Assembly (NCBI RefSeq): GCF_000282475.1
Contig: NZ_AKJF01000074.1
Coordinates: forward strand, 1-64,000
Length of the DNA stretch: 64,000 nucleotides
From: Pseudomonas sp. GM78
GTDB taxonomy: Bacteria; Pseudomonadota; Gammaproteobacteria; Pseudomonadales; Pseudomonadaceae
Direction of reading: 5' to 3'
Position 1 is the stretch's first letter. Each line of letters opens with the position of its first letter. Below the pieces are notes generated by a model. That model saw nothing but the letters and a program-made list of their open reading frames with translations, had not been told where the DNA came from and made no database searches. Made by a program: the position numbers and the translations under genes. Positions 1 through 64,000 of this stretch are shown in pieces.

Positions 1-2123
1 TCGGCTTGTTGTTCCCCCGACGTAAATTGCTGCAAATGGGTGACGCGCCCGAGGATGAAAGCCGTGAAGCGCTGTTGCGCTGGTCCGCGCGCAAGGGTGA
101 TTACGTCGACGGCACGTTGCTGTTCGGTCCGCCGTTGGTTGGCTTTGGATTGCAGTTCGCCCTGGTTCAGCATCTGGAGTTCGCTGCCGCGTTCAGCGCC
201 CTGGCGCTTGGGGTGATCTATCTGGGCCTGGCTCGTTGGCTGATGGGTGGTCGCGCACTGCTATTGGCGGAAACCTGCCTGGCGCTGGGTGTGATTTTCA
301 CCAGCCTGGCGATTCCCCTGGGGCTGGATGCGCGGTGGACGAGCGCGGCATGGGCGGTGGAAGGCGCGGGGATTTTCTGGCTGGGCCTGCGCCAGCAACG
401 TCCGCTCGCCCGAGCGTTTGCCTTGTTGTTGCAGGCGGGCGCGGCGCTGGTGTTTCTCGGTGAACTGCGCAGCGGCGAGAGCAGCCTGCTTGAGGGCACG
501 CCGCTGGGGGCGTTGATGCTCGGCGGCGCATTGCTGTTCAGCTTTCATCAACTGCACAAGGCCTTGCCTGGGCAGACTTCCTCCTGGGAACGCCATGTCC
601 CTCCGGTCCTTGCCGCTCTCGGCCTGACGTTTGTCTACTTGCTGGCGCCGATGTTCTTTTTCGCCCATGGCACGTCAATCAGTTGGGCATTGGCCGGGCT
701 GCTGACGTTGTTCGTCGCTCTGCGCCTGCCCTCGGCCACATTCCTGCTGGGTGCATTGGTCGTTCAGTTGCTGGGTGCCGTGTTGTTCCTGGTGGCTGAA
801 CCGCTGGCCAGCGAAGGCTTGCGCCCGTTGGCCCATGCCGGATTCTGGTCGCCGCTGATGCTGGGCCTGGTCGCGTTGATCGGGGCGTGGCGCTTGCACA
901 TCGGCGTTGCTGTCACGGTGATCGATCGCGTGAACCTGCAGCGCTTGTCCTGGACATTGCTGGCGTGGGGAGCGGGGTGGTGGGCCTTGGCTTGGGTCAG
1001 TGAAGTGCTGCTGTTTGCCCGATTGCCGCTGCAGGCCACGTTGATGCTGGCGGCCGCGGCAATCAGCGTGGCGCTGTGGGCCGTGTTGGCGCTGCGCCTG
1101 GCGTGGCCGGCGCTGGGTGTGCTCTGCACTTTGCTGATCCCGGCCGCCGGCCTGGTGTTGCTCGCCGCCTGGCATCCGCGATTTCATCCGGCGGCCAACG
1201 TCGGTTGGCTGCTGTGGGCCGTGGTGTTCGTCGTGCATTTCGTCTCCCTGCGGCGCTTGGCGCCCATGCTGCCGAGCGCTGTCCTGAGCAGTGCCCACGT
1301 AATCGGGTGCTGGCTGCTGATCGGTGTGCTGGCGCTTGAGCTGCGTTATGGCTTGCTGCTGTTGTCCGAACAGTACAACGCCTGGCGCTGGCTGGGCTGG
1401 GCGCTGCTGCCGAGCCTGTACCTGGTGCTGATGGCGGCGCCCCGTGCCTGGCCCTGGCCGGTGTCGGCCTACGCTCGCGAATACCGTGTGTATGCCGCCG
1501 CGCCTTTGGCATTGTTGATGCTGGGCTGGTTCTGGCTGGCCAATATCGTCAGCGATGGCAAGGCTGAGCCCTTGCCCTATGTACCGCTGGTCAACCCGCT
1601 GGATTTGGGCCTGCTGCTTGCGTTGTTTGGCGTCTACGCCTGGTCCCGCAGCGAGGCCGCGCAACTGGCGATCCGCGGGCGCTATGCCGCTGCTGTGGCC
1701 GCTGCTGCGCAACTGATCGTCGGTGTTTCGTTGTTCCTGTTCTTCACGGCCCTGGTGATGCGCACGGCTCACCATTGGGGCGGCGTGCCGTTCGAGCTGG
1801 AGGCCTTGCTCCAATCCATGCGGGTCCAGGCCGGCCTGTCCATCGTCTGGACCTTGATGGCACTGGCTTTGATGATTGGTGGTCATCTGCGTCATCGCCG
1901 TGAAGTCTGGTTGATCGGTGCGGCCCTGATCGGCGTGGTGGTGGCGAAATTGTTCTTCGTGGAATTGAGCAACCGTGGCGGGCTGGCGCGGATCGTGTCG
2001 TTTATCGGCGTTGGCGTGTTGCTGCTGGTAGTGGGCTATTTCGCCCCGTTGCCACCCAAGCGCGTCGAAACCGTGGCGGATCCCGAGAAACCGGCACCGC
2101 AAACCCAAGGAGTGTCGTCTTGA
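1..2123 (+). CDS. DUF2339 family multi-spanning membrane protein, 3' part (5' end outside the window)
   Basis: About 707 residues are visible and the frame is open to the window edge, so the start lies upstream; DUF2339 proteins are commonly around 900 residues or more. The sequence is almost entirely hydrophobic, with about twenty Leu/Ala/Trp-rich membrane segments separated by short charged loops, and ends in a cytoplasmic-looking Lys/Pro tail. The next gene starts inside its last codons (4-base overlap), so the two are translationally coupled. The function is unknown; an inner-membrane role together with the DUF3999 partner is my inference. The family call rests on overall composition and on the DUF3999 neighbour. 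Confidence 0.8.
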   Translation, partial: GLLFPRRKLLQMGDAPEDESREALLRWSARKGDYVDGTLLFGPPLVGFGLQFALVQHLEFAAAFSALALGVIYLGLARWLMGGRALLLAETCLALGVIFTSLAIPLGLDARWTSAAWAVEGAGIFWLGLRQQRPLARAFALLLQAGAALVFLGELRSGESSLLEGTPLGALMLGGALLFSFHQLHKALPGQTSSWERHVPPVLAALGLTFVYLLAPMFFFAHGTSISWALAGLLTLFVALRLPSATFLLGALVVQLLGAVLFLVAEPLASEGLRPLAHAGFWSPLMLGLVALIGAWRLHIGVAVTVIDRVNLQRLSWTLLAWGAGWWALAWVSEVLLFARLPLQATLMLAAAAISVALWAVLALRLAWPALGVLCTLLIPAAGLVLLAAWHPRFHPAANVGWLLWAVVFVVHFVSLRRLAPMLPSAVLSSAHVIGCWLLIGVLALELRYGLLLLSEQYNAWRWLGWALLPSLYLVLMAAPRAWPWPVSAYAREYRVYAAAPLALLMLGWFWLANIVSDGKAEPLPYVPLVNPLDLGLLLALFGVYAWSRSEAAQLAIRGRYAAAVAAAAQLIVGVSLFLFFTALVMRTAHHWGGVPFELEALLQSMRVQAGLSIVWTLMALALMIGGHLRHRREVWLIGAALIGVVVAKLFFVELSNRGGLARIVSFIGVGVLLLVVGYFAPLPPKRVETVADPEKPAPQTQGVSS

Positions 2124-3481
2124 GTCAGAAGCTGAACCTGGTCTGGCTGGGTATCGCAATGGGCTTGGCACTGACTGTCTCTGCCCAGGAAGCACCGGCG
2201 GACTTCGCCACGCAAGTGCCATTGGCCGTGAGCGGTGAAGGTCCATGGTATCGCCTTGAGCTGCCCCTGGCCGTGCAGTTGAGCGCACGGCAGACCGACC
2301 TCAGTGATGTGCGTGTGTTCAACGCCGCTGGCGAACCGCTGGCCTATGCCCTGTCACAGGCCAGCGCACAAACTGACGACAGCCGCACGCTGACTGACGT
2401 CAAATGGTTCCCGCTGTACGACTCGGCGGACGCGACCGAACATGCCCCGAACGTGCGGGTGCAAGCGAATGCCAATGGCACCCTGGTTCAGGTGCAGCCT
2501 TCCACTGAGCTGGAGGTGGGGGAGGAAGCGTTACGTGGCTGGCTACTGGATGCAAGCGCCATCAAGGCGCCGTTGCAGCAGCTGATCCTCGACTGGACCA
2601 GCGAGCGCGATGGCTTCCAGCGGTTCAGTATCGAGGCCAGCGACGATTTGCAGCATTGGCAGTCCTGGGGCGAGGGGCAACTGGCGCGGCTGACGTTTGC
2701 CGATGAACGGGTCGAGCAGCTTGAGGTCGGCCTGCCGGGGCAGTCGGCACGCTATCTGCGCTTGCTGTGGGACACGCCGCAATCAGCACCGACACTGACA
2801 TCGGCGCAGCTGCAAAGCGTGCGCAGCTTGCCGCTGCCGTTGGTCTGGTCCAACGAGTTGCACGGCAGTAGCGTGAAGGCAGGGGAATACACCTGGCAGT
2901 TACCGAGGGTGCTGAGCGTCGAGCGAGTACAGGTCGAGTTGAGTCAACCCAACAGCCTGGCGCCGGTCATCCTGTCTGGGCGTCGCGATAGCAGCTTGCC
3001 GTGGCAACCATTGAACAATGGCTTGCTCTATCGCCTGACCCAGAGTGGCGAGGATGTGGTGCAGAACCAATTGCAGTTACCCGGGCTGCCCGTGCAACAG
3101 TTGAAACTGACCGTGGATGAGCGCGGTGGTGGCTTGGGCGCTCAAGCGCCAACGCTGAAGTTTGCCGTGCGGGCGACGCAATTGGTGTTTCTGGTGCGGG
3201 GGCCTGGACCTTACAGGTTGGCGTTGGGCAATGCGACGGTAAAGGCGGCGAGCTTGCCGTTGTCGACGCTGATTCCGGATTACAGCGCGGCCAAGCTGGC
3301 GACGTTGGGCCAGGCGTCGGTTGATGGCGGGGCGCCGGTGCCCCCGATGGTGCCGACCGTGCCGGCATCGGCGGGCACCGACTGGAAGAAGTTTGGCTTG
3401 TGGGCGGTGTTGTTGCTTGGCGTGTTCTTCCTGGCGGCAATGGCGTTCAGTCTGCTGCGCAAGCCGCCAGCCAACACCTGA
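2120..3481 (+). CDS. DUF3999 family protein (exported, C-terminal membrane anchor)
   Basis: A 453-residue protein starting at TTG, overlapping the DUF2339 stop by four bases. Residues 1-22 form a signal peptide with a likely cut after V-S-A. A long beta-rich, Trp-containing extracytoplasmic region follows, and residues about 421-443 form one membrane helix followed by L-R-K-P. This predicts a periplasmic domain anchored at its C-terminus. DUF3999 next to DUF2339 is a recurrent pairing in pseudomonads, but neither has a known reaction to my knowledge. No catalytic motif is obvious. A weak inverted repeat (AAAATGG/CCATTTT) lies directly after the stop. Confidence 0.85.
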   Translation: MSQKLNLVWLGIAMGLALTVSAQEAPADFATQVPLAVSGEGPWYRLELPLAVQLSARQTDLSDVRVFNAAGEPLAYALSQASAQTDDSRTLTDVKWFPLYDSADATEHAPNVRVQANANGTLVQVQPSTELEVGEEALRGWLLDASAIKAPLQQLILDWTSERDGFQRFSIEASDDLQHWQSWGEGQLARLTFADERVEQLEVGLPGQSARYLRLLWDTPQSAPTLTSAQLQSVRSLPLPLVWSNELHGSSVKAGEYTWQLPRVLSVERVQVELSQPNSLAPVILSGRRDSSLPWQPLNNGLLYRLTQSGEDVVQNQLQLPGLPVQQLKLTVDERGGGLGAQAPTLKFAVRATQLVFLVRGPGPYRLALGNATVKAASLPLSTLIPDYSAAKLATLGQASVDGGAPVPPMVPTVPASAGTDWKKFGLWAVLLLGVFFLAAMAFSLLRKPPANT

Positions 3482-3663
3482 AAATGGCTGGCGCTGCGCA
3501 CCATTTTCGAGCAAACCTGCTTCTACAAAAGAAGGCAGTTTCCTACTACGCTGAACCCCGCGCATGAACTCTCTTGAGCCGATCACGTCTGATAGGAGGA
3601 AATGCGCCCCGACTCGCGTTAAACTGCGCGGGTTTTTAGTCCCCCATTCCTCCGGAGCCTTCC

Positions 3664-4674
3664 ATGTCCCGCGTTACCTTGAGTCGCTATTTGATTGAGC
3701 AGACCCGCAGCAACAACACTCCTGCCGATCTGCGCTTCCTGATCGAAGTGGTGGCGCGTGCCTGCAAGGAGATCAACCACGCCGTGTCCAAAGGCGCCCT
3801 GGGTGGCGTTCTGGGCAGCATGGGCACTGAAAACGTCCAGGGCGAAGTGCAGAAGAAGCTCGACGTGATCTCCAACGAGATCCTGCTCGAAGCCAACGAA
3901 TGGGGCGGTCACCTGGCCGGCATGGCGTCCGAAGAAATGGACAATGCCTACCAGATCCCGGGCAAATACCCGAAAGGCGCGTACCTGTTGGTATTCGACC
4001 CGCTGGACGGTTCGTCGAACATCGACATCAACGCCCCGGTCGGCACCATCTTCTCGGTACTGCGCTGCCCGAACGAATACCTGAGCCAGAACGAGCCCTT
4101 GAACGAAAAGGCTTTCCTGCAGCCAGGTACCCAGCAAGTGGCCGCCGGTTACGCGATCTACGGTCCACAGACCATGTTGATCCTGACCCTGGGCGACGGC
4201 GTGAAAGGTTTCACCCTTGACCGTGAAATGGGCAGTTTCGTACTGACCCACGAAAACATCACCATTCCTGAAACCACCCAGGAGTTCGCCATCAACGCGT
4301 CCAACCAGCGTCACTGGGAAGCACCGGTACAGCGCTACGTTGGCGAACTGCTGGCAGGCGATGAAGGCCCGCTGAAAAAGAACTACAACATGCGTTGGGT
4401 TGCCGCGATGGTCGCCGACGTGCACCGCATCCTGACCCGTGGTGGCTTGTTCATGTACCCACGCGACAGCCGCGAGCCGTCGAAGCCGGGCAAACTGCGC
4501 CTGATGTACGAAGCCAACCCGATGTCGTTCCTGGTGGAACAGGCGGGCGGCGCGTCCACAAACGGTCACCAGCGCATTCTCGACATCCAGCCTGAAGGCC
4601 TGCACCAGCGCGTAGCGGTGTTCCTGGGCTCGAAAGAAGAAGTCGCACGCGTGACGGCTTACCACAAGGAATAA
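3664..4674 (+). CDS. fbp: Class 1 fructose-1,6-bisphosphatase
   Basis: The 336-residue product hydrolyses fructose-1,6-bisphosphate to fructose-6-phosphate, the committed step of gluconeogenesis, which matters for a pseudomonad living on organic and amino acids. The class 1 metal-binding signature D-P-L-D-G-S-S-N is at residues 112-119. Length matches the family. A ribosome-binding site (CCGGAG) precedes the ATG by about ten bases. The DUF924 gene follows after three bases and is probably cotranscribed. The call is not in doubt. Confidence 0.97.
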
Positions 4675-4677
4675 ACC

Positions 4678-5280
4678 ATGAACGCGCCCTGGCAGCCGTT
4701 GCTTGATTGGTGGTTCGGTACAGTCGAAACAGCCAGGGCAATTGCGGCTGACAAGGGCAAGTTATGGTTTGGCAAGCGTGACAGCCAGGACCTCGAGGCG
4801 CGCGAGCGTTTCGGGGGCCAGGTCGAGCAGGCACTGGCCGGCGGATTGACCGAGTGGATGCAACGTCCCGAAGGTTGGCTGGCACTGGTACTGTTGCTCG
4901 ATCAACTCCCGCGCATGATCTTTCGCGACACCCCCAAAGCTTTTTCCGGTGATCTGCGGGCCCAGAAACTGGTCGCCCAAGGCATTGCCGCGGATTTTGA
5001 TCGGCAGTTATCACCGATTCAGCAAGTGTTCATCCTCCTGGTGTTCGAACACAGCGAGAACCTCGCGGTGCAGAACGAAGGCGTCTCGCGCTACATCGAT
5101 CTGGTGGCGCAACAACCGGAGAGTGATCGGGCGTTGTTTGCCGATTACCTGGATTTTGCCGAGCGGCATCAGAAGGTGATTGCGCAGTTTGGACGGTTTC
5201 CGCATCGCAATGCGGTGTTGGGGCGAGAGAGTACGGCTGAGGAATTGGCGTTTCTTTCCAGGCCAGGGTCACGTTTCTAA
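4678..5280 (+). CDS. DUF924 family protein
   Basis: A 200-residue, probably all-helical cytoplasmic protein of the DUF924 family. Family hallmarks are the N-terminal W-F-G-T, the central D-Q-L-P-R-M-I-F-R-D-T-P-K-A-F motif at about residues 73-87 and the C-terminal F-G-R-F-P-H-R-N block. No biochemical function is established to my knowledge. It begins three bases after fbp, suggesting cotranscription. Its stop codon overlaps by four bases the stop of the convergent toxin gene, a very tight junction that marks the edge of the accessory patch. Confidence 0.85.
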   Translation: MNAPWQPLLDWWFGTVETARAIAADKGKLWFGKRDSQDLEARERFGGQVEQALAGGLTEWMQRPEGWLALVLLLDQLPRMIFRDTPKAFSGDLRAQKLVAQGIAADFDRQLSPIQQVFILLVFEHSENLAVQNEGVSRYIDLVAQQPESDRALFADYLDFAERHQKVIAQFGRFPHRNAVLGRESTAEELAFLSRPGSRF

Positions 5281-5621
5281 AAACGCCCGTCAGGATTGCC
5301 TTGTAGCAGTCGCTTCATCAGTAACGTTGGCAGGCTTTTTCGCGTATCGGCAATGATGTGAACGAAGACTGTCTGTTCACGAACCTCATAAATGACTCTG
5401 TTCATTCCTGAGAGGATCTGTCGATACTGGCTGAGATTCAGCTTCTCGATTTCTTCCGGTACCGACCCTGAATAGGGTTGCTCCCCCAAATGGCGGATGG
5501 CAGCTTTCAGGTTCGAGTAAGTGCTTTGCCAGGTTTGGCTTGAGAAGTTTTTAATGAGATAGGTGCGGAGTTCTTTCAAGTCTGTTTCGGCGGATTGAAG
5601 AATGACGACCGTTAAACTCAT
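5277..5621 (-). CDS. Type II toxin of the RelE/ParE superfamily
   Basis: A small 114-residue basic protein with the RelE/ParE layout: a beta strand at residues 2-8 (L-T-V-V-I-L-Q), helices with A-E-T-D-L-K-E-L, then Y-R-Q-I-L-S-G-M-N-R-V-I-Y-E-V and a C-terminal strand V-H-I-I-A-D-T-R-K. RelE members cleave mRNA on the ribosome and ParE members poison gyrase; the sequence alone does not decide which. Its start overlaps the antitoxin stop by four bases, the usual antitoxin-first operon. The 3' end overlaps the convergent DUF924 gene. Confidence 0.82.
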   Translation of the reverse strand: MSLTVVILQSAETDLKELRTYLIKNFSSQTWQSTYSNLKAAIRHLGEQPYSGSVPEEIEKLNLSQYRQILSGMNRVIYEVREQTVFVHIIADTRKSLPTLLMKRLLQGNPDGRF

Positions 5622-5890
5622 TGATGGTCAGCCTTGTCCAGGTCAGCGAAAACATCCTCGGCATCGCGAAACTTACCTTCCTCAATCTCACGATTACCCA
5701 TCGCCAAAAGCTTTAAAAGGGCCATCGTGTCTTCTTGCTCTTCAAAGCTTTTCACGTCCATGACTACCAGTTTGGCTTCACCGTTTTGGGTGATCACCAA
5801 TGGCTCGCGGCTTTCAGTGAGTGTTTTGACGATTTCCGCGGTATGACTTTTCAAATAACTGATTGGCTTGATTTGAGATGAAAGCTTCAT
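5618..5890 (-). CDS. Antitoxin of the Phd/YefM family
   Basis: A 90-residue protein with the Phd/YefM N-terminal DNA-binding fold: the segment I-S-Y-L-K-S-H-T-A-E-I-V, then the conserved E-P-L-V-I-T-Q-N-G-E-A-K-L-V-V-M block at residues 29-44. The acidic C-terminal third (E-E-G-K-F-R-D-A-E-D) is the likely toxin-neutralising tail. It is first in the operon and overlaps the toxin by four bases. Such antitoxins repress their own promoter, and a palindrome lies immediately upstream of this gene. Confidence 0.87.
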   Translation of the reverse strand: MKLSSQIKPISYLKSHTAEIVKTLTESREPLVITQNGEAKLVVMDVKSFEEQEDTMALLKLLAMGNREIEEGKFRDAEDVFADLDKADHQ

Positions 5891-5914
5891 GGCGTGGCTC
5901 CCCGACGGAATGAG

Positions 5915-5945
5915 TAAGACTGAGTTTAGTCTTAATTCAGTCTTG
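5915..5945. promoter_or_regulatory. Probable autoregulatory operator of the toxin-antitoxin operon
   Basis: The sequence TAAGACT-6 bases-AGTCTTA is a perfect 7-base inverted repeat, and a third half-site, AGTCTT, follows at 5939-5944, one helical turn away. It lies 25-55 bases before the antitoxin start, where Phd/YefM antitoxins and their toxin complexes typically bind. The binding role is inferred from position and symmetry. Confidence 0.6.
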
Positions 5946-6000
5946 TGTCAGTGCGGGTCGACCAGTGATGAATAGAGCGGTTCGTCTTTACTGATGCCGT

Positions 6001-6085
6001 CATCGCGAGGAGGCTCGCTCCCACAGGGACACAAAATTTGTGCTCGGCGGCGATCCATTGTGGGAGCGAGCCTGCTCGCGATGAG
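6001..6085. repeat. REP pair (REPIN), GTGGGAGCGAGCCTGCTCGC type
   Basis: Two inverted copies of a Pseudomonas REP element, ATCGCGAGGAGGCTCGCTCCCAC and GTGGGAGCGAGCCTGCTCGCGAT, flank about 35 bases. It lies between the toxin-antitoxin operon and the 3' end of the chemoreceptor gene. The same type occurs at 46709 and 54001. Confidence 0.9.
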
Positions 6086-6100
6086 GTCGGTTAGAGCGCC

Positions 6101-7993
6101 TTAGATCCTGAAACTGCCGACCAACTGCTTCAACCGCGCCGCCTGCTGTTCAAGGTCAGCACACGCGCGCAAGGTCGACTGCAGGTTTTCCACACCCTCC
6201 TGGTTCAACGTGTTGATCTCGGTGATGTCGACGTTGATCGATTCCACCACGGCCGTCTGCTCTTCAGTTGCCGTCGCCACGGACTGGTTCATGCCGTCGA
6301 TCTCGCCGATGCGCTGGGTCACGCTGCCCAGGCGTTCGCCGGCCTGGTTGGCGATGCCAACGCTGCTTTCGCTCTGACGCTGGCTGTCGGTCATGATGGT
6401 TACCGCTTCCCTGGCGCCGACTTGCAGTTCCTCGATCATCTTCTGCACTTGCTGCGCCGAGTCCTGGGTGCGGTGGGCGAGGTTGCGCACTTCGTCGGCG
6501 ACCACCGCAAAACCACGTCCGGCTTCACCAGCACGCGCAGCTTCGATCGCTGCGTTGAGCGCCAGCAGGTTGGTCTGCTGGGAGATGCTGGTGATCACCT
6601 CCAGAATCTGCCCGATGTTGACGGTGTTGCTGTTGAGCGTTTCGATGTTGCCGCACGAATCGCTGATCTTTGCCGACAGCTGGTGCATCGCCGAGATGGT
6701 TTTATCCACAACCTGCTGGCCCTCTTCGGCCAGCGCGCGCGCATCGCTCGAATGCTGCGAGGCGAGGGCGGCGTTCTGGGCGATTTCCTGGGCGGCGGCG
6801 CCGAGTTGATTGATCGCGGCGGCCACGCTGCTGGTGCGCGAGGCTTGCTGGTCGGAGTTGAACATCGACGAATTGGACGCGGCGACCACGCGCAGCGCCA
6901 CTTCGTTGACCTGGCCCGTGGCCGAGGACACTTCGCTGATCGAGGTGTGGATGCGTTCGACGAAACGGTTGAACGACAGCCCCAGTGCGCCAAATTCGTC
7001 ATGGCCGTGGATGGTCAGGCGTTTGGTCAGGTCACCTTCGCCTTCGGCGATGTCGTGCATGGCACGGCCCATGGTCAGCAACGGCTGCATCAGGACACTG
7101 ATCAGCATGCCCAGCAACGTGATGATGATCAGCACTGCAATCACCATGGCGATGATCGCCGAGGTGCGGAATTCGCTCAGCATCGAGAACGCGGTGTCCT
7201 GATCCAGCACCAGTGCCACGTACCAATCCGCCGACGGCACACCGTTGACGTGGGTGAAGGAAATGAACTGGCTCTTGCCATCGATCTCGACTTCCTTCAT
7301 GCCCGGGCTGACTTTCGGCGCACCGTTGGGGTAAGCGTCGGTGAGGTTTTTGAGCACCCATTTGCTGTCCGGGTGAATCAGGATCTTGCCGTCGGCGCCC
7401 ACGATAAAGGCATGGCCGTGGCCGCCGAAATTCAGCGAGTTGATGATTGCACTGACGCTGGACAGGTCGATGTCGGCGCCAGCAACGCCAATCATCTGGC
7501 CCTGGCGCTGAACCGGCGTTGCCACCGTGATCACCAGCTTGCCGGAAGAAGCGGCGATGTACGGTTCAGTGACGATGGTCTGTTGTGCGCTGTTGGCAGC
7601 CTTGTACCAGCCGCGGGCGCGCGGGTCGTAGTCTGCCGCGCGATTGCCCGCCGGGACCGAGAACATCACGCCATCGGCGCCACCGAAGTAACTCAGCTGG
7701 AAATTGCCGGTGTAGGCGGGCAGGTCGATGATGCGTTTCAGGCTGGCAGGGGCATTGCCGTCGGCGCTGACCTGCTGGGCCATGGATTGCAGCAACTGCA
7801 TGCGGCTTTCCAGCCAGGTCTGGATGTTGCTGGTGGTCAGGCTGCCAAGTTCCTGCATCGAGGCTTCGGTGCTGCTGCGCAAGGTCTGGCGCTGGCGATA
7901 GTCGTTGAACAGGATGAAACAAGCGAATGCGACGGCCACCACGAGGGCGGCAGCCAACAAGATCTTGTGGCTGAATTTCATGTTTCTGGTCAT
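6101..7993 (-). CDS. Methyl-accepting chemotaxis protein with dCache amino-acid sensor (PctA type)
   Basis: A transmembrane chemoreceptor that signals through CheW/CheA. I chose the ATG giving [10 protein letters not shown] because it aligns with the P. aeruginosa PctA start and gives 630 residues; longer starts at 8044 are unsupported. Helix 1 is at about 10-30, a periplasmic dCache domain follows to about 280, then helix 2, HAMP and the methyl-accepting hairpin with [20 protein letters not shown]. The amino-acid binding residues known for PctA-like dCache domains are all present: Y122, R127, W129, Y130, Y145 and D174. An L-amino acid ligand is therefore likely. It stands alone, flanked by a REPIN. 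Confidence 0.92.
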
Positions 7994-8272
7994 TGGATGA
8001 GCTACCGCAGGAGAACTGGTCAACAAAAGGGAGGCAAATGTCACGAGCGTGGCTTTGCGTTGCCTGTATGTCGACTGGACGGCGCCAAAGATTAGGCGCT
8101 TTATGCAAAAAACGACGAAATACCCGGCAGCAGGACGAAGTGGTTGAAAATTCGCGCAAAGGCAGACGAGCGGCCTGATAAATAGCCCGTCGGGAAGGGA
8201 ACCAGACTGGGGTTTTCTCTTCTAAGGTTCAGCTTGGCAGTCATGCCAATACCCTCGTCCGTGGAGTTTCAC

Positions 8273-8527
8273 ATGTCGCTGCGATCCATCGCCCTGCTGT
8301 CGTTTTGCGTGTTGTTGGCTGCGTGCAGCAAGGTCAATCAGGAAAACTACTCCAAGCTGGAGTCAGGAATGGCCAAGGCCGATGTTGAAACCCTGTTGGG
8401 TAAACCTGCCGATTGCTCGGGCGCGCTCGGCATGTCCAGTTGCACATGGGGCGACAAGAACAGCTTTATCAGCGTGCAGTTCGCCGGTGACAAAGTGTTG
8501 ATGTTTTCCGGCCAAGGCCTGAAGTAA
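8273..8527 (+). CDS. Small putative lipoprotein
   Basis: The start is the ATG preceded by GTGGAG, giving 84 residues. A lipoprotein signal peptide ends in the lipobox L-L-A-A-C, so Cys17 is the likely lipidated residue. The mature part has a K-L-E-S-G-M-x-K-A-D-V-E-T-L-L-G-K-P segment typical of the small SmpA/OmlA-like (BamE-like) or DUF3862 fold, with two further cysteines in D-C-S-G-A-L-G-M-S-S-C that could form a disulfide. It is followed 31 bases later by the lipocalin gene, so the two probably form an operon of envelope lipoproteins. The function is unknown. Confidence 0.8.
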   Translation: MSLRSIALLSFCVLLAACSKVNQENYSKLESGMAKADVETLLGKPADCSGALGMSSCTWGDKNSFISVQFAGDKVLMFSGQGLK

Positions 8528-8558
8528 ACCGGGGCCACAGGCCCACGGGAGAAAAACA

Positions 8559-9128
8559 ATGAAGCGGTTATTGATCTTGCTTTTTGCCGGCCTGGTGTTG
8601 GCCGGTTGTGCCAGTTCTGGCCAGGACCCGTTGGCGCCCAAAACCGCCAACAGTGTCAATCTCAAGCGCTATCAAGGTACCTGGTACGAGTTGGCGCGAA
8701 TGCCGATGTACTTCCAGCGCGACTGCGCGCAATCCGAAGCCCACTACACGCTCAAGCCTGACGGTAACGTCGCGGTGTTGAATCGCTGCCTGACGGCACA
8801 GTGGCAATGGGAAGAGGTCAAGGGCACGGCGTATCCACAAGTCCCAGGCAAGAGCGACAAACTGTGGGTCGAATTCGATACCTGGTTTTCAAGGTTGATA
8901 CCGGGCGTGGCGAAGGGCGAATACTGGGTGTTGTACGTCAGCGATGACTACAAGACTGCTATCGTCGGCGACCCGAGTCGTCGTTACCTGTGGTTGCTGG
9001 CGCGCACACCGACCGTCAACGGTGTCGTGCGTGAAGAATTGCTGAGCAAGGCGCGTCAGCAGGGCTATGACACCACGCGGCTGATCTGGCGGGCGTCGGA
9101 TACGCAGATGGCGAAGACCTCGGACTGA
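8559..9128 (+). CDS. blc: Outer-membrane lipocalin (Blc type)
   Basis: A 189-residue lipoprotein of the bacterial lipocalin family, thought to bind fatty acids or lysophospholipids in the envelope. Signal peptide with lipobox L-A-G-C (Cys17). The lipocalin signature Y-Q-G-T-W-Y-E-L-A-R lies at residues 38-47, with the conserved G-x-W at 40-42. Later hallmarks are Y-W-V-L-Y-V-S-D-D-Y and Y-L-W-L-L-A-R-T-P. It is the second gene of a two-gene operon with the small lipoprotein. E. coli Blc responds to envelope stress; no promoter evidence for this is visible here. Confidence 0.93.
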   Translation: MKRLLILLFAGLVLAGCASSGQDPLAPKTANSVNLKRYQGTWYELARMPMYFQRDCAQSEAHYTLKPDGNVAVLNRCLTAQWQWEEVKGTAYPQVPGKSDKLWVEFDTWFSRLIPGVAKGEYWVLYVSDDYKTAIVGDPSRRYLWLLARTPTVNGVVREELLSKARQQGYDTTRLIWRASDTQMAKTSD

Positions 9129-9137
9129 CGGTTAACA

Positions 9138-9172
9138 CATGATCGTTCCCACGCAGAGCGTGGGAACGATCA
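9138..9172. repeat. Short perfect palindrome GATCGTTCCCACGC/GCGTGGGAACGATC
   Basis: A 14-base perfect inverted repeat with a three-base loop (AGA) lies between the convergent blc and hutF genes. It is one unit of the repeat family that forms the larger structure after hutG at 23976-24078. It could act as a bidirectional terminator or mRNA-stabilising hairpin, but no T-tract follows. Confidence 0.85.
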
Positions 9173-9183
9173 GTAGCAGGGTT

Positions 9184-10548
9184 TCAGCCCAAGAGTTCGC
9201 GCAGGACCTGAGTGAAGGCGCGATTGCTTTCCTCTTCCCCGGCATGCCGCCCGTCACGCACCACCCACTGGCCATTGACCAGCACATCACGCACCTGACG
9301 ATCGCCACCGGCAAACAACCACCGATTCAGAATCCCGTCACCACTGGCGGTCGCCAGATACGGATCGTTGCCATCCAGCACCAGCCAATCCGCGCGGTTA
9401 CCCACTTCCAGCGCGCCAATCGGCTGACCCAGCGCTTGTGCGCCGCCATCCAGTGCTGCGTCATACAGTGTGCGGCCGACCATCGGCTGGTCCGCGCCGT
9501 ACAACCGGTTACGACGCTGATCGCGCAAGCGTTGCCCGTATTCCAGCCAACGCAGTTCCTCCACCACGCTCAACGACACATGGCTGTCGGAACCGATGCC
9601 CATGCGCCCGCCCTGGGCGAGAAAATCCACTGCGGGGAAAATCCCGTCGCCCAGGTTGGCTTCGGTGGTCAGGCACAGGCCAGCGATGGCGCGACTCTTG
9701 GCCATCAGCGTGACTTCTTCCGGGTTGGCGTGGGTGGCATGGACCAGGCACCAGCGCTGATCGACTTCGGTATTTTCATACAGCCATTGCAGCGGACGAC
9801 GACCGCTCCAGCTCAGGCAGTCTTCGACTTCCTTCTGCTGTTCGGCGATATGAATGTGCACCGGGCATTGCTTGTCGCTGGCCGCCAGCACTTCGCTGAT
9901 CTGTTGCGGCGTGACCGCGCGCAATGAGTGGAAACACAAACCCAGGGACTGGGCCTTCTGCTGAGCCAGCAGGGGTTGCAGGCGCGATTGAAGCTTCAGG
10001 TAATTTTCGGTGCTGTTGATGAAGCGGCGCTGGCCGTCGTTCGGGCTCTGGCCACCGAAACCGGAATGACTGTAGAGCACCGGCAGCAGGGTCAGGCCAA
10101 TACCGGTTTCGCTGGCTGCCTGACTGATGCGCAGGGCCAGTTCAGCCGGGTCGGCATAAGGTTGGCCGTTGTGGTCATGGTGCACATAATGAAATTCCGC
10201 GACCGACGTGTAACCGGCCTTGAGCATTTCGATGTACAGCTGGCGGGCAATGACGCCGAGTTGTTCCGGGCTGATTTTTCCGACGAGGCGATACATCAGG
10301 TCGCGCCAGGTCCAGAAACTGTCATTCGGGTTACCTGCCACTTCCGCCAGCCCGGCCATTGCCCGCTGGAAGGCGTGGGAGTGCAGGTTCGGCATGCCTG
10401 GCAGCAGCGGACCGCTCAACCGTTCGGCGTCATCTGCATGGGAATCGGCCTGGATATGGGTCAGGACGCCATCGGCGCTGACCTCAAGACGTACATTGTT
10501 GGCCCATCCGTTAGGCAGCAGCGCGCGTTCGGCAAAGAAGGCGGACAT
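9184..10548 (-). CDS. hutF: Formimidoylglutamate deiminase
   Basis: A metal-dependent amidohydrolase-superfamily enzyme (454 residues) converting N-formimino-L-glutamate to N-formyl-L-glutamate plus ammonia in the five-step histidine pathway. Motifs: the metal-site N-L-H-S-H-A-F near residue 57, H-I-A-E-Q-Q-K-E-V near 232, V-H-A-T-H near 268, and G-S-D-S-H near 320. The gene is divergent from hutC across a 107-base region carrying a HutC-like palindrome. Presence of hutF together with hutG defines the two-step route to glutamate. Confidence 0.94.
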   Translation of the reverse strand: MSAFFAERALLPNGWANNVRLEVSADGVLTHIQADSHADDAERLSGPLLPGMPNLHSHAFQRAMAGLAEVAGNPNDSFWTWRDLMYRLVGKISPEQLGVIARQLYIEMLKAGYTSVAEFHYVHHDHNGQPYADPAELALRISQAASETGIGLTLLPVLYSHSGFGGQSPNDGQRRFINSTENYLKLQSRLQPLLAQQKAQSLGLCFHSLRAVTPQQISEVLAASDKQCPVHIHIAEQQKEVEDCLSWSGRRPLQWLYENTEVDQRWCLVHATHANPEEVTLMAKSRAIAGLCLTTEANLGDGIFPAVDFLAQGGRMGIGSDSHVSLSVVEELRWLEYGQRLRDQRRNRLYGADQPMVGRTLYDAALDGGAQALGQPIGALEVGNRADWLVLDGNDPYLATASGDGILNRWLFAGGDRQVRDVLVNGQWVVRDGRHAGEEESNRAFTQVLRELLG

Positions 10549-10572
10549 GGTTCAGCACCCCATCGTGTGTTA

Positions 10573-10590
10573 TTTGTATATACATATACA
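10573..10590. promoter_or_regulatory. HutC-type operator between hutF and hutC
   Basis: The sequence contains TGTATAT-AC-ATATACA, a perfect inverted repeat, whose left part TTGTATATACA resembles the HutC consensus CTTGTATGTACAAG found before hutU. It lies 26-43 bases from the hutF start and about 65 bases from the hutC start, so it could control both divergent transcripts. The assignment is inferred from similarity and position. Confidence 0.65.
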
Positions 10591-10655
10591 GACGTTTGCC
10601 TGCCCGGTAAACTCCGGCAAGCTAGCGACATCAATCAAACGACCAAGGAATAACC

Positions 10656-11405
10656 GTGCCGACTCCGCCTCCAGTCTCCCCGTTGGCCGCGAACATGGGC
10701 GACAGTCCGGCGCCCCTGTACGCCCGCGTCAAACAAATGATCACCCAGCAAATCGACAGCGGTAACTGGCCGCCGCACTACCGCGTTCCGTCGGAAAGCG
10801 AGCTGGTCAGCCAATTGGGCTTCAGCCGCATGACCATCAACCGCGCGTTGCGCGAAATGACCGCCGACGGTCTGTTGGTGCGCATGCAAGGTGTCGGTAC
10901 TTTCGTCGCCGAGCCGAAAAGCCAGTCCGCCCTGTTCGAAGTGCACAACATCGCCGACGAAATCGCCTCCCGTGGCCATCGCCATACCTGCAAGGTGATT
11001 ACCCTTGAAGAAGAGGCCGCCGGCTCCGAACGCGCCCTGGCGCTGGACATGCGCGAAGGGCAAAAGGTGTTCCACTCGCTGATCGTGCATTTCGAAAACG
11101 ACATTCCGGTGCAAATCGAAGACCGTTTCGTCAACGCGCTGGTGGCGCCCGACTACCTCAAGCAGGACTTCACCCTGCAAACGCCGTACGCCTATCTGAA
11201 CCAGGTCGCGCCGCTGACCGAAGGCGAGCACGTGGTCGAGGCGATTCTGGCCGAGCCGTCCGAATGCAAGTTGCTGCAGATTGAAAAAGGCGAGCCGTGC
11301 CTGCTGATCCGTCGCCGCACCTGGTCGGGGCGTCAGCCGGTGACCGCCGCTCGCTTGATTCACCCCGGTTCCCGTCATCGTCTGGAAGGTCGGTTCCACA
11401 AATGA
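10656..11405 (+). CDS. hutC: Histidine utilisation repressor, GntR family
   Basis: A 249-residue GntR/HutC-subfamily repressor that binds hut operators and is released by urocanate. The start is GTG after a CAAGGAATAA ribosome-binding region. The N-terminal winged helix-turn-helix spans about residues 17-85 (P-L-Y-A-R-V-K-Q-M-I ... V-P-S-E-S-E-L ... G-V-G-T-F-V-A), and a UTRA effector-binding domain occupies about 95-240. It overlaps hutD by four bases (ATGA). Two palindromes resembling its binding site occur in the locus, before hutF/hutC and before hutU, which implies autoregulation. Confidence 0.95.
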   Translation: MPTPPPVSPLAANMGDSPAPLYARVKQMITQQIDSGNWPPHYRVPSESELVSQLGFSRMTINRALREMTADGLLVRMQGVGTFVAEPKSQSALFEVHNIADEIASRGHRHTCKVITLEEEAAGSERALALDMREGQKVFHSLIVHFENDIPVQIEDRFVNALVAPDYLKQDFTLQTPYAYLNQVAPLTEGEHVVEAILAEPSECKLLQIEKGEPCLLIRRRTWSGRQPVTAARLIHPGSRHRLEGRFHK

Positions 11406-11971
11406 ATGAGCTGAAAGTTTTACGCGCCAAAGATTACCCGCGCATGCCGTGGAAAAACGGCGGCGGCAGTACCGAAGAAATCACTCGCGACGCCGGCACT
11501 GGCCTGGACGGTTTCGGCTGGCGCCTGTCGATTGCCGACATCGGCGAGTCGGGCGGGTTTTCCACTTTCGCCGGTTACGAGCGGATCATTACCGTACTGC
11601 AGGGCGACGGCATGACCTTGTCGGTGGACGGTCAGGTCACGCGGCCGTTGTTACCGATCGATCCGTTTGCCTTCAGCGGCGAAAGCCAAGTGTCCTGCAC
11701 TTTGCTGGGTGGGCCGATCCGCGATTTCAACCTGATTTATGCGCCGAAGCGTTACAGCGCACGGCTGCAATGGCTGAGCGGTGAGCAGCGGTTTTTCAGC
11801 GAGGCGGGGACTGTGCTGGTGTTCAGCGTCAGCGATGCGCTGGAGGTGAAGGTCGGTAACAGTGCTTCGCAACTGGGTCGTCATGATTGCCTGCAACTTG
11901 TCGGTAACACCGGGCTGTTGGAAGTCTCCAGCAATGGCTCATGCTGTGTAATTGAGCTAACTGCACGCTGA
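11402..11971 (+). CDS. hutD: HutD/Ves family protein
   Basis: A 189-residue bicupin-like protein of the HutD/Ves family, beginning M-N-E-L-K-V-L-R-A. The ATG overlapping the hutC stop (ATGA) is chosen over longer upstream frames because the family signature D-Y-P-R-M-P-W-K-N-G-G-G-S-T-E-E-I starts near residue 12. In P. fluorescens, HutD has been proposed to cap hut operon expression, possibly by sensing urocanate or a related intermediate; the mechanism is unresolved. Its coupling to hutC supports a regulatory rather than catalytic role. Confidence 0.92.
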   Translation: MNELKVLRAKDYPRMPWKNGGGSTEEITRDAGTGLDGFGWRLSIADIGESGGFSTFAGYERIITVLQGDGMTLSVDGQVTRPLLPIDPFAFSGESQVSCTLLGGPIRDFNLIYAPKRYSARLQWLSGEQRFFSEAGTVLVFSVSDALEVKVGNSASQLGRHDCLQLVGNTGLLEVSSNGSCCVIELTAR

Positions 11972-12248
11972 TTCAAAATCCTTAAAAGATCGCAGCCTTC
12001 GGCAGCTCCTACATTGAATGGTGTAAACCCTGTAGGAGCTGTCGAAGGCTGCGATCTTTTGCTTTTCAGCGTTCCCGTACGCGCACCACTTTGTTACCGA
12101 ACGCCCCAGCGTGGCGCAAAACCACGCTCAAGTAACAACGCCACCCATCCTCAAAAAATCCCCTCGTAAATTTTCATCTACGTCGAAACCCTTGATCCAG
12201 GCGCGCTCCAGCCGTTTCAGAATTTTTCTTGAATGCCCATCCAACAAG
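11972..12248. other. Non-coding stretch between hutD and the hutU promoter
   Basis: This interval holds the REP-like hairpin at 11983-12060 and then about 190 bases in which I see no coding frame with family features, no RNA gene and no clear terminator. The regulatory elements of hutU begin at 12249. Confidence 0.6.
11983..12060. repeat. Long inverted repeat of the GATCGCAGCCTTCGGCAGCTCCTAC family
   Basis: Arms at 11984-12012 and 12032-12060 are inverted copies with one mismatch and a 19-base loop. A second copy of the same family lies at 58304-58380. It sits just after hutD and can form a strong RNA hairpin ending in CTTTT, so it may terminate or stabilise hutCD mRNA. Confidence 0.9.
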
Positions 12249-12265
12249 TTGGCCGCTTGATTGCA
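12249..12265 (+). promoter_or_regulatory. Sigma54 (-24/-12) promoter of the hutU operon
   Basis: TTGGCCGCTTGATTGCA has the invariant GG at 12251-12252 and GC at 12263-12264 separated by exactly ten bases, with TT directly before GC as in the consensus TGGCAC-N5-TTGCA. The start of transcription would fall near 12276, inside the HutC palindrome. This agrees with the reported sigma54/CbrB control of hut in P. fluorescens. Confidence 0.7.
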
Positions 12266-12269
12266 TATG

Positions 12270-12283
12270 CTTGTATGTACAAG
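12270..12283. promoter_or_regulatory. HutC operator before hutU
   Basis: CTTGTATGTACAAG matches the HutC operator consensus I know from P. putida. The halves CTTGTA and TACAAG are perfectly symmetrical around TG. Overlap with the predicted +1 of the sigma54 promoter suggests repression by blocking open-complex formation or promoter escape. Confidence 0.85.
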
Positions 12284-12416
12284 TAAAGACGTATGCGTAT
12301 GAGTCGATCGAGACTCCCCGCAACGTCCACTGATTCGCTTGTGGCGCGTTGACGCGCACAGGCTGGCTTACCCACCGCCAGGGTTGGTTTGGATTGATCG
12401 CTGAGGAGTCTTTTTC

Positions 12417-14099
12417 GTGACTGACAATAAAACTACCAAGTTTCGTGACGTTGAAATCCGCGCTGCCCGCGGTAACAAGCTGACCGCCAAGAGCTGGCTG
12501 ACCGAAGCGCCGCTGCGCATGCTGATGAACAACCTCGACCCGGAAGTCGCCGAGAACCCTAAGGAATTGGTGGTTTACGGTGGTATCGGTCGTGCGGCAC
12601 GTAACTGGGAATGCTACGACAAGATCGTCGAGAGCCTGACCAACCTGAACGACGACGAGACCCTTCTGGTGCAATCCGGCAAGCCGGTCGGCGTGTTCAA
12701 GACTCACGCCAATGCCCCGCGCGTATTGATCGCCAACTCCAACCTGGTGCCAAAATGGGCCAGCTGGGAACACTTCAACGAACTCGACGCCAAAGGCCTG
12801 GCCATGTACGGCCAGATGACCGCCGGCAGCTGGATCTACATCGGCAGCCAGGGCATCGTCCAGGGCACCTACGAAACCTTCGTCGAGGCTGGTCGCCAGC
12901 ACTACAACGATGACCTGACCGGCAAGTGGGTACTGACCGCTGGCCTGGGCGGCATGGGTGGCGCTCAACCCCTGGCTGCAACCCTGGCCGGCGCTTGCTC
13001 GCTGAACATCGAATGCCAGCAGGTCAGCATCGATTTCCGTTTGAACAGCCGCTACGTCGACGAGCAAGCCAAAGACCTCGACGACGCTCTGGCACGCATC
13101 GCCAAATACACCAAGGAAGGCAAAGCGATCTCCATCGCCCTGCTGGGTAACGCCGCTGAAATCCTGCCGGAACTGGTCAGTCGCGGTGTGCGTCCGGACA
13201 TGGTCACCGACCAGACCAGCGCCCACGACCCACTGAACGGCTACCTGCCAGCGGGCTGGACCTGGGAAGAGTACCGCGCTCGCGCCAAGACCGAGCCTGC
13301 TGCCGTGGTCAAAGCCGCCAAGCAATCGATGGCCGTACACGTTAAAGCGATGCTGGATTTCCAGAAAATGGGCATCCCGACTTTCGACTACGGCAACAAC
13401 ATCCGTCAGATGGCCCAGGAAGAAGGCGTGGAAAACGCATTCGACTTCCCAGGCTTCGTACCGGCTTACATTCGTCCACTGTTCTGCCGTGGCATCGGCC
13501 CGTTCCGTTGGGCTGCGCTGTCGGGCAACGCCGAAGACATTTACAAGACCGACGCCAAGGTAAAAGAGCTGATCCCGGACGACGCCCACCTGCACAACTG
13601 GCTGGACATGGCGCGTGAGCGCATCAGCTTCCAGGGTCTGCCGGCACGTATCTGCTGGGTTGGCCTGGGCCTGCGCGCCAAGCTGGGCCTGGCGTTCAAC
13701 GAAATGGTGCGCAGCGGTGAGCTGTCGGCGCCAATCGTGATCGGTCGCGACCACCTGGATTCCGGTTCTGTTTCCAGCCCGAACCGCGAAACCGAATCGA
13801 TGCAGGACGGTTCCGATGCCGTGTCCGACTGGCCACTGCTCAACGCCCTGCTCAACACCGCAAGCGGCGCGACCTGGGTGTCCCTGCACCACGGCGGCGG
13901 CGTCGGCATGGGCTTCTCCCAGCACTCGGGCATGGTGATTGTCTGCGATGGTACCGATGAAGCGGCCGAGCGTATCGCGCGCGTGCTGCACAACGACCCG
14001 GCGACCGGCGTCATGCGCCACGCCGATGCGGGTTACCAGATCGCGATCGACTGCGCCAAGGAACAAGGGCTGAACCTGCCGATGATTACCGGTAAATAA
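12417..14099 (+). CDS. hutU: Urocanate hydratase
   Basis: The 560-residue product uses tightly bound NAD+ as an electrophile to hydrate urocanate to 4-imidazolone-5-propionate. The NAD-binding glycine motif G-L-G-G-M-G-G-A is at residues 176-183 and the active-site cysteine is C413 in R-I-C-W-V-G-L-G, equivalent to Cys410 of the P. putida enzyme. The start is GTG, 7-8 bases after GAGGAG. About 135 bases of leader separate it from the predicted sigma54 promoter. It is the first gene of the long hutU-hutG transcript. Confidence 0.97.
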
Positions 14100-14104
14100 A
14101 CAAA

Positions 14105-14199
14105 CCTGTGGGAGCTGGCTTGCCAGCGATGGCGGCGGCATTGTCGGAATTGATGTTGAACATGCCGACGTCATCGCGGGCAAGCCCGCTCCCACAGGG
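14105..14199. repeat. REP pair (REPIN) between hutU and the permease gene
   Basis: Arms CCTGTGGGAGCTGGCTTGCCAGCGATG and CATCGCGGGCAAGCCCGCTCCCACAGG are related but not identical: each REP has its own compensated stem (CTGGC..GCCAG and GCGGG..CCCGC). The REPIN fills most of the 148-base gap inside the hut operon. Confidence 0.9.
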
Positions 14200-14247
14200 G
14201 CCGAGTAACCCGATAGAACAATTAAAACAATCCACAGAGGTTGAACC

Positions 14248-15720
14248 ATGGCTGTCAGCAGCGAACGTGCAGGCAACAAACCGTTGATCGAGAAACGTTC
14301 GATCGACTACATCCCGGAAGCGGAAAGACACGGTCGTCTGTTCAGCCAGTTCACCCTGTGGATGGGTGCCAACCTGCAAATCACCGCGATTGTCACCGGG
14401 GCCCTGGCCGTGGTGTTGGGCGGTGACGTGTTCTGGTCGTTGATCGGTCTGTTGATCGGCCAACTGATCGGCGGCGGCGTCATGGCACTGCATGCTGCGC
14501 AAGGGCCCAAGCTTGGCCTACCGCAGATGATCTCCAGCCGGGTGCAGTTCGGCGTTTATGGCGCGGCCATCCCGATCGTGCTGGTCTGCCTGATGTACCT
14601 GGGCTTCACTGCAACGGGCACCGTGCTGTCCGGACAGGCACTGGGCCAGTTGTTTGGTGTCAGTGACACCGTCGGTATCCTCATCTTCGCCAGTGTCATC
14701 GTGCTGGTCACGGTACTCGGTTATCGGGTGATCCACTGGATTGGCCGTGTTGCCAGCGTCATTGGTGTGATTGCCTTCGTTTACCTGTTCAGCCGTTTGA
14801 TGAGCCAGACTGACGTTGGCGCACTGCTGGAAATCCGCCACTTCAGCTGGAGCAGCTTCCTGCTTGCGGTGTCGCTCGCGGCGTCCTGGCAGATCGCCTT
14901 CGGCCCTTACGTGGCTGACTATTCACGCTACCTGCCGAGCAAGACTTCCTCGGTGAAAACCTTTTTCGCCGCTGGCGCAGGTTCGGTGATTGGCGCACAG
15001 GTGGCGATGATCCTCGGCGTGCTTGCCGCTGCCTCGGCCAACGGACAATTCGCCGGCCACGAAGTGGCCTACATCGTTGGTTTGGGCGGTACCGGTGCCA
15101 CCGCTGCGCTGCTGTATTTCAGCATTGCGTTCGGCAAGGTCACCATCTCCACGCTCAACTCCTACGGCAGCTTCATGTGCATTGCGACCATCATCAGCGG
15201 TTTCCGTGGTGACCTGAAGGTAACGCACTTGCAGCGTCTGGTCTTCGTGCTGGGCATCGTCGGTGCTGCGACCCTGATGGCGTTGCTCGGTCAGCACTCG
15301 TTCCTCGGCGCGTTCAAGTCTTTCATCCTGTTCCTGCTGGCGTTCTTTACTCCCTGGAGTGCGATCAACCTGGTGGACTACTACTGCATCACCCGCGAGC
15401 GCTATGACGTACCGGCGCTGGCTGATCCGAACGGTCGCTACGGCCGTTGGAACACCCTCGGTATCAGCGTCTATGTTTTCGGTGTGCTGGTGCAGCTGCC
15501 GTTCATCGCCACCAAGTTCTATACCGGTCCGCTGGTGGATGCCCTGGGTGGTGTGGATATTTCCTGGATTATCGGTCTGGTGATTCCCGCAGCCCTGTAT
15601 TACGTGTGTGCGAAAAAATGGCACGGAGCAGTACCTGATCACCTGATTCTGCCGCTCGAGCAGGACAGCGTTGTACAACCTAAAACAAGCGGGGCCGGTC
15701 GCGCTGCGGCGCAGGCCTGA
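14248..15720 (+). CDS. hutTu: NCS1-family permease (cytosine/purine permease type), probable urocanate transporter
   Basis: A 490-residue inner-membrane transporter with about twelve helices, of the nucleobase-cation symporter-1 family. Family signs include the N-terminal W-M-G-A-N-L-Q-I-T-A segment (residues 37-46), G-P-Y-V-A-D-Y-S-R-Y-L-P near 222-233, and N-L-V-D-Y-Y near 374-379. In the P. fluorescens hut locus the equivalent gene has been assigned to urocanate uptake. Substrate is thus inferred from position between hutU and hutX; the fold itself would also fit cytosine or hydantoin. It is preceded by a REPIN and by CAGAGG about ten bases before the ATG. Confidence 0.88.
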   Translation: MAVSSERAGNKPLIEKRSIDYIPEAERHGRLFSQFTLWMGANLQITAIVTGALAVVLGGDVFWSLIGLLIGQLIGGGVMALHAAQGPKLGLPQMISSRVQFGVYGAAIPIVLVCLMYLGFTATGTVLSGQALGQLFGVSDTVGILIFASVIVLVTVLGYRVIHWIGRVASVIGVIAFVYLFSRLMSQTDVGALLEIRHFSWSSFLLAVSLAASWQIAFGPYVADYSRYLPSKTSSVKTFFAAGAGSVIGAQVAMILGVLAAASANGQFAGHEVAYIVGLGGTGATAALLYFSIAFGKVTISTLNSYGSFMCIATIISGFRGDLKVTHLQRLVFVLGIVGAATLMALLGQHSFLGAFKSFILFLLAFFTPWSAINLVDYYCITRERYDVPALADPNGRYGRWNTLGISVYVFGVLVQLPFIATKFYTGPLVDALGGVDISWIIGLVIPAALYYVCAKKWHGAVPDHLILPLEQDSVVQPKTSGAGRAAAQA

Positions 15721-15789
15721 TTGGACGTGGACAGGGCTGGATGCCTCTTGACTGCCGTAAGCCAATTCATGATTAGGAGCGTCACTACA

Positions 15790-16758
15790 ATGAAATCGAA
15801 CAAGACCCTGCTGACCACATTGCTTTCCATGGGCCTGCTGGCCAGTGCCGGCGCCACTCAGGCGGCGGGTTGGTGCGAGTCAGGCAAACCGGTGAAATTC
15901 GCCGGCTTGAACTGGGAAAGCGCCATGCTGCTGACCGACGTGATGCAAGTCGTGCTGGAAAAAGGCTACGACTGCAAGACCGACAGCCTGCCGGGTAACT
16001 CCATCACCATGGAAAACGCCCTGAGCAGCAACGATATCCAGGTGTTCGCCGAAGAGTGGGTCGGCCGCAGCGAGGTCTGGAACAAGGCCGAGAAGGCCGG
16101 CAAGGTCGTCGGTGTCGGCGCTCCGGTCGTCGGTGCGATCGAAGGCTGGTACGTGCCGCGCTACGTGATCGAAGGCGATGCCAAGCGTAAGCTGGAACCC
16201 AAGGCCCCGGACCTGAAAAATATCGCTGACCTGGGCAAATACTCTGCCGTGTTCAAGGACGCCGAAGAGCCATCCAAAGGGCGTTTCTATAACTGCCCGG
16301 CCGGCTGGACCTGTGAGCTGGACAACAGTGAAATGCTGAAAAGCTACGGCCTGGAAAGCACCTACACCAACTTCCGCCCAGGCACCGGCCCGGCCTTGGA
16401 TGCCGCCGTGCTGTCGAGCTACAAGCGTGGCGAACCGATCCTGTTCTACTACTGGTCGCCAACGCCGTTGATGGGTCAGGTCGACGTCGTGAAGCTCGAA
16501 GAGAAGCCCGGCGTGAACAAGACCGTGACCATCAAGGTCGGCCTGTCCAAGACTTTCCACGAAGAGGCGCCGGAACTGGTGGCCGTACTGGATAAGGTCA
16601 ACATTCCAATCGACCTGCTGAACCAGAACCTGGGCCGCATGACCAAAGAGCGGATCGAGTCGCCAAAACTGGCCAAGATCTTCTTGAAGGAACATCCTGA
16701 AGTCTGGCACGCCTGGGTAAGTGAAGACGCAGCCAAGAAAATCGACGCGGCCTTGTAG
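15790..16758 (+). CDS. hutX: ABC transporter substrate-binding protein for histidine (glycine betaine/OpuAC-like fold)
   Basis: The periplasmic binding component of the HutXWV importer, 322 residues. The ATG with TAGGAG upstream is chosen; a longer frame from 15721 lacks a signal peptide. The signal peptide is at residues 1-26 ending A-T-Q-A-A. The mature protein has the choline/proline-betaine-type fold rather than that of the HisJ family, with hallmarks G-L-N-W-E-S-A-M-L-L-T-D and the Trp-rich E-E-W-V-G-R-S-E-V-W segment. Histidine specificity is inferred from the hut locus. The permease and ATPase genes follow. Confidence 0.93.
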   Translation: MKSNKTLLTTLLSMGLLASAGATQAAGWCESGKPVKFAGLNWESAMLLTDVMQVVLEKGYDCKTDSLPGNSITMENALSSNDIQVFAEEWVGRSEVWNKAEKAGKVVGVGAPVVGAIEGWYVPRYVIEGDAKRKLEPKAPDLKNIADLGKYSAVFKDAEEPSKGRFYNCPAGWTCELDNSEMLKSYGLESTYTNFRPGTGPALDAAVLSSYKRGEPILFYYWSPTPLMGQVDVVKLEEKPGVNKTVTIKVGLSKTFHEEAPELVAVLDKVNIPIDLLNQNLGRMTKERIESPKLAKIFLKEHPEVWHAWVSEDAAKKIDAAL

Positions 16759-16828
16759 GTTGGGCTTCTCCGGCTGTCGGCAGCGGCAGTCGGATGCTTG
16801 ATCGCAACCCCTTGATTGAGAGTCTCTT

Positions 16829-17680
16829 ATGTTTCCCGAAAGCTTTACCTTTTCCATCGCCGACTGGGTCAACGGTTGGGTCGATTCGCTGGTCACCAAC
16901 TACGGCGATGTGTTCCGCAGCATCTCCGACACCCTGTTGTGGGCCATCGTCAATCTTGAAGGGCTGCTGCGTGCGGCCCCCTGGTGGCTGATGCTGGCGA
17001 TCGTGGCGGGCGTTGCCTGGCACGCGACCCGCAAAGTGGTGACCACGGCGGTCATCGTCGGCTTGCTGTTCCTGGTGGGCGCGGTCGGCCTCTGGGACAA
17101 GCTGATGCAGACCCTGGCGCTGATGATGGTGGCCACGGTCATTTCGGTGCTGATCGGCATCCCGTTGGGCATCCTCTCGGCCCGCAGCAATCGCCTGCGT
17201 TCGGTGCTGATGCCGTTGCTGGACATCATGCAGACCATGCCGAGCTTCGTGTACCTGATCCCGGTGCTGATGCTGTTCGGCCTGGGCAAGGTCCCGGCGA
17301 TTTTCGCCACCGTGATCTACGCCGCGCCACCGCTGATCCGCCTGACCGACCTGGGGATTCGCCAGGTTGACGGCGAGGTGATGGAAGCCATCAACGCCTT
17401 CGGTGCCAACCGTTGGCAGCAACTGTTCGGTGTGCAATTGCCGCTGGCCCTGCCAAGCATCATGGCCGGGATCAACCAGACCACCATGATGGCCCTGTCG
17501 ATGGTGGTGATCGCCTCGATGATCGGTGCCCGTGGCCTGGGTGAAGACGTGCTGGTGGGGATTCAGACCCTCAACGTCGGACGCGGGCTGGAAGCCGGCC
17601 TGGCGATCGTGATTCTGGCAGTGGTGATCGACCGCATTACACAGGCGTACGGTCGTGCACGGCATGAGGTGAGCAAATGA
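16829..17680 (+). CDS. hutW: Histidine ABC transporter permease
   Basis: A 283-residue inner-membrane permease of the ProW/OpuAB type with about six helices. The conserved binding-protein-dependent transport loop is seen as E-A-I-N-A-F-G-A-N-R-W-Q-Q-L-F-G-V-Q-L-P at about residues 189-208. An N-terminal amphipathic stretch (P-E-S-F-T-F-S-I-A-D-W-V-N-G-W-V) precedes the first helix, as in ProW. It overlaps hutV by four bases, so the two subunits are translationally coupled. Confidence 0.94.
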   Translation: MFPESFTFSIADWVNGWVDSLVTNYGDVFRSISDTLLWAIVNLEGLLRAAPWWLMLAIVAGVAWHATRKVVTTAVIVGLLFLVGAVGLWDKLMQTLALMMVATVISVLIGIPLGILSARSNRLRSVLMPLLDIMQTMPSFVYLIPVLMLFGLGKVPAIFATVIYAAPPLIRLTDLGIRQVDGEVMEAINAFGANRWQQLFGVQLPLALPSIMAGINQTTMMALSMVVIASMIGARGLGEDVLVGIQTLNVGRGLEAGLAIVILAVVIDRITQAYGRARHEVSK

Positions 17681-18507
17681 ACAACGCAACCGTGAGCAAG
17701 ATCGAAGTCAAGAACGTCTTCAAGATTTTCGGCAACCGCGCCAAGGATGCCCTGGCGATGGTTGGCCAGGGCAAGACCAAGGATCAGGTGCTGTCCGAAA
17801 CCGGCTGCGTGGTCGGCGTGAACGATTTGTCCCTGAGCATCGGCAGCGGCGAGATCTTCGTGATCATGGGCCTGTCCGGTTCCGGCAAATCCACCCTGGT
17901 CCGCCACTTCAATCGCCTGATCGACCCGACCAGCGGCGCGATCCTGGTGGATGGCGTGGACATCCTGCAATACGACATGGAAGCCCTGCGCGAATTTCGC
18001 CGGCGCAAGATCAGCATGGTGTTCCAGAGCTTTGGCCTACTGCCGCACAAGAGCGTGCTGGACAACGTCGCCTACGGCTTGAAAATCCGTGGCGAGAGTA
18101 AGCAGATGTGTGCCGAGCGCGCGCTGCATTGGATCAACACCGTGGGCCTTAAGGGCTACGAAAACAAATACCCGCACCAGCTCTCCGGCGGCATGCGCCA
18201 GCGTGTAGGTTTGGCCCGGGCGTTGGCGGCGGACACCGACATCATCCTGATGGACGAAGCGTTCAGCGCCCTCGATCCGTTGATTCGCGCCGAGATGCAG
18301 GACCAGTTGCTGGAACTGCAAAAGACCCTGCACAAGACCATCGTCTTCATCACCCACGACCTCGACGAGGCCGTGCGCATCGGCAACCGCATCGCGATCC
18401 TCAAGGACGGCCGCCTGATCCAGGTCGGCACGCCACGAGAGATCCTGCATTCGCCTGCGGATGAGTATGTCGACCGGTTCGTGCAGCGTCGGGCGGCGGT
18501 GGTTTAA
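17677..18507 (+). CDS. hutV: Histidine ABC transporter ATP-binding protein
   Basis: A 276-residue ATPase of the ProV/OpuAA class. Walker A is G-L-S-G-S-G-K-S-T (residues about 62-70), the signature is L-S-G-G-M-R-Q-R-V-G-L-A-R, and Walker B is I-I-L-M-D-E-A followed by the switch histidine in I-T-H-D. It lacks the C-terminal CBS pair of the longer ProV proteins. The N-terminal segment K-D-A-L-A-M-V-G-Q-G-K-T-K-D-Q-V, before the nucleotide-binding core, is typical of this subclass. It completes HutXWV; a REPIN follows directly. Confidence 0.95.
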   Translation: MNNATVSKIEVKNVFKIFGNRAKDALAMVGQGKTKDQVLSETGCVVGVNDLSLSIGSGEIFVIMGLSGSGKSTLVRHFNRLIDPTSGAILVDGVDILQYDMEALREFRRRKISMVFQSFGLLPHKSVLDNVAYGLKIRGESKQMCAERALHWINTVGLKGYENKYPHQLSGGMRQRVGLARALAADTDIILMDEAFSALDPLIRAEMQDQLLELQKTLHKTIVFITHDLDEAVRIGNRIAILKDGRLIQVGTPREILHSPADEYVDRFVQRRAAVV

Positions 18508-18534
18508 GAGAATTGCGGTGATTGGGCGGGCCCC

Positions 18535-18629
18535 TTCGCGGGCAAGCCCGCTCCCACAGGTTCTGAGGTATGCACACTATCTGTGTAACAAAGCCTGTCC
18601 CTGTGGGAGCGGGCTTGCCCGCGATGAGG
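18535..18629. repeat. REP pair (REPIN) between hutV and hutH1
   Basis: Inverted copies TTCGCGGGCAAGCCCGCTCC and GGAGCGGGCTTGCCCGCGAT extend through CCCACAGG/CCTGTGGG on their inner sides and flank about 40 bases. The element fills the 160-base gap within the hut operon. Confidence 0.92.
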
Positions 18630-18668
18630 CCGGTAAAGCTGCATCAATATTCAGGTATGAGGTTAGTG

Positions 18669-20192
18669 ATGTCCCAGGCTGAAAAAATCGTTATCGCCGA
18701 CGCCCCGTTGCGTTGGCAGGATGTGGTTGCAGTCGCCCGTCACGGCGCACCGCTTGAACTGTCGGCGCAGGCCTGGGCGCGCATCGAGAATGCCCAGGCA
18801 ATCGTCCAGCGCATCGTCGCCAGCGGCGAACGCGCCTATGGCGTGAACACCGGCCTGGGCGCCTTGTGCAACGTTTCGCTCAAAGACGAACAACTGAGCC
18901 AGCTGTCGCGCAATACCCTGCTCAGTCACGCCTGCGGCGTTGGCGCACCGTTGGCCGACGAGCAGACCCGCGCAATCATGTGTGCGGCGATCCTCAACTT
19001 CACCCAAGGCAAATCCGGCGTGCATCGTCGGGTGGTCGAAGCCCTGCTGGCGCTGCTCAATCGCGGCATCACCCCGCAAGTGCCGTCCCAGGGTTCGGTC
19101 GGTTACCTGACCCACATGGCCCACATCAGTATTGCCCTGCTGGGGGTCGGCAATGTCAGCTATCGCGGGCAAGTCGTGCCTTCGCAACAGGCACTGGCCG
19201 AAGAAGGCCTGCAACCGGTTCAACTCGGCGCCAAGGACGGTCTGTGCCTGGTCAATGGCACACCGTGCATGAGTGGCCTCAGCTGCCTGGCGATTGCCGA
19301 CGCCACGCGCCTGCTGCAATGGGCCGACGTGATCAGCGCCATGAGCTTCGAGGCCCAACGTGGGCAGATCGCTGCGTTCGATGCCGAGATCATCGCGCTC
19401 AAGCCGCATCCGGGCATGCAACGGGTCGGGATCAACCTGCGTGCGTTGCTCGATGGCAGTGAAGTGATTGCACAGAGCAAAGGCATTCGTACCCAGGATG
19501 CATTGAGCATCCGCTCGATCCCGCAGGTGCACGGCGCCGCTCGCGATCAGCTCGATCACGCGATCAAGCAAGTCGAAACCGAACTGAACGGCTGCACCGA
19601 TAACCCGTTGCTGTTGGGGACGCCAGACAACTTCCGGGTCATGTCCCAGGCCAATCCTCACGGGCAATCGGTGGCGCTGGCGGCGGACCTGCTGGCCATC
19701 GCCATGGCGGAAATCGGCTCCATCGCCGAGCGTCGCCTGGACCGTTTGATCAACCCGCACGTCAGCGGTCTGCCGGCATTCCTGGTGGCCAATCCCGGGG
19801 TGAACTCCGGGATGATGATCGTGCAGTACGTCGCCGCTTCGCTGTGCGCGGAAAATCGCCAACTGGCGCAACCGGCAGTGCTCGATAACTACGTGACTTC
19901 GGGCTTGCAGGAAGACCACCTGAGCATGGGCACCAACGCCGCGCTGAAGCTGCATCGCGCGCTGGAAAACTGCACGCAGATTCTCGCCATCGAGTACCTG
20001 CTGGCGGCCCAGGCCTTTGAATTTCTCAAAGAGCAGCGCTTCGGCGCCGGTACCGATGCGGCATGGCGTCTGTTGCGTGAGCGCGTGCCTGCCTACGATC
20101 AGGACCGCTGGCTGGCGCCGGACATCGCCGCCGCCGCCAGCATTTTGAAAGACCCGGCTTTGTTGCAAAAGGCGTTACCGAATCTGAACTGA
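18669..20192 (+). CDS. hutH1: Histidine ammonia-lyase paralog lacking the MIO-forming Ala-Ser-Gly
   Basis: A 507-residue member of the aromatic amino-acid lyase family; the start is the ATG that follows TGAGGT. It aligns throughout with HutH2 and keeps Tyr57 (R-A-Y-G-V-N-T-G), the N-G-T segment (G-L-C-L-V-N-G-T), Arg282 and the L-Q-E-D-H-L-S-M block. However, where HutH2 has [14 protein letters not shown] it reads G-S-V-G-Y-L-T-H-M-A-H: precisely A-S-G, the tripeptide that cyclises to MIO, is missing between G145 and Y146. The catalytic tyrosine of D-P-Y-S-L-R is replaced (D-A-L-S-I-R, Leu279). A conventional ammonia-lyase activity is therefore unlikely; the reading frame is intact, so it is not an obvious pseudogene. 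Confidence 0.9.
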   Translation: MSQAEKIVIADAPLRWQDVVAVARHGAPLELSAQAWARIENAQAIVQRIVASGERAYGVNTGLGALCNVSLKDEQLSQLSRNTLLSHACGVGAPLADEQTRAIMCAAILNFTQGKSGVHRRVVEALLALLNRGITPQVPSQGSVGYLTHMAHISIALLGVGNVSYRGQVVPSQQALAEEGLQPVQLGAKDGLCLVNGTPCMSGLSCLAIADATRLLQWADVISAMSFEAQRGQIAAFDAEIIALKPHPGMQRVGINLRALLDGSEVIAQSKGIRTQDALSIRSIPQVHGAARDQLDHAIKQVETELNGCTDNPLLLGTPDNFRVMSQANPHGQSVALAADLLAIAMAEIGSIAERRLDRLINPHVSGLPAFLVANPGVNSGMMIVQYVAASLCAENRQLAQPAVLDNYVTSGLQEDHLSMGTNAALKLHRALENCTQILAIEYLLAAQAFEFLKEQRFGAGTDAAWRLLRERVPAYDQDRWLAPDIAAAASILKDPALLQKALPNLN

Positions 20193-20311
20193 TTTCCACA
20201 CAAAACCAGCGTGCCAAGGCGCCAGCCCCCTCACAAAAGGGGGAAGCGACGGACAACGGAATTATCCGGAGCGTCTGGTAGTTAATAACAAACTCTCAAA
20301 AGGAGCATGAA

Positions 20312-21844
20312 ATGACTGCGCTTAATTTGATTCCCGGCCAACTGAGCCTTGCCCAACTGCGTGATGTTTATCAGCAACCGGTCAAAATCACCCTCGACCA
20401 CAGCGCCGCGGCCCAGATCGAAGCCAGCGTTGCCTGCGTGGAGCAGATCCTCGCCGAGAACCGCACCGCCTACGGCATCAACACCGGTTTCGGCCTGCTG
20501 GCCTCGACCCGTATCGCCAGCGAAGACCTGGAAAACCTGCAGCGCTCGCTGGTGCTGTCTCATGCCGCCGGTGTCGGCGAACCGATCAGCGACGCGTTGG
20601 TACGCCTGGTCATGGTGCTCAAGGTCAACAGCCTGAGCCGTGGTTTCTCCGGAATCCGTCGTGTGGTGATCGACGCGCTGATCGCCTTGATCAACGCCGA
20701 GGTCTACCCGCACATTCCACTCAAAGGTTCGGTCGGTGCGTCCGGCGACCTGGCACCGTTGGCGCACATGTCGCTGGTGCTGCTGGGCGAAGGCAAGGCG
20801 CGCTACAAGGGCGAGTGGATGGAAGCCACCGAAGCGCTGAAAGTCGCCGGCCTGACCCCGCTGACCCTGGCCGCGAAAGAAGGCCTGGCGCTGCTCAACG
20901 GCACGCAAGTGTCCACCGCGTTTGCCCTGCGCGGTCTGTTTGAAGGTGAAGACCTGTTCGCCGGCGCCCTGGCCCTCGGTGGCCTGACTGTCGAAGCCGT
21001 GCTGGGTTCGCGCTCGCCATTCGATGCACGCATCCACGCCGCCCGTGGCCAGAAAGGCCAGATCGATGCCGCTGCCGCTTACCGCGATCTGCTGGGCGAG
21101 CGCAGTGAAGTCTCCGATTCGCACGAAAACTGCGAGAAGGTCCAGGACCCGTACTCCCTGCGTTGCCAGCCGCAAGTCATGGGCGCCTGCCTGACCCAGT
21201 TCCGCCAGGCTGCCGAAGTGCTGGCGATCGAAGCCAACGCCGTCTCCGATAACCCGCTGGTGTTCGCCGCCGAAGGTGACGTGATTTCCGGCGGTAACTT
21301 CCACGCCGAACCGGTGGCCATGGCCGCTGACAACATGGCCTTGGCCATCGCTGAAATCGGCTCCCTGAGCGAGCGCCGCATTTCGCTGATGATGGACAAG
21401 CACATGTCGCAACTGCCGCCGTTCCTGGTGGCCAATGGCGGTGTGAACTCCGGCTTCATGATCGCCCAGGTGACCGCCGCGGCGCTGGCCAGCGAGAACA
21501 AGGCGCTGTCCCATCCGCATTCGGTGGACAGTCTGCCGACGTCCGCCAACCAGGAGGACCATGTATCCATGGCCCCGGCTGCGGGCAAGCGTCTGTGGGA
21601 AATGGCCGAGAACACCCGTGGCATCCTGGCTGTGGAATGGCTGGCCGCCGCTCAGGGCCTGGACCTGCGCAATGGCCTGAAGACTTCGCCAAAGCTGGAA
21701 AAGGCCCGCGCCATCCTGCGTAACGAAGTGCCGTTTTATGAGAAGGATCGCTTCTTTGCGCCGGACATTAATGCGGCGAGCGAGTTGTTGGCTTCGCGTT
21801 GCTTGAATGAGCTGGTTTCGGCGAAGTTGCTGCCTAGCCTGTGA
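20312..21844 (+). CDS. hutH2: Histidine ammonia-lyase (histidase)
   Basis: A 510-residue enzyme that deaminates L-histidine to urocanate, the first step of the pathway. MIO-forming A143-S144-G145 lies in [14 protein letters not shown]; catalytic Tyr54 is in [10 protein letters not shown], Tyr281 in D-P-Y-S-L-R, and the glutamate in N-Q-E-D-H-V-S-M. All residues needed for catalysis in the P. putida enzyme are present. A strong AAGGAG precedes the ATG by about seven bases. It follows hutH1 after 119 bases and is the only complete histidase of the locus. Confidence 0.96.
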
Positions 21845-21850
21845 TGGACT

Positions 21851-21916
21851 CATCGCCAGCAGGCTGGCTCCCACAGTTGCAATGCGTACCTCTGTGGGAG
21901 CCAGCCTGCTGGCGAT
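21851..21916. repeat. REP pair (REPIN) between hutH2 and hutI
   Basis: CATCGCCAGCAGGCTGGCTCCCACA and TGTGGGAGCCAGCCTGCTGGCGATT are perfect inverted arms around a short loop. In some pseudomonads a histidine permease gene lies in the hutH neighbourhood; here only this REPIN separates hutH2 from hutI. Confidence 0.93.
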
Positions 21917-21945
21917 TCGATTTTGAATACTGTGGAGACTAAGGG

Positions 21946-23151
21946 ATGAAAACCCTCTGGCAACACTGCCACGTCGCAACCATGGCCCAAGGCGTCTACT
22001 CGATCATCGAGGATGCGGCCATCGTGACGTCCGGTGCGCACATCGAGTGGGTCGGCCCGCGCAGTGAACTGCCGTCCGGCGAGTACCCGGCGGTCAATGA
22101 ATTGAACGGGGCCTGGGTCACTCCCGGCCTGATCGACTGCCACACCCACACGGTGTTCGGCGGTAATCGCAGTGGCGAATTCGAGCAACGCCTGCAAGGC
22201 GTCAGCTACGCGGAAATTGCAGCAAGCGGTGGCGGCATCGCCAGCACCGTGCGTGCCACTCGCGCGGCCAGCGAAGACGAACTGTTCGCCAGCGCCGCCA
22301 AGCGCCTGAAAAGCCTGATGCGCGACGGCGTCACCAGCATCGAAATCAAATCCGGATACGGCCTGGACCTGGCCAACGAACGCAAGATGCTTCGAGTCGC
22401 CCGTCGTCTCGGTGCCGAACTGCCGGTCAGCGTGCGCAGCACCTGCCTGGCGGCTCACGCCTTGCCGCCGGAGTACACCGATCGCGCCGACGATTACATC
22501 GATCACATCTGCAGTGAAATGCTCCCCGCCCTGGCTGCCGAAGGGCTGGTGGACGCGGTGGATGCCTTTTGCGAATACCTGGCGTTTTCCCCAGCTCAGG
22601 TTGAGCGCGTATTCATCACTGCCCGGGAACTGGGTCTGCCGGTGAAGCTGCACGCCGAGCAGCTCTCGTCCCTGCACGGCTCGAGCCTCGCGGCGCGTTA
22701 CCACGCACTGTCGGCCGATCATCTGGAATTCATGACCGAAGACGACGCCATCGCCATGGCCAAGTCCGGCACGGTGGCGGTGTTGCTGCCAGGCGCCTTC
22801 TATTTCCTGCGCGAGACCCAATTGCCGCCGATGGAGGCCTTGCGCAAGCACGGGGTGAAAATCGCCATCGCCAGCGACCTCAACCCCGGCACCTCGCCGG
22901 CGCTTTCGTTGCGCTTGATGTTGAACATGGCCTGCACCTGTTTCCGCATGACCCCGGAGGAGGCCCTGGCGGGCGCGACGATTCATGCCGCCACGGCATT
23001 GGGCTTGTCCGCTACCCACGGTTCGCTGGAGGCAGGCAAGGTCGCGGATTTCGTTGCCTGGCAAATCGATCGCCCGGCCGACTTGTGCTACTGGCTGGGC
23101 GGCGACCTGGAAAAACGCGTCGTGCGTCACGGCGTCGAAACAAGTCTGTAG
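21946..23151 (+). CDS. hutI: Imidazolonepropionase
   Basis: A 401-residue zinc- or iron-dependent amidohydrolase opening the ring of 4-imidazolone-5-propionate to give N-formimino-L-glutamate. The first metal site is D-C-H-T-H-T-V-F (His66, His68). Further hallmarks are E-I-K-S-G-Y-G-L near residue 128, K-L-H-A-E-Q-L-S-S near 232 and A-S-D-L-N-P-G-T near 306. It is followed after ten bases by hutG, with AGGAGAG forming the hutG ribosome-binding site. Length and motifs are standard. Confidence 0.96.
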
Positions 23152-23161
23152 GAGAGCAGTT

Positions 23162-23965
23162 GTGGATAAGGTTCTGAACTTCAAACAAGGGCGCGTACCG
23201 CTGCTGATCAGCATGCCTCATGCCGGTGTGCGTCTGACCCCTGCAGTCGAAGCCGGGTTGATCCCCGACGCGAAAAGCTTACCGGACACCGACTGGCACA
23301 TCCCGCAGCTATACGATTTCGCCGCCGAACTGGGTGCCAGCACCCTCGCCGCCGAATACTCGCGGTTCGTCATCGACCTGAACCGGCCGTCCGACGACAA
23401 GCCTTTGTATGTTGGCGCCACCACCGGTCTGTACCCGGCGACCCTGTTCGACGGTATCCCGTTGTTCCGCGAAGGCCTGGAGCCTTCGAAGGAAGAGCGT
23501 GCAACTTATCTGGAACAGATCTGGACGCCGTACCACAGTACCTTGCAGCAAGAGCTGGCGCGCCTCAAAGCCGAATTCGGCTATGCACTGCTTTTCGACG
23601 CGCACTCGATCCGCTCGATCATCCCGCACCTGTTCGACGGCAAGCTGCCGGACTTCAACCTCGGTACCTTCAACGGCGCCAGTTGTGATCCGCAGCTGGC
23701 TTCGCAGCTGGAAACGATCTGCTCCGGTCACCCGGACTACAGCCATGTGCTGAACGGGCGCTTCAAGGGCGGGCACATCACTCGTCACTACGGCAATCCG
23801 GCAGAAAACATTCATGCCGTGCAACTGGAGCTGGGGCAGTGCACGTATATGGAAGAGTTCGAGCCGTTCCGTTATCGGCCGGATCTGGCCGAGCCGACGC
23901 GGGTGGTGTTGAAGGAATTGCTGCAAGGCCTGCTGGCCTGGGGCGAAAAGCATTACAACGTGTAA
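23162..23965 (+). CDS. hutG: N-formylglutamate deformylase
   Basis: The product releases formate from N-formyl-L-glutamate to give glutamate, the last step of the HutF branch. The GTG start eight bases after AGGAG gives 267 residues, the usual length; the open frame extends upstream into hutI but has no support there. Motifs: S-M-P-H-A-G-V-R near residue 18, D-A-H-S-I-R-S near 143 and a G-G-H-I-T-R-H-Y-G motif near 201, typical of the N-formylglutamate amidohydrolase family. It is the last gene of the operon and is followed by a large palindromic structure. Confidence 0.95.
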   Translation: MDKVLNFKQGRVPLLISMPHAGVRLTPAVEAGLIPDAKSLPDTDWHIPQLYDFAAELGASTLAAEYSRFVIDLNRPSDDKPLYVGATTGLYPATLFDGIPLFREGLEPSKEERATYLEQIWTPYHSTLQQELARLKAEFGYALLFDAHSIRSIIPHLFDGKLPDFNLGTFNGASCDPQLASQLETICSGHPDYSHVLNGRFKGGHITRHYGNPAENIHAVQLELGQCTYMEEFEPFRYRPDLAEPTRVVLKELLQGLLAWGEKHYNV

Positions 23966-23975
23966 CCCTGCAACT

Positions 23976-24078
23976 GATCGTTCCCACGCTCTGCGTGGGA
24001 ATGCCGCCATGGACGCTCCGCGTCCACTGTGACGCAGAGTGTCACGGGATGCATTCCCACGCAGAGCGTGGGAACGAT
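23976..24078. repeat. Large nested palindrome after hutG
   Basis: The outer arms, 23976-24003 and 24051-24078, are a perfect 28-base inverted repeat. Each arm is itself a hairpin (TTCCCACGC-TCT-GCGTGGGAA and its complement). Between them lie two smaller hairpins, GGACGC-TCC-GCGTCC and a GTGAC...GTCAC stem. It is the expanded form of the unit at 9138-9172 and ends the hut operon. Confidence 0.92.
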
Positions 24079-24190
24079 AACTCTGACTCTACATGTGCAT
24101 GCTCAATGACGTAATTCGGGTTTATGATGCCCAACGGCAAAATAATAGAAGTCCCCCCAGGGATGACCTCGACCCCTTACGGAGTGCGCA

Positions 24191-25162
24191 ATGCAGACTT
24201 TGTACCCGCAGATCAAACCCCACGCCCGGCACGATCTGGCCGTCGACGAGACCCACACGCTGTATGTCGACGAAAGCGGTTCACCGCAAGGTTTGCCGGT
24301 GGTGTTCATTCACGGCGGTCCCGGCGCCGGGTGTGATGCGGCGAGCCGGTGCTACTTCGATCCCAACCTGTACCGCATCGTGACCTTCGATCAACGTGGT
24401 TGCGGTCGCTCCACCCCCCACGCCAGTCTGGAAAACAACACGACCTGGGATCTGGTCGCCGACCTTGAGCGAATCCGCGAGCACCTGGGTATAGACAAGT
24501 GGGTGCTGTTCGGCGGCTCCTGGGGTTCGACCCTGGCGCTGGCCTACGCGCAAACCCATCCGGAGCGTGTGCACGGGTTGATCCTGCGCGGGATTTTTCT
24601 CTGCCGCCCGCAGGAAATCGAATGGTTCTATCAGGCGGGCGCCAGCCGTCTGTTCCCCGATTACTGGCAGGACTACATCGCGCCTATCCCGCAGGATGAG
24701 CGCCACGATTTGCTCACCGCATTCCACAAACGCCTGACCGGCAACGATCAGATCGCCCAGATGCACGCGGCCAAGGCCTGGTCCACGTGGGAAGGCCGGA
24801 CCGCGACCCTGCGGCCGAACCCTTTGGTAGTCGATCGTTTTTCCGAGCCCCAGCGCGCGCTATCCATCGCTCGTATCGAATGCCACTACTTCACCAACAA
24901 TGCGTTCCTTGAAGCCAATCAGTTGATTCGCGACATGGACAAAATCGCTCATTTGCCCGGGGTGATAATCCATGGTCGCTATGACGTGATTTGCCCGCTG
25001 GATAACGCCTGGGAGCTGCACCAGGCTTGGCCGAACAGCGAACTGCAAATCATCCGTGACGCTGGCCATGCTGCCGCTGAACCGGGGATTACCGATGCAT
25101 TGGTGCGCGCCGCCGATCGGATGGCGCGGCGCTTGCTCGATCTGGCCCCTGACGAAGCATGA
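24191..25162 (+). CDS. pip: Proline iminopeptidase
   Basis: A 323-residue alpha/beta hydrolase (peptidase family S33) that removes N-terminal proline from peptides. The oxyanion H-G-G-P-G-A-G is at residues 41-47, the nucleophile Ser110 in G-G-S-W-G-S, and the acid and base lie in H-G-R-Y-D and [14 protein letters not shown] is typical for the family. It starts about ten bases after TTACGGAG and overlaps dtd by four bases, so both form an operon. No signal peptide is present; the protein should be cytoplasmic. Confidence 0.94.
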
Positions 25163-25596
25163 AGGGGCTGCTGCAGCGCGTGCGCGGCGCGCGGGTCGAG
25201 GTCGCGGGGCAGGTGGTCGGCGCGGTCGACCAGGGTTTGCTGGTGCTGGTCGCCGTTGAACCGGACGACACGCGGGCCAGCGCCGACAAACTTCTCAATA
25301 AGCTGCTTAACTATCGAGTGTTCAGCGACGCTGAGGGCAAGATGAACCTGTCCCTGGCGGATGTGAAGGGCGGGTTGCTACTGGTCTCGCAGTTCACCCT
25401 GGCCGCCGACACCAAGAGCGGGTTGCGCCCGAGTTTCTCGACCGCGGCCCCTCCGGCCTTGGGCGAAGAGCTTTTCGACTATCTATTAAGCAAAGCGAAA
25501 CAGGTGCATGGCACTGTGGCATCAGGTAGATTCGGCGCGGATATGCAGGTGCACCTGGTCAATGATGGCCCGGTTACCTTCCTGTTACAGACCTGA
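25159..25596 (+). CDS. dtd: D-aminoacyl-tRNA deacylase
   Basis: A 145-residue enzyme that hydrolyses D-aminoacyl-tRNAs, including D-Tyr-tRNA, and so protects translation from D-amino acids. Family motifs are S-Q-F-T-L-A-A-D at residues about 77-84 and the C-terminal cross-subunit N-D-G-P-V-T-F near 135-141. The N-terminus M-K-G-L-L-Q-R-V is standard. Translation is coupled to pip by an ATGA overlap. A possible hairpin (AAGCGCTT/AAGCGCTTTT) begins at its stop codon. Confidence 0.95.
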
Positions 25597-25803
25597 AAGC
25601 GCTTGAAACAACTTTTTAAGCGCTTTTCGACTGAAAACAGGCGTTTTCCCCGATAAATACTTTGTTACCCCTGATGCGTTGTAACGCGGCCTACTAGATA
25701 ATCGCGCGCTACGGGGATCAGCGTTCGTTGGTCCATTTTGACTTAGGTAGAGACTTGTCCGGATCCGATTGGGGAATCATTTTGCCCCAGCGGAGTCGGA
25801 ACA
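25597..25803. other. Non-coding stretch between dtd and the opgG leader
   Basis: It opens with AAGCGCTT-13 bases-AAGCGCTTTT, a plausible weak terminator for pip-dtd at 25597-25627. The rest has no recognisable gene. The opgG promoter should lie here, but I cannot assign a convincing -10/-35 pair. Confidence 0.5.
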
Positions 25804-25893
25804 ATGCTCGCCAACTTGGCAAGAGTGGTTTGCGGGACCGGTTTTTTCGTACCGGATACCTGCTGGCCCTTTAACTGGCCGTTGGTTTTTTGA
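25804..25893 (+). CDS. Candidate 29-residue leader peptide before opgG
   Basis: An ATG eight bases after GGAG opens a 29-codon frame with no clear family, containing aromatic and cysteine residues ([22 protein letters not shown]). It stops 23 bases before the GTG of opgG and is in a different frame from it. The ribosome-binding site is good, and small hairpin-forming sequences (CCGGT..ACCGG) and T-runs lie within it. This could be a regulatory leader or chance; conservation is unknown. Confidence 0.35.
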
Positions 25894-25916
25894 TCTGTTT
25901 TCGGCGAGGGTTGCTC

Positions 25917-27734
25917 GTGATTGTTAGTCCCTGTAACGCACCAAAATTGACTGCCAAACGGTTTCGTAGCGCATTGGTAGCGGGCTCGGCACTGCTGTGC
26001 CTGCTCAGCGCCGGCCAGCTTTGGGCATTCAGTCTGGATGATGTATCGGTCAAGGCAAAAGAGCTGGCCGGGCAGAAGTACGAAGCTCCGCGCAGTAACC
26101 TGCCGAACGAATTTCGCGAGATGAAATTCGCCGATTATCAGAAAATTCGCTTCCTGACTGAAAAAGCCGAATGGGCCGATCAGAAGACCCCGTTCAAGCT
26201 GTCGTTCTATCACCAGGGCATGCATTTCGATACTCCGGTGAAAATTAACGAAATCACGGCGAACACCGTCGAAGAGATCAAGTACGACCCAAGTCGTTTC
26301 GATTTCGGCGACGTCAAGTTCGATCCCAAGGCCACCGAACAACTGGGTTATGCCGGTTTCCGCGTCCTGTACCCGGTCAACAAGGCTGACAAGCAAGACG
26401 AAATCATGACCATGCTGGGCGCGAGTTACTTCCGCGTGGTGGGCAAGGGTCACGTCTACGGTTTGTCCGCTCGCGGCATGGCGATCGATACCGCACTGCC
26501 GTCCGGCGAAGAATTCCCGCGTTTTCGCGAGTTCTGGATTCAACAGCCGAAGCCGGGCGACAAGCACCTGGTGATCTTCGCCCTGCTGGATTCGCCACGG
26601 GCGACCGGTGCCTATCGCCTGACCCTGCGTCCGGGCAGCGACACCATCGTCGACGTCAAGGCGCAGATGTTCCTGCGTGACAAGGTCGGCAAACTGGGCA
26701 TCGCGCCACTGACCAGCATGTTCCTGTTCGGCGCCAACCAGCCGTCGAAAGTCCTCAACTACCGTCGTGAGCTGCACGATTCCAGCGGTCTGGCGATCCA
26801 TGCCGGCAACGGCGAGTGGATCTGGCGTCCGCTGAACAACCCGAAACACCTGGCGGTGAGCAACTTCTCGGTCGAGAACCCGCGTGGTTTCGGCTTGCTG
26901 CAACGTGGCCGTGACTTCAGCCACTACGAAGACCTCGACGACCGCTACGACAAGCGTCCAAGCGCGTGGATCGAACCGAAAGGCGACTGGGGCAAGGGCA
27001 CCGTCGATCTGGTCGAGATTCCGACCGCCGACGAAACCAACGACAATATCGTGGCTTTCTGGAGCCCGGAAAAGCTGCCGGAGCCAGGCCAGCCGCTGGA
27101 CTTCGCCTATCGCATGCACTGGACCATGGACGAAGCGGCGCTGCACGCACCGGACAGTGCCTGGGTCAGTCAGACGCTGAAGTCCACCGGTGACGTGAAA
27201 CAGTCCAACCTGATTCGTCAGCCGGATGGCAGCGTTGCCTATCTGGTGGACTTTGAAGGTCCGTCCCTGGCGGCATTGGCGCCTGATACAGACGTGCGCA
27301 GCCAGGTCAGCGTCGGCGAAAACGCCGAGCTGGTCGAGAACAGCGTGCGCTACAACCCTGAAACCAAGGGCTGGCGCCTGACGTTGCGCATGAAGATCAA
27401 GGACCCGAGCAAGTCCACCGAGATGCGTGCGGCACTTGTGCAGAACATCGTGCCTGCCGATCTGGCCAAGACTTCGATTCCAGCTTCCACCTCTTCCGTA
27501 GCCAAGGCCGACAAGGTAGCTGCCAAGCAAGCGGAGAAAGCGGACAAGGAAGCGAAGGCCGCCGAGGCCAAACAGGCCGAAGCCAAGCCAGTTGCAGATG
27601 CCAAGGACAAGGCGAACAACAATGACGTCAAGCAGCCTGCTGCTGCCGACGCGGTCCCAGCCACACCGGAATCGGCATCGACTGAAGAAGTCCTGACCGA
27701 GACCTGGAGCTACCAGTTGCCTGCCGATGAGTAA
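25917..27734 (+). CDS. opgG: Periplasmic glucan biosynthesis protein OpgG
   Basis: A 605-residue periplasmic protein that shapes the branched backbone of osmoregulated periplasmic glucans. The GTG start preceded by GCGAGGG is chosen because [11 protein letters not shown] is the usual pseudomonad N-terminus. A Sec signal ends near Q-L-W-A (residue about 39), and the mature part begins F-S-L-D-D-V. Two beta-rich OpgG domains follow, with the family segment [11 protein letters not shown]. The last about 75 residues are Lys/Ala/Glu-rich low complexity before E-T-W-S-Y-Q-L. It overlaps opgH by eight bases. Confidence 0.94.
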
Positions 27735-30297
27735 TTCTCAAGTACAGCCAGAGACTCTGTCCGAGTACCTGGCACATCTGCCGATGACCGACCAGCAGCG
27801 CGCGGAACTCGCGGGCTGCAGGTCGTTCAGCGAACTGCATGAACGTCTGTCGTCCAAGGCGTTCGACGCACCGACCGAAGCCGCCCAGGCCTCGGTTGGC
27901 ACGCGCCTGACCCTGAGCACCGCCGAAGAATTGCAGGACGCCGAAATGCTGGCGCTCGACGCCAGCGGTCGCGTATGCCTGAAGGCGACCCCGCCGATTC
28001 GTCGGACCAAGGTCGTGCCGGAGCCATGGCGTACCAATATCCTGGTGCGCGGCTGGCGACGCCTGACCGGTCGCACCAACCCGCCGAAGCCGCCAAAAGA
28101 CGAGAACGTGCTGCCGGCGGCGCGCTGGCGGACAGTCGGTTCGATCCGTCGCTACATTCTGTTGGTACTGATGCTCGGCCAGACCATCGTCGCCGGCTGG
28201 TTCATGAAAGGCCTCATGCCGTACCAGGGCTGGTCGTTCGTCGACCTTGAAGAAGTCCTGCACCAACCGCTGCTGCAAACCGCCACGCAAGTGCTGCCGT
28301 ATGCCTTGCAGACCAGCATCCTGATACTTTTCGGGATTCTGTTCTGCTGGGTTTCGGCCGGTTTCTGGACCGCGCTGATGGGTTTCCTCGAGTTGCTCAC
28401 CGGTCACGATAAATACCGTATCTCCGGCAAAAGCGCCGGCAACGAACCGATTCCGAAGGACGCGCGCACCGCGCTGGTGATGCCGATCTGTAACGAAGAC
28501 GTGCCTCGGGTATTCGCCGGTCTGCGCGCAACGTTCGAGTCGGTAGCCGCCACGGGTGACCTGGATCGCTTTGACTTCTTCGTCCTCAGCGACAGTAACG
28601 ACGCCGACATCTGCGTCGCCGAACAGCAGGCCTGGCTGGACGTCTGCCGTGAAGCCAAGGGCTTCGGCAAGATCTTCTATCGCCGCCGTCGTCGTCGTGT
28701 GAAACGTAAAAGCGGCAACCTCGACGACTTCTGCCGTCGCTGGGGTGGTGACTACAAGTACATGGTTGTGCTCGACGCCGACTCGGTAATGAGCGGCGAG
28801 TGCCTGACCAGTCTGGTACGCCTGATGGAAGCCACGCCGGACGCCGGGATTATTCAGACCGCGCCACGTGCGTCGGGCATGGACACCCTGTATGCGCGCA
28901 TGCAGCAATTCGCCACCCGCGTGTACGGTCCGCTGTTCACCGCCGGCCTGCACTTCTGGCAGTTGGGCGAATCCCACTACTGGGGCCACAACGCGATCAT
29001 CCGCATGAAGCCGTTCATCGAGCACTGCGCCCTGGCGCCGTTGCCGGGCAAAGGCGCGTTCGCCGGTGCGATCCTGTCCCACGACTTCGTCGAAGCCGCG
29101 CTGATGCGTCGTGCCGGTTGGGGCGTGTGGATTGCCTACGACTTGCCGGGCAGCTATGAAGAATTGCCGCCGAACCTGCTGGACGAACTCAAGCGTGACC
29201 GTCGCTGGTGCCACGGCAACCTGATGAACTTCCGCCTGTTCCTGGTCAAGGGCATGCACCCGGTGCACCGTGCGGTGTTCCTGACCGGCGTGATGTCTTA
29301 CCTGTCGGCGCCGCTGTGGTTCTTCTTCCTCGTGTTGTCGACGGCGCTGCTGGCGGTCAACACGCTGATGGAACCGCAATACTTCCTCGAACCGCGCCAG
29401 CTCTATCCGCTGTGGCCACAATGGCACCCGGACAAGGCGATCGCGCTGTTCTCGACCACGATCGTATTGCTGTTCCTGCCGAAGCTGCTGAGCATCATCC
29501 TGATCTGGGCCAAGGGTGCGAAAGAGTTCGGGGGCAAGTTCAAGGTGACGTTGTCGATGCTGCTGGAGATGCTGTTCTCCATGCTGCTGGCGCCGGTGCG
29601 GATGATTTTCCACACCCGTTTCGTGCTCGCCGCGTTCCTGGGCTGGGCCGCTACCTGGAACTCGCCGCAGCGTGACGACGACTCCACGCCATGGAGCGAA
29701 GCGGTCAAGCGCCACGGGCCGCAGACCTTGCTGGGTTTCTTCTGGGCACTGCTGGTGATCTGGCTGAACCCGAGCTTCCTGTGGTGGCTGGTACCGATTG
29801 TCGGTTCGTTGATGCTGTCGATCCCGGTGTCGGTGATTTCCAGCCGTGTCGGCCTGGGCCTCAAGTCCCGTGACGAGAGCCTGTTCCTGATTCCTGAGGA
29901 ATACAATCCGCCGCAGGCGTTGTTGGCGACTGATCAGTACACCCACGAGAACCGCTGGCATGCGCTGAACGACGGCTTTGTGCGTTCGGTGGTCGATCCG
30001 CAGCAGAACGCCCTGGCGTGCTCGCTGGCGACCTCGCGTCACCGTGAGGCCGAGCCGATCGAATGGCTGCGGGTCGAGCGAGTGCGCCACGCCATGAAGG
30101 TAGGGCCTGAAGGCCTGACCAACAATGAGCGTGTACAGCTGCTGAGCGACCCGGTGGCATTGGCTCGCCTGCATGAGCAGGTCTGGAGCGAAGGTCACCC
30201 CGAGTGGCTGGGCGCATGGCGCAAATCGGTCCAGGCCGATCCGCATGCACCGCTGTTGCCGCTCAGGCCGCTGAGCGTGCAGCCGCAGTTGGCATAA
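27727..30297 (+). CDS. opgH: Glucan biosynthesis glucosyltransferase OpgH
   Basis: An 856-residue inner-membrane family-2 glycosyltransferase that polymerises UDP-glucose into the linear backbone of periplasmic glucans. Two helices (about 140-160 and 192-220) precede the catalytic domain, with D-S-N-D near 300, D-A-D-S near 348 and the terminal R-D-R-R-W motif near 492; further helices follow. The start lies inside the end of opgG (eight-base overlap), so the pair is coupled. A strong intrinsic terminator comes three bases after the stop. Confidence 0.95.
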
Positions 30298-30299
30298 CG

Positions 30300-30328
30300 A
30301 AAAAAACCCGCGAAAGCGGGTTTTTTTT
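30300..30328 (+). terminator. Intrinsic terminator of opgGH
   Basis: AAAACCCGC-GAAA-GCGGGTTTTTTTT: a short GC-rich stem closed by a GAAA tetraloop and followed by eight T, directly behind opgH. Confidence 0.95.
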
Positions 30329-30499
30329 GATCAGTCAAAACACAACAAATCCCGCCTCAACCCTTGTGCAATTGAGCAAGTGCGTTAGCATCCGTCCCCG
30401 AATTGGTGCGCCCGGACCGCTTTGTGTCCGTATCTGTCTGTTTTCCTTGGAAAACTGTCGATTTCGCGCCGCAAACGCAATGGTTTTGGGGGCTTGAAG

Positions 30500-31297
30500 A
30501 TGAAGAAGTATCTGTCGATGCTGCTGGTCGGCGTCACGGCATTGGTTGCAGTCAGCGCGGCGCAGGCCGGTGCCATTGATGACGCGGTCAAGCGCGGCAC
30601 GTTGAAAGTCGGCATGGACCCGACCTACATGCCGTTCGAAATGACCAACAAACGCGGCGAGATCATCGGTTTCGAAGTCGACATCCTCAAAGCCATGACC
30701 AAGGCCATGGGCGTCAAGCTGGAGCTGGTGTCCACCGGCTACGACGGCATCATCCCTGCGCTGTTGACCGACAAGTTCGACATGATCGGCAGCGGCATGA
30801 CCCTGACCCAGGAACGCAACCTGCGCCTGAACTTCAGCGAACCGTTCATCGTCGTTGGCCAGACCCTGCTGATCCGCAAGGAGCTGGAAGGCACCGTCAA
30901 GTCCTACAAAGACCTGAACACCGCTGACTACCGCATCACCTCCAAGCTCGGCACCACCGGCGAAATGGTCGCTAAAAAGCTGATCTCCAAAGCCAAGTAC
31001 CACGGTTATGACAACGAACAGGAAGCCGTGCTCGACGTGGTCAACGGCAAGGCTGACGCCTTCATCTACGACGCGCCTTACAACGTTGTCGCCGTTAACA
31101 AGGTTGGCAACGGCAAGCTGGTGTTCCTCGACAAGCCGTTCACCTACGAGCCGCTGGCGTTCGGGCTGAAGAAGGGTGACTACGACAGCATCAACTTCAT
31201 CAACAACTTCCTGCACCAGATCCACGAAGACGGCACCTACGATCGCATCCATGACAAGTGGTTCAAAGACACCGCTTGGCAGAAGGACATGGAGTAA
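30500..31297 (+). CDS. Polar amino-acid ABC transporter substrate-binding protein
   Basis: A 265-residue periplasmic binding protein of the SBP_bac_3 family. The start is the ATG giving M-K-K-Y-L-S-M-L-L-V; the signal peptide ends A-A-Q-A near residue 22. Family signs: G-T-L-K-V-G-M-D-P-T-Y-M-P-F-E, G-F-E-V-D-I-L-K-A-M, D-G-I-I-P-A-L and R-N-L-R-L-N-F-S-E-P-F. The ligand is probably a polar amino acid, but which one cannot be read from sequence. It is the first gene of a three-gene importer; a REPIN separates it from the permease gene, which may set unequal expression. Confidence 0.92.
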   Translation: MKKYLSMLLVGVTALVAVSAAQAGAIDDAVKRGTLKVGMDPTYMPFEMTNKRGEIIGFEVDILKAMTKAMGVKLELVSTGYDGIIPALLTDKFDMIGSGMTLTQERNLRLNFSEPFIVVGQTLLIRKELEGTVKSYKDLNTADYRITSKLGTTGEMVAKKLISKAKYHGYDNEQEAVLDVVNGKADAFIYDAPYNVVAVNKVGNGKLVFLDKPFTYEPLAFGLKKGDYDSINFINNFLHQIHEDGTYDRIHDKWFKDTAWQKDME

Positions 31298-31327
31298 GGC
31301 TCGGTCAGATAGACCGCGTCGCGCCCA

Positions 31328-31392
31328 ATCGCCAGCAGGCTGGCTCCCACAATGAAATGCATTCTTCTGTGGGAGCCAGCCTGCTGGCGATG
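31328..31392. repeat. REP pair (REPIN) between binding protein and permease genes
   Basis: ATCGCCAGCAGGCTGGCTCCCACA and its inverted copy TGTGGGAGCCAGCCTGCTGGCGAT surround a 17-base loop. An mRNA hairpin here could protect the upstream binding-protein message, as reported for other REP elements inside ABC-transporter operons. Confidence 0.93.
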
Positions 31393-31427
31393 AGGCCTCC
31401 AAGGCAACACAAATCCCGGAACCTGTA

Positions 31428-32387
31428 ATGAAACAGAAAAAAGCCCAATGGCCCTGGCACGTGCTGACCGTGCTGGTGCTGATCGGCCTGGCCGGCGCGT
31501 TGTATTACGCCACCTCGCTGATGTCCTACGAATGGCGCTGGAACCGCGTACCGCAGTACTTCGCCTACCACGCCGAAGAGTCCCAGCGCGCCGCCGACAT
31601 CTCTACCGTCAGCGAATTGGTGCGCAAGGGCGACAAGGCTGAAGTCACCCTGCGCAATGACGCCGGCGACGAGCAACACCTGACTGTCGATGACAACAGC
31701 CTGCAAGTCGCCCAAGGCGATGACGTGGCCGAAGGCGATGTGATTGGCGTCACCCGTCACTGGGCCGCCGGCCCACTGTTGTGGGGGCTGTGGACCACGC
31801 TGTGGCTGTCGGTGGTGTCTGGCGTGCTCGGCCTGTTGATCGGCCTGGCGACAGGCCTGTGCCGGCTGTCGAACAACCCGACCCTGCGCGACCTCTCGAC
31901 CATCTACGTCGAGCTGGTGCGCGGTACGCCGCTGCTGGTACAGATCTTCATTTTCTACTTCTTTATCGGCACGGTGATGAACCTGTCCCGGGAATTCGCC
32001 GGGATCGCGGCGCTGTCGCTGTTCACCGGCGCCTACGTGGCGGAAATCATCCGCTCCGGCGTGCAGTCGATTGCCCGTGGCCAGAACGAAGCCGCGCGCT
32101 CCCTGGGCTTGAGCGCGGGGCAGTCGATGCGTCATGTGGTGTTGCCGCAGGCGTTCAAACGCGTACTGCCACCCCTGGCCGGGCAGTTCATCAGCCTGGT
32201 GAAAGACACGTCGCTGGTGTCGGTGATCGCGATTACCGAACTGCTCAAAAGCGGTCGCGAAGTCATCACCACCTCGTTCTCGCCGTTCGAAATCCTGTTC
32301 TGCGTCGCCGGCCTGTACCTGTTGATCAACCTGCCGCTGTCGAAAATCGCCAGTCGGCTTGAGCGGAGGCTCGCGCAAAGTGATTGA
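31428..32387 (+). CDS. Polar amino-acid ABC transporter permease with an extracytoplasmic insert
   Basis: A 319-residue inner-membrane permease of the HisM/GlnP class. The first helix is at about 12-32. An unusual soluble region of about 80 residues follows (Y-E-W-R-W ... [13 protein letters not shown] ... [15 protein letters not shown]), before the conserved core beginning G-L-W-T-T-L-W-L-S. The core carries [12 protein letters not shown] and the coupling loop [12 protein letters not shown]. Typical members have about 220-250 residues. It overlaps the ATPase gene by eight bases. Confidence 0.92.
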
Positions 32388-33114
32388 AGTCCGCGATCTG
32401 GTAAAAGTCTACGACACCCGCGGCCAGGTGGTGCGTGCGGTGGATAACGTCAGCACCAACGTTGCCAAGGGCGAAGTGCTGGTAGTGATCGGTCCGTCCG
32501 GTTCCGGCAAGTCGACCTTCCTGCGCTGCCTCAATGGCCTTGAAGAGTTCGACTCGGGCTCGGTGAGTATCGATGGCCTGCAACTGGCGGACCCGAAAAC
32601 CGACGTGAACGCCTATCGCCGCGAAGTCGGCATGGTGTTCCAGCACTTCAACCTGTTCCCGCACATGACCGTGCTGGAAAACCTCTGCCTGGCGCAGAAA
32701 GTCGTGCGCAAGCGCGGCAAGAAGGAGCGCGAGGCCAAGGCCCTGGCGCTGCTGGAAAAGGTCGGTATTGCGCAGAAGGCCAATGAGTTTCCGTCGCGCC
32801 TGTCCGGCGGTCAGCAACAGCGCGTGGCCATTGCCCGGGCGTTGGCGATGGAGCCGAAGGTCATGCTGTTCGATGAACCGACTTCGGCGCTGGACCCGGA
32901 AATGGTCGGGGAAGTGCTGGATGTGATGAAAAACCTGGCCGTGGAGGGCATGACCATGGTCTGCGTCACCCATGAAATGGGCTTTGCCCGGGAAGTGGCG
33001 GATCGGGTGTTGTTTTTCGATCACGGGAAATTGCTGGAAGACGCTTCGCCAGCGGAGTTCTTCGATGCGCCGAAGGATCCGCGGGCGCAGGCGTTCCTCC
33101 GCCAGGTCCTCTAA
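32380..33114 (+). CDS. Polar amino-acid ABC transporter ATP-binding protein
   Basis: A 244-residue ATPase. I chose the GTG giving [11 protein letters not shown], ten bases after GGAGG, over the TTG 21 bases upstream. Walker A is G-P-S-G-S-G-K-S-T near residue 37, the signature [10 protein letters not shown], Walker [13 protein letters not shown] and the switch H in V-T-H-E-M-G-F. This is the GlnQ/HisP type. It completes the importer encoded by the two preceding genes. A GC-rich hairpin (AGCGGCC/GGCCGCT) lies just after the stop but lacks a T-run. Confidence 0.95.
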
Positions 33115-33137
33115 AAGCAGCGGCCTTGGGGGCCGCT

Positions 33138-33215
33138 AATCGCTAGCAGGCTAGCTCCCACAGTGGATTTGTGGTGTTCACACCAATCCCTGTGGGAGCC
33201 AGCCTGCTGGCGATT
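33138..33215. repeat. REP pair (REPIN) with a compensated stem variant
   Basis: The left arm reads ATCGCTAGCAGGCTAGCTCCCACA and the right arm TGTGGGAGCCAGCCTGCTGGCGAT. The left REP has CTAG..CTAG where the family has CCAG..CTGG: a double change that keeps its own stem paired. It lies between the ABC operon and the convergent chemoreceptor gene. Confidence 0.9.
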
Positions 33216-33257
33216 GCATCACCTCGGTCCCAAGCGAACCTGGGACCTCGCATCACC

Positions 33258-35174
33258 TCAAACCCTGAACTTGCCCACCAGCATCTGCAAATGCGTCCCC
33301 AGCCGCGCCAGCTCGATGCTGGATGCCGCCGTCTCTTCACTCGCAGCCGACGTCTGGTCCGACACATCGCGCACGTTCAGCACGCTACGGTTGATCTCTT
33401 CGGCGACGGCGCTCTGCTGTTCTGCAGCGGCGGCAATCTGCTGGTTCATCGCCTGGATCGCCGACACCGTGCGGGTGATGTTCTCCAGTGAGCCGCCGGC
33501 GCGACGGGTCAGCTCCACGCTGCTGTCGGTCAGGGCGCGACTGTTGTCCATGATGCTTGCCACTTGCTGCGTGCCGTTTTGCAGGCCGACGATCAGCTCT
33601 TCGATCTCTTCGGTGGACTTCTGGGTGCGCTGCGCCAGGCTGCGCACTTCATCGGCGACCACCGCGAAACCACGTCCGGCTTCACCGGCACGGGCGGCCT
33701 CAATGGCCGCGTTGAGCGCCAGCAGGTTGGTTTGCTGGGCGACGGACTTGATCACGTCGAGCACGCTGCCGATCTTGTCGCTTTCGCGCTTGAGCTCGCC
33801 CATGGCCTCGGTGGAGTGACTCACTTCCAGGGCCAGGCGCTCGATCTGCGCGATGGCTTCGCCGACCACCTTGTCACCTTCGCGGGCCTGTTGATCGGCG
33901 GCGACGGCGGCTTCGGAGGCTTCCTCGGCGTTGCGCGCGACTTCCTGCACCGTAGCCGTCATTTCATTCATGGCGGTGGCCACCTGGTCGGTCTCGACCT
34001 TCTGGTTGGTCACGCCGGCGCTGGTTTGTTCGGTAACGGCGGACAGTTCCTCGGCGGCGCTGGCGATTTGCGTAACGCCGTCGCTGATGCCGCCAATCAG
34101 TTCACGCAGGCCCTGGGTCATGCTCTGGATGGCCCGTTGCAGCTGGCCTAGTTCGTCCTGGCGCTTGGAGAGCAGGTTGTGGGTCAGGTCGCCAGCGGCG
34201 ATGCGCTCGGCCGCCTTGAGGGTCTGGTTCAGCGGAATCACGATCTGCCGGGTGATGGCCCAGGCGGCAAACAGGCCAAAGACCAGGGCCAGGACGGTGG
34301 CCAGCAACAGCATGTTCTTGGCGTGCGCCACGTCGGTATCGCGCACCAGGGTTTGCGAAACGGTGAGCTTCTGGCTGACCTGGAGCAGGATTTCCCCTTG
34401 GGCGGCCATGTGTTTGAACGCTTCGGCGCTGGCGGTCTGGGAATCACGGTACTGGCTCACCGCGGCGCGGTAGGCTTTGAGCGAGTCGGTTGCTTGCTGC
34501 AGGTTACCGAGGTGTTGTTCCGGCAGCTTCGCCGGCAGGCTTTGCAGGTATTTCAGGGCGTTGTCGATGGCATCCAGCGCCGGCTGCTCGGCCTCGGCTT
34601 TACCGCTGTAGGTGTAGCCTCGCACCTGGAAGCGCGCTTGCTGGATCAGTTTGCTCAGGTCGATCACGCTGTTGAACTGCGCCACGCTGTCGCCTTGCAG
34701 CATGGATTGTTCGACTTCAGCGACTTTGGCCACGGCATTGTCGGCGGTGGCGCCCAGTTTGCTGCGGGCGTCTTCGCGGCTGGCGCTGATTTGGGTCATG
34801 GACGCGAAGGCTTGCTTGTATTGGCTGACGGCGGCCAATTGCTGGTCGACCATGGCCACGTCGGCGGGTTGCTCGATCATCCGGCGAGCCGCTTGCAGGT
34901 TGGAGTCGAGCTTGCCCAGCAAATCATTCACGGCACCGGGGCCTTGTTCGCCGCGGCGCATTTCGTAGTCCAGGCGGGCGATGCGCAGGTCTTTGGTCAT
35001 CCCGTTGATATCGGAAATGAACCCCAGCGTATCACCGCGACGGGTAACGTCGCTCAGGCCGGTCCAGCCGGTGAAGGTGATCAGCATCGTCAGCAGCAGC
35101 ACAAGACCGAAGCCGACGCCCAGCTTGCGGTTTACGCTTACGTTCCCCAGTTTATCGGCTAGCGATTGGTACAT
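33258..35174 (-). CDS. Methyl-accepting chemotaxis protein with helical bimodular (HBM) sensor domain
   Basis: A 638-residue chemoreceptor; the ATG with AAGGGAG upstream gives M-Y-Q-S-L-A-D-K-L. Helix 1 is at about 18-38; a mostly helical periplasmic region of about 245 residues contains the R-L-D-Y-E-M-R and R-F-Q-V-R-G-Y-T-Y segments expected of HBM domains; helix 2 lies near 285-305, then HAMP and a signalling hairpin with [20 protein letters not shown]. Location next to rsmE-tat and the amino-acid ABC operon matches P. aeruginosa McpK (alpha-ketoglutarate) and P. putida McpQ (citrate), so a TCA-type organic acid ligand is likely, though not proven here. Confidence 0.9.
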
Positions 35175-35277
35175 GCTGCAGCTCCCTTGGACCACACATT
35201 GGTTTCATGGGAGGTGTATCGGCTGCAGGTCGGCAATCTATAGGCGCTATCTGACAAGCGGGTAGGCGCTGCGTTTT

Positions 35278-35985
35278 TTAGAAAAGGCGTGCCAGCAGCG
35301 CGGTAACGGCGGTTTCCACGCGCAGGATGCGCTCGCCCAGCTGCACCGGTTGCAGGCCGGATTTGCCCAGCAAGTCGATCTCATAGGGGATCCAGCCACC
35401 TTCCGGGCCTATGGCCAGGGTCACAGGCTCGGTCAGGGCGCGGGGGCAGGGCGGGTACTGGCCCGGATGGCCAACCAGGCCGAGGGTACCTTCGGTGATG
35501 GCAGGCAGGCGATCCTCGACGAACGGCTTGAAGCGTTTCTCGATCACGACTTGCGGCAGCACGCTGTCCCTGGCCTGTTCGAGGCCCAGGATCAATTGCT
35601 CGCGAATGGCCTCGGGCTCCAGGAACGGGGTCTGCCAGAAGCTCTTTTCGACGCGATAGCTGTTTACCAGCACGACCCGTGGCACACCCATGGCCGCGAC
35701 GGTCTGGAACACCCTGCGCAGCATCTTGGGCCGCGGCAGGGCCAGGACCAGGGTCAGCGGCAGCTTGGCGGGCGGAGGCTGGTCGAGGGTGACGCGCAGT
35801 TCCGCCTCGTTGGCGTCCAGGCGCAGGACCTCGGCCGAGCCCATCAGGCCGCCGATGCGGCCGACCCGCATGCTGTCGCCGACCTCACAGCGATGGACTT
35901 CCTGCATGTGGGTCAACCGCCGATCGCGCAGCACAACCCGGTCGGCCGCAATGAAGTCGGCCTCTTCAAGGAGCAGCAGGTTCAC
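35278..35985 (-). CDS. rsmE: 16S rRNA m3U1498 methyltransferase
   Basis: A 235-residue SPOUT-fold enzyme that methylates N3 of U1498 in 16S rRNA. The N-terminal PUA-like domain ([11 protein letters not shown] ... R-V-G) is followed by the trefoil-knot methyltransferase with P-K-M-L-R-R-V, then A-I-G-P-E-G-G-W and [11 protein letters not shown] near the C-terminus, the SAM-binding knot motifs. The start overlaps the tatC stop by four bases, so it is the last gene of the his-tat-rsmE transcript. Confidence 0.95.
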
Positions 35986-36776
35986 GGTTGGGTCGCTGGC
36001 GGCTGGTCGTTGTTATCGTCGGCAGGCTGGTCGTCCGGATGCTCGCCGCGTTTGCTGATCAGGCTGCCAAACAGGATGCCGATTTCAAACAGCAGCCACA
36101 TCGGTACCGCCAACAGGGTCTGCGAGAAGATGTCCGGCGGGGTCAGGATCATGCCGACCACGAAGCAGCCGATGATCACGTACGGGCGGATTTTCTTCAG
36201 GTACTTGACGTCGACCACGCCGATCCACACCAGCAGCACCACGGCCACCGGGATTTCGAACGCCACGCCGAAGGCGAAGAACAGCGTCATGACGAAATCG
36301 AGGTAGCTGGTGATGTCGGTCATCATTTCCACACCGGCCGGGGTGGCGGCGGCGAAGAATTTGAAGATCAGCGGGAACACCAGGAAATAGGCGAATGCCA
36401 TGCCGGCGTAGAACAGTACGATGCTCGAGCACAGCAGGGGAACGGCGATGCGCTTCTCGTGCTTATACAGGCCTGGCGCGATGAAGCCCCAGATCTGGTG
36501 CAGGATCACCGGGATCGCCAGGAACAGCGACACCATCATGGTCAGCTTCAGTGGCGTCAGGAACGGCGACGACACATCCGTGGCAATCATCGTCGCGCCG
36601 GCTGGCAGGTAGGCGCGCAGCGGGGTCGAGACGAAGGTGTAGATCTGCTGGGTAAAGGCGAACAGCCCGGCAAAGATGATGAAGATCGCCGCTACACAGC
36701 GCAGCAGGCGGGTACGCAACTCGGTGAGGTGCGAAACCAGCGGCATGTGCTGGTCGTTTTCAGGAAGATCGCTCAT
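35982..36776 (-). CDS. tatC: Twin-arginine translocase subunit TatC
   Basis: The 264-residue polytopic receptor of the twin-arginine export machinery, which recognises the R-R signal peptide. The cytoplasmic N-terminal motif [11 protein letters not shown] is at residues about 15-25, followed by six predicted helices, and the conserved P-x-x-F-T/S-P-L-K-L segment is seen in [10 protein letters not shown]. The C-terminal tail is acidic and Asn/Asp-rich. It overlaps tatB and rsmE by four bases on either side. Confidence 0.97.
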
Positions 36777-37198
36777 GGGGCTCGCGGCGGCAGTGTTGGG
36801 TCATGAGGGGCCGACGCAACGGGCGCAGCCGCAGGTGTAACGGGGGTGGCCGGCGTCGCTGCGACAGGTGCAGCTGCGACAGGCGCAGGTTCAACGACAG
36901 GCGCATCAATCGTCTGCGCCGCCACAGGCTCGACAGGTGTCGGTTGCTGTTGGGTCGGCGAGAAGATCTTGCGGGCCTCCTGCTCAAGCGACAGGATGTG
37001 CTCGTTGTGCAGTTGCCGACGAATCTCGTCGGCACCGATTTCACGTTCAACTTCCTGTTTGATTGCATTGAAGCTGCGCTTGAGGCGCCCGACCCACAGG
37101 CCGGCGGTGCGCGCAGCGCCCGGCAGGCGCTCGGGGCCCAGCACCAGCAGGGCGACGAGGCCAACGAGCAGCAGTTCAGAGAAGCTGATACCAAACAT
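36773..37198 (-). CDS. tatB: Sec-independent translocase subunit TatB
   Basis: A 141-residue membrane protein that forms the receptor complex with TatC. N-terminal helix [12 protein letters not shown], hinge G-P-E-R-L-P, then an amphipathic helix ([15 protein letters not shown]). After about residue 75 it becomes Ala/Pro/Val-rich low complexity. The glutamate at position 8 distinguishes TatB from TatA. It lies ten bases after tatA and overlaps tatC. Confidence 0.96.
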
Positions 37199-37208
37199 TA
37201 GTCAGTGC

Positions 37209-37481
37209 TCACGAGTCTTTGCGGATCGGCTCTTCGACTTTCTGCGCCTGCACGTCAATGGTGTGCGGCTGGTTCACAGAGGCCTGTGGCTGAACCGGTG
37301 GCACCGGTTGGGCCGGAGTCGCTGTCGGATCGGCCGGTTTTTCGTCGTCGTTCATGGCCTTGCGAAAGCCCTTGATCGACTCGCCGACGTCGGTGCCGAG
37401 GTTTTTCAGTTTCTTGGTGCCGAATACCAGTACGACGACAACCAGGATGACGACCCAGTGTTTCCAGTCAAAAATGCCCAT
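37209..37481 (-). CDS. tatA: Twin-arginine translocase subunit TatA
   Basis: A 90-residue pore-forming component: helix [16 protein letters not shown] (residues 6-21), hinge F-G-T-K-K-L, amphipathic helix [18 protein letters not shown], and a Pro/Gln/Thr-rich tail. It is the first tat gene, preceded by a strong GAGGAGCAGC ribosome-binding region, and follows hisE by 25 bases. Confidence 0.96.
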
Positions 37482-37506
37482 GCTGCTGCTCCTCTCTAAT
37501 AGTTAT

Positions 37507-37839
37507 TCAGGCGGACGGGCGCGAGGCTTTCTCAGCGTGTCCGGACAGACCGAAGCGACGGTCCAGTTCATCGAGTACAGCCTGGGGATGCTGCCCCAAT
37601 TGGGCGAGCATGACCATGCTGTGGAACCACAAATCGGCGGTTTCGTAGATCACATCGCTGCAGTCGCCGCTGATGGCGGCGTCCTTGGCGGCAATGATGG
37701 TCTCGACCGACTCTTCGCCGACTTTTTCCAGAATCTTGTTCAAGCCCTTGTGGTACAGGCTGGCGACGTACGAGCTGTCGGCGGCGGCGCCTTTGCGCTC
37801 TTCCAGCACCTGGGCCAGACGGGTCAACGTGTCACTCAT
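37507..37839 (-). CDS. hisE: Phosphoribosyl-ATP pyrophosphatase
   Basis: A 110-residue MazG-like enzyme removing pyrophosphate from phosphoribosyl-ATP, step two of histidine biosynthesis. The family segment [21 protein letters not shown] is at residues 22-42, with the metal-binding E-E-S-V-E-T pattern and D-V-I-Y-E-T-A-D-L following. It is separate from hisI here, as usual in pseudomonads, and overlaps it by eight bases. Confidence 0.97.
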
Positions 37840-38233
37840 GTTTGTGTCCTGCGGAGTAGATGGCGTGCGGATCTTTCAGGACCGGGTCGACAGTCGTCCA
37901 GTCACCGTTCTCGAAAACACGGTAGAAGCAGCTCTGGCGGCCGGTATGGCAGGCGATGTCGCCGACTTGCTCGACCATCAGGATGATCACGTCGGCGTCG
38001 CAGTCCAGGCGCATCTCATGCAGCTTCTGCACGTGGCCGGATTCCTCGCCCTTGCGCCACAGCTTGCCACGCGAGCGCGACCAGTAGATGGCGCGGTTCT
38101 CGGCAGCCGTCAGTTCCAGTGCTTCGCGGTTCATCCAGGCCATCATCAGGACGCGCCCGGTCTTGTGGTCCTGGGCAATCGCCGGCACCAGGCCGTCGGC
38201 ATCCCACTTGATCTCGTCCAGCCAGTTGTTCAT
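37832..38233 (-). CDS. hisI: Phosphoribosyl-AMP cyclohydrolase
   Basis: A 133-residue zinc enzyme opening the adenine ring of phosphoribosyl-AMP, step three of histidine biosynthesis. I start at [10 protein letters not shown] (GGAG upstream) instead of the longer frame from 38278. Motifs: [21 protein letters not shown]-x-S-G-H, D-C-D-A-D and [11 protein letters not shown], with the zinc cysteines. It is coupled to hisE; ubiB lies 80 bases upstream on the same strand. Confidence 0.96.
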
Positions 38234-38313
38234 CTTCGACTCCGACAGCGAGCCCGACACATCATTAGTCAGGCTCAACGTTGAAACAGTGTGCCAGTGC
38301 GCAGCACAACTGG

Positions 38314-39918
38314 CTATCGGCGAACGACCAGATACAAGCCGACCGCCATCATGATGCCCGCCGGCCAGTAGGCCAGATCGTTCAATGGCCCGCCCGCGGC
38401 GAGGATCGCGCCACCGGCCAGATGGGCCGTACCGAGCAGGCGCAGGAACCAGTCATCACGGCGACGGTGCCACGGCGGTGGCGGATCGCTGGCGTGGGGC
38501 TGGGACAGGCGTTCAAGCAGGTCACGGGTCATGTTGGCCAGGTGCGGGATCTGTTCGATCTGGCTCTGCACGTTGCCAAACAAGGCTTTGGGACTGACGC
38601 GCTCACGCATCCAGCGTTCGAGGAAGGGCTGCGCGGTGTTCCACAGGTCGAGGTCCGGGTACAGCTGACGGCCCAGGCCTTCGATGTTCAACAGGGTTTT
38701 CTGCAGGAGGACAAGCTGCGGCTGTACTTCCATGTTGAAGCGCCGGGCTGTCTGGAACAGGCGCATCAGCACCTGGCCGAAGGAAATATCTTTTAACGGT
38801 TTTTCGAAGATCGGCTCGCACACAGTACGGATCGCCGCTTCGAATTCGTTGAGTTTGGTTTCCGCTGGCACCCAGCCCGAATCGATGTGCAGCTGTGCCA
38901 CACGCCGGTAATCACGCTTGAAGAAGGCGAACAGGTTGCGCGCCAGGTAATCCTGGTCCTCGGGGGTGAGGCTGCCGACGATGCCGCAGTCGATCGCGAT
39001 GTACTGCGGGCTCCACGGCTGCACGGTGCTGACGAAGATGTTGCCGGGGTGCATGTCGGCATGAAAGAAGCTGTCGCGGAACACCTGGGTGAAGAAGATC
39101 TCCACGCCGCGTTCGGCGAGTATTTTCATGTCGGTGCGCTGGTCGGCCAAGGTCGCGAGGTCGGTGACCTGGATGCCGTAGATGCGCTCCATCACCAGCA
39201 CTTTCGGCCGGCACCAGTCCCAGTAGACTTGTGGCACGTACAGCAGCGGCGAGCCGTCGAAGTTGCGCTTCAACTGGCTGGCGTTGGCCGCCTCGCGCAG
39301 CAGGTCGAGTTCGTCGTAGATGGTTTTTTCGTAGTCCTGGACCACGTCCACCGGATGCAGCAGGCGCGCATCGGCCGAGAGTTTTTCGGCGGCGCGGGCG
39401 AGGATGAACAGCCACGCCAGATCCTGGGCGATGATTGGCTTGAGACCCGGGCGGATCACCTTTACGACCACTTCTTCGCCGGTCTTCAACTGCGCGGCAT
39501 GCACCTGCGCCACCGACGCCGAGGCCAGCGGCTCGACGTCGAAGCGGCTGAACACTTCGCTGATTTTCTTGCCGAGCTGCTCTTCGATCAGCTTGACCGA
39601 CACTTGCGAGTCGAACGGCGGCACGCGGTCCTGCAACATCATCAGCTCATCGGCGATGTCTTCGGGCAGAAGGTCGCGGCGGGTGGAAAGGATCTGCCCG
39701 AACTTGATGAAAATCGGCCCCAGGTCCTGCAACGCCAGGCGCAATCGTGCGCCGCGGCTCAAGTCCAGGGTCTTGCGCGGGAACCAGCGCCACGGCAAGG
39801 CGTAACGCAGCACCAGCAGGAACCAGGGCAGCGGCAGGGCGAACAGCAGGTCATCGAGGCGGTAGCGGATCACGACGCGCTGGATGCGCAACAGACGGCG
39901 GACGGCAAGCAGCTTCAT
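38314..39918 (-). CDS. ubiB: Ubiquinone biosynthesis regulatory kinase-like protein UbiB
   Basis: A 534-residue ABC1/ADCK-family protein needed for coenzyme Q biosynthesis and thought to use its atypical kinase (ATPase) activity to help extract lipid intermediates. Visible motifs: K-F-G-Q-I-L-S-T-R near residue 62, [26 protein letters not shown] near 288 and I-D-C-G-I-V-G. Two membrane helices end the protein. It overlaps ubiJ by four bases in the ubiE-ubiJ-ubiB operon. Confidence 0.97.
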
Positions 39919-40538
39919 GCGTTATCGCTTGGGTCGAGGGATCGGGAAAGGCGCTCGAAACGCGCCTCGAGACGTTCCAGATCGAGTTTGATCTGGTCCA
40001 GTTCACTGAATCGGGCTTCGGCTTCGCGCTGACCGACGAGGGTGCGTGATTCTTCGGCCAGGTATTCGCCCAGGTTCTGGCCGAGGCTGGCGAACCCTTG
40101 CTGATACCAGCGGGCGCGGCTGCGCAGGTGACCGCCGACCAGTTGCGTGGTGACGGGGCCGAGCCAGCGTGAGAGTTCGTACTCCCAGTCCAGCTCGAGG
40201 TCCTGGAGGATCGCCGCCAGTTCCAGCAGCACCCCGCTGTCGCCGTCGAGCTCGACTTCAGGTGCGTGCAGCACCGCCGTCTTGTCCTTGCTCATCGCCA
40301 GCTTCAGCAGGCTGGAGGCTGGTGCACGCAAGGTGCAGTCGGCGCCGGTTTCCCAATGGGAAGCGAGCATCAGGCCTTCATCGCTGGGCATGATGAACAC
40401 TTGCAACGCCGGACTGCGGCAATCGACGGCAATCACCTTGCCAGCCAAATGCGCCAGCCGCGGCAGCGCCGTGCTGTCGAGACGAAGCACCCGGTTCAGG
40501 CCAAGCTCAACGCTGGCGAGCACGCCGGCGAGCAGCAT
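39915..40538 (-). CDS. ubiJ: Ubiquinone biosynthesis accessory factor UbiJ (SCP2 domain)
   Basis: A 207-residue protein with an SCP2 lipid-binding domain in its first about 110 residues ([18 protein letters not shown]), and a charged helical C-terminus ([20 protein letters not shown]). With UbiK it is believed to hold polyprenyl intermediates for the Ubi complex. Its start overlaps the ubiE stop by one base and its stop overlaps ubiB by four. Confidence 0.93.
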
Positions 40539-41308
40539 CAGGGCTTGATGCCACGGTGCAGGGCGACGATGCCTGCGGTCATGTTGTGATAGGTCACGCG
40601 GTCGAAACCGGCCTCGACCATCATCGACTTCAGGGTTTCCTGGTTCGGGTGCATGCGGATCGATTCGGCCAGGTAGCGGTAGCTTTCCGAGTCGTTGGTG
40701 ATCAGCTTGCCCATCAATGGCATGAAGGCGAACGAGTAGGCGTCGTAGGCTTTGGACATCAGCGCGTTGGTCGGCTTGGAGAACTCCAGTACCAGCAGGC
40801 GACCACCAGGCTTGAGCACGCGCAGCATGGAGCGCAGGGCGTCTTCCTTGTGCGTCACGTTGCGCAGGCCGAAGGCGATGGTCACGCAGTCGAAATGGTT
40901 GTCCGGGAACGGTAGTTTTTCCGCATCGGCCTGGACAAATTCGACGTTGCCGGCCACACCCAGGTCCAGCAGGCGGTCACGGCCAACCTTGAGCATGGAT
41001 TCGTTGATGTCGGCCAGGACTACCTGACCGGTCGGGCCAACGAGGTGGGAGAACTTGCGGGTCAGATCGCCCGTGCCACCAGCAATGTCCAGCACCCGGT
41101 TGCCGGTGCGCACACCCGACAATTCGATCGCAAAACGCTTCCACAGACGGTGCATGCCGCCCGACAGGAGGTCGTTCATCAGGTCGTACTTGGCGGCTAC
41201 CGAGTGGAAAACCTCAGCGACTTTTTCCGCTTTCTGGCTTTCCGGAACGTTTTTGAAGCCGAAGTGAGTGGTGGGTTCGGCATCGCTGCCTTTGCGCTGA
41301 TCAGTCAT
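40538..41308 (-). CDS. ubiE: Ubiquinone/menaquinone C-methyltransferase
   Basis: A 256-residue class I SAM methyltransferase that performs the C-methylation of the benzoquinol ring. The start M-T-D-Q-R-K-G is chosen; a longer frame to 41371 adds sequence not found in the family. SAM motif I is [11 protein letters not shown] near residue 72; F-G-F-K-N-V-P and G-L-R-N-V-T-H are UbiE signatures. First gene of ubiEJB. Confidence 0.97.
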
Positions 41309-41463
41309 ATCGCTGTCACCAAAAGAGAATGCGCGACATTCTAATCCCCAAGGGATGCTTTGTCTTGGCAAGGCTGCAGGTAAGATGGATCACCCTCGGG
41401 ACGTTTTGCCGCAGCAGCGGTCAAGATTCAATGAACAAGCATTCATAAAGCAGGAGTCATTCA

Positions 41464-41739
41464 ATGGCCCATTTTAGTGTTGAGCGTGCCCACGGCCTGG
41501 GTAAGGAAGCGGCCCGCGAGAAGGCCGACAAGCTGGCGCAAAAACTTTCCGATCAATATGGCCTGGAGCCGCAGTGGTCCGGTGACACCCTGAACCTCAA
41601 GCGCTCCGGTGTGAAAGGCGCGGTGCATGTCACTGACGACTCGATCAAGGTCGATGTGGAGTTGGGCCTGATGATGTCGGCCATGAGCGGCATGATCAAA
41701 GCGGAAATCGAAAAGGCGTTGGATAAAGCGCTCGTCTGA
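41464..41739 (+). CDS. Polyhydroxyalkanoic acid system family protein
   Basis: A 91-residue small protein of the family annotated as a PHA-system (granule-associated region) protein. It starts with M-A-H-F-S-V-E-R-A-H-G-L-G-K-E-A-A-R, a ribosome-binding AGGAG lies eight bases before the ATG, and the pattern Y-G-L-E-P-Q-W-S-G-D-T-L-N-L-K-R near residues 34-49 is characteristic. It lies upstream of phaI-phaF on the same strand, divergent from ubiE, and separated from phaI by a REPIN. The molecular role is not established. Confidence 0.85.
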   Translation: MAHFSVERAHGLGKEAAREKADKLAQKLSDQYGLEPQWSGDTLNLKRSGVKGAVHVTDDSIKVDVELGLMMSAMSGMIKAEIEKALDKALV

Positions 41740-41760
41740 TTCCCGAGTCGAACCACATCC

Positions 41761-41852
41761 CCTGTGGGAGCCAGCCTGCTGGCGATGGCGGTGCATCAGT
41801 CAACTTTGATGTTGATGGATAAATTGCTATCGCCAGCAGGCTGGCTCCCACA
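41761..41852. repeat. REP pair (REPIN) before phaI
   Basis: CTGTGGGAGCCAGCCTGCTGGCGAT and ATCGCCAGCAGGCTGGCTCCCACA flank a 43-base loop in the 244-base gap before phaI. The phaI promoter should lie between it and 41984. Confidence 0.92.
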
Positions 41853-41983
41853 TTTGTTTTGTAGTGAGGCCAATGAATCATGTCGGTTGTTAGGGTGCCG
41901 TTTCTAATTTTTCTCCCTACTTTGTGCCAGAGCCCGACACTTTCGCGGGCAGTTCCTCAAACCTTCTGCGCGTGAGGTGCACC

Positions 41984-42406
41984 ATGGCAAAAGTTATTTT
42001 GAAGAAAAAAATCGACGCATCGACGACCGCTCTGCATGACGTCAAATCGTATGCCCGCAAGATCTGGCTGGCGGGCCTGGGTGCCTACACCAAGGTAGGC
42101 CAAGAGGGTAGCGAGTACTTTCAAGAGTTGATCAAGGCTGGGCAAGCAGTTGAAACCAAAGGCAAAAAAGTAGTTGCCGAGAAGCTTGAAGCGGCCAATG
42201 CCGAGATCGATGAAGCCAAGACCGAAGTGAGCACTTTCAAAGGCAAGGTCGAACTGCAACTCGACAAAGTCGAGAGAGCGTTCGACACGCGTGTCGCAAG
42301 TACCTTGAATCGTATCGGCATTCCGTCTAAACATGACGTTGAGGCACTCTCTGCCAAGCTCGATGAGCTCACGGCACTGCTCGAACGCGTCGAGCGTAAA
42401 TCTTAA
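41984..42406 (+). CDS. phaI: Phasin PhaI
   Basis: A 140-residue granule-surface protein. The ATG preceded by GTGAGGTGC is chosen because M-A-K-V-I-L-K-K-K is the usual phasin start. The phasin-type segment Y-A-R-K-I-W-L-A-G-L-G-A-Y-T-K-V-G at about residues 21-37 recurs almost unchanged in PhaF. The C-terminal half is a predicted coiled coil with the tail L-N-R-I-G-I-P-S-K-H-D-V-E-A-L-S. It coats PHA granules and, with phaF ten bases downstream, forms an operon convergent with phaC1ZC2D. Confidence 0.94.
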   Translation: MAKVILKKKIDASTTALHDVKSYARKIWLAGLGAYTKVGQEGSEYFQELIKAGQAVETKGKKVVAEKLEAANAEIDEAKTEVSTFKGKVELQLDKVERAFDTRVASTLNRIGIPSKHDVEALSAKLDELTALLERVERKS

Positions 42407-42416
42407 GGAGAACGGG

Positions 42417-43262
42417 ATGGCTGGTAAAAAGAATACTGACAAAGAAGGCAGCTCGTGGATCGGGAAAGTCGAAGACTACTCCCGCAAAATCTGGCTGGCT
42501 GGTTTGGGCGTGTACTCGAAGATCGACACTGACGGCAGCAAACTCTTCGACTCACTGGTCAAGGACGGCGAGAAAGCCGAGAAGCTCACCAAGAGCGCTG
42601 TTGGCAAGACTGTCGACGCCGCCAAGGACTCCGCTTCGTCGGCCAAGTCGCGCATCAGTGGCGTGAAAGATCGTGCACTGGGCAAGTGGGATGAGCTCGA
42701 AGGTGCTTTCGACAAGCGCCTGAACAGCGCCATTTCGCGCCTGGGCGTGCCGAGCCGCAATGAAGTCAAGGCGCTGCACAGCAAGGTCGATACCCTGACC
42801 AAGCAAATCGAAAAACTCACCGGTGCCAAGGTTGCGCCTGTTGCGGCGAAAACCGCGGCAGCTAAACCGGCCGCCAAAACCGCAGCCAAGCCATTGGCCA
42901 AACCTGCTGCTAAAGCAGCTGCCAAACCGGCTGCAAAAACTGCCGCTGCCAAGCCAGCCGCTGCCAAACCAGCGGCAAAACCGGCAGCTGCTAAAACCGC
43001 CGCCAAGCCTGCAGCGAAAACCGCTGCCGCCAAACCGGCTGCCAAGCCAGCGGCAAAACCTGCTGCTGCGAAAAAACCGGCAGTGAAAAAACCGGCAGCT
43101 CCAAAAGCTGCCGCCGCGAAACCAGCAGAGGCTCCAGTCAAACCGGCAACCCCGGTTGCTTCGGCAGCTCCGGCCAGCACTGCGAACTCCGCTGCCGCGC
43201 CGACCCCTGCTGTAACCCAGACTGCCGCGCCAGCTCCATCGACGCCAACCAGTCAGTCCTGA
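42417..43262 (+). CDS. phaF: Phasin PhaF with histone-like AKP-rich C-terminus
   Basis: A 281-residue bifunctional phasin. Residues 1-135 are the granule-binding phasin domain (Y-S-R-K-I-W-L-A-G-L-G-V-Y-S-K) with a coiled coil. From about residue 141 to 245 follows a histone-H1-like run of A-A-K-P / A-A-A-K repeats that binds DNA non-specifically; in P. putida PhaF localises granules and affects their segregation. AAGGAG lies about seven bases before the ATG. The repeat tract makes the copy number of this region liable to vary between strains. Confidence 0.95.
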   Translation: MAGKKNTDKEGSSWIGKVEDYSRKIWLAGLGVYSKIDTDGSKLFDSLVKDGEKAEKLTKSAVGKTVDAAKDSASSAKSRISGVKDRALGKWDELEGAFDKRLNSAISRLGVPSRNEVKALHSKVDTLTKQIEKLTGAKVAPVAAKTAAAKPAAKTAAKPLAKPAAKAAAKPAAKTAAAKPAAAKPAAKPAAAKTAAKPAAKTAAAKPAAKPAAKPAAAKKPAVKKPAAPKAAAAKPAEAPVKPATPVASAAPASTANSAAAPTPAVTQTAAPAPSTPTSQS

Positions 43263-43276
43263 TCGTTCGGGGCTCT

Positions 43277-43312
43277 AAAAAAACGCCCGGCCTGCCAAGG
43301 TCGGGCGTTTTT
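43277..43312. terminator. Bidirectional terminator between phaF and phaD
   Basis: AAAAAAACGCCCG and CGGGCGTTTTT form a stem with A/T runs on both outer sides, located between the convergent phaF and phaD stops. It can serve both operons. Confidence 0.9.
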
Positions 43313-43332
43313 GTTTTAGGCCTGAAAAGATC

Positions 43333-43950
43333 TTAATGCTCTTCCAGGTACTGCAGCGCCATTTGTTCAGTCGCCGCTTTGATCGGCGGCAACAGGTGCG
43401 GCGCCACCAGCATCATGATCTGGTAGACCACCAAGCGCACTTCGCCTGCGCGACCGAGTATGCGCTGATAGTCCAGTGAGAACAGCAGCGTCAGGGTGAT
43501 CTGCTCAACCAGTTGCCCCAGCGCCTGGGTGTCGCTCACGAGTTGCCCCAGGGCCTTCAATCGGGCCAGCAGCGACGCCAGTGTGCGCTTGAGCGCATTG
43601 AGCAGGTTGCGAATACCCTTGGCCAGTTTCGGCAGGCGCCCGGCCAGGTTCGACAGGTCCTGGAACAGAAAGCGATAGTGGGACAGGCGTTCGACGATCA
43701 GGTGCAGGAACAGCCAGTAATCCTCAGGGGCCAGCTCGACGTCGGCCGGTGGATCGAGCAACGGGGCCAGTTCGGCCTGGAAACGTTCGAACAGGCCGAG
43801 AATCAGCGGTTCCTTGCCGTGGAAGTGGTAGTACAGATTGCCCGGGCTGATGCCCATTTCGTTGGCAACTTCCATGGTGGAAACATTCGGTTCGCCCTTC
43901 TCATTGAACAACTGCAGGGCACATTCGAGGATCCGTTCGCGGGTTTTCAT
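43333..43950 (-). CDS. phaD: TetR-family regulator PhaD
   Basis: A 205-residue TetR-type protein. The N-terminal helix-turn-helix is at about 25-45 (T-M-E-V-A-N-E-M-G-I-S-P-G-N-L-Y-Y-H-F). In P. putida PhaD activates phaC1 and phaI promoters in response to a fatty-acid-derived CoA intermediate; the helical C-terminal domain would bind it. It is the last gene of phaC1-phaZ-phaC2-phaD, 57 bases after phaC2. Confidence 0.94.
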   Translation of the reverse strand: MKTRERILECALQLFNEKGEPNVSTMEVANEMGISPGNLYYHFHGKEPLILGLFERFQAELAPLLDPPADVELAPEDYWLFLHLIVERLSHYRFLFQDLSNLAGRLPKLAKGIRNLLNALKRTLASLLARLKALGQLVSDTQALGQLVEQITLTLLFSLDYQRILGRAGEVRLVVYQIMMLVAPHLLPPIKAATEQMALQYLEEH

Positions 43951-44007
43951 CCAGTCTTCTTATGATCGAGTCATGCCACGGCCGGTAGAGACCGTGGTCG
44001 TTGAACA

Positions 44008-45690
44008 TCAGCGCACGCGCACGTAAGTCCCGGGCGCCGCCTCCATCGGTGGAAAATCCTGATTGCCGAGGGACATATGCGTTTCTTTTTTTGCGCCCGA
44101 GCGTTCCTGAATCCAGCCCAGCCATTGCGTCCACCAGCTGCCTTCGACGGGCTTGGCGTCGTAGTACCAGGCCCTGGGGTCGCCGCTCAGTTTTGCGCCT
44201 TCGAGGTAGTTGGCTTTCGGATTGTTCGGCGGGTTGAGAATGCTCTGCACATGACCGCTGTTGGACAGGACGAAGCGGCGCTCGCCACCGAGCAGCAGGG
44301 TCGAGCGATACACCGCGTCCCACGGCGTGATGTGGTCGTTGATGCCGGCCACGCTGAAGCTGTCGACGGTGACCTTCTGCAGGTCGATCGCGGTGCCACA
44401 GACTTCCAGGCCACCGGGATGGCTCAGCGGGTTGTGCTTGAAGAAGTCCAGCAAGTCGCCATGCAGGGCGGCCGGCAGGCGTGTGTTGTCGTTGTTCCAG
44501 TAGAGAATGTCGAACGCTGGCGGCTCCTTGCCCATCAGGTAGTTGTTGACGAAGTAGCTCCAGATCAAATCGTTGGGGCGCATCCAGGCAAAGACCTTGG
44601 CCATGTCGCGCCCGTCCAGCACACCTTTCTGATAGGAGCGGCGCTTGGCGGCTTCCAGCGTCTGTTCGTCGGCGAAAAGCGTGGCCGGGCTGTCCAGTTG
44701 GCTGTCGAGCAGGCTCACCAGATACGTCGCGCTGGAAACACGGCGCAGCTGGCGCTTGGCTTGCAGGTGACCCTGCAGGGCGGCAATGGTCAGCCCGCCG
44801 GCGCAGGCACCCATCAGGTTGACTTCGCGGGCGCCGGTGATCGCCCGGCAGACATTCATCGCTTCTTCTACCGCTTCAACGTAGGTCGACAGGCCCCATT
44901 CGCGGTGGCGTATATCCGGATTGCGCCAACTGATGACGAAGGTTTGCAGGCCGTTCTTGAGCGCGAACTGGACGAAGCTGTTGTGGGAGCTGAGGTCGAA
45001 AATGTAGTACTTGTTGATTTGTGGCGGCACCACCAGCAGCGGTTTGGAATACTGCTTTTCGCTCATCGGCTTGTACTGGATCAGCTCCAGCAGTTCGTTG
45101 CGAAACACCACGGCGCCGGTAGTGGTGGCGACGGTCTTGCCGACCTCGAATGCGTGCTTGGTGACTTGCCGGGGCAAGCCGTCGTTGTGCAGGAGGTCGT
45201 CGACCAGGTGGCCGATCCCGCGCACCAGGCTGTTGCCGCCGGAGTTGAAGATTTCCTTGATCGCCAGCGGATTGAGCAGGCTGTTGGACGGCGACACGGC
45301 ATCGTTGAGCAGGGCGAACGCGAAGTGCGCGCGAGCGCGGTCATCGGGGTTCATGTTGCTTTCGTCGATCCAGCTTTTGACCTGCTTCTGCCAGCTCAGG
45401 TAGGCCTGCAGGCTGCGACGATAAAAGGGGTTGAGACTCCACGCCGGGTCGTCGAAACGCCGGTCCTGCGGGTTGGTGGGATGCAGGGTGTCGCCCAGCA
45501 GCACGCGACCCAGTTGACCACCCAGTTTCAAGGCGTGCCGCGCGGTATGCACGGGGTGGCGCAGGCCATGGGCGGCAACACTGCGCAAAGTCGAAACCAG
45601 ATCCCGGCCGCGCAGGCCGGTAATCGCACTTTGTGCATTGATGAACTTGGCGGGAGTGGGTAGTGACTCCCTCGCAGGTTTATCGCGCAT
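44008..45690 (-). CDS. phaC2: Class II poly(3-hydroxyalkanoate) synthase PhaC2
   Basis: A 560-residue synthase polymerising medium-chain 3-hydroxyacyl-CoA. The lipase-like box is G-A-C-A-G-G with nucleophile Cys296; the aspartate lies in A-G-I-N-D-H-I-T-P-W and the histidine in S-N-S-G-H-V-Q-S-I-L-N-P-P. The PHA-synthase N-terminal region (D-D-P-A-W-S-L-N-P-F-Y) is intact. It lies between phaZ and phaD. The second box residue differs from PhaC1 (A instead of S), which is common for PhaC2. Confidence 0.96.
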   Translation of the reverse strand: MRDKPARESLPTPAKFINAQSAITGLRGRDLVSTLRSVAAHGLRHPVHTARHALKLGGQLGRVLLGDTLHPTNPQDRRFDDPAWSLNPFYRRSLQAYLSWQKQVKSWIDESNMNPDDRARAHFAFALLNDAVSPSNSLLNPLAIKEIFNSGGNSLVRGIGHLVDDLLHNDGLPRQVTKHAFEVGKTVATTTGAVVFRNELLELIQYKPMSEKQYSKPLLVVPPQINKYYIFDLSSHNSFVQFALKNGLQTFVISWRNPDIRHREWGLSTYVEAVEEAMNVCRAITGAREVNLMGACAGGLTIAALQGHLQAKRQLRRVSSATYLVSLLDSQLDSPATLFADEQTLEAAKRRSYQKGVLDGRDMAKVFAWMRPNDLIWSYFVNNYLMGKEPPAFDILYWNNDNTRLPAALHGDLLDFFKHNPLSHPGGLEVCGTAIDLQKVTVDSFSVAGINDHITPWDAVYRSTLLLGGERRFVLSNSGHVQSILNPPNNPKANYLEGAKLSGDPRAWYYDAKPVEGSWWTQWLGWIQERSGAKKETHMSLGNQDFPPMEAAPGTYVRVR

Positions 45691-45818
45691 GACTCAACAC
45701 TCCTTCGTCTTCAGGCCAAATACAAAACACCGAACCAGAACACCATAGACGCTGTAACGGGTTGTTGCGCGGTGCGATGTCCCGCTGCCCCCTCTTTGCC
45801 ATACAAAAAATGGGCCGG

Positions 45819-46673
45819 TCAGCCACCAAATGGCGCCGGATGCGGGTGCATCACCGCACGCTGGCGCTCCTCCTCAAGGAACTTCATGATGATCGGTGCC
45901 ACCGCTTCGGCCCGGGTAATCAGGAACAGATGGCCGTCATCGATGATGTGCAACTGGGCATTGGGAATCCGCCAGGCCAGCAAGCGCATGTTGACCAGCG
46001 GGATCAAGGGATCGTCGTCACCGGCCAGGACCAGGGTCGGCTGGTTGATCTTGTGCAGCCAGTGAATGCTGGTCCAGCCGAGGCCGGCGAACAGTTGCCA
46101 GTAGTAACCGAGCTTGCCTGCCGAACGGACCTTTGCCGCATGGCTCGCGGCCAGCGTTGGGTCGCGACGGAACGCGCCGCCGTAGATCATCGGGGCAATG
46201 CGGATCACATGGGAGGGCTGGATGTAACGTCGTGGGCTGGCCATCATCCACAAGACTTTCGGCTTGCCCGGCACCATCACCGCACCCGCTGCCGTTGCTG
46301 CCAGGACAAGCTTTTTGCAACGCTCTGGATAGTCATAGGCGAATTGCTGTGCAAGGGCGCCACCCCAGGACACGCCTATCACATTGACTTGCCCGTAATC
46401 GAGGTAGTCGAGCATGCGTGCCGTGAGTTTGGCCAGGCTTGGAAATCGATACGGAAGATTCGGCGTGGACGAACCGCCGACACCGGGGACGTCGAAGGCG
46501 ATGACTTCCAGGTCCGGGTCCAGCGCTGCGACAAACGGAAACACCAGCTCCAGGTTGGCGCCGATGCCGTTGAAAATCAGCAGTGGCGTCAAGTGAGGCT
46601 TGCCGGGGCGCACCGCCGTGCGGAGGGTCTGGCCATCCAGGTCGACGGTGCGGAATATGAACGGTTGCGGCAT
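45819..46673 (-). CDS. phaZ: Intracellular PHA depolymerase
   Basis: A 284-residue alpha/beta hydrolase that mobilises stored medium-chain-length PHA. I start at M-P-Q-P-F-I-F-R-T-V, which gives the standard length; longer frames to 46748 run into the REP region. The nucleophile is Ser102 in G-V-S-W-G-G, with F-N-G-I-G-A-N as oxyanion region, D-D-D-P-L-I-P as likely acid and D-D-G-H-L-F as base. It lies between phaC1 and phaC2, the conserved class II arrangement. Confidence 0.95.
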   Translation of the reverse strand: MPQPFIFRTVDLDGQTLRTAVRPGKPHLTPLLIFNGIGANLELVFPFVAALDPDLEVIAFDVPGVGGSSTPNLPYRFPSLAKLTARMLDYLDYGQVNVIGVSWGGALAQQFAYDYPERCKKLVLAATAAGAVMVPGKPKVLWMMASPRRYIQPSHVIRIAPMIYGGAFRRDPTLAASHAAKVRSAGKLGYYWQLFAGLGWTSIHWLHKINQPTLVLAGDDDPLIPLVNMRLLAWRIPNAQLHIIDDGHLFLITRAEAVAPIIMKFLEEERQRAVMHPHPAPFGG

Positions 46674-46708
46674 GCTTCTGGCCCTGTGGGTTAATTCATC
46701 CCTGAACC

Positions 46709-46810
46709 CTTGTAGGAGCGAGCCTGCTCGCGAAAAACGCCAAGGCAACGAGTTAAGCCAGACAGTGCGCGTAATCGTTGACGTCCATCGCGAGCATGCT
46801 CGCTCCTGCA
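46709..46810. repeat. REP pair (REPIN) between phaC1 and phaZ
   Basis: Arms CTTGTAGGAGCGAGCCTGCTCGCGA and TCGCGAGCATGCTCGCTCCTGCAG are imperfect inverted copies around about 50 bases, inside the pha operon. They may uncouple phaC1 from phaZ expression. Confidence 0.85.
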
Positions 46811-46829
46811 GTGGAGCGGGGTGTGTCAG

Positions 46830-48509
46830 TTACCGTTCGTGCACGTACGTGCCTGGCGCCGCTTCACCCGGCGGATAGGCCTTGTTGCCCAGTTTTGCCG
46901 GGGCCTTTTTCAGCTCGCCCGAGCGTTGGGCCTGCCAGGCCTGCCAGTGCAGCCACCAGGAATCGGTGTGCTTGGTGGCGTTCTGTTGCCATTCATCGGC
47001 ATTGTTCGCCACTTCGGTGCTGGTCATGTAACGGGATTTCGGATTGCCCGGCGGGTTCAGGATGCTCTGGATATGTCCGCTGCTCGACAGCACGAACTCA
47101 ACGTTGCCGCCAAACAGCTGCGCTGACTTGTAGCAGGACTTCCACGGGGTGATGTGGTCGTTGGTGCCGGCCAGGGAGAAAATGTCGGCCGTCACTTGCT
47201 TGAGGTCAATGGCGGTGCCGCACACTTCCAGTGCATTCGGGCGAATCAGTGGGTTGTTTTTGAACAGCTCGATCAGATCGCCGTGGAACGCCGCGGGCAA
47301 CCGGGTGGTGTCGTTGTTCCAGAACAGGATATCGAACACCGGCGGTTCGTTGCCCAGCAGGTAATTGTTGACCCAGTAGTTCCAGATCAGGTCGTTGGGG
47401 CGCATCCAGGCGAAGACCTTCGCCATGTCGCGGCCTTCCAGTACGCCGGCCTGGTACGAGTGGCGCTTGGCGGCTTCGAGGGTCTGTTCATTGACGAAGA
47501 GGGCGACGTCGCTTTCGAGGGTGGTATCGAGCACGCTCACCAGCAAGGTCAGGGCGTTGACCTTGTTCTCGCCGATCGCCGCGTAATGGCCCAGCAGCGC
47601 GGTGCAAGTGATGCCGCCGGAGCAGGCTCCGAGCATGTTCACGTCTTTGCTGCCGGTGATCGCGGTGACGACATCAACCGCTTCCTTGAGGGCTTCGATG
47701 TAGGTCGACAGGCCCCACTCGCGCTGTTCCTTGGTCGGGTTGCGCCAGCTGACAATGAAGGTCTGCACGTTGTTGCGCAGGCAGAACCGCGCCAGGCTCT
47801 TGTCCGGGCTCAGGTCGAAAACGTAGAACTTGTTGATCTGTGGCGGCACCACCAGCAGCGGGCGTTCGTGCACCTGCTCGGTGGTCGGCTTGTACTGGAT
47901 CAGTTCCAGCACATCGTTGCGAAACACCACCGCGCCTTCGGTCACGCCCAGGCTCTTGCCGACCTCGAACGCGCCCATGTTGACCTGGCTCGGCATGCCG
48001 CCGTTGTGTACCAGATCCTTGGCCAGGTGCGAGAGGCCGTCAAGCAGGCTCTTGCCGCCGGTTTCGAAAAAGCGTTTGACCGCCGCCGGGTTGGCCGCGG
48101 TATTGGTCGGCGCCATGGCTTCGGTCATGAGGTTGATCACGAAGTGCCCGCGTGCCACATCGCTGGGGCCGAGGTTGCTTTCGTCGATCCAGGCGTGGAG
48201 TTCCTTGCGCCACGCCAGGTAGGTTTGCAAATAGCGTTTGTAGAGCGGGTTCTGGCTCCAGGCCGGATCGGCGAAGCGACGGTCATCGCTGGTCGGTTGC
48301 AGCCCGGATTTACCAAACAGCACGTTCTTGAGTTCAAGACCAAAGTGCGCGACATGTTTGACGCTATGCACCGGTTGCTTGATGGCCTGCCTAAGCACCA
48401 TTCGAGCAGAAGCCAGTAGATCCTTTCCACGCAGCCCAACGACAGGATTGAGCCCCAGGGTGTTTTCCGAGGCTTGATACTTCAACTCATCGTTACTCTT
48501 GTTACTCAT
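46830..48509 (-). CDS. phaC1: Class II poly(3-hydroxyalkanoate) synthase PhaC1
   Basis: A 559-residue synthase, the main mcl-PHA polymerase of pseudomonads. Nucleophile Cys296 is in G-A-C-S-G-G; the catalytic Asp lies in A-G-T-N-D-H-I-T-P-W and the His in S-S-S-G-H-I-Q-S-I-L-N-P-P-G-N-P-K. It is the first gene of the operon and has a long, about 110-base leader from a predicted sigma54-type promoter. It is about as long as PhaC2 and clearly paralogous to it. Confidence 0.97.
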   Translation of the reverse strand: MSNKSNDELKYQASENTLGLNPVVGLRGKDLLASARMVLRQAIKQPVHSVKHVAHFGLELKNVLFGKSGLQPTSDDRRFADPAWSQNPLYKRYLQTYLAWRKELHAWIDESNLGPSDVARGHFVINLMTEAMAPTNTAANPAAVKRFFETGGKSLLDGLSHLAKDLVHNGGMPSQVNMGAFEVGKSLGVTEGAVVFRNDVLELIQYKPTTEQVHERPLLVVPPQINKFYVFDLSPDKSLARFCLRNNVQTFIVSWRNPTKEQREWGLSTYIEALKEAVDVVTAITGSKDVNMLGACSGGITCTALLGHYAAIGENKVNALTLLVSVLDTTLESDVALFVNEQTLEAAKRHSYQAGVLEGRDMAKVFAWMRPNDLIWNYWVNNYLLGNEPPVFDILFWNNDTTRLPAAFHGDLIELFKNNPLIRPNALEVCGTAIDLKQVTADIFSLAGTNDHITPWKSCYKSAQLFGGNVEFVLSSSGHIQSILNPPGNPKSRYMTSTEVANNADEWQQNATKHTDSWWLHWQAWQAQRSGELKKAPAKLGNKAYPPGEAAPGTYVHER

Positions 48510-48633
48510 CTACGACGCTCCATTGCCCTGAGACGAGTACCTTGGTCCCACTGTGTAGTCACACAGCCAATGCCAGGTACTACGCTCGGGTGACCGTTAA
48601 TTCTGCATCACTGCTTTTCAGTTCAGAGAGCAC

Positions 48634-48649
48634 TGCAGGGAACTTGCCA
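48634..48649 (-). promoter_or_regulatory. Sigma54-like (-24/-12) promoter of phaC1
   Basis: Read on the minus strand: TGGCAAGTTCCCTGCA, with GG and GC separated by exactly ten bases and only two mismatches to TGGCAC-N5-TTGCA. It lies about 125 bases before the phaC1 start. A -24/-12 element before phaC1 has been noted in other pseudomonads. PhaD and global regulators also act here, so activity is not assured. Confidence 0.55.
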
Positions 48650-48766
48650 GCTCCATTGGTTACCCGAGTTTAATTTTTTTCGCAAGCGGGCCAAGCGTCG
48701 ACCCTAAAGCCGAGCATTCAAACAGATGGAATTAGAAAATGCCCTCTAAAGAGCAAGAGGTGCGGG

Positions 48767-49144
48767 CTAGAGCATTAGCTTGACGACAGATTCGTTCGGG
48801 TCGCGGGTTTTTCCTGCGGCCTTGAGCTCGGCAAGATAATCGTCCCAGAGTGCGTCATGACGCCGCCCCAGTTCGTAGAGGTATTCCCAGGTGAACAGGC
48901 CGCTGTCGTGGCCATCGTCGAAGGTCAGCTTCAGTGCGTACTGACCGGCTGGTTCTATCTTGCTCAGTCCTACGTTGATCTTGCCAAATTGCAGGATGGG
49001 TTTGCCGTGGCCCTGGACCTCGGCGGAGGGAGAGTGCACGCGCAGGAACTCGGCGGGCAGGGTGTATTCCTCGCCGGACGCGTATTTGAGCGTCAGGGTT
49101 TTCGAGGCTTTGTGCAGCTTGATGTCGGTGGGGAGTTGGGTCAT
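48767..49144 (-). CDS. DUF971 (gamma-butyrobetaine hydroxylase-like N-terminal domain) protein
   Basis: A 125-residue protein with a single DUF971 domain. Signs are the N-terminal I-K-L-H-K-A-S-K-T-L-T-L and the segment Y-T-L-P-A-E-F-L-R-V-H-S-P-S-A-E-V-Q-G-H-G, then D-G-H-D-S-G-L-F-T-W-E-Y-L-Y-E-L. A start eight codons upstream (49168) is possible because both candidate ribosome-binding sites are weak; M-T-Q-L-P-T is preferred from family length. Its frequent neighbourhood to hslVU is known in gamma-proteobacteria; the function is not settled, though related domains bind metals or act in Fe-S maturation. Confidence 0.85.
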   Translation of the reverse strand: MTQLPTDIKLHKASKTLTLKYASGEEYTLPAEFLRVHSPSAEVQGHGKPILQFGKINVGLSKIEPAGQYALKLTFDDGHDSGLFTWEYLYELGRRHDALWDDYLAELKAAGKTRDPNESVVKLML

Positions 49145-49176
49145 GACCGGATGTCCGTTTGTATGCATGGTCTGAC

Positions 49177-49250
49177 CCTTGTAGGAGCACGGCTTGCCGG
49201 CGATGGCGATCTCAGGTGCGCCATCGCCGGCAAGCCGTGCTCCTACAAGG
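49177..49250. repeat. Perfect 32-base inverted repeat (REPIN, TTGTAGGAGCACGGCTTGCC type)
   Basis: Arms 49177-49208 and 49219-49250 are exact reverse complements around a ten-base loop. It lies between hslU and the DUF971 gene on the same strand. This REP type occurs only once in the window. Confidence 0.95.
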
Positions 49251-49261
49251 AATCACATGAC

Positions 49262-50599
49262 CTACAGGATATAACGGGACAGGTCTTCGTTCTGCGCCAA
49301 TTCGCCCAGGTGGCCGTTGACGTAGTCGGCGTCGATCTGGATCACCTTGTCGTCATGGACGCTGGCCAGGTCGCCGGCGCTGAAAGACACTTCTTCGAGC
49401 AGGCGTTCAAGCAAGGTGTGCAGGCGACGGGCACCGATGTTTTCGGTTTTCTCGTTGACCTGCCAGGCGATCTCGGCAATGCGCTTGATGCCGCTCGGCA
49501 GGAACTCGATGCCCAGGCCTTCGGTTTTCAGCAGCGCGCAATATTGCTCGGTGAGCGAAGCGTGGGGCTCGCTGAGGATACGCTCGAAATCTTCCGGGCT
49601 CAGGGCCTTGAGTTCGACACGGATCGGCAGACGACCTTGCAGCTCGGGCACCAGGTCGCTTGGCTTGCTCAGGTGGAAAGCACCGGAGGCGATGAACAGG
49701 ATGTGGTCGGTCTTGACCATGCCCAGCTTGGTGTTGACGGTGCAGCCTTCGATCAGCGGCAGCAAGTCGCGCTGCACGCCTTCGCGGGACACATCGACGC
49801 CGCCGGAGTTACCACGCTTGGCGACCTTGTCGATTTCGTCGATGAACACGATGCCATGCTGCTCGACCGCTTCCAGGGCCTTGGCCTTCAACTCTTCATC
49901 GTTGACCAGGCGGCTGGCTTCTTCGTCGCGCACCAGCTTCAGCGCTTCCTTGACCTTGAGCTTGCGGGCTTTCTTCTTGCCCTTGCCCATGTTGGCAAAC
50001 AGGCTTTGCAGCTGGTTGGTCATTTCTTCCATGCCCGGTGGCGCGGAGATGTCGACGCCGGCCATTTCGGCGACTTCGATTTCGATCTCCTTGTCATCCA
50101 GCTGGCCTTCGCGCAGGCGCTTGCGGAACAGCTGGCGGGTGTTGGAGTCCTGGGTCGGGGCATCGTCGCTGCTGAAGCCCATGCGTGCCGGTGGCAGCAG
50201 GGCGTCGAGGATGCGCTCTTCCGCAGCGTCTTCGGCGCGGTGGCGTACCTTGACGATTTCCTGTTCGCGCAGCAGCTTGATCGCGGCATCGGCGAGGTCG
50301 CGAATGATCGATTCGACGTCACGGCCGACGTAGCCGACTTCGGTGAACTTGGTGGCTTCGACCTTGATGAAAGGCGCGTTGGCCAGTTTGGCCAGGCGAC
50401 GGGCGATCTCGGTTTTACCGACACCGGTCGGGCCGATCATCAGGATGTTCTTGGGCGTTACTTCAACACGCAGCTCTTCAGGCAGCTGCATGCGGCGCCA
50501 GCGGTTGCGCAGGGCAATGGCGACGGCGCGCTTGGCATCGTCCTGGCCGATGATATGGCGATTGAGTTCGTGGACGATTTCACGGGGAGTCATGGACAT
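49262..50599 (-). CDS. hslU: ATP-dependent protease ATPase subunit HslU
   Basis: A 445-residue AAA+ unfoldase that forms with HslV the ClpYQ protease. I start at [12 protein letters not shown]; a TTG three codons upstream (50608) is closer to a GAGG and cannot be excluded. Walker A is G-P-T-G-V-G-K-T near residue 59, Walker B I-V-F-I-D-E-I-D, and the C-terminal Y-I-L matches the end that inserts in HslV. It follows hslV after 55 bases. Confidence 0.97.
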
Positions 50600-50654
50600 A
50601 ATATTCAAAGGACCTCAAGCAAGAATGAGCCGTGGCACGGGGGCCGAATCAGGC

Positions 50655-51185
50655 TTACTCGGCGCAGTCCTGCTCCTCAATGGTCTGGGTGTGGTTGGTG
50701 AATACGCAGATGTCGCCGGCAATGCCGAGGGCGGTTTCGACGATTTCCCGGGCCGACAGGTCGGTTTTTTTCAGCAGTGCGCTGGCCGCGGCTTGTGCAT
50801 AGGCGCCGCCGGAGCCCATGGCGATCAGGCCGTCTTCTGGCTCGACCACGTCACCGTTGCCGGTGATGATCAGCGAGGCGTCCTTGTTGGCAACGGCGAG
50901 CATGGCTTCGAGACGGCTCAGGGAACGGTCGGTACGCCATTCCTTAGCGAGCTCGACAGCTGCGCGTACCAGGTGACCCTGATGCTTTTCAAGTTGGCCT
51001 TCGAAGCGTTCGAAGAGGGTAAAGGCGTCAGCGGTGGCACCGGCAAAACCGGCAATGACCTGGCCGTGGTACAGGCGACGAACTTTTTTCGCGTTGCCTT
51101 TCATCACGGTATTGCCAAGGGAAACCTGGCCGTCGCCGCCCATGACGACTTTGCCGTGGCGGCGAACTGAAACGATGGTGGTCAA
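50655..51185 (-). CDS. hslV: ATP-dependent protease proteolytic subunit HslV
   Basis: A 176-residue proteasome-beta-like threonine protease. The start is taken as the TTG eight to nine bases after GGAG because it puts Thr2 ([10 protein letters not shown]) at the mature N-terminus as the nucleophile; the longer frame from 51233 would bury it. G-D-G-Q-V and K-V-R-R-L are family segments. It degrades misfolded and regulatory proteins during heat stress and is cotranscribed with hslU. Confidence 0.95.
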
Positions 51186-51323
51186 GGGAAGAGTCTCCAC
51201 GCTGCGGGGCGAAAATGCCGTATGCCCATTCATATGGGGGTGGTGGAGTGGATTTCAACTGTAGGACGGGAGAGGGGACGAGCGGTGTGAGTCAAACGCG
51301 GATATGTGGTGTTGGACATGACG

Positions 51324-51390
51324 CCATCGCCAGCAGGCTGGCTCCCACAGGGATCTGCGCCAACCCTGTGGGAGCCAGCCTGCTGGCGAT
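51324..51390. repeat. REP pair (REPIN) between the SPOR-domain gene and hslV
   Basis: CCATCGCCAGCAGGCTGGCTCCCACAGG and CCTGTGGGAGCCAGCCTGCTGGCGATG form nearly perfect arms with an 11-14-base loop in the 233-base gap. Confidence 0.93.
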
Positions 51391-51418
51391 GAACGATGGC
51401 GCGGTGGTTCTGAAGGGG

Positions 51419-52129
51419 TCAGCGGTTCTGGCGTTGTTGTAACAACAGATTGCTGAAGCCGGCACCGGCCAGTTGTTTCTGTGCCGTGGTCAACTGCTCA
51501 CGGTTACTGAACGGCCCCACTAACACCCGATACCAGGTCTCGTCCTTCACCGTACCCGATTCAACCGCCACCGCCTGGCCCAGCAGAATGATCTGCGCCC
51601 GCACCTTGTCCGCGTCAGCCTCCTTGCGGAACGATCCGGCCTGCAGGAAGAACTTGGTCACCGGTGCGGCCTTGGCCACCGGTGGCGCTGGCGGCGGCGT
51701 AATGCCGGCCAGGGCTGCCTGGGCGCGGGCGGTATCGATCTTCGCCGCTTCCGCCGGGGTAACCGGCGTAGTCGGAATGGCCGGCACTTGTGGTGTCGGC
51801 AGGGTTTTTTCCGGCACCGCATCCGGCGGCACGATGACCTCCGATTCCGGCAGCAGGGTGTAGAAGTCGTACTTCGGCTTCACCGGTTGCGTCGGGCTCG
51901 GCGGGGTCTTGTTGGCCTCGGCGATCTTGGTGGCTTTCTGTTGCTGCTCGACTTTCTCGCGCTTGACCGTGTCGCTGCCCTTGCCCGGCTCCAGCTTCAT
52001 CAGGAATACGATGAAGGCACCGACCGTCAGGCCGATGGCCATCCACAGCCAACCCGGAATCGGTTGCTTCGCTGGAGCTTGGTAACGGCTGGCGCCACGC
52101 TTGGGTGCAGGTTTTTTCTTGGCAGCCAA
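51419..52129 (-). CDS. SPOR-domain inner-membrane protein (FtsN-like)
   Basis: A 236-residue bitopic protein. N-terminal basic segment (A-A-K-K-K-P-A-P-K-R-G-A-S-R-Y), one helix at about 25-44 (W-L-W-M-A-I-G-L-T-V-G-A-F-I-V-F-L), a Pro/Lys-rich linker and a C-terminal SPOR domain starting about residue 155 (K-F-F-L-Q-A-G-S-F-R-K-E-A-D-A-D), which binds denuded peptidoglycan at the septum. The position directly after argS (one-base gap) is conserved in pseudomonads. FtsN function is plausible but not proven by sequence. Confidence 0.88.
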   Translation of the reverse strand: MAAKKKPAPKRGASRYQAPAKQPIPGWLWMAIGLTVGAFIVFLMKLEPGKGSDTVKREKVEQQQKATKIAEANKTPPSPTQPVKPKYDFYTLLPESEVIVPPDAVPEKTLPTPQVPAIPTTPVTPAEAAKIDTARAQAALAGITPPPAPPVAKAAPVTKFFLQAGSFRKEADADKVRAQIILLGQAVAVESGTVKDETWYRVLVGPFSNREQLTTAQKQLAGAGFSNLLLQQRQNR

Positions 52130-52130
52130 C

Positions 52131-53867
52131 TTACATACGCTCCAGAGTTTCCAGGCCCAAAAGTTCCAGGCCTTGCTTGAGAGTGCGACCGGTCAGCGCG
52201 GCGAGGCGCAGGCGGCTCTGCATTTGTTCCGGGGTGTCGGCGGCGAGGATCGGGCAGTTCTCGTAGAAGCTGGAGAACAGGCCGGCGACGTCGTACAGGT
52301 AGGTGCAGAGGATGTGCGGCGTGCCTTTCTCGGACACGTTGTTCAGCACTTCGCCGAACTGCGCGAGTTTCGCCGCCAGCTCGTGCTCGTGCGCTGCTTC
52401 GAGAACGATCTGACCCTCTACTTCGCTGAAGTCCTTGCCGAGTTTGCGGAATACGCCAGCCACGCGGGTGTAGGCGTACAGCAGGTACGGCGCGGTGTTG
52501 CCTTCGAAGTTCAGCATCAGGTCGAAGTTGAAGCTGTAGTCGCTGGTGCGGTGCTTGGACAGGTCGGCGTATTTCACCGCGCCAATACCCACCACCTTGG
52601 CGATGTTGCGCAGCTCGGCTTCGGCCAGCTCAGGGTTCTTGTCCTTGACCAGGGTGTAGGCGCGTTCCTGGGCTTCGGTCAGCAGGTCGATCAGTTTCAC
52701 GGTGCCGCCATCACGGGTCTTGAACGGACGACCGTCAGCGCCGTTCATGGTGCCGAAGCCCATGTGTTCCATTTCCATCGGGTGCGTCACGAAGCCGGCC
52801 TTGCGGGCGACGGCGAACACTTGCTGGAAGTGCAGGGCCTGACGCTGGTCGACGAAGTACAGGGCGCGATCGGCCTTGAGCTTGCCGCTGCGGTAGCGCA
52901 CGGCGGCCAGGTCGGTGGTGGCGTAGAGGTAGCCGCCGTCGGCCTTGACGATGATCACCGGCAGCGGGTCGCCGTCGGCGTTCTTGAACTCGTCGAGGAA
53001 CACGCACTGGGCGCCGTTGCTCTCGACCAGCATGCCGGCAGCCTTCAGGTCGTTGACCACATTGATCAGGTCGTCGTTGTAGGCGCTTTCGCCCATCACG
53101 TCGGCCATGGTCAGTTTGACGTTCAGCAGCTCGTAGATCTTCTGGCAGTGGGACAGCGAGATGTCCTTGAACTTGGTCCACAACGCCAGGCAATCGGGAT
53201 CGCCAGCCTGCAGCTTGACCACCAGGCCGCGGGCGCGGTCGGCGAACTCTTCGGATTCGTCAAAGCGGCCCTTGGCGGCGCGGTAAAAGTTTTCCAGGTC
53301 TGACAGCTCGTCGCTGGTGATCGGGTTTTCCTGCAGGTAAGCCATCAGCATGCCGAACTGGGTGCCCCAGTCGCCGACGTGGTTCTGCCGGATCACTTCG
53401 TCACCGAGGAATTCGAGCACGCGGGCTACGCCGTCGCCAATGATGGTCGAGCGCAAGTGGCCGACGTGCATCTCTTTGGCCAGGTTCGGTGCTGACAGGT
53501 CGACCACGGTGCGCTGTACCGGGCCGGCCTTGCGCACGCCGATGTGTTCATCGGCCAAGGCGGCGTCCAGGCGTGTAGCCAGGGCCTGGGTGTTCTGGAA
53601 GAAGTTCAGGAAGCCAGGGCCGGCGATTTCGGTCTTGGAGACGTTTTCGTCAGCCGGCAGGGCCGCGATGATTTTTTCCGCCAGGTCGCGTGGCTTCATG
53701 CCCGCAGGCTTGGCCAGCATCATGGCGATGTTGCTGGCGAAGTCGCCGTTCTTCTTGTCGCGCGAGTTTTCAACCTGGATCGCCGGCGACAGGCCTTCAG
53801 GCAACACACCTTCGTTGACGAGTTGGGTGATGGCTTGTTGGATCAGCTGGCGAATGGTGTCTTTCAT
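52131..53867 (-). CDS. argS: Arginyl-tRNA synthetase
   Basis: A 578-residue class I synthetase that charges tRNA-Arg. The HIGH-type motif is H-V-G-H in [12 protein letters not shown] near residue 127. Arg-specific N-terminal Add1 domain and C-terminal anticodon-binding domain are present (S-D-Y-S-F-N-F-D ... Y-L-L-Y-A-Y-T-R-V). A canonical KMSK is replaced by F-K-T-R-D-G, normal for many bacterial ArgRS. It lies downstream of priA on the same strand. Confidence 0.97.
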
Positions 53868-54000
53868 GGTCTTCTCTTTCGACCGCAGGCGCGGCGGCGC
53901 ATCAATGCGCTGGTGGAAAAACTGGGCATTATCCGTTGCCGAGGCGGCCTTGCCAACTATAGCGGGCAGGTTATGGATATGCGGTGACTATACGGGCCTC

Positions 54001-54066
54001 TTCGCGAGCAGGCTCGCTCCCACATTGGAATACCGGCACTTGTGGGAGCGAGCCTGCTCGCGAAGG
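54001..54066. repeat. REP pair (REPIN) between argS and priA
   Basis: TTCGCGAGCAGGCTCGCTCCCACA and TGTGGGAGCGAGCCTGCTCGCGAA are perfect inverted arms around about 18 bases, just downstream of priA. Confidence 0.93.
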
Positions 54067-54077
54067 CGATCTTCAAA

Positions 54078-56297
54078 TCAATACAAATCGACGGGGTCGA
54101 CATCCAGCGACCAGCGCACCGCCCGCCCGCTCGGCATCTGCTCCAGCACCAGCAACCAACTGGCAAGCAATCGGTGCAGTGGTGCCCGTGCCGTCGCCTG
54201 TAACAGCAACTGTGCACGATAACGTCCGGCCCGTCGCTCCATCGGTGCCGGCACCGGCCCGAGCAGTTCGATTCCGCTCAGGTTCTGTTCGGCGAGCAAG
54301 CGCTCGGCCTCGCTGCAGGCCTCATCAAGAAACCCTTCGGCTTGGCCGGGCTTGTGCGCCTCGGCCCGCAGCAATGCCAAATGCGCAAACGGCGGCAGGC
54401 CGGCTGCGCGACGTTCGCTCAAGGCCTGCTCGGCAAAGGCGAAGTAACCCTGCTCGGTCAACTGCACCAGCAGCGGATGGTCGGCCAGGTGGGTCTGGAT
54501 GATCACCTTGCCCGGCTCTTCCGCCCGGCCTGCCCGCCCGGCGACCTGGACAATCAGTTGCGCCATGCGCTCACTGGCGCGGAAGTCGCCGGAGAACAGC
54601 CCGCCGTCCGCATCCAGGATCGAGACCAGGGTTACCCGTGGGAAGTGGTGGCCCTTGGCGAGCATCTGCGTGCCGACCAGGATGCATGGCTGGCCTTTCT
54701 GGATGGTCGCGAACAACTGATTCATCGCGTCCTTGCGCGACGTGCTGTCGCGGTCGACCCGCAGCACCGGATAGTCCGGAAACAGGATCCCCAGGCGTTC
54801 CTCGGCCCGTTCGGTGCCGGCCCCCACGGGACGCAAGTCGACCTTGCTGCACTTGGGGCACTGGCGCGGCACGCGTTCGACATAGCCGCAATGATGGCAG
54901 CGCAGTTCGCCATAGCGCTGGTGCACGGTCATGCGCGCATCGCAGCGTTGGCACTCGGACATCCAGCCGCAGTCATGACACAGCAGGGTCGGGGCAAAGC
55001 CGCGGCGGTTGAGGAATACCAGCACCTGTTGGCCGGCAGCGAGGGTCTGGCCGATGGCTTGTTGCATCGGCCCGGAAATACCGCTGTCCAGTGGTCGGCT
55101 TTTCACATCCAACCGCAGGAATCGTGGTTGCTTGGCGCCGCCGGCGCGCTCGTTCAGCCGCAGCAGGCCATAGCGACCGGTGTAGGCGTTGTGCAGGCTT
55201 TCCAATGAAGGCGTGGCAGAGCCCAGGACAATCGGGATGTTTTCCTGGCGAGCCCTGACCAGCGCCAGATCGCGTGCGTGATAGCGCAAGCCTTCCTGCT
55301 GTTTATAGGAGCCGTCGTGCTCTTCGTCGATGATGATCAGGCCCGGGTTTTTCATTGGCGTGAACAGCGCCGAGCGGGTACCGATAATGATGTCGGCTTC
55401 ACCGTCTCGGGCGGCGAGCCAGGCCTCGAGACGTTCGCGATCATTGACCGCCGAGTGAATCAGCGCGATACGCGCGTTGAACCGTTGCTCGAAGCGCGCC
55501 AGGGTCTGTGGGCCGAGGTTGATTTCCGGGATCAGTACCAGCGCTTGCTTGCCGGCCTCCAATGTTTCGCGAATCAACTGCAAATAGACTTCGGTCTTGC
55601 CGCTGCCGGTAACGCCGGCGAGCAGGAACGCGTGGTAGCGGTCGAACCCGGCGCGAATGGCTTCATACGCGGCCCGCTGCTCCGGGTTGAGTGGTAGCTC
55701 TGGTTGGGCCAGCCAGTGTTCGTGTCGGGCTCCGGGGGCGTGCCTGCGAATTTCGACCTGGACCAGATCCTTGGCCAGCAACAGATCGAGGCTGTCCTTG
55801 CTCAGCATCAGTTTGCTCAGCAGCTGATGGGCGACGCCATGGGGGTGCTGGGCCAGCGTTGCCAGGGCTTCGCGCTGGCGCGGGGCGCGGGCGATACGCG
55901 GGTCATCGAGGCTGGCGCCCGGCGCGGCGGACCAGAAGCGCTCCTGGCGCGCCTCGGCCAGTTCGCCCTGGCGTAGCAATACCGGCAGTGCCCAGCTCAA
56001 GGTGTCGCCGAGGCTGTGCTGGTAGTACTGCGAGGTCCACAGGCACAGCTTGAACAGCGTGGGCGGCAACGGCGGCGTAGCGTCAAGCAGGGCGAGGGCG
56101 GGCTTGAGTTTTTCCACCGGCACTTCGCTGGTGTCGGTAACTTCCACCAGAATCCCGATCATCTCCCGCCGGCCGAACGGCACCCGCAAACGCATGCCGG
56201 GGTGCAACTGCGCACGCAGCACGCCAGCCGGTGCCCGGTAGTCGAACAGGCGGCGCAGGGGCGAAGGCAGGGCGAGGCGCAGAATGGCGTCGGGCAC
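54078..56297 (-). CDS. priA: Primosomal replication restart helicase PriA
   Basis: A 739-residue 3'-to-5' helicase that restarts stalled replication forks and loads DnaB. An N-terminal DNA-binding domain is followed by Walker A G-V-T-G-S-G-K-T near residue 230, the D-E-E-H box and G-S-A-T-P-S. The zinc-binding insertion is visible as C-H-D-C-G...C-Q-R-C...C-H-H-C-G...C-P-K-C (eight cysteines). It is divergent from rpmE across 176 bases. Confidence 0.96.
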   Translation of the reverse strand: MPDAILRLALPSPLRRLFDYRAPAGVLRAQLHPGMRLRVPFGRREMIGILVEVTDTSEVPVEKLKPALALLDATPPLPPTLFKLCLWTSQYYQHSLGDTLSWALPVLLRQGELAEARQERFWSAAPGASLDDPRIARAPRQREALATLAQHPHGVAHQLLSKLMLSKDSLDLLLAKDLVQVEIRRHAPGARHEHWLAQPELPLNPEQRAAYEAIRAGFDRYHAFLLAGVTGSGKTEVYLQLIRETLEAGKQALVLIPEINLGPQTLARFEQRFNARIALIHSAVNDRERLEAWLAARDGEADIIIGTRSALFTPMKNPGLIIIDEEHDGSYKQQEGLRYHARDLALVRARQENIPIVLGSATPSLESLHNAYTGRYGLLRLNERAGGAKQPRFLRLDVKSRPLDSGISGPMQQAIGQTLAAGQQVLVFLNRRGFAPTLLCHDCGWMSECQRCDARMTVHQRYGELRCHHCGYVERVPRQCPKCSKVDLRPVGAGTERAEERLGILFPDYPVLRVDRDSTSRKDAMNQLFATIQKGQPCILVGTQMLAKGHHFPRVTLVSILDADGGLFSGDFRASERMAQLIVQVAGRAGRAEEPGKVIIQTHLADHPLLVQLTEQGYFAFAEQALSERRAAGLPPFAHLALLRAEAHKPGQAEGFLDEACSEAERLLAEQNLSGIELLGPVPAPMERRAGRYRAQLLLQATARAPLHRLLASWLLVLEQMPSGRAVRWSLDVDPVDLY

Positions 56298-56375
56298 GCG
56301 GGGGGATCTCGATAGACGGGTACAAAGGAAGGCTCAGGGCCGGGAGCCTAGCAGACGACCGGTTTGAGGGACAGC

Positions 56376-56403
56376 TTGCGTGATTGGCATTGTCTGGTAG
56401 AAT
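56376..56403 (+). promoter_or_regulatory. Probable sigma70 promoter of rpmE
   Basis: TTGCGT, 16 bases, then TAGAAT preceded by TG (extended -10). It lies 70-97 bases before the rpmE start codon and gives an approximately 60-base leader. The assignment is based on consensus only. Confidence 0.5.
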
Positions 56404-56473
56404 CCGCGGCCTAATTACGTGCGGTATTCAACAATAGTGTTGGGTGGCGGCACGCTAGCCCGAGGAAGACACC

Positions 56474-56692
56474 ATGAAAGCTGATATCCATCCAGAATAC
56501 CCAGCAGTTGCTGTTACCTGCAGCTGCGGCAACAAGTTCGAAACCCGTTCGACCTTCGGCAAAGCCCTGGCGATCGACGTTTGCAACGAATGCCACCCGT
56601 TCTACACCGGTAAGCAGAAGACTCTGGACACTGGCGGCCGCGTTCAGCGCTTCGCAGACCGTTTCGGTGCTTTCGGTGCGAAAAAGGCCTAA
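56474..56692 (+). CDS. rpmE: 50S ribosomal protein L31 (zinc-binding form)
   Basis: A 72-residue ribosomal protein. Cys16, Cys18, Cys37 and Cys40 (C-S-C ... C-N-E-C) form a zinc ribbon, so this is the C+ type used under zinc-replete conditions; a C- paralog may exist elsewhere in the genome. CGAGGAAG precedes the ATG. A strong terminator follows, so it is probably monocistronic. Confidence 0.97.
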
Positions 56693-56736
56693 GGCCGATC
56701 ATCCTGGGAGAACGCTACCGTTTTTCCATGCTGATG

Positions 56737-56765
56737 AAAAAGGCGTCCCCCGGGACGCCTTTTTT
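56737..56765 (+). terminator. Intrinsic terminator of rpmE
   Basis: AAAAAGGCGTCCC-CC-GGGACGCCTTTTTT: an eight-base GC-rich stem followed by six T, 45 bases after the stop. Confidence 0.95.
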
Positions 56766-56978
56766 GTGCCTGTGATTCGGCTGCAATGGCCATTTCCAAA
56801 TAATTGTAGACATTTTTTGATTGGATTGTGAACACTCTATCCCTTGTGTTTCGCGGCTCTTGGGCCAAAGTCGTAGGGTGGGGCGCTTGACAGGGGTGAC
56901 CGGTCAGTCTTGTGGGGATTTTGTCAGGCGCGTATCCTCGCTGACCAGTCTGTCCAACAGTAAAAGCGGAATGCCAAA

Positions 56979-58247
56979 ATGTCTGATCTGAAAACTGCCG
57001 CTCTCGAATATCACGCCAATCCTCGTCCAGGGAAGCTGAGTGTCGAGCTCACCAAGGCCACTGCTACCGCTCGCGACCTGTCGCTGGCCTACAGCCCGGG
57101 CGTAGCCGAACCAGTACGCGAGATCGCCCGCGATCCTGAACTGGCCTACAAGTACACCGGCAAAGGCAACCTGGTTGCAGTTATTTCCGATGGCACCGCG
57201 ATTCTGGGCCTGGGCAACCTCGGCCCATTGGCCTCCAAGCCAGTGATGGAAGGTAAAGGCGTGCTGTTCAAGCGCTTCGCCGGCATCGACGTTTTCGACA
57301 TCGAAGTCGACTCCGAAAGCCCGCAAGCCTTCATCGACACCGTCAAGCGCATCTCCATCACTTTCGGTGGCATCAACCTGGAAGACATCAAGGCGCCTGA
57401 GTGCTTTGAGATCGAACGTGCCCTGATCGAGCAGTGCGACATCCCGGTATTCCACGACGACCAGCACGGCACCGCAATCGTGACCGCGGCCGGCATGATC
57501 AACGCCCTGGAAATCGCTGGCAAAACCCTGCCGCAAGCCAAGATCGTGTGCCTGGGTGCCGGTGCTGCTGCCATCTCCTGCATGAAACTGCTGGTGAGCA
57601 TGGGTGCCAACATCGAAAACATCTACATGGTTGACCGTACCGGTGTGATCCACTCCGGCCGTGACGACCTGAACCAGTACAAGGCCGTCTTCGCCCACGC
57701 GACCGACAAGCGCACCCTGGCAGACGCCCTGCAAGGCGCAGACGTGTTCGTCGGCCTGTCCGGCCCGAACCTGCTGAGTGCTGAAGGCCTGCTGTCGATG
57801 GCGCCGAACCCGATCGTGTTCGCTTGCTCGAACCCGGATCCGGAAATCTCCCCGGAGCTGGCCCACGCCACCCGTGACGACGTGATCATGGCCACCGGCC
57901 GCTCGGACTACCCGAACCAGGTCAACAACGTTCTGGGCTTCCCGTTCATCTTCCGTGGTGCCCTGGACGTCCGCGCCAAGCGCATCAACGAAGAAATGAA
58001 AGTGGCTGCGGCTAACGCCCTGCGCGAACTGGCCAAGCTGCCAGTACCTCAGGACGTGTGCGACGCCTACGGCGGCATCGCGCTGGAATTCGGTCGTGAG
58101 TACATCATTCCGAAACCAATGGACGCCCGCCTGATCACCGTGATCTCCGATGCCGTGGCCAAGGCTGCGATCGAGACCGGCGTGGCTACCCTGCCGTATC
58201 CGAAGAACTACCCGCTGAAAAGCGTGGATGACGTGTTCAACGGCTAA
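56979..58247 (+). CDS. maeB: Malic enzyme (short form without phosphotransacetylase-like domain)
   Basis: A 422-residue NAD(P)-dependent malate dehydrogenase (decarboxylating) producing pyruvate. The catalytic core has Y-S-P-G-V-A-E-P near residue 37, the metal site F-H-D-D-Q-H-G-T-A near 157-165 and the dinucleotide motif G-A-G-A-A-A near 193. At 422 residues it ends where the longer enterobacterial MaeB continues with a PTA-like domain. It can supply NADPH and pyruvate, fitting with gluconeogenic metabolism. A strong terminator follows immediately. Confidence 0.93.
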
Positions 58248-58260
58248 GTAGCCGCTCTAT

Positions 58261-58289
58261 AAAAAACCCGGCCATTGGCCGGGTTTTTT
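58261..58289 (+). terminator. Intrinsic terminator of maeB
   Basis: AAAAAACCCGGCC-ATT-GGCCGGGTTTTTT: a 13-base perfect stem with a three-base loop, 13 bases after the stop codon; symmetrical, so active in both directions. Confidence 0.96.
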
Positions 58290-58303
58290 ATGGGTCGAAG
58301 ATC

Positions 58304-58380
58304 AAAAGATCGCAGCCTTCGGCAGCTCCTACATGAGAACGCGTTCCTCCGTAGGAGCTGCCGAAGGCTGCGATTTTTTG
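58304..58380. repeat. Long inverted repeat of the GATCGCAGCCTTCGGCAGCTCCTAC family
   Basis: Second copy of the element after hutD. Arms AAAAGATCGCAGCCTTCGGC.. and ..GCCGAAGGCTGCGATTTTTT enclose an 18-base loop with GTAGGAGC/GCTCCTAC at the top. It lies between two terminators of the convergent maeB and ponA genes. Confidence 0.93.
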
Positions 58381-58395
58381 ATCTTGCTCTGCAAC

Positions 58396-58432
58396 AAAAA
58401 GCCCTGCACTTCTCACGAGGGCAGGGCTTTTT
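58396..58432. terminator. Bidirectional terminator for ponA
   Basis: AAAAAGCCCTGC and GCAGGGCTTTTT form a 12-base stem around a 13-base loop, just 15 bases from the ponA stop on the minus strand. Confidence 0.93.
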
Positions 58433-58446
58433 GATGTGGCTTGCGA

Positions 58447-60888
58447 TCAGAACAAATCGATCGGCGCGCCCTCATCCGCCGGTAGCGGGCTGCCTGGCGC
58501 ATTGCCGTTGCCCAGCTCGTTCCCCGTCGGCGGCGTATCTTCGACCTTGAACAGTTCGAAGTAGGCCCCTGGCGTGCCTGGAGTGGCTGCACGGCCGCTG
58601 ATCGGATCTACCCGCAGGCTCAGGATGCCTTCCGGCTCTGGCTGCGTGTGGGGCGGCAGGCCTTTGAGCGCAGCACCCATGTAGTTCATCCAGATCGGCA
58701 GGGCGACAGTGCCGCCAAACTCCTTGCGGCCCAGGCTTTCGGGTTGGTCGAAGCCGGTCCAGACGGTGGTGACGTAGTCAGCGTTGTAACCGGAGAACCA
58801 GGCGTCCTTGGATTCGTTGGTGGTACCGGTCTTGCCGGCAATGTCGCCGCGGCCCAGGGCCAGTGCGCGACGGCCGGTACCGAGCTTGATCACGTCCTCC
58901 AGCATGCTGTTGAGGATGTAAGTCGTACGCCCATCGACAATGCGCTCCGCCACGGCAGGCGTTTGCGGGGCTGCTTGCACGCCCGGTACCTGGCCAGGTG
59001 TTGCATTGACCGTAAAGGCTTCGGCGGCGGGAGCGGCGATACCGTCGGTTGCGGCCCCGCCTTTAGGCACGCTGGGCGGGTTGGCAACGAATAGCGTGTC
59101 GCCGTTGCGGCTGTCGATCTTGTCGATGATGTACGGGGTGATCTTGTAGCCGCCGTTGGCAAAGGTGCTCCAGCCCGTGGCGATTTCCATTGGCGTCAGG
59201 GTCGCGGTGCCCAGGGCCAGGGACAGGTTGGGCGGCAGGTCCTGCTTGTTGAAGCCAAAGCGGGAGATGTAGTCGATGGTCTTGCCAACGCCCATCGCTT
59301 GCAGCAGGCGGATCGAAACCAGGTTGCGCGACTTGTAGAGCGCTTCACGCAGGCGGATCGGGCCGAGGAAGGTGTTGGTGTCGTTTTTCGGGCGCCAGAC
59401 CTTGTCCAGGTATTCGTCGACAAACACGATCGGTGCGTCGTTCACCAGGCTGGAGGCGGTGTAACCGTTATCCAGTGCGGCGCTGTAGACGAAAGGCTTG
59501 AAGCTCGAGCCCGGTTGGCGCTTGGCCTGGAGGGCGCGGTTGTAGTTACTCTGCTCAAAGGCGAAACCGCCGACCAGTGCGCGGATGGCGCCGTTTTGCG
59601 GGTCAAGGGAGACCAGAGCACCCTGAGCCTGCGGGATCTGGCTGAATTTCAGCGAATTGTCCGCCTGGCGCTGCACCCGAATCAGGTCGCCGACCTGGGC
59701 CACATCCGAAGGCTGCTTCGGATTGGCGCCCATGCTGTTGGTGTTCAGGAATGGGCGAGCCCATTTCATGCTGTCCCAGCCGACGTGTTCGCTGCCAGTA
59801 CGGGTCAGCACCTGCAGGCCGGTCTTGTCGACCTGGGTGACGATGGCCGGCTCAAGGCTGCTGATGGTGCGTTGCTTGGTCAGTTCGGCCGCCCACGCCT
59901 CGCGCGTCTTGCCCGGCAGGCGGGACTCGGGGCCCCGATAGCCGTGACGCTGGTCATAGGTCATCAAGCCTTCGTGGAGGGCGGTGTTGGCCATTTCCTG
60001 AAGGTTGCTCGGCACCGTGGTGGTGACGCGAAAACCTTCGGTGTACGCATCGCTGCCATAGCGACCAACCATTTCGGCGCGAGCCATCTCGGCGATGTAG
60101 GGCGCGTTCACTTCCGGGGTCGGCACGTGATAGCTGGCGTTCAGTGGCTCGTTGATGGCGGTGGTGTAGTCGGCTTCGCTGATTTTGCCCAGCTTGTACA
60201 TGCGCCCCAGGATCCAGTCGCGACGCTCCTTGCTGCGGGCCGGGTTGGCCAGCGGGTTGAATCGCGAAGGCGCCTTGGGCAGGCCGGCGATCATCGCCAT
60301 CTGCGCCAGGCTGATGTCGCGAATCGACTTGCCGTAATACACCTGCGCCGCGGCTTCGATGCCGTAGGCGCGGTTACCCAGATAGATCTTGTTGACGTAC
60401 AGCTCAAGGATTTCGTCCTTGGTCAGTTGCCGTTCGATCTGCAGGGCCAAGAGGATTTCGGTGGTTTTGCGCGAGAAGCTGCGTTCGCTGGTCAGGAAGA
60501 AGTTCTTCGCCACCTGCATGGTGATGGTGCTGCCGCCGGACTGGATATGGCCGCTTTTGACCAGTTGAGTGGCGGCGCGCATCAGGCTGCTGGGGTCGAC
60601 GCCGTAGTGGTTGGCGAAGTTGTCGTCTTCAGCACTTAGTAACGCATTAATGAAATTGGGGGGAATGTCGGCGAAACGGATCGGTGTACGGCGCATTTCG
60701 CCAAATTCTGCGATCAACTTGTTGTCGCTGCTGTAGACCCGCAAAGGAATCTGCAACTGGATGCTTCTCAGCGCCTCAACGGACGGCAAACCGGGACTAA
60801 GGTAAAGAAACGCCCCACTCAGACCCAGAAGCAGTCCGCAGAATACGGCGACGATGGACCAACCGAAAAATTTCAGCAGACGAATCAA
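58447..60888 (-). CDS. ponA: Penicillin-binding protein 1A (bifunctional transglycosylase/transpeptidase)
   Basis: An 813-residue class A PBP building peptidoglycan. One helix at about 10-30; glycosyltransferase domain with E-D-D-N-F-A-N-H-Y-G-V-D near residue 86 (catalytic Glu) and G-G-S-T-I-T-M-Q-V-A-K-N; an OB-like insert; transpeptidase with the S-x-x-K motif in P-G-S-S-F-K-P near 456 and K-T-G-T-T near 668. The C-terminus is Pro/Gly/Asn rich. It is divergent from pilM, the usual pseudomonad arrangement. Confidence 0.96.
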   Translation of the reverse strand: MIRLLKFFGWSIVAVFCGLLLGLSGAFLYLSPGLPSVEALRSIQLQIPLRVYSSDNKLIAEFGEMRRTPIRFADIPPNFINALLSAEDDNFANHYGVDPSSLMRAATQLVKSGHIQSGGSTITMQVAKNFFLTSERSFSRKTTEILLALQIERQLTKDEILELYVNKIYLGNRAYGIEAAAQVYYGKSIRDISLAQMAMIAGLPKAPSRFNPLANPARSKERRDWILGRMYKLGKISEADYTTAINEPLNASYHVPTPEVNAPYIAEMARAEMVGRYGSDAYTEGFRVTTTVPSNLQEMANTALHEGLMTYDQRHGYRGPESRLPGKTREAWAAELTKQRTISSLEPAIVTQVDKTGLQVLTRTGSEHVGWDSMKWARPFLNTNSMGANPKQPSDVAQVGDLIRVQRQADNSLKFSQIPQAQGALVSLDPQNGAIRALVGGFAFEQSNYNRALQAKRQPGSSFKPFVYSAALDNGYTASSLVNDAPIVFVDEYLDKVWRPKNDTNTFLGPIRLREALYKSRNLVSIRLLQAMGVGKTIDYISRFGFNKQDLPPNLSLALGTATLTPMEIATGWSTFANGGYKITPYIIDKIDSRNGDTLFVANPPSVPKGGAATDGIAAPAAEAFTVNATPGQVPGVQAAPQTPAVAERIVDGRTTYILNSMLEDVIKLGTGRRALALGRGDIAGKTGTTNESKDAWFSGYNADYVTTVWTGFDQPESLGRKEFGGTVALPIWMNYMGAALKGLPPHTQPEPEGILSLRVDPISGRAATPGTPGAYFELFKVEDTPPTGNELGNGNAPGSPLPADEGAPIDLF

Positions 60889-61074
60889 GGCTTTTGGACA
60901 TCCAGGGCAAAAAATGAATTTGGCATCAGGGTTCAGGCTAAGGAGAACGACCCGCGCTTGAGAAAAAAGCGGAAAAAACGCTGGGCATTATAAGCATTTT
61001 TCCGTCCAAGGCGTTATTTGCGCTAGCTGTCAAGACGGGTGGATTGAACGCAACACCCGTAATGGAGTCCGTAA

Positions 61075-62162
<1,088 letters not shown>

Positions 62163-62163
<1 letters not shown>

Positions 62164-62729
62164 TGGCGCGGATCAATCTATTACCTTGGCGCGAAGAGCG
62201 GCGTGAAGAGCGGCGCAAGCGCTTTCTACTGGTGCTGGCGGGCGTACTGGTGGGGTCGGCAGGTGCATTGCTCGCCGCCAACCAGGTCATCAACAGCGCT
62301 ATCGAGCGGCAGATTGCGCGTAACGACTACATCAGCAAACAGATCGCAGTGGTCGACGAACGGATCAAGCAGATCAGCGATCTCAAGGCTCGTCGTCAAG
62401 AATTGGTCGAGCGCATGCGCATCATCCAGGACCTGCAGGGCAATCGCCCGAACAGCGGGCGAATTTTTGATCAGCTCGCGCGGACCTTGCCCGATGGGGT
62501 GTATTTCACAGAAGTCAAAATGGCGGGCAATACCTTGTCCATCACCGGTGCGGCGCAATCGAACAACCGTGTTTCAGACCTGATGCGAAACCTGGATGCG
62601 TCCGACTGGTTCGATGCGCCCAGCCTGACCGAAGTCAAGGCGACGACCGCGGGCCAACTGGATCAGGCCAATGTTTTTCAGTTGACCGTTCGTCAGACCC
62701 AGGCTGCGGCCGTCGAGGATGGCGAATGA
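62163..62729 (+). CDS. pilN: Type IV pilus alignment protein PilN
   Basis: A 188-residue bitopic inner-membrane protein. The N-terminal cytoplasmic M-A-R-I-N-L-L-P-W-R-E-E-R-R matches the known PilM-binding tail. One helix lies at about 22-43, followed by a coiled coil and a ferredoxin-like periplasmic domain. Longer frames upstream lie within pilM and are rejected. It overlaps pilO by four bases. Confidence 0.95.
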
Positions 62730-63346
62730 GTCCGACCGAATGGTTCGAAGGGTTGCGCCGGATCGACATCAACGAGCTGGACACCCACAACATGGGGGCC
62801 TGGCCGCCTGCGATCAAAGTCCTGATGGGCATTGTGGTCGCAATTTTGGTGCTGTCGATCGGCTACAACTTTTCCACGAGCGAGCTAAAGAATCAGCTCG
62901 AACTCAAGCGCGAGGAGGGGTCGACCCTCAAGGAGCAATTTGCCAGCAAATCCAGTATGGCGGCGAATCTGGAGCTCTACACCCAGCAGATGAAAGCGAT
63001 GGAGAACTCCTTCGGCGTGCTGCTACGGCAATTGCCCAGCGACACCGAAGTCCCCGGTCTGCTGGAGGACATCACGCGTACTGGGCTCGGCAGTGGCCTG
63101 GAGTTCGAAGAGATCAAGCTGTTGCCGGAGGTCGCCCAGCCGTTCTACATCGAATTGCCGATCCAGATCACGGTCACCGGCGCCTATCACGACCTGGCCA
63201 CTTTCGTCAGTGGCGTGGCCGGGTTGCCGCGTATCGTCACTCTGCATGATTTCGACCTGGCGCCGATCAATCCCGACAACGGACCGAAATTGCGCATGAG
63301 CATCCTGGCCAGGACTTACCGCTACAACGACAAGGGGCTGCGTTGA
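62726..63346 (+). CDS. pilO: Type IV pilus alignment protein PilO
   Basis: A 206-residue bitopic protein that pairs with PilN. Cytoplasmic part with N-E-L-D-T-H-N-M-G-A-W-P; helix about 31-51; coiled coil (L-K-N-Q-L-E-L-K-R-E-E-G-S-T-L-K); then the P-S-D-T-E-V-P-G-L-L-E-D-I-T segment and the C-terminal ferredoxin-like domain. Coupled to both neighbours by overlapping stop/start codons. Confidence 0.95.
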   Translation: MSPTEWFEGLRRIDINELDTHNMGAWPPAIKVLMGIVVAILVLSIGYNFSTSELKNQLELKREEGSTLKEQFASKSSMAANLELYTQQMKAMENSFGVLLRQLPSDTEVPGLLEDITRTGLGSGLEFEEIKLLPEVAQPFYIELPIQITVTGAYHDLATFVSGVAGLPRIVTLHDFDLAPINPDNGPKLRMSILARTYRYNDKGLR

Positions 63347-63870
63347 TGAGCCCGTCACGTGGTTTTCCGATGGTGGTATTGGTCGCCGTATTGGCAGGCT
63401 GTGGCGGCGGCGATGATTTCAGCGACCTGGACGCCTACATGAACGAAATGCGCCTGCGGGCGCCGGGCAAGATTGAACCAATGCCGACATTCCGGTCTTA
63501 CCCGACATTCACCTACAACGCCGCCAACTTGCGCAGCCCGTTTTCCCCGCAGGTCAAAGTCGATCTTGCACACCAGCAGGGGGCGCGCAACGTCAAGCCT
63601 GACCCCAGCCGGGTCAAGCAGTACCTCGAGGGTTTCAATATCGAGCAGTTTGAAATGGTCGGCACGATCTCCAATGCGGCAGGCTCCTTTGCGTTACTGC
63701 GCGGCGCCGGTGGGGTGCATCGGCTGAAAGTCGGTGATTACCTGGGGCGTAACGACGGCCGGATCGTCGCCTTCAGTGGCTCGCAAGTCGAGGTGGTCGA
63801 AATCGTTCCCGACGGCGAAGGTGCCTGGCTGGAGCGTCCGCGGACCCTTCCTTTGAAAGAGCACTCATAG
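63346..63870 (+). CDS. pilP: Type IV pilus lipoprotein PilP
   Basis: A 174-residue inner-membrane lipoprotein linking PilN/PilO to the PilQ secretin. The lipobox is V-L-A-G-C (Cys20) followed by G-G-G-D-D. The C-terminal beta domain contains the HR-type segment L-R-G-A-G-G-V-H-R-L-K-V-G-D-Y-L-G-R-N. The ATG overlaps the pilO stop by one base; an in-frame TTG one codon earlier is possible. Confidence 0.93.
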   Translation: MSPSRGFPMVVLVAVLAGCGGGDDFSDLDAYMNEMRLRAPGKIEPMPTFRSYPTFTYNAANLRSPFSPQVKVDLAHQQGARNVKPDPSRVKQYLEGFNIEQFEMVGTISNAAGSFALLRGAGGVHRLKVGDYLGRNDGRIVAFSGSQVEVVEIVPDGEGAWLERPRTLPLKEHS

Positions 63871-63883
63871 TGGAACTCGTACA

Positions 63884-64000
63884 ATGAACAGGATTTTCTC
63901 CGCCCTCGGAGTATCGCTATGGATAGCGTTGCTGTCGCCGATGGTACAAGCGGCCAACCTCAAGGCGCTGGATGTTGCGGCGCTGCCAGGGGACCGCGTC
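63884..64000 (+). CDS. pilQ: Type IV pilus secretin PilQ, first 39 codons
   Basis: Only the N-terminus lies in the window: a signal peptide (M-N-R-I-F-S-A-L ... P-M-V-Q-A) followed by A-N-L-K-A-L-D-V-A-A-L-P-G-D-R-V, which closely matches the start of the P. aeruginosa PilQ secretin. It starts 13 bases after pilP in the conserved pilMNOPQ order. The gene continues beyond the window. Confidence 0.9.
   Translation, partial: MNRIFSALGVSLWIALLSPMVQAANLKALDVAALPGDRV

Follow-up and report, generated by a model that had tools for sequence, protein, structure and literature searches.

Why would a histidine utilization (hut) cluster keep, just ahead of an ordinary histidine ammonia-lyase (HAL) gene, a second hutH copy whose product lacks the catalytic group of its family? 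In histidine ammonia-lyase, an Ala-Ser-Gly tripeptide cyclises to the MIO electrophile; in HutH1 of Pseudomonas sp. GM78 this tripeptide is gone. An earlier, sequence-only reading of the locus had suggested a pseudoenzyme, a partner of HutH2 in a mixed oligomer, or a new chemistry. The last of these options fits our preferred reading: HutH1 is probably an active, MIO-free trimethylamine-lyase that makes urocanate, the substrate of HutU, from imported histidine betaine (hercynine). Below we give the evidence for this proposal and weigh the other roles that the gene product might have.

Organization of the Cluster

The window (the whole stretch of 64,000 nucleotides that was analysed) carries on its + strand, in this order, hutU, an NCS1 permease, hutXWV, hutH1, hutH2, hutI and hutG. 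In Table 1, we list the coordinates of these genes and of the diagnostic sites in hutH1. The start given for hutX is a chosen ATG within a longer frame, and our hutX queries began one codon after it. The same insert, lying between hutU and hutH, is described for Pseudomonas in a review. In strain SBW25, hutTu is described as a urocanate transporter and HutXWV as participating in histidine uptake (PMC8871633); the latter role speaks against the substrate proposed below.

Two inverted pairs of GGGAGCGGGCTTGCC-type repeats lie at 14110-14193 and 18541-18619 of the window (4 matches versus 0.54 expected). These pairs, one in the gap between hutU and the permease and the other in that between hutV and hutH1, are probably REP doublets. 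The source genome also encodes a third member of the lyase family outside the window (L057, contig C74, 90052-91446), which bears MIO together with the motifs QDRYSLR and NQDK; its protein is less HutH-like than HutH1 and HutH2.

Table 1. Genes and diagnostic sites of the hut cluster (positions in the window)
Feature	Position	Strand	Support
hutU, urocanase	12417..14099	+	TIGR01228, 1013.7 bits
NCS1-family permease, at the place of hutTu	14248..15720	+	profile match
hutX, OpuAC-family (betaine-type) periplasmic binding protein	15790..16758	+	PF04069
hutW, permease nearest to choline and ProW permeases	16829..17680	+	under the cut-offs of those models
hutV, betaine/proline/choline-family ABC ATPase	17677..18507	+	TIGR01186, over cut-off
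hutH1, aromatic amino acid lyase family (PF00221), MIO-less, 507 amino acids	18669..20192	+	open frame
GSVGYLTHM, where histidine ammonia-lyases have the MIO-forming Ala-Ser-Gly and then Asp	19092..19118	+	alignment
Leu279 codon; Tyr280 in Pseudomonas putida HAL	19503..19505	+	alignment
Pro330 codon, in place of HAL Phe329	19656..19658	+	alignment
hutH2, ordinary MIO-bearing histidine ammonia-lyase	20312..21844	+	TIGR01225, 727.5 bits; GSVGASGD, QDPYSLR
hutI, imidazolonepropionase	21946..23151	+	TIGR01224, over cut-off
ORF containing hutG (N-formylglutamate deformylase)	22985..23965	+	TIGR02017, residues 63-321; match starts at residue 63 of the listed ORF

An Active Site without MIO

HutH1 has the fold and the sequence family of the aromatic amino acid lyases, and its reading frame is intact, as the sequence-only reading had stated. 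A structure model predicts the lyase fold confidently and is least certain near residues 141-150 and 401-420 (block pLDDT 79, 74, 69). The two marks of a HAL, the Ala-Ser-Gly tripeptide and the catalytic Tyr280, are both missing. At the MIO site HutH1 reads GSVGY---LTHMAH; in the pairwise alignment, YLTH stands where HutH2 has ASGDLAP, so that HutH1 is three residues shorter here. It had been claimed that exactly the MIO tripeptide is gone: Ala-Ser-Gly is indeed missing, but the conserved Asp that follows it is lost as well. At the second site HutH1 has QDALSIR where HutH2 has QDPYSLR, and the alignment agrees that the catalytic Tyr281 of HutH2 corresponds to Leu279 of HutH1; the residue numbers given earlier were correct. 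Tyr57 and Arg282 are retained, again as stated before, together with His87, Asn196, Gln276 and Glu415. The sequence-only reading did not mention a further difference, the replacement of HAL Phe329 by Pro330. HAL mutants at Tyr280 and Phe329 exist as solved entries (Y280F, 1gkj; F329A and F329G, 1eb4 and 1gk2).

Could HutH1 nevertheless be a histidase, slow and working without MIO? The protein scores 548.3 bits with TIGR01225 and so passes the NCBIfam hutH cut-off (539.15). Against this stands the loss of both elements of amine activation, MIO and the Tyr. In SBW25, moreover, hutH1 is reported as unneeded for growth on histidine (PMC8871633), which agrees with the statement of the sequence-only reading that only hutH2 was needed there as histidase. 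A Pseudomonas aeruginosa strain without hutH PA5098 is likewise reported (PMC12772324) to be defective on histidine as sole carbon and nitrogen source. From gene order in strain PA7 (L135), we infer that PA5098 is of the MIO type. The view that HutH1 is unlikely to be a normal histidase is thus upheld, and we give a slow, MIO-independent histidase only the slightest chance.

Conservation across the Clade

We assigned related sequences by their score to HutH1 and HutH2 alone, which gave 134 distinct HutH1-type and 152 distinct HutH2-type rows. MIO is absent and Leu280 present in 134/134 of the former, while MIO and Tyr280 are both present in 152/152 of the latter. Orthologs with A-S-G at the MIO site, which would have spoken against the loss, number 0 among the 134 HutH1-type rows. 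Over the 493 HAL positions, the two sets differ without exception at seven (Q76S, A142Y, loss of 143-145, P148H, Y280L), and six of the seven are the MIO loop and Tyr280; ten more positions separate the sets at looser thresholds (97% and 95%). H83, N195, Q277, R283 and E414 are identical in all rows of both sets, part of the rows having come from a search whose seed patterns include Asn195, and Y53 is identical in every row that covers it. In the column of HAL Phe329, the HutH1 type has Pro in 111 rows, Ala in 22 and Cys in 1.

How closely does the loss of MIO go with that of the tyrosine? Among 311 distinct sequences of the family, Tyr280 occurs in 159/159 with MIO and Leu280 in 149/152 without it, most of these 152 being HutH1-type. 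Over 202 sequences, a strict rule linking the absence of MIO to Leu280 had no exception; L224, L225 and the first copy in L226 then broke it. MIO loss and Leu280 are therefore not strictly tied, since Tyr280 is kept in these three, which lack MIO and lie outside the clade. The exceptions are a separate group in Pseudomonas (L224, 3833-5413; L225, 5671-7326; L226, 3855-5429) with GSVGY---LAVEGH or LGPEGH at the MIO site, and they keep Phe329 as well. The lyase gene of L225 adjoins HutU and an amino-acid ABC transporter.

HutH1 is widely distributed. Of 398 genomes sampled from the phylum, 13 contain the exact motif GSVGYLTHM, the source genome among them; within the genus, 149 genomes were sampled and 104 have a HutH1 ortholog (at least 600 bits). 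One of these 104 orthologs has an internal stop and one match ends at residue 470. Members of the clade also occur in other Proteobacteria and in Firmicutes. Named genomes were searched too, and the top 80 loci, out of 592 or more, include Pseudomonas, Serratia, Pantoea, Erwinia, Polaromonas, Burkholderia, Rhizobium, Halomonas, Paracoccus, Paenibacillus and Sulfobacillus.

The median dN/dS, taken over pairs with dS of 0.05-1, is 0.125 for HutH1 (37 sequences), 0.068 for HutH2 (34), 0.090 for HutX (36) and 0.062 for HutU (35). The HutH1 value is about twice that of HutH2; from these medians, HutH1 is therefore under clear, somewhat weaker constraint. Together with the 104 genomes of the genus, this bears out the earlier suggestion that the gene is maintained by selection, and conservation in many genera with a dN/dS of 0.125 rules out a decayed gene or a sequencing error. 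A broken HAL gene beside an intact HutH1 gene (Serratia rubidaea, L140; Polaromonas, L138) was left out of the evidence because neighbouring genes are also split, as in error-rich assemblies.

Transporters Linked to HutH1

We are interested in what the neighbours of hutH1 say about its substrate. From 105 clade loci, 101 distinct ones remained after removal of 4 duplicate genomes, and we looked for a transporter gene in the same orientation at a distance of up to about 4.5 kb. One adjoins the HutH1-type gene in 93 of the 101 loci (the reference proteins came from the clade and related loci, and other carrier families may escape them, in clade and control alike). In 60 of the 93 it is betaine-type (OpuAC-family ABC or BCCT) and in 30 it is opine-like. 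By kind, the 101 loci show HutX/HutW/HutV matches (50), the same plus an amino-acid ABC (3), BCCT (9), another OpuAC-type ABC (1, Paenibacillus), an amino-acid ABC alone (30), or none (8: L157, L169, L170, L173, L174, L071, L226 and L227). An SBP_bac_5 binding protein stands upstream in L169.

BCCT is the betaine/carnitine/choline family and OpuAC a glycine-betaine-type domain. Pfam confirms BCCT in 4/4 loci tested (Oceanimonas, Paracoccus, Halomonas and G050), and the OpuAC domain is present in HutX, in the Paenibacillus binding protein and in the binding proteins beside two further groups of MIO-less lyases (B and C, see below). The nearest solved chains to HutX are binding proteins of the glycine betaine/proline type, with the ChoX-type 2reg also listed. 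Trp41, Trp89, Trp119 and Trp221 (numbered from one codon after the ATG) are kept in 44/44 HutX compared and align with Trp in the betaine-type 7yle; presumably these residues form a cation cage.

Of the 104 genomes of the genus that carry HutH1, 95 have a HutX ortholog at a distance of 2.7-3.6 kb from it, and HutX is present in 1 of the 45 genomes without HutH1 (Fisher p 1.4e-27, with kinship ignored). The lone exception, a Pseudomonas (G439:C22, L236), carries HutC and HutXWV and has no match in the HutH1 search. As a control we chose by hand 40 hut loci from 127 genomes with a HutU match, 34 of which hold only MIO-type HutH; of the six left out, five have no long PF00221 ORF in the stretch and one has an extra MIO-less gene. 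The 34 control loci show no BCCT and no HutX, an amino-acid ABC in 1, and a HutV-like ATPase match only in 3.

The amino-acid ABC, the second commonest transporter, invites another reading. When one binding protein of this kind was tested (L018), its closest matches were octopine- and nopaline-binding proteins; this kinship suggests N-substituted amino acids and not clearly betaines. Because of this protein and the 30/101 loci with such a transporter alone, other N-substituted histidines are conceivable substrates: HutH1 might be an MIO-independent lyase that forms urocanate from, for example, a histidine opine or a histidine that is only partly methylated. A SolA-like oxidase in three clusters (L021, L180 and L232; of the DAO family in L021) would suit such a substrate. 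On chemical grounds, however, secondary and tertiary amines are poor leaving groups without MIO, and the known preference of the BCCT and OpuAC-type carrier families is for fully methylated amines. We regard this reading as unlikely.

A further locus of note is that of Paenibacillus eucommiae, whose genome (10.3 Mb, of unstated completeness) has no PF00221 match other than the HutH1-type gene; the neighbours of this gene are HutU, HutI and an OpuAC-type ABC. Such a locus is hard to reconcile with a HutH1 that depends on HutH2, and natural if the enzyme forms urocanate from an imported compound. This bears on the idea of a dead pseudoenzyme, acting as a histidine or urocanate sensor or as a partner subunit of HutH2, which the sequence-only reading had raised in two of its three options. 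The absence of the family-defining catalytic group and the position of hutH1 next to hutH2 in many pseudomonads are what one would expect of such a protein. The remaining pocket residues, though, are kept in 134/134 distinct rows, HutH1 is tied to transporters, and no second family member is matched in P. eucommiae; a pseudoenzyme seems to us highly improbable.

Other neighbours, too, hint at methylated amines. A second, more distant clade member in each of two Pseudomonas genomes (L226 and L227) lies next to a reductase gene and no more than about 1 kb from a Rieske oxygenase gene; the oxygenase of L227 is nearest to 4qup ("Monoxygenase; demethylase"), to 3vca, the stachydrine demethylase, and to 3n0q, and then to carnitine monooxygenase 6y8j. 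The SolA-like oxidase of L021, L180 and L232 can be counted among these hints as well. In Salinicola corii (L162, 8914-10554 and 12984-14522), a single hut cluster holds two different MIO-less lyases, a BCCT carrier and a second ABC transporter.

A Proposed Lyase for Histidine Betaine

How might HutH1 work as a trimethylamine-lyase? Hercynine (N-alpha-trimethylhistidine) would be imported by HutXWV, and in relatives by BCCT or another ABC. HutH1 would then grip its imidazole through His87 and Glu415 and its carboxylate through Arg282, much as histidase holds histidine. A beta-elimination would yield urocanate and trimethylamine, and the urocanate, on which HutU would act, would enter the route HutU-HutI-HutF-HutG. 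Ammonia is a poor leaving group, so free histidine needs MIO, while trimethylammonium is a good one. MIO and its partner Tyr would be dispensable for hercynine because the leaving group is already good, and their loss may free room for the three methyl groups. In searches of the open PMC library we found nothing on a hercynine lyase, or on the activity, substrate or binding of the HutH1 clade, and earlier reports may exist.

If this proposal is correct, it would explain why a second "histidase", dispensable on histidine, persists in SBW25 and its relatives. The common annotation would be wrong, since the TIGR01225 hutH model accepts HutH1, and the hut pathway would gain a new point of entry, for a betaine. 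Hercynine is made by fungi and actinobacteria and could be a food source for soil bacteria. The combination of MIO loss with Tyr280Leu would provide a sequence rule for MIO-free trimethylamine-lyases, and the chemical lesson would be that a quaternary-amine leaving group lets the MIO electrophile be dropped. It is tempting to go further: we think it somewhat more probable than otherwise that a widespread MIO-free trimethylamine-lyase feeds imported hercynine, by way of urocanate, into hut, and that "HutH" annotations in bacteria and haloarchaea hide MIO-free betaine lyases, recognizable by the loss of Ala-Ser-Gly with Tyr280Leu and often by linked betaine transporters.

Comparison with Known Lyases

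The closest precedent is ergothionase, which takes trimethylamine off ergothioneine and is reported to lack MIO (PMC13405746). Neither this enzyme nor the adjoining HutXWV figured in the sequence-only reading. The Treponema denticola ergothionase (6s7j, 6s7q) resembles HutH1 in having the same fold without MIO and Leu at 280 (QDPLSFR). The remnant of its MIO site is SSIGEGD, unlike GSVGYLTHM in HutH1, and it has Ser at 195 and Phe at 329, where HutH1 has Asn and Pro. Because of the differences at Asn195 and Phe329, it is a partial precedent. In the Asn195 column, Ser is found in the T. denticola enzyme and in lyases beside thiourocanate hydratase, and Val or Ala in group C, which belongs to the same clade as ergothionase.

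When the trait columns are left out, the tree separates the HutH1 clade (36 rows, support 99/97) from that of ergothionase (10 rows, 100/99). Neither a single clade of all MIO-less rows (p-AU 0.301) nor a clade of HutH1 with ergothionase (p-AU 0.251) is rejected. Parsimony counts 3 changes for MIO loss, on a tree that has several long branches; MIO may have been lost once or several times. Whether by descent or by convergence, MIO loss with Leu goes with MIO-free elimination in the one case whose chemistry is known.

Might HutH1 itself be an ergothionase, or might its substrate be some other ergothioneine derivative that carries sulfur? Such a product would call for a thiourocanate route, which differs from the route proposed here. 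The source genome has no thiourocanate hydratase over the cut-off of model NF058530; its single HutU match scores 686.1 bits, under the cut-off of 930. The five genomes that do have a match over this cut-off include none of the 13 that bear the GSVGYLTHM motif (12 of the 13 were listed; G356 was not). Ergothioneine is a less likely substrate because Asn195 is kept and a thiourocanate hydratase over the cut-off is lacking in the genome. With the separate clades in addition, we rejected HutH1 as ergothionase proper, and consider the broader sulfur-substrate reading distinctly doubtful. Another candidate ergothionase, from Paraburkholderia graminis (L067, 5953-7479), was also set aside, as it carries MIO and Tyr, and served only as an MIO-bearing row. 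This HutH-like gene lies in a plasmid cluster with amidohydrolases and a urocanase-like protein that scores about equally with the HutU and S-methyl-thiourocanate hydratase models.

Other lyases share the two losses. Groups B (L066, L069) and C (L068, L059), the haloarchaeal lyases (L186, 289-1788; L223, 3989-5470) and a Deinococcus lyase (L187) have no MIO and Leu280, like HutH1; they differ from it in belonging to other clades and in other pocket residues. OpuAC-type binding proteins stand beside L066 and L068, and HutU beside L066 and L223. The group B lyase gene of L066 (5983-7515) is part of a hut-like island on a Klebsiella pneumoniae plasmid with hutU, an OpuAC-type ABC, hutD, hutC and hutF; IS5- and IS66-family transposase genes flank the island on one side. 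In Haloarcula, the lyase has as neighbours HutU, an OsmF-like betaine-binding protein and a protein with sub-cut-off matches to hydantoin-propionate amidohydrolase and other hydantoinase-type models.

Set against these systems, HutH1 departs from P. putida HAL (1b8f) in the absence of both MIO and Tyr280, and shares that absence with T. denticola ergothionase. As proposed, an MIO-free trimethylamine-lyase for histidine betaine would be a variant of the ergothionase kind.
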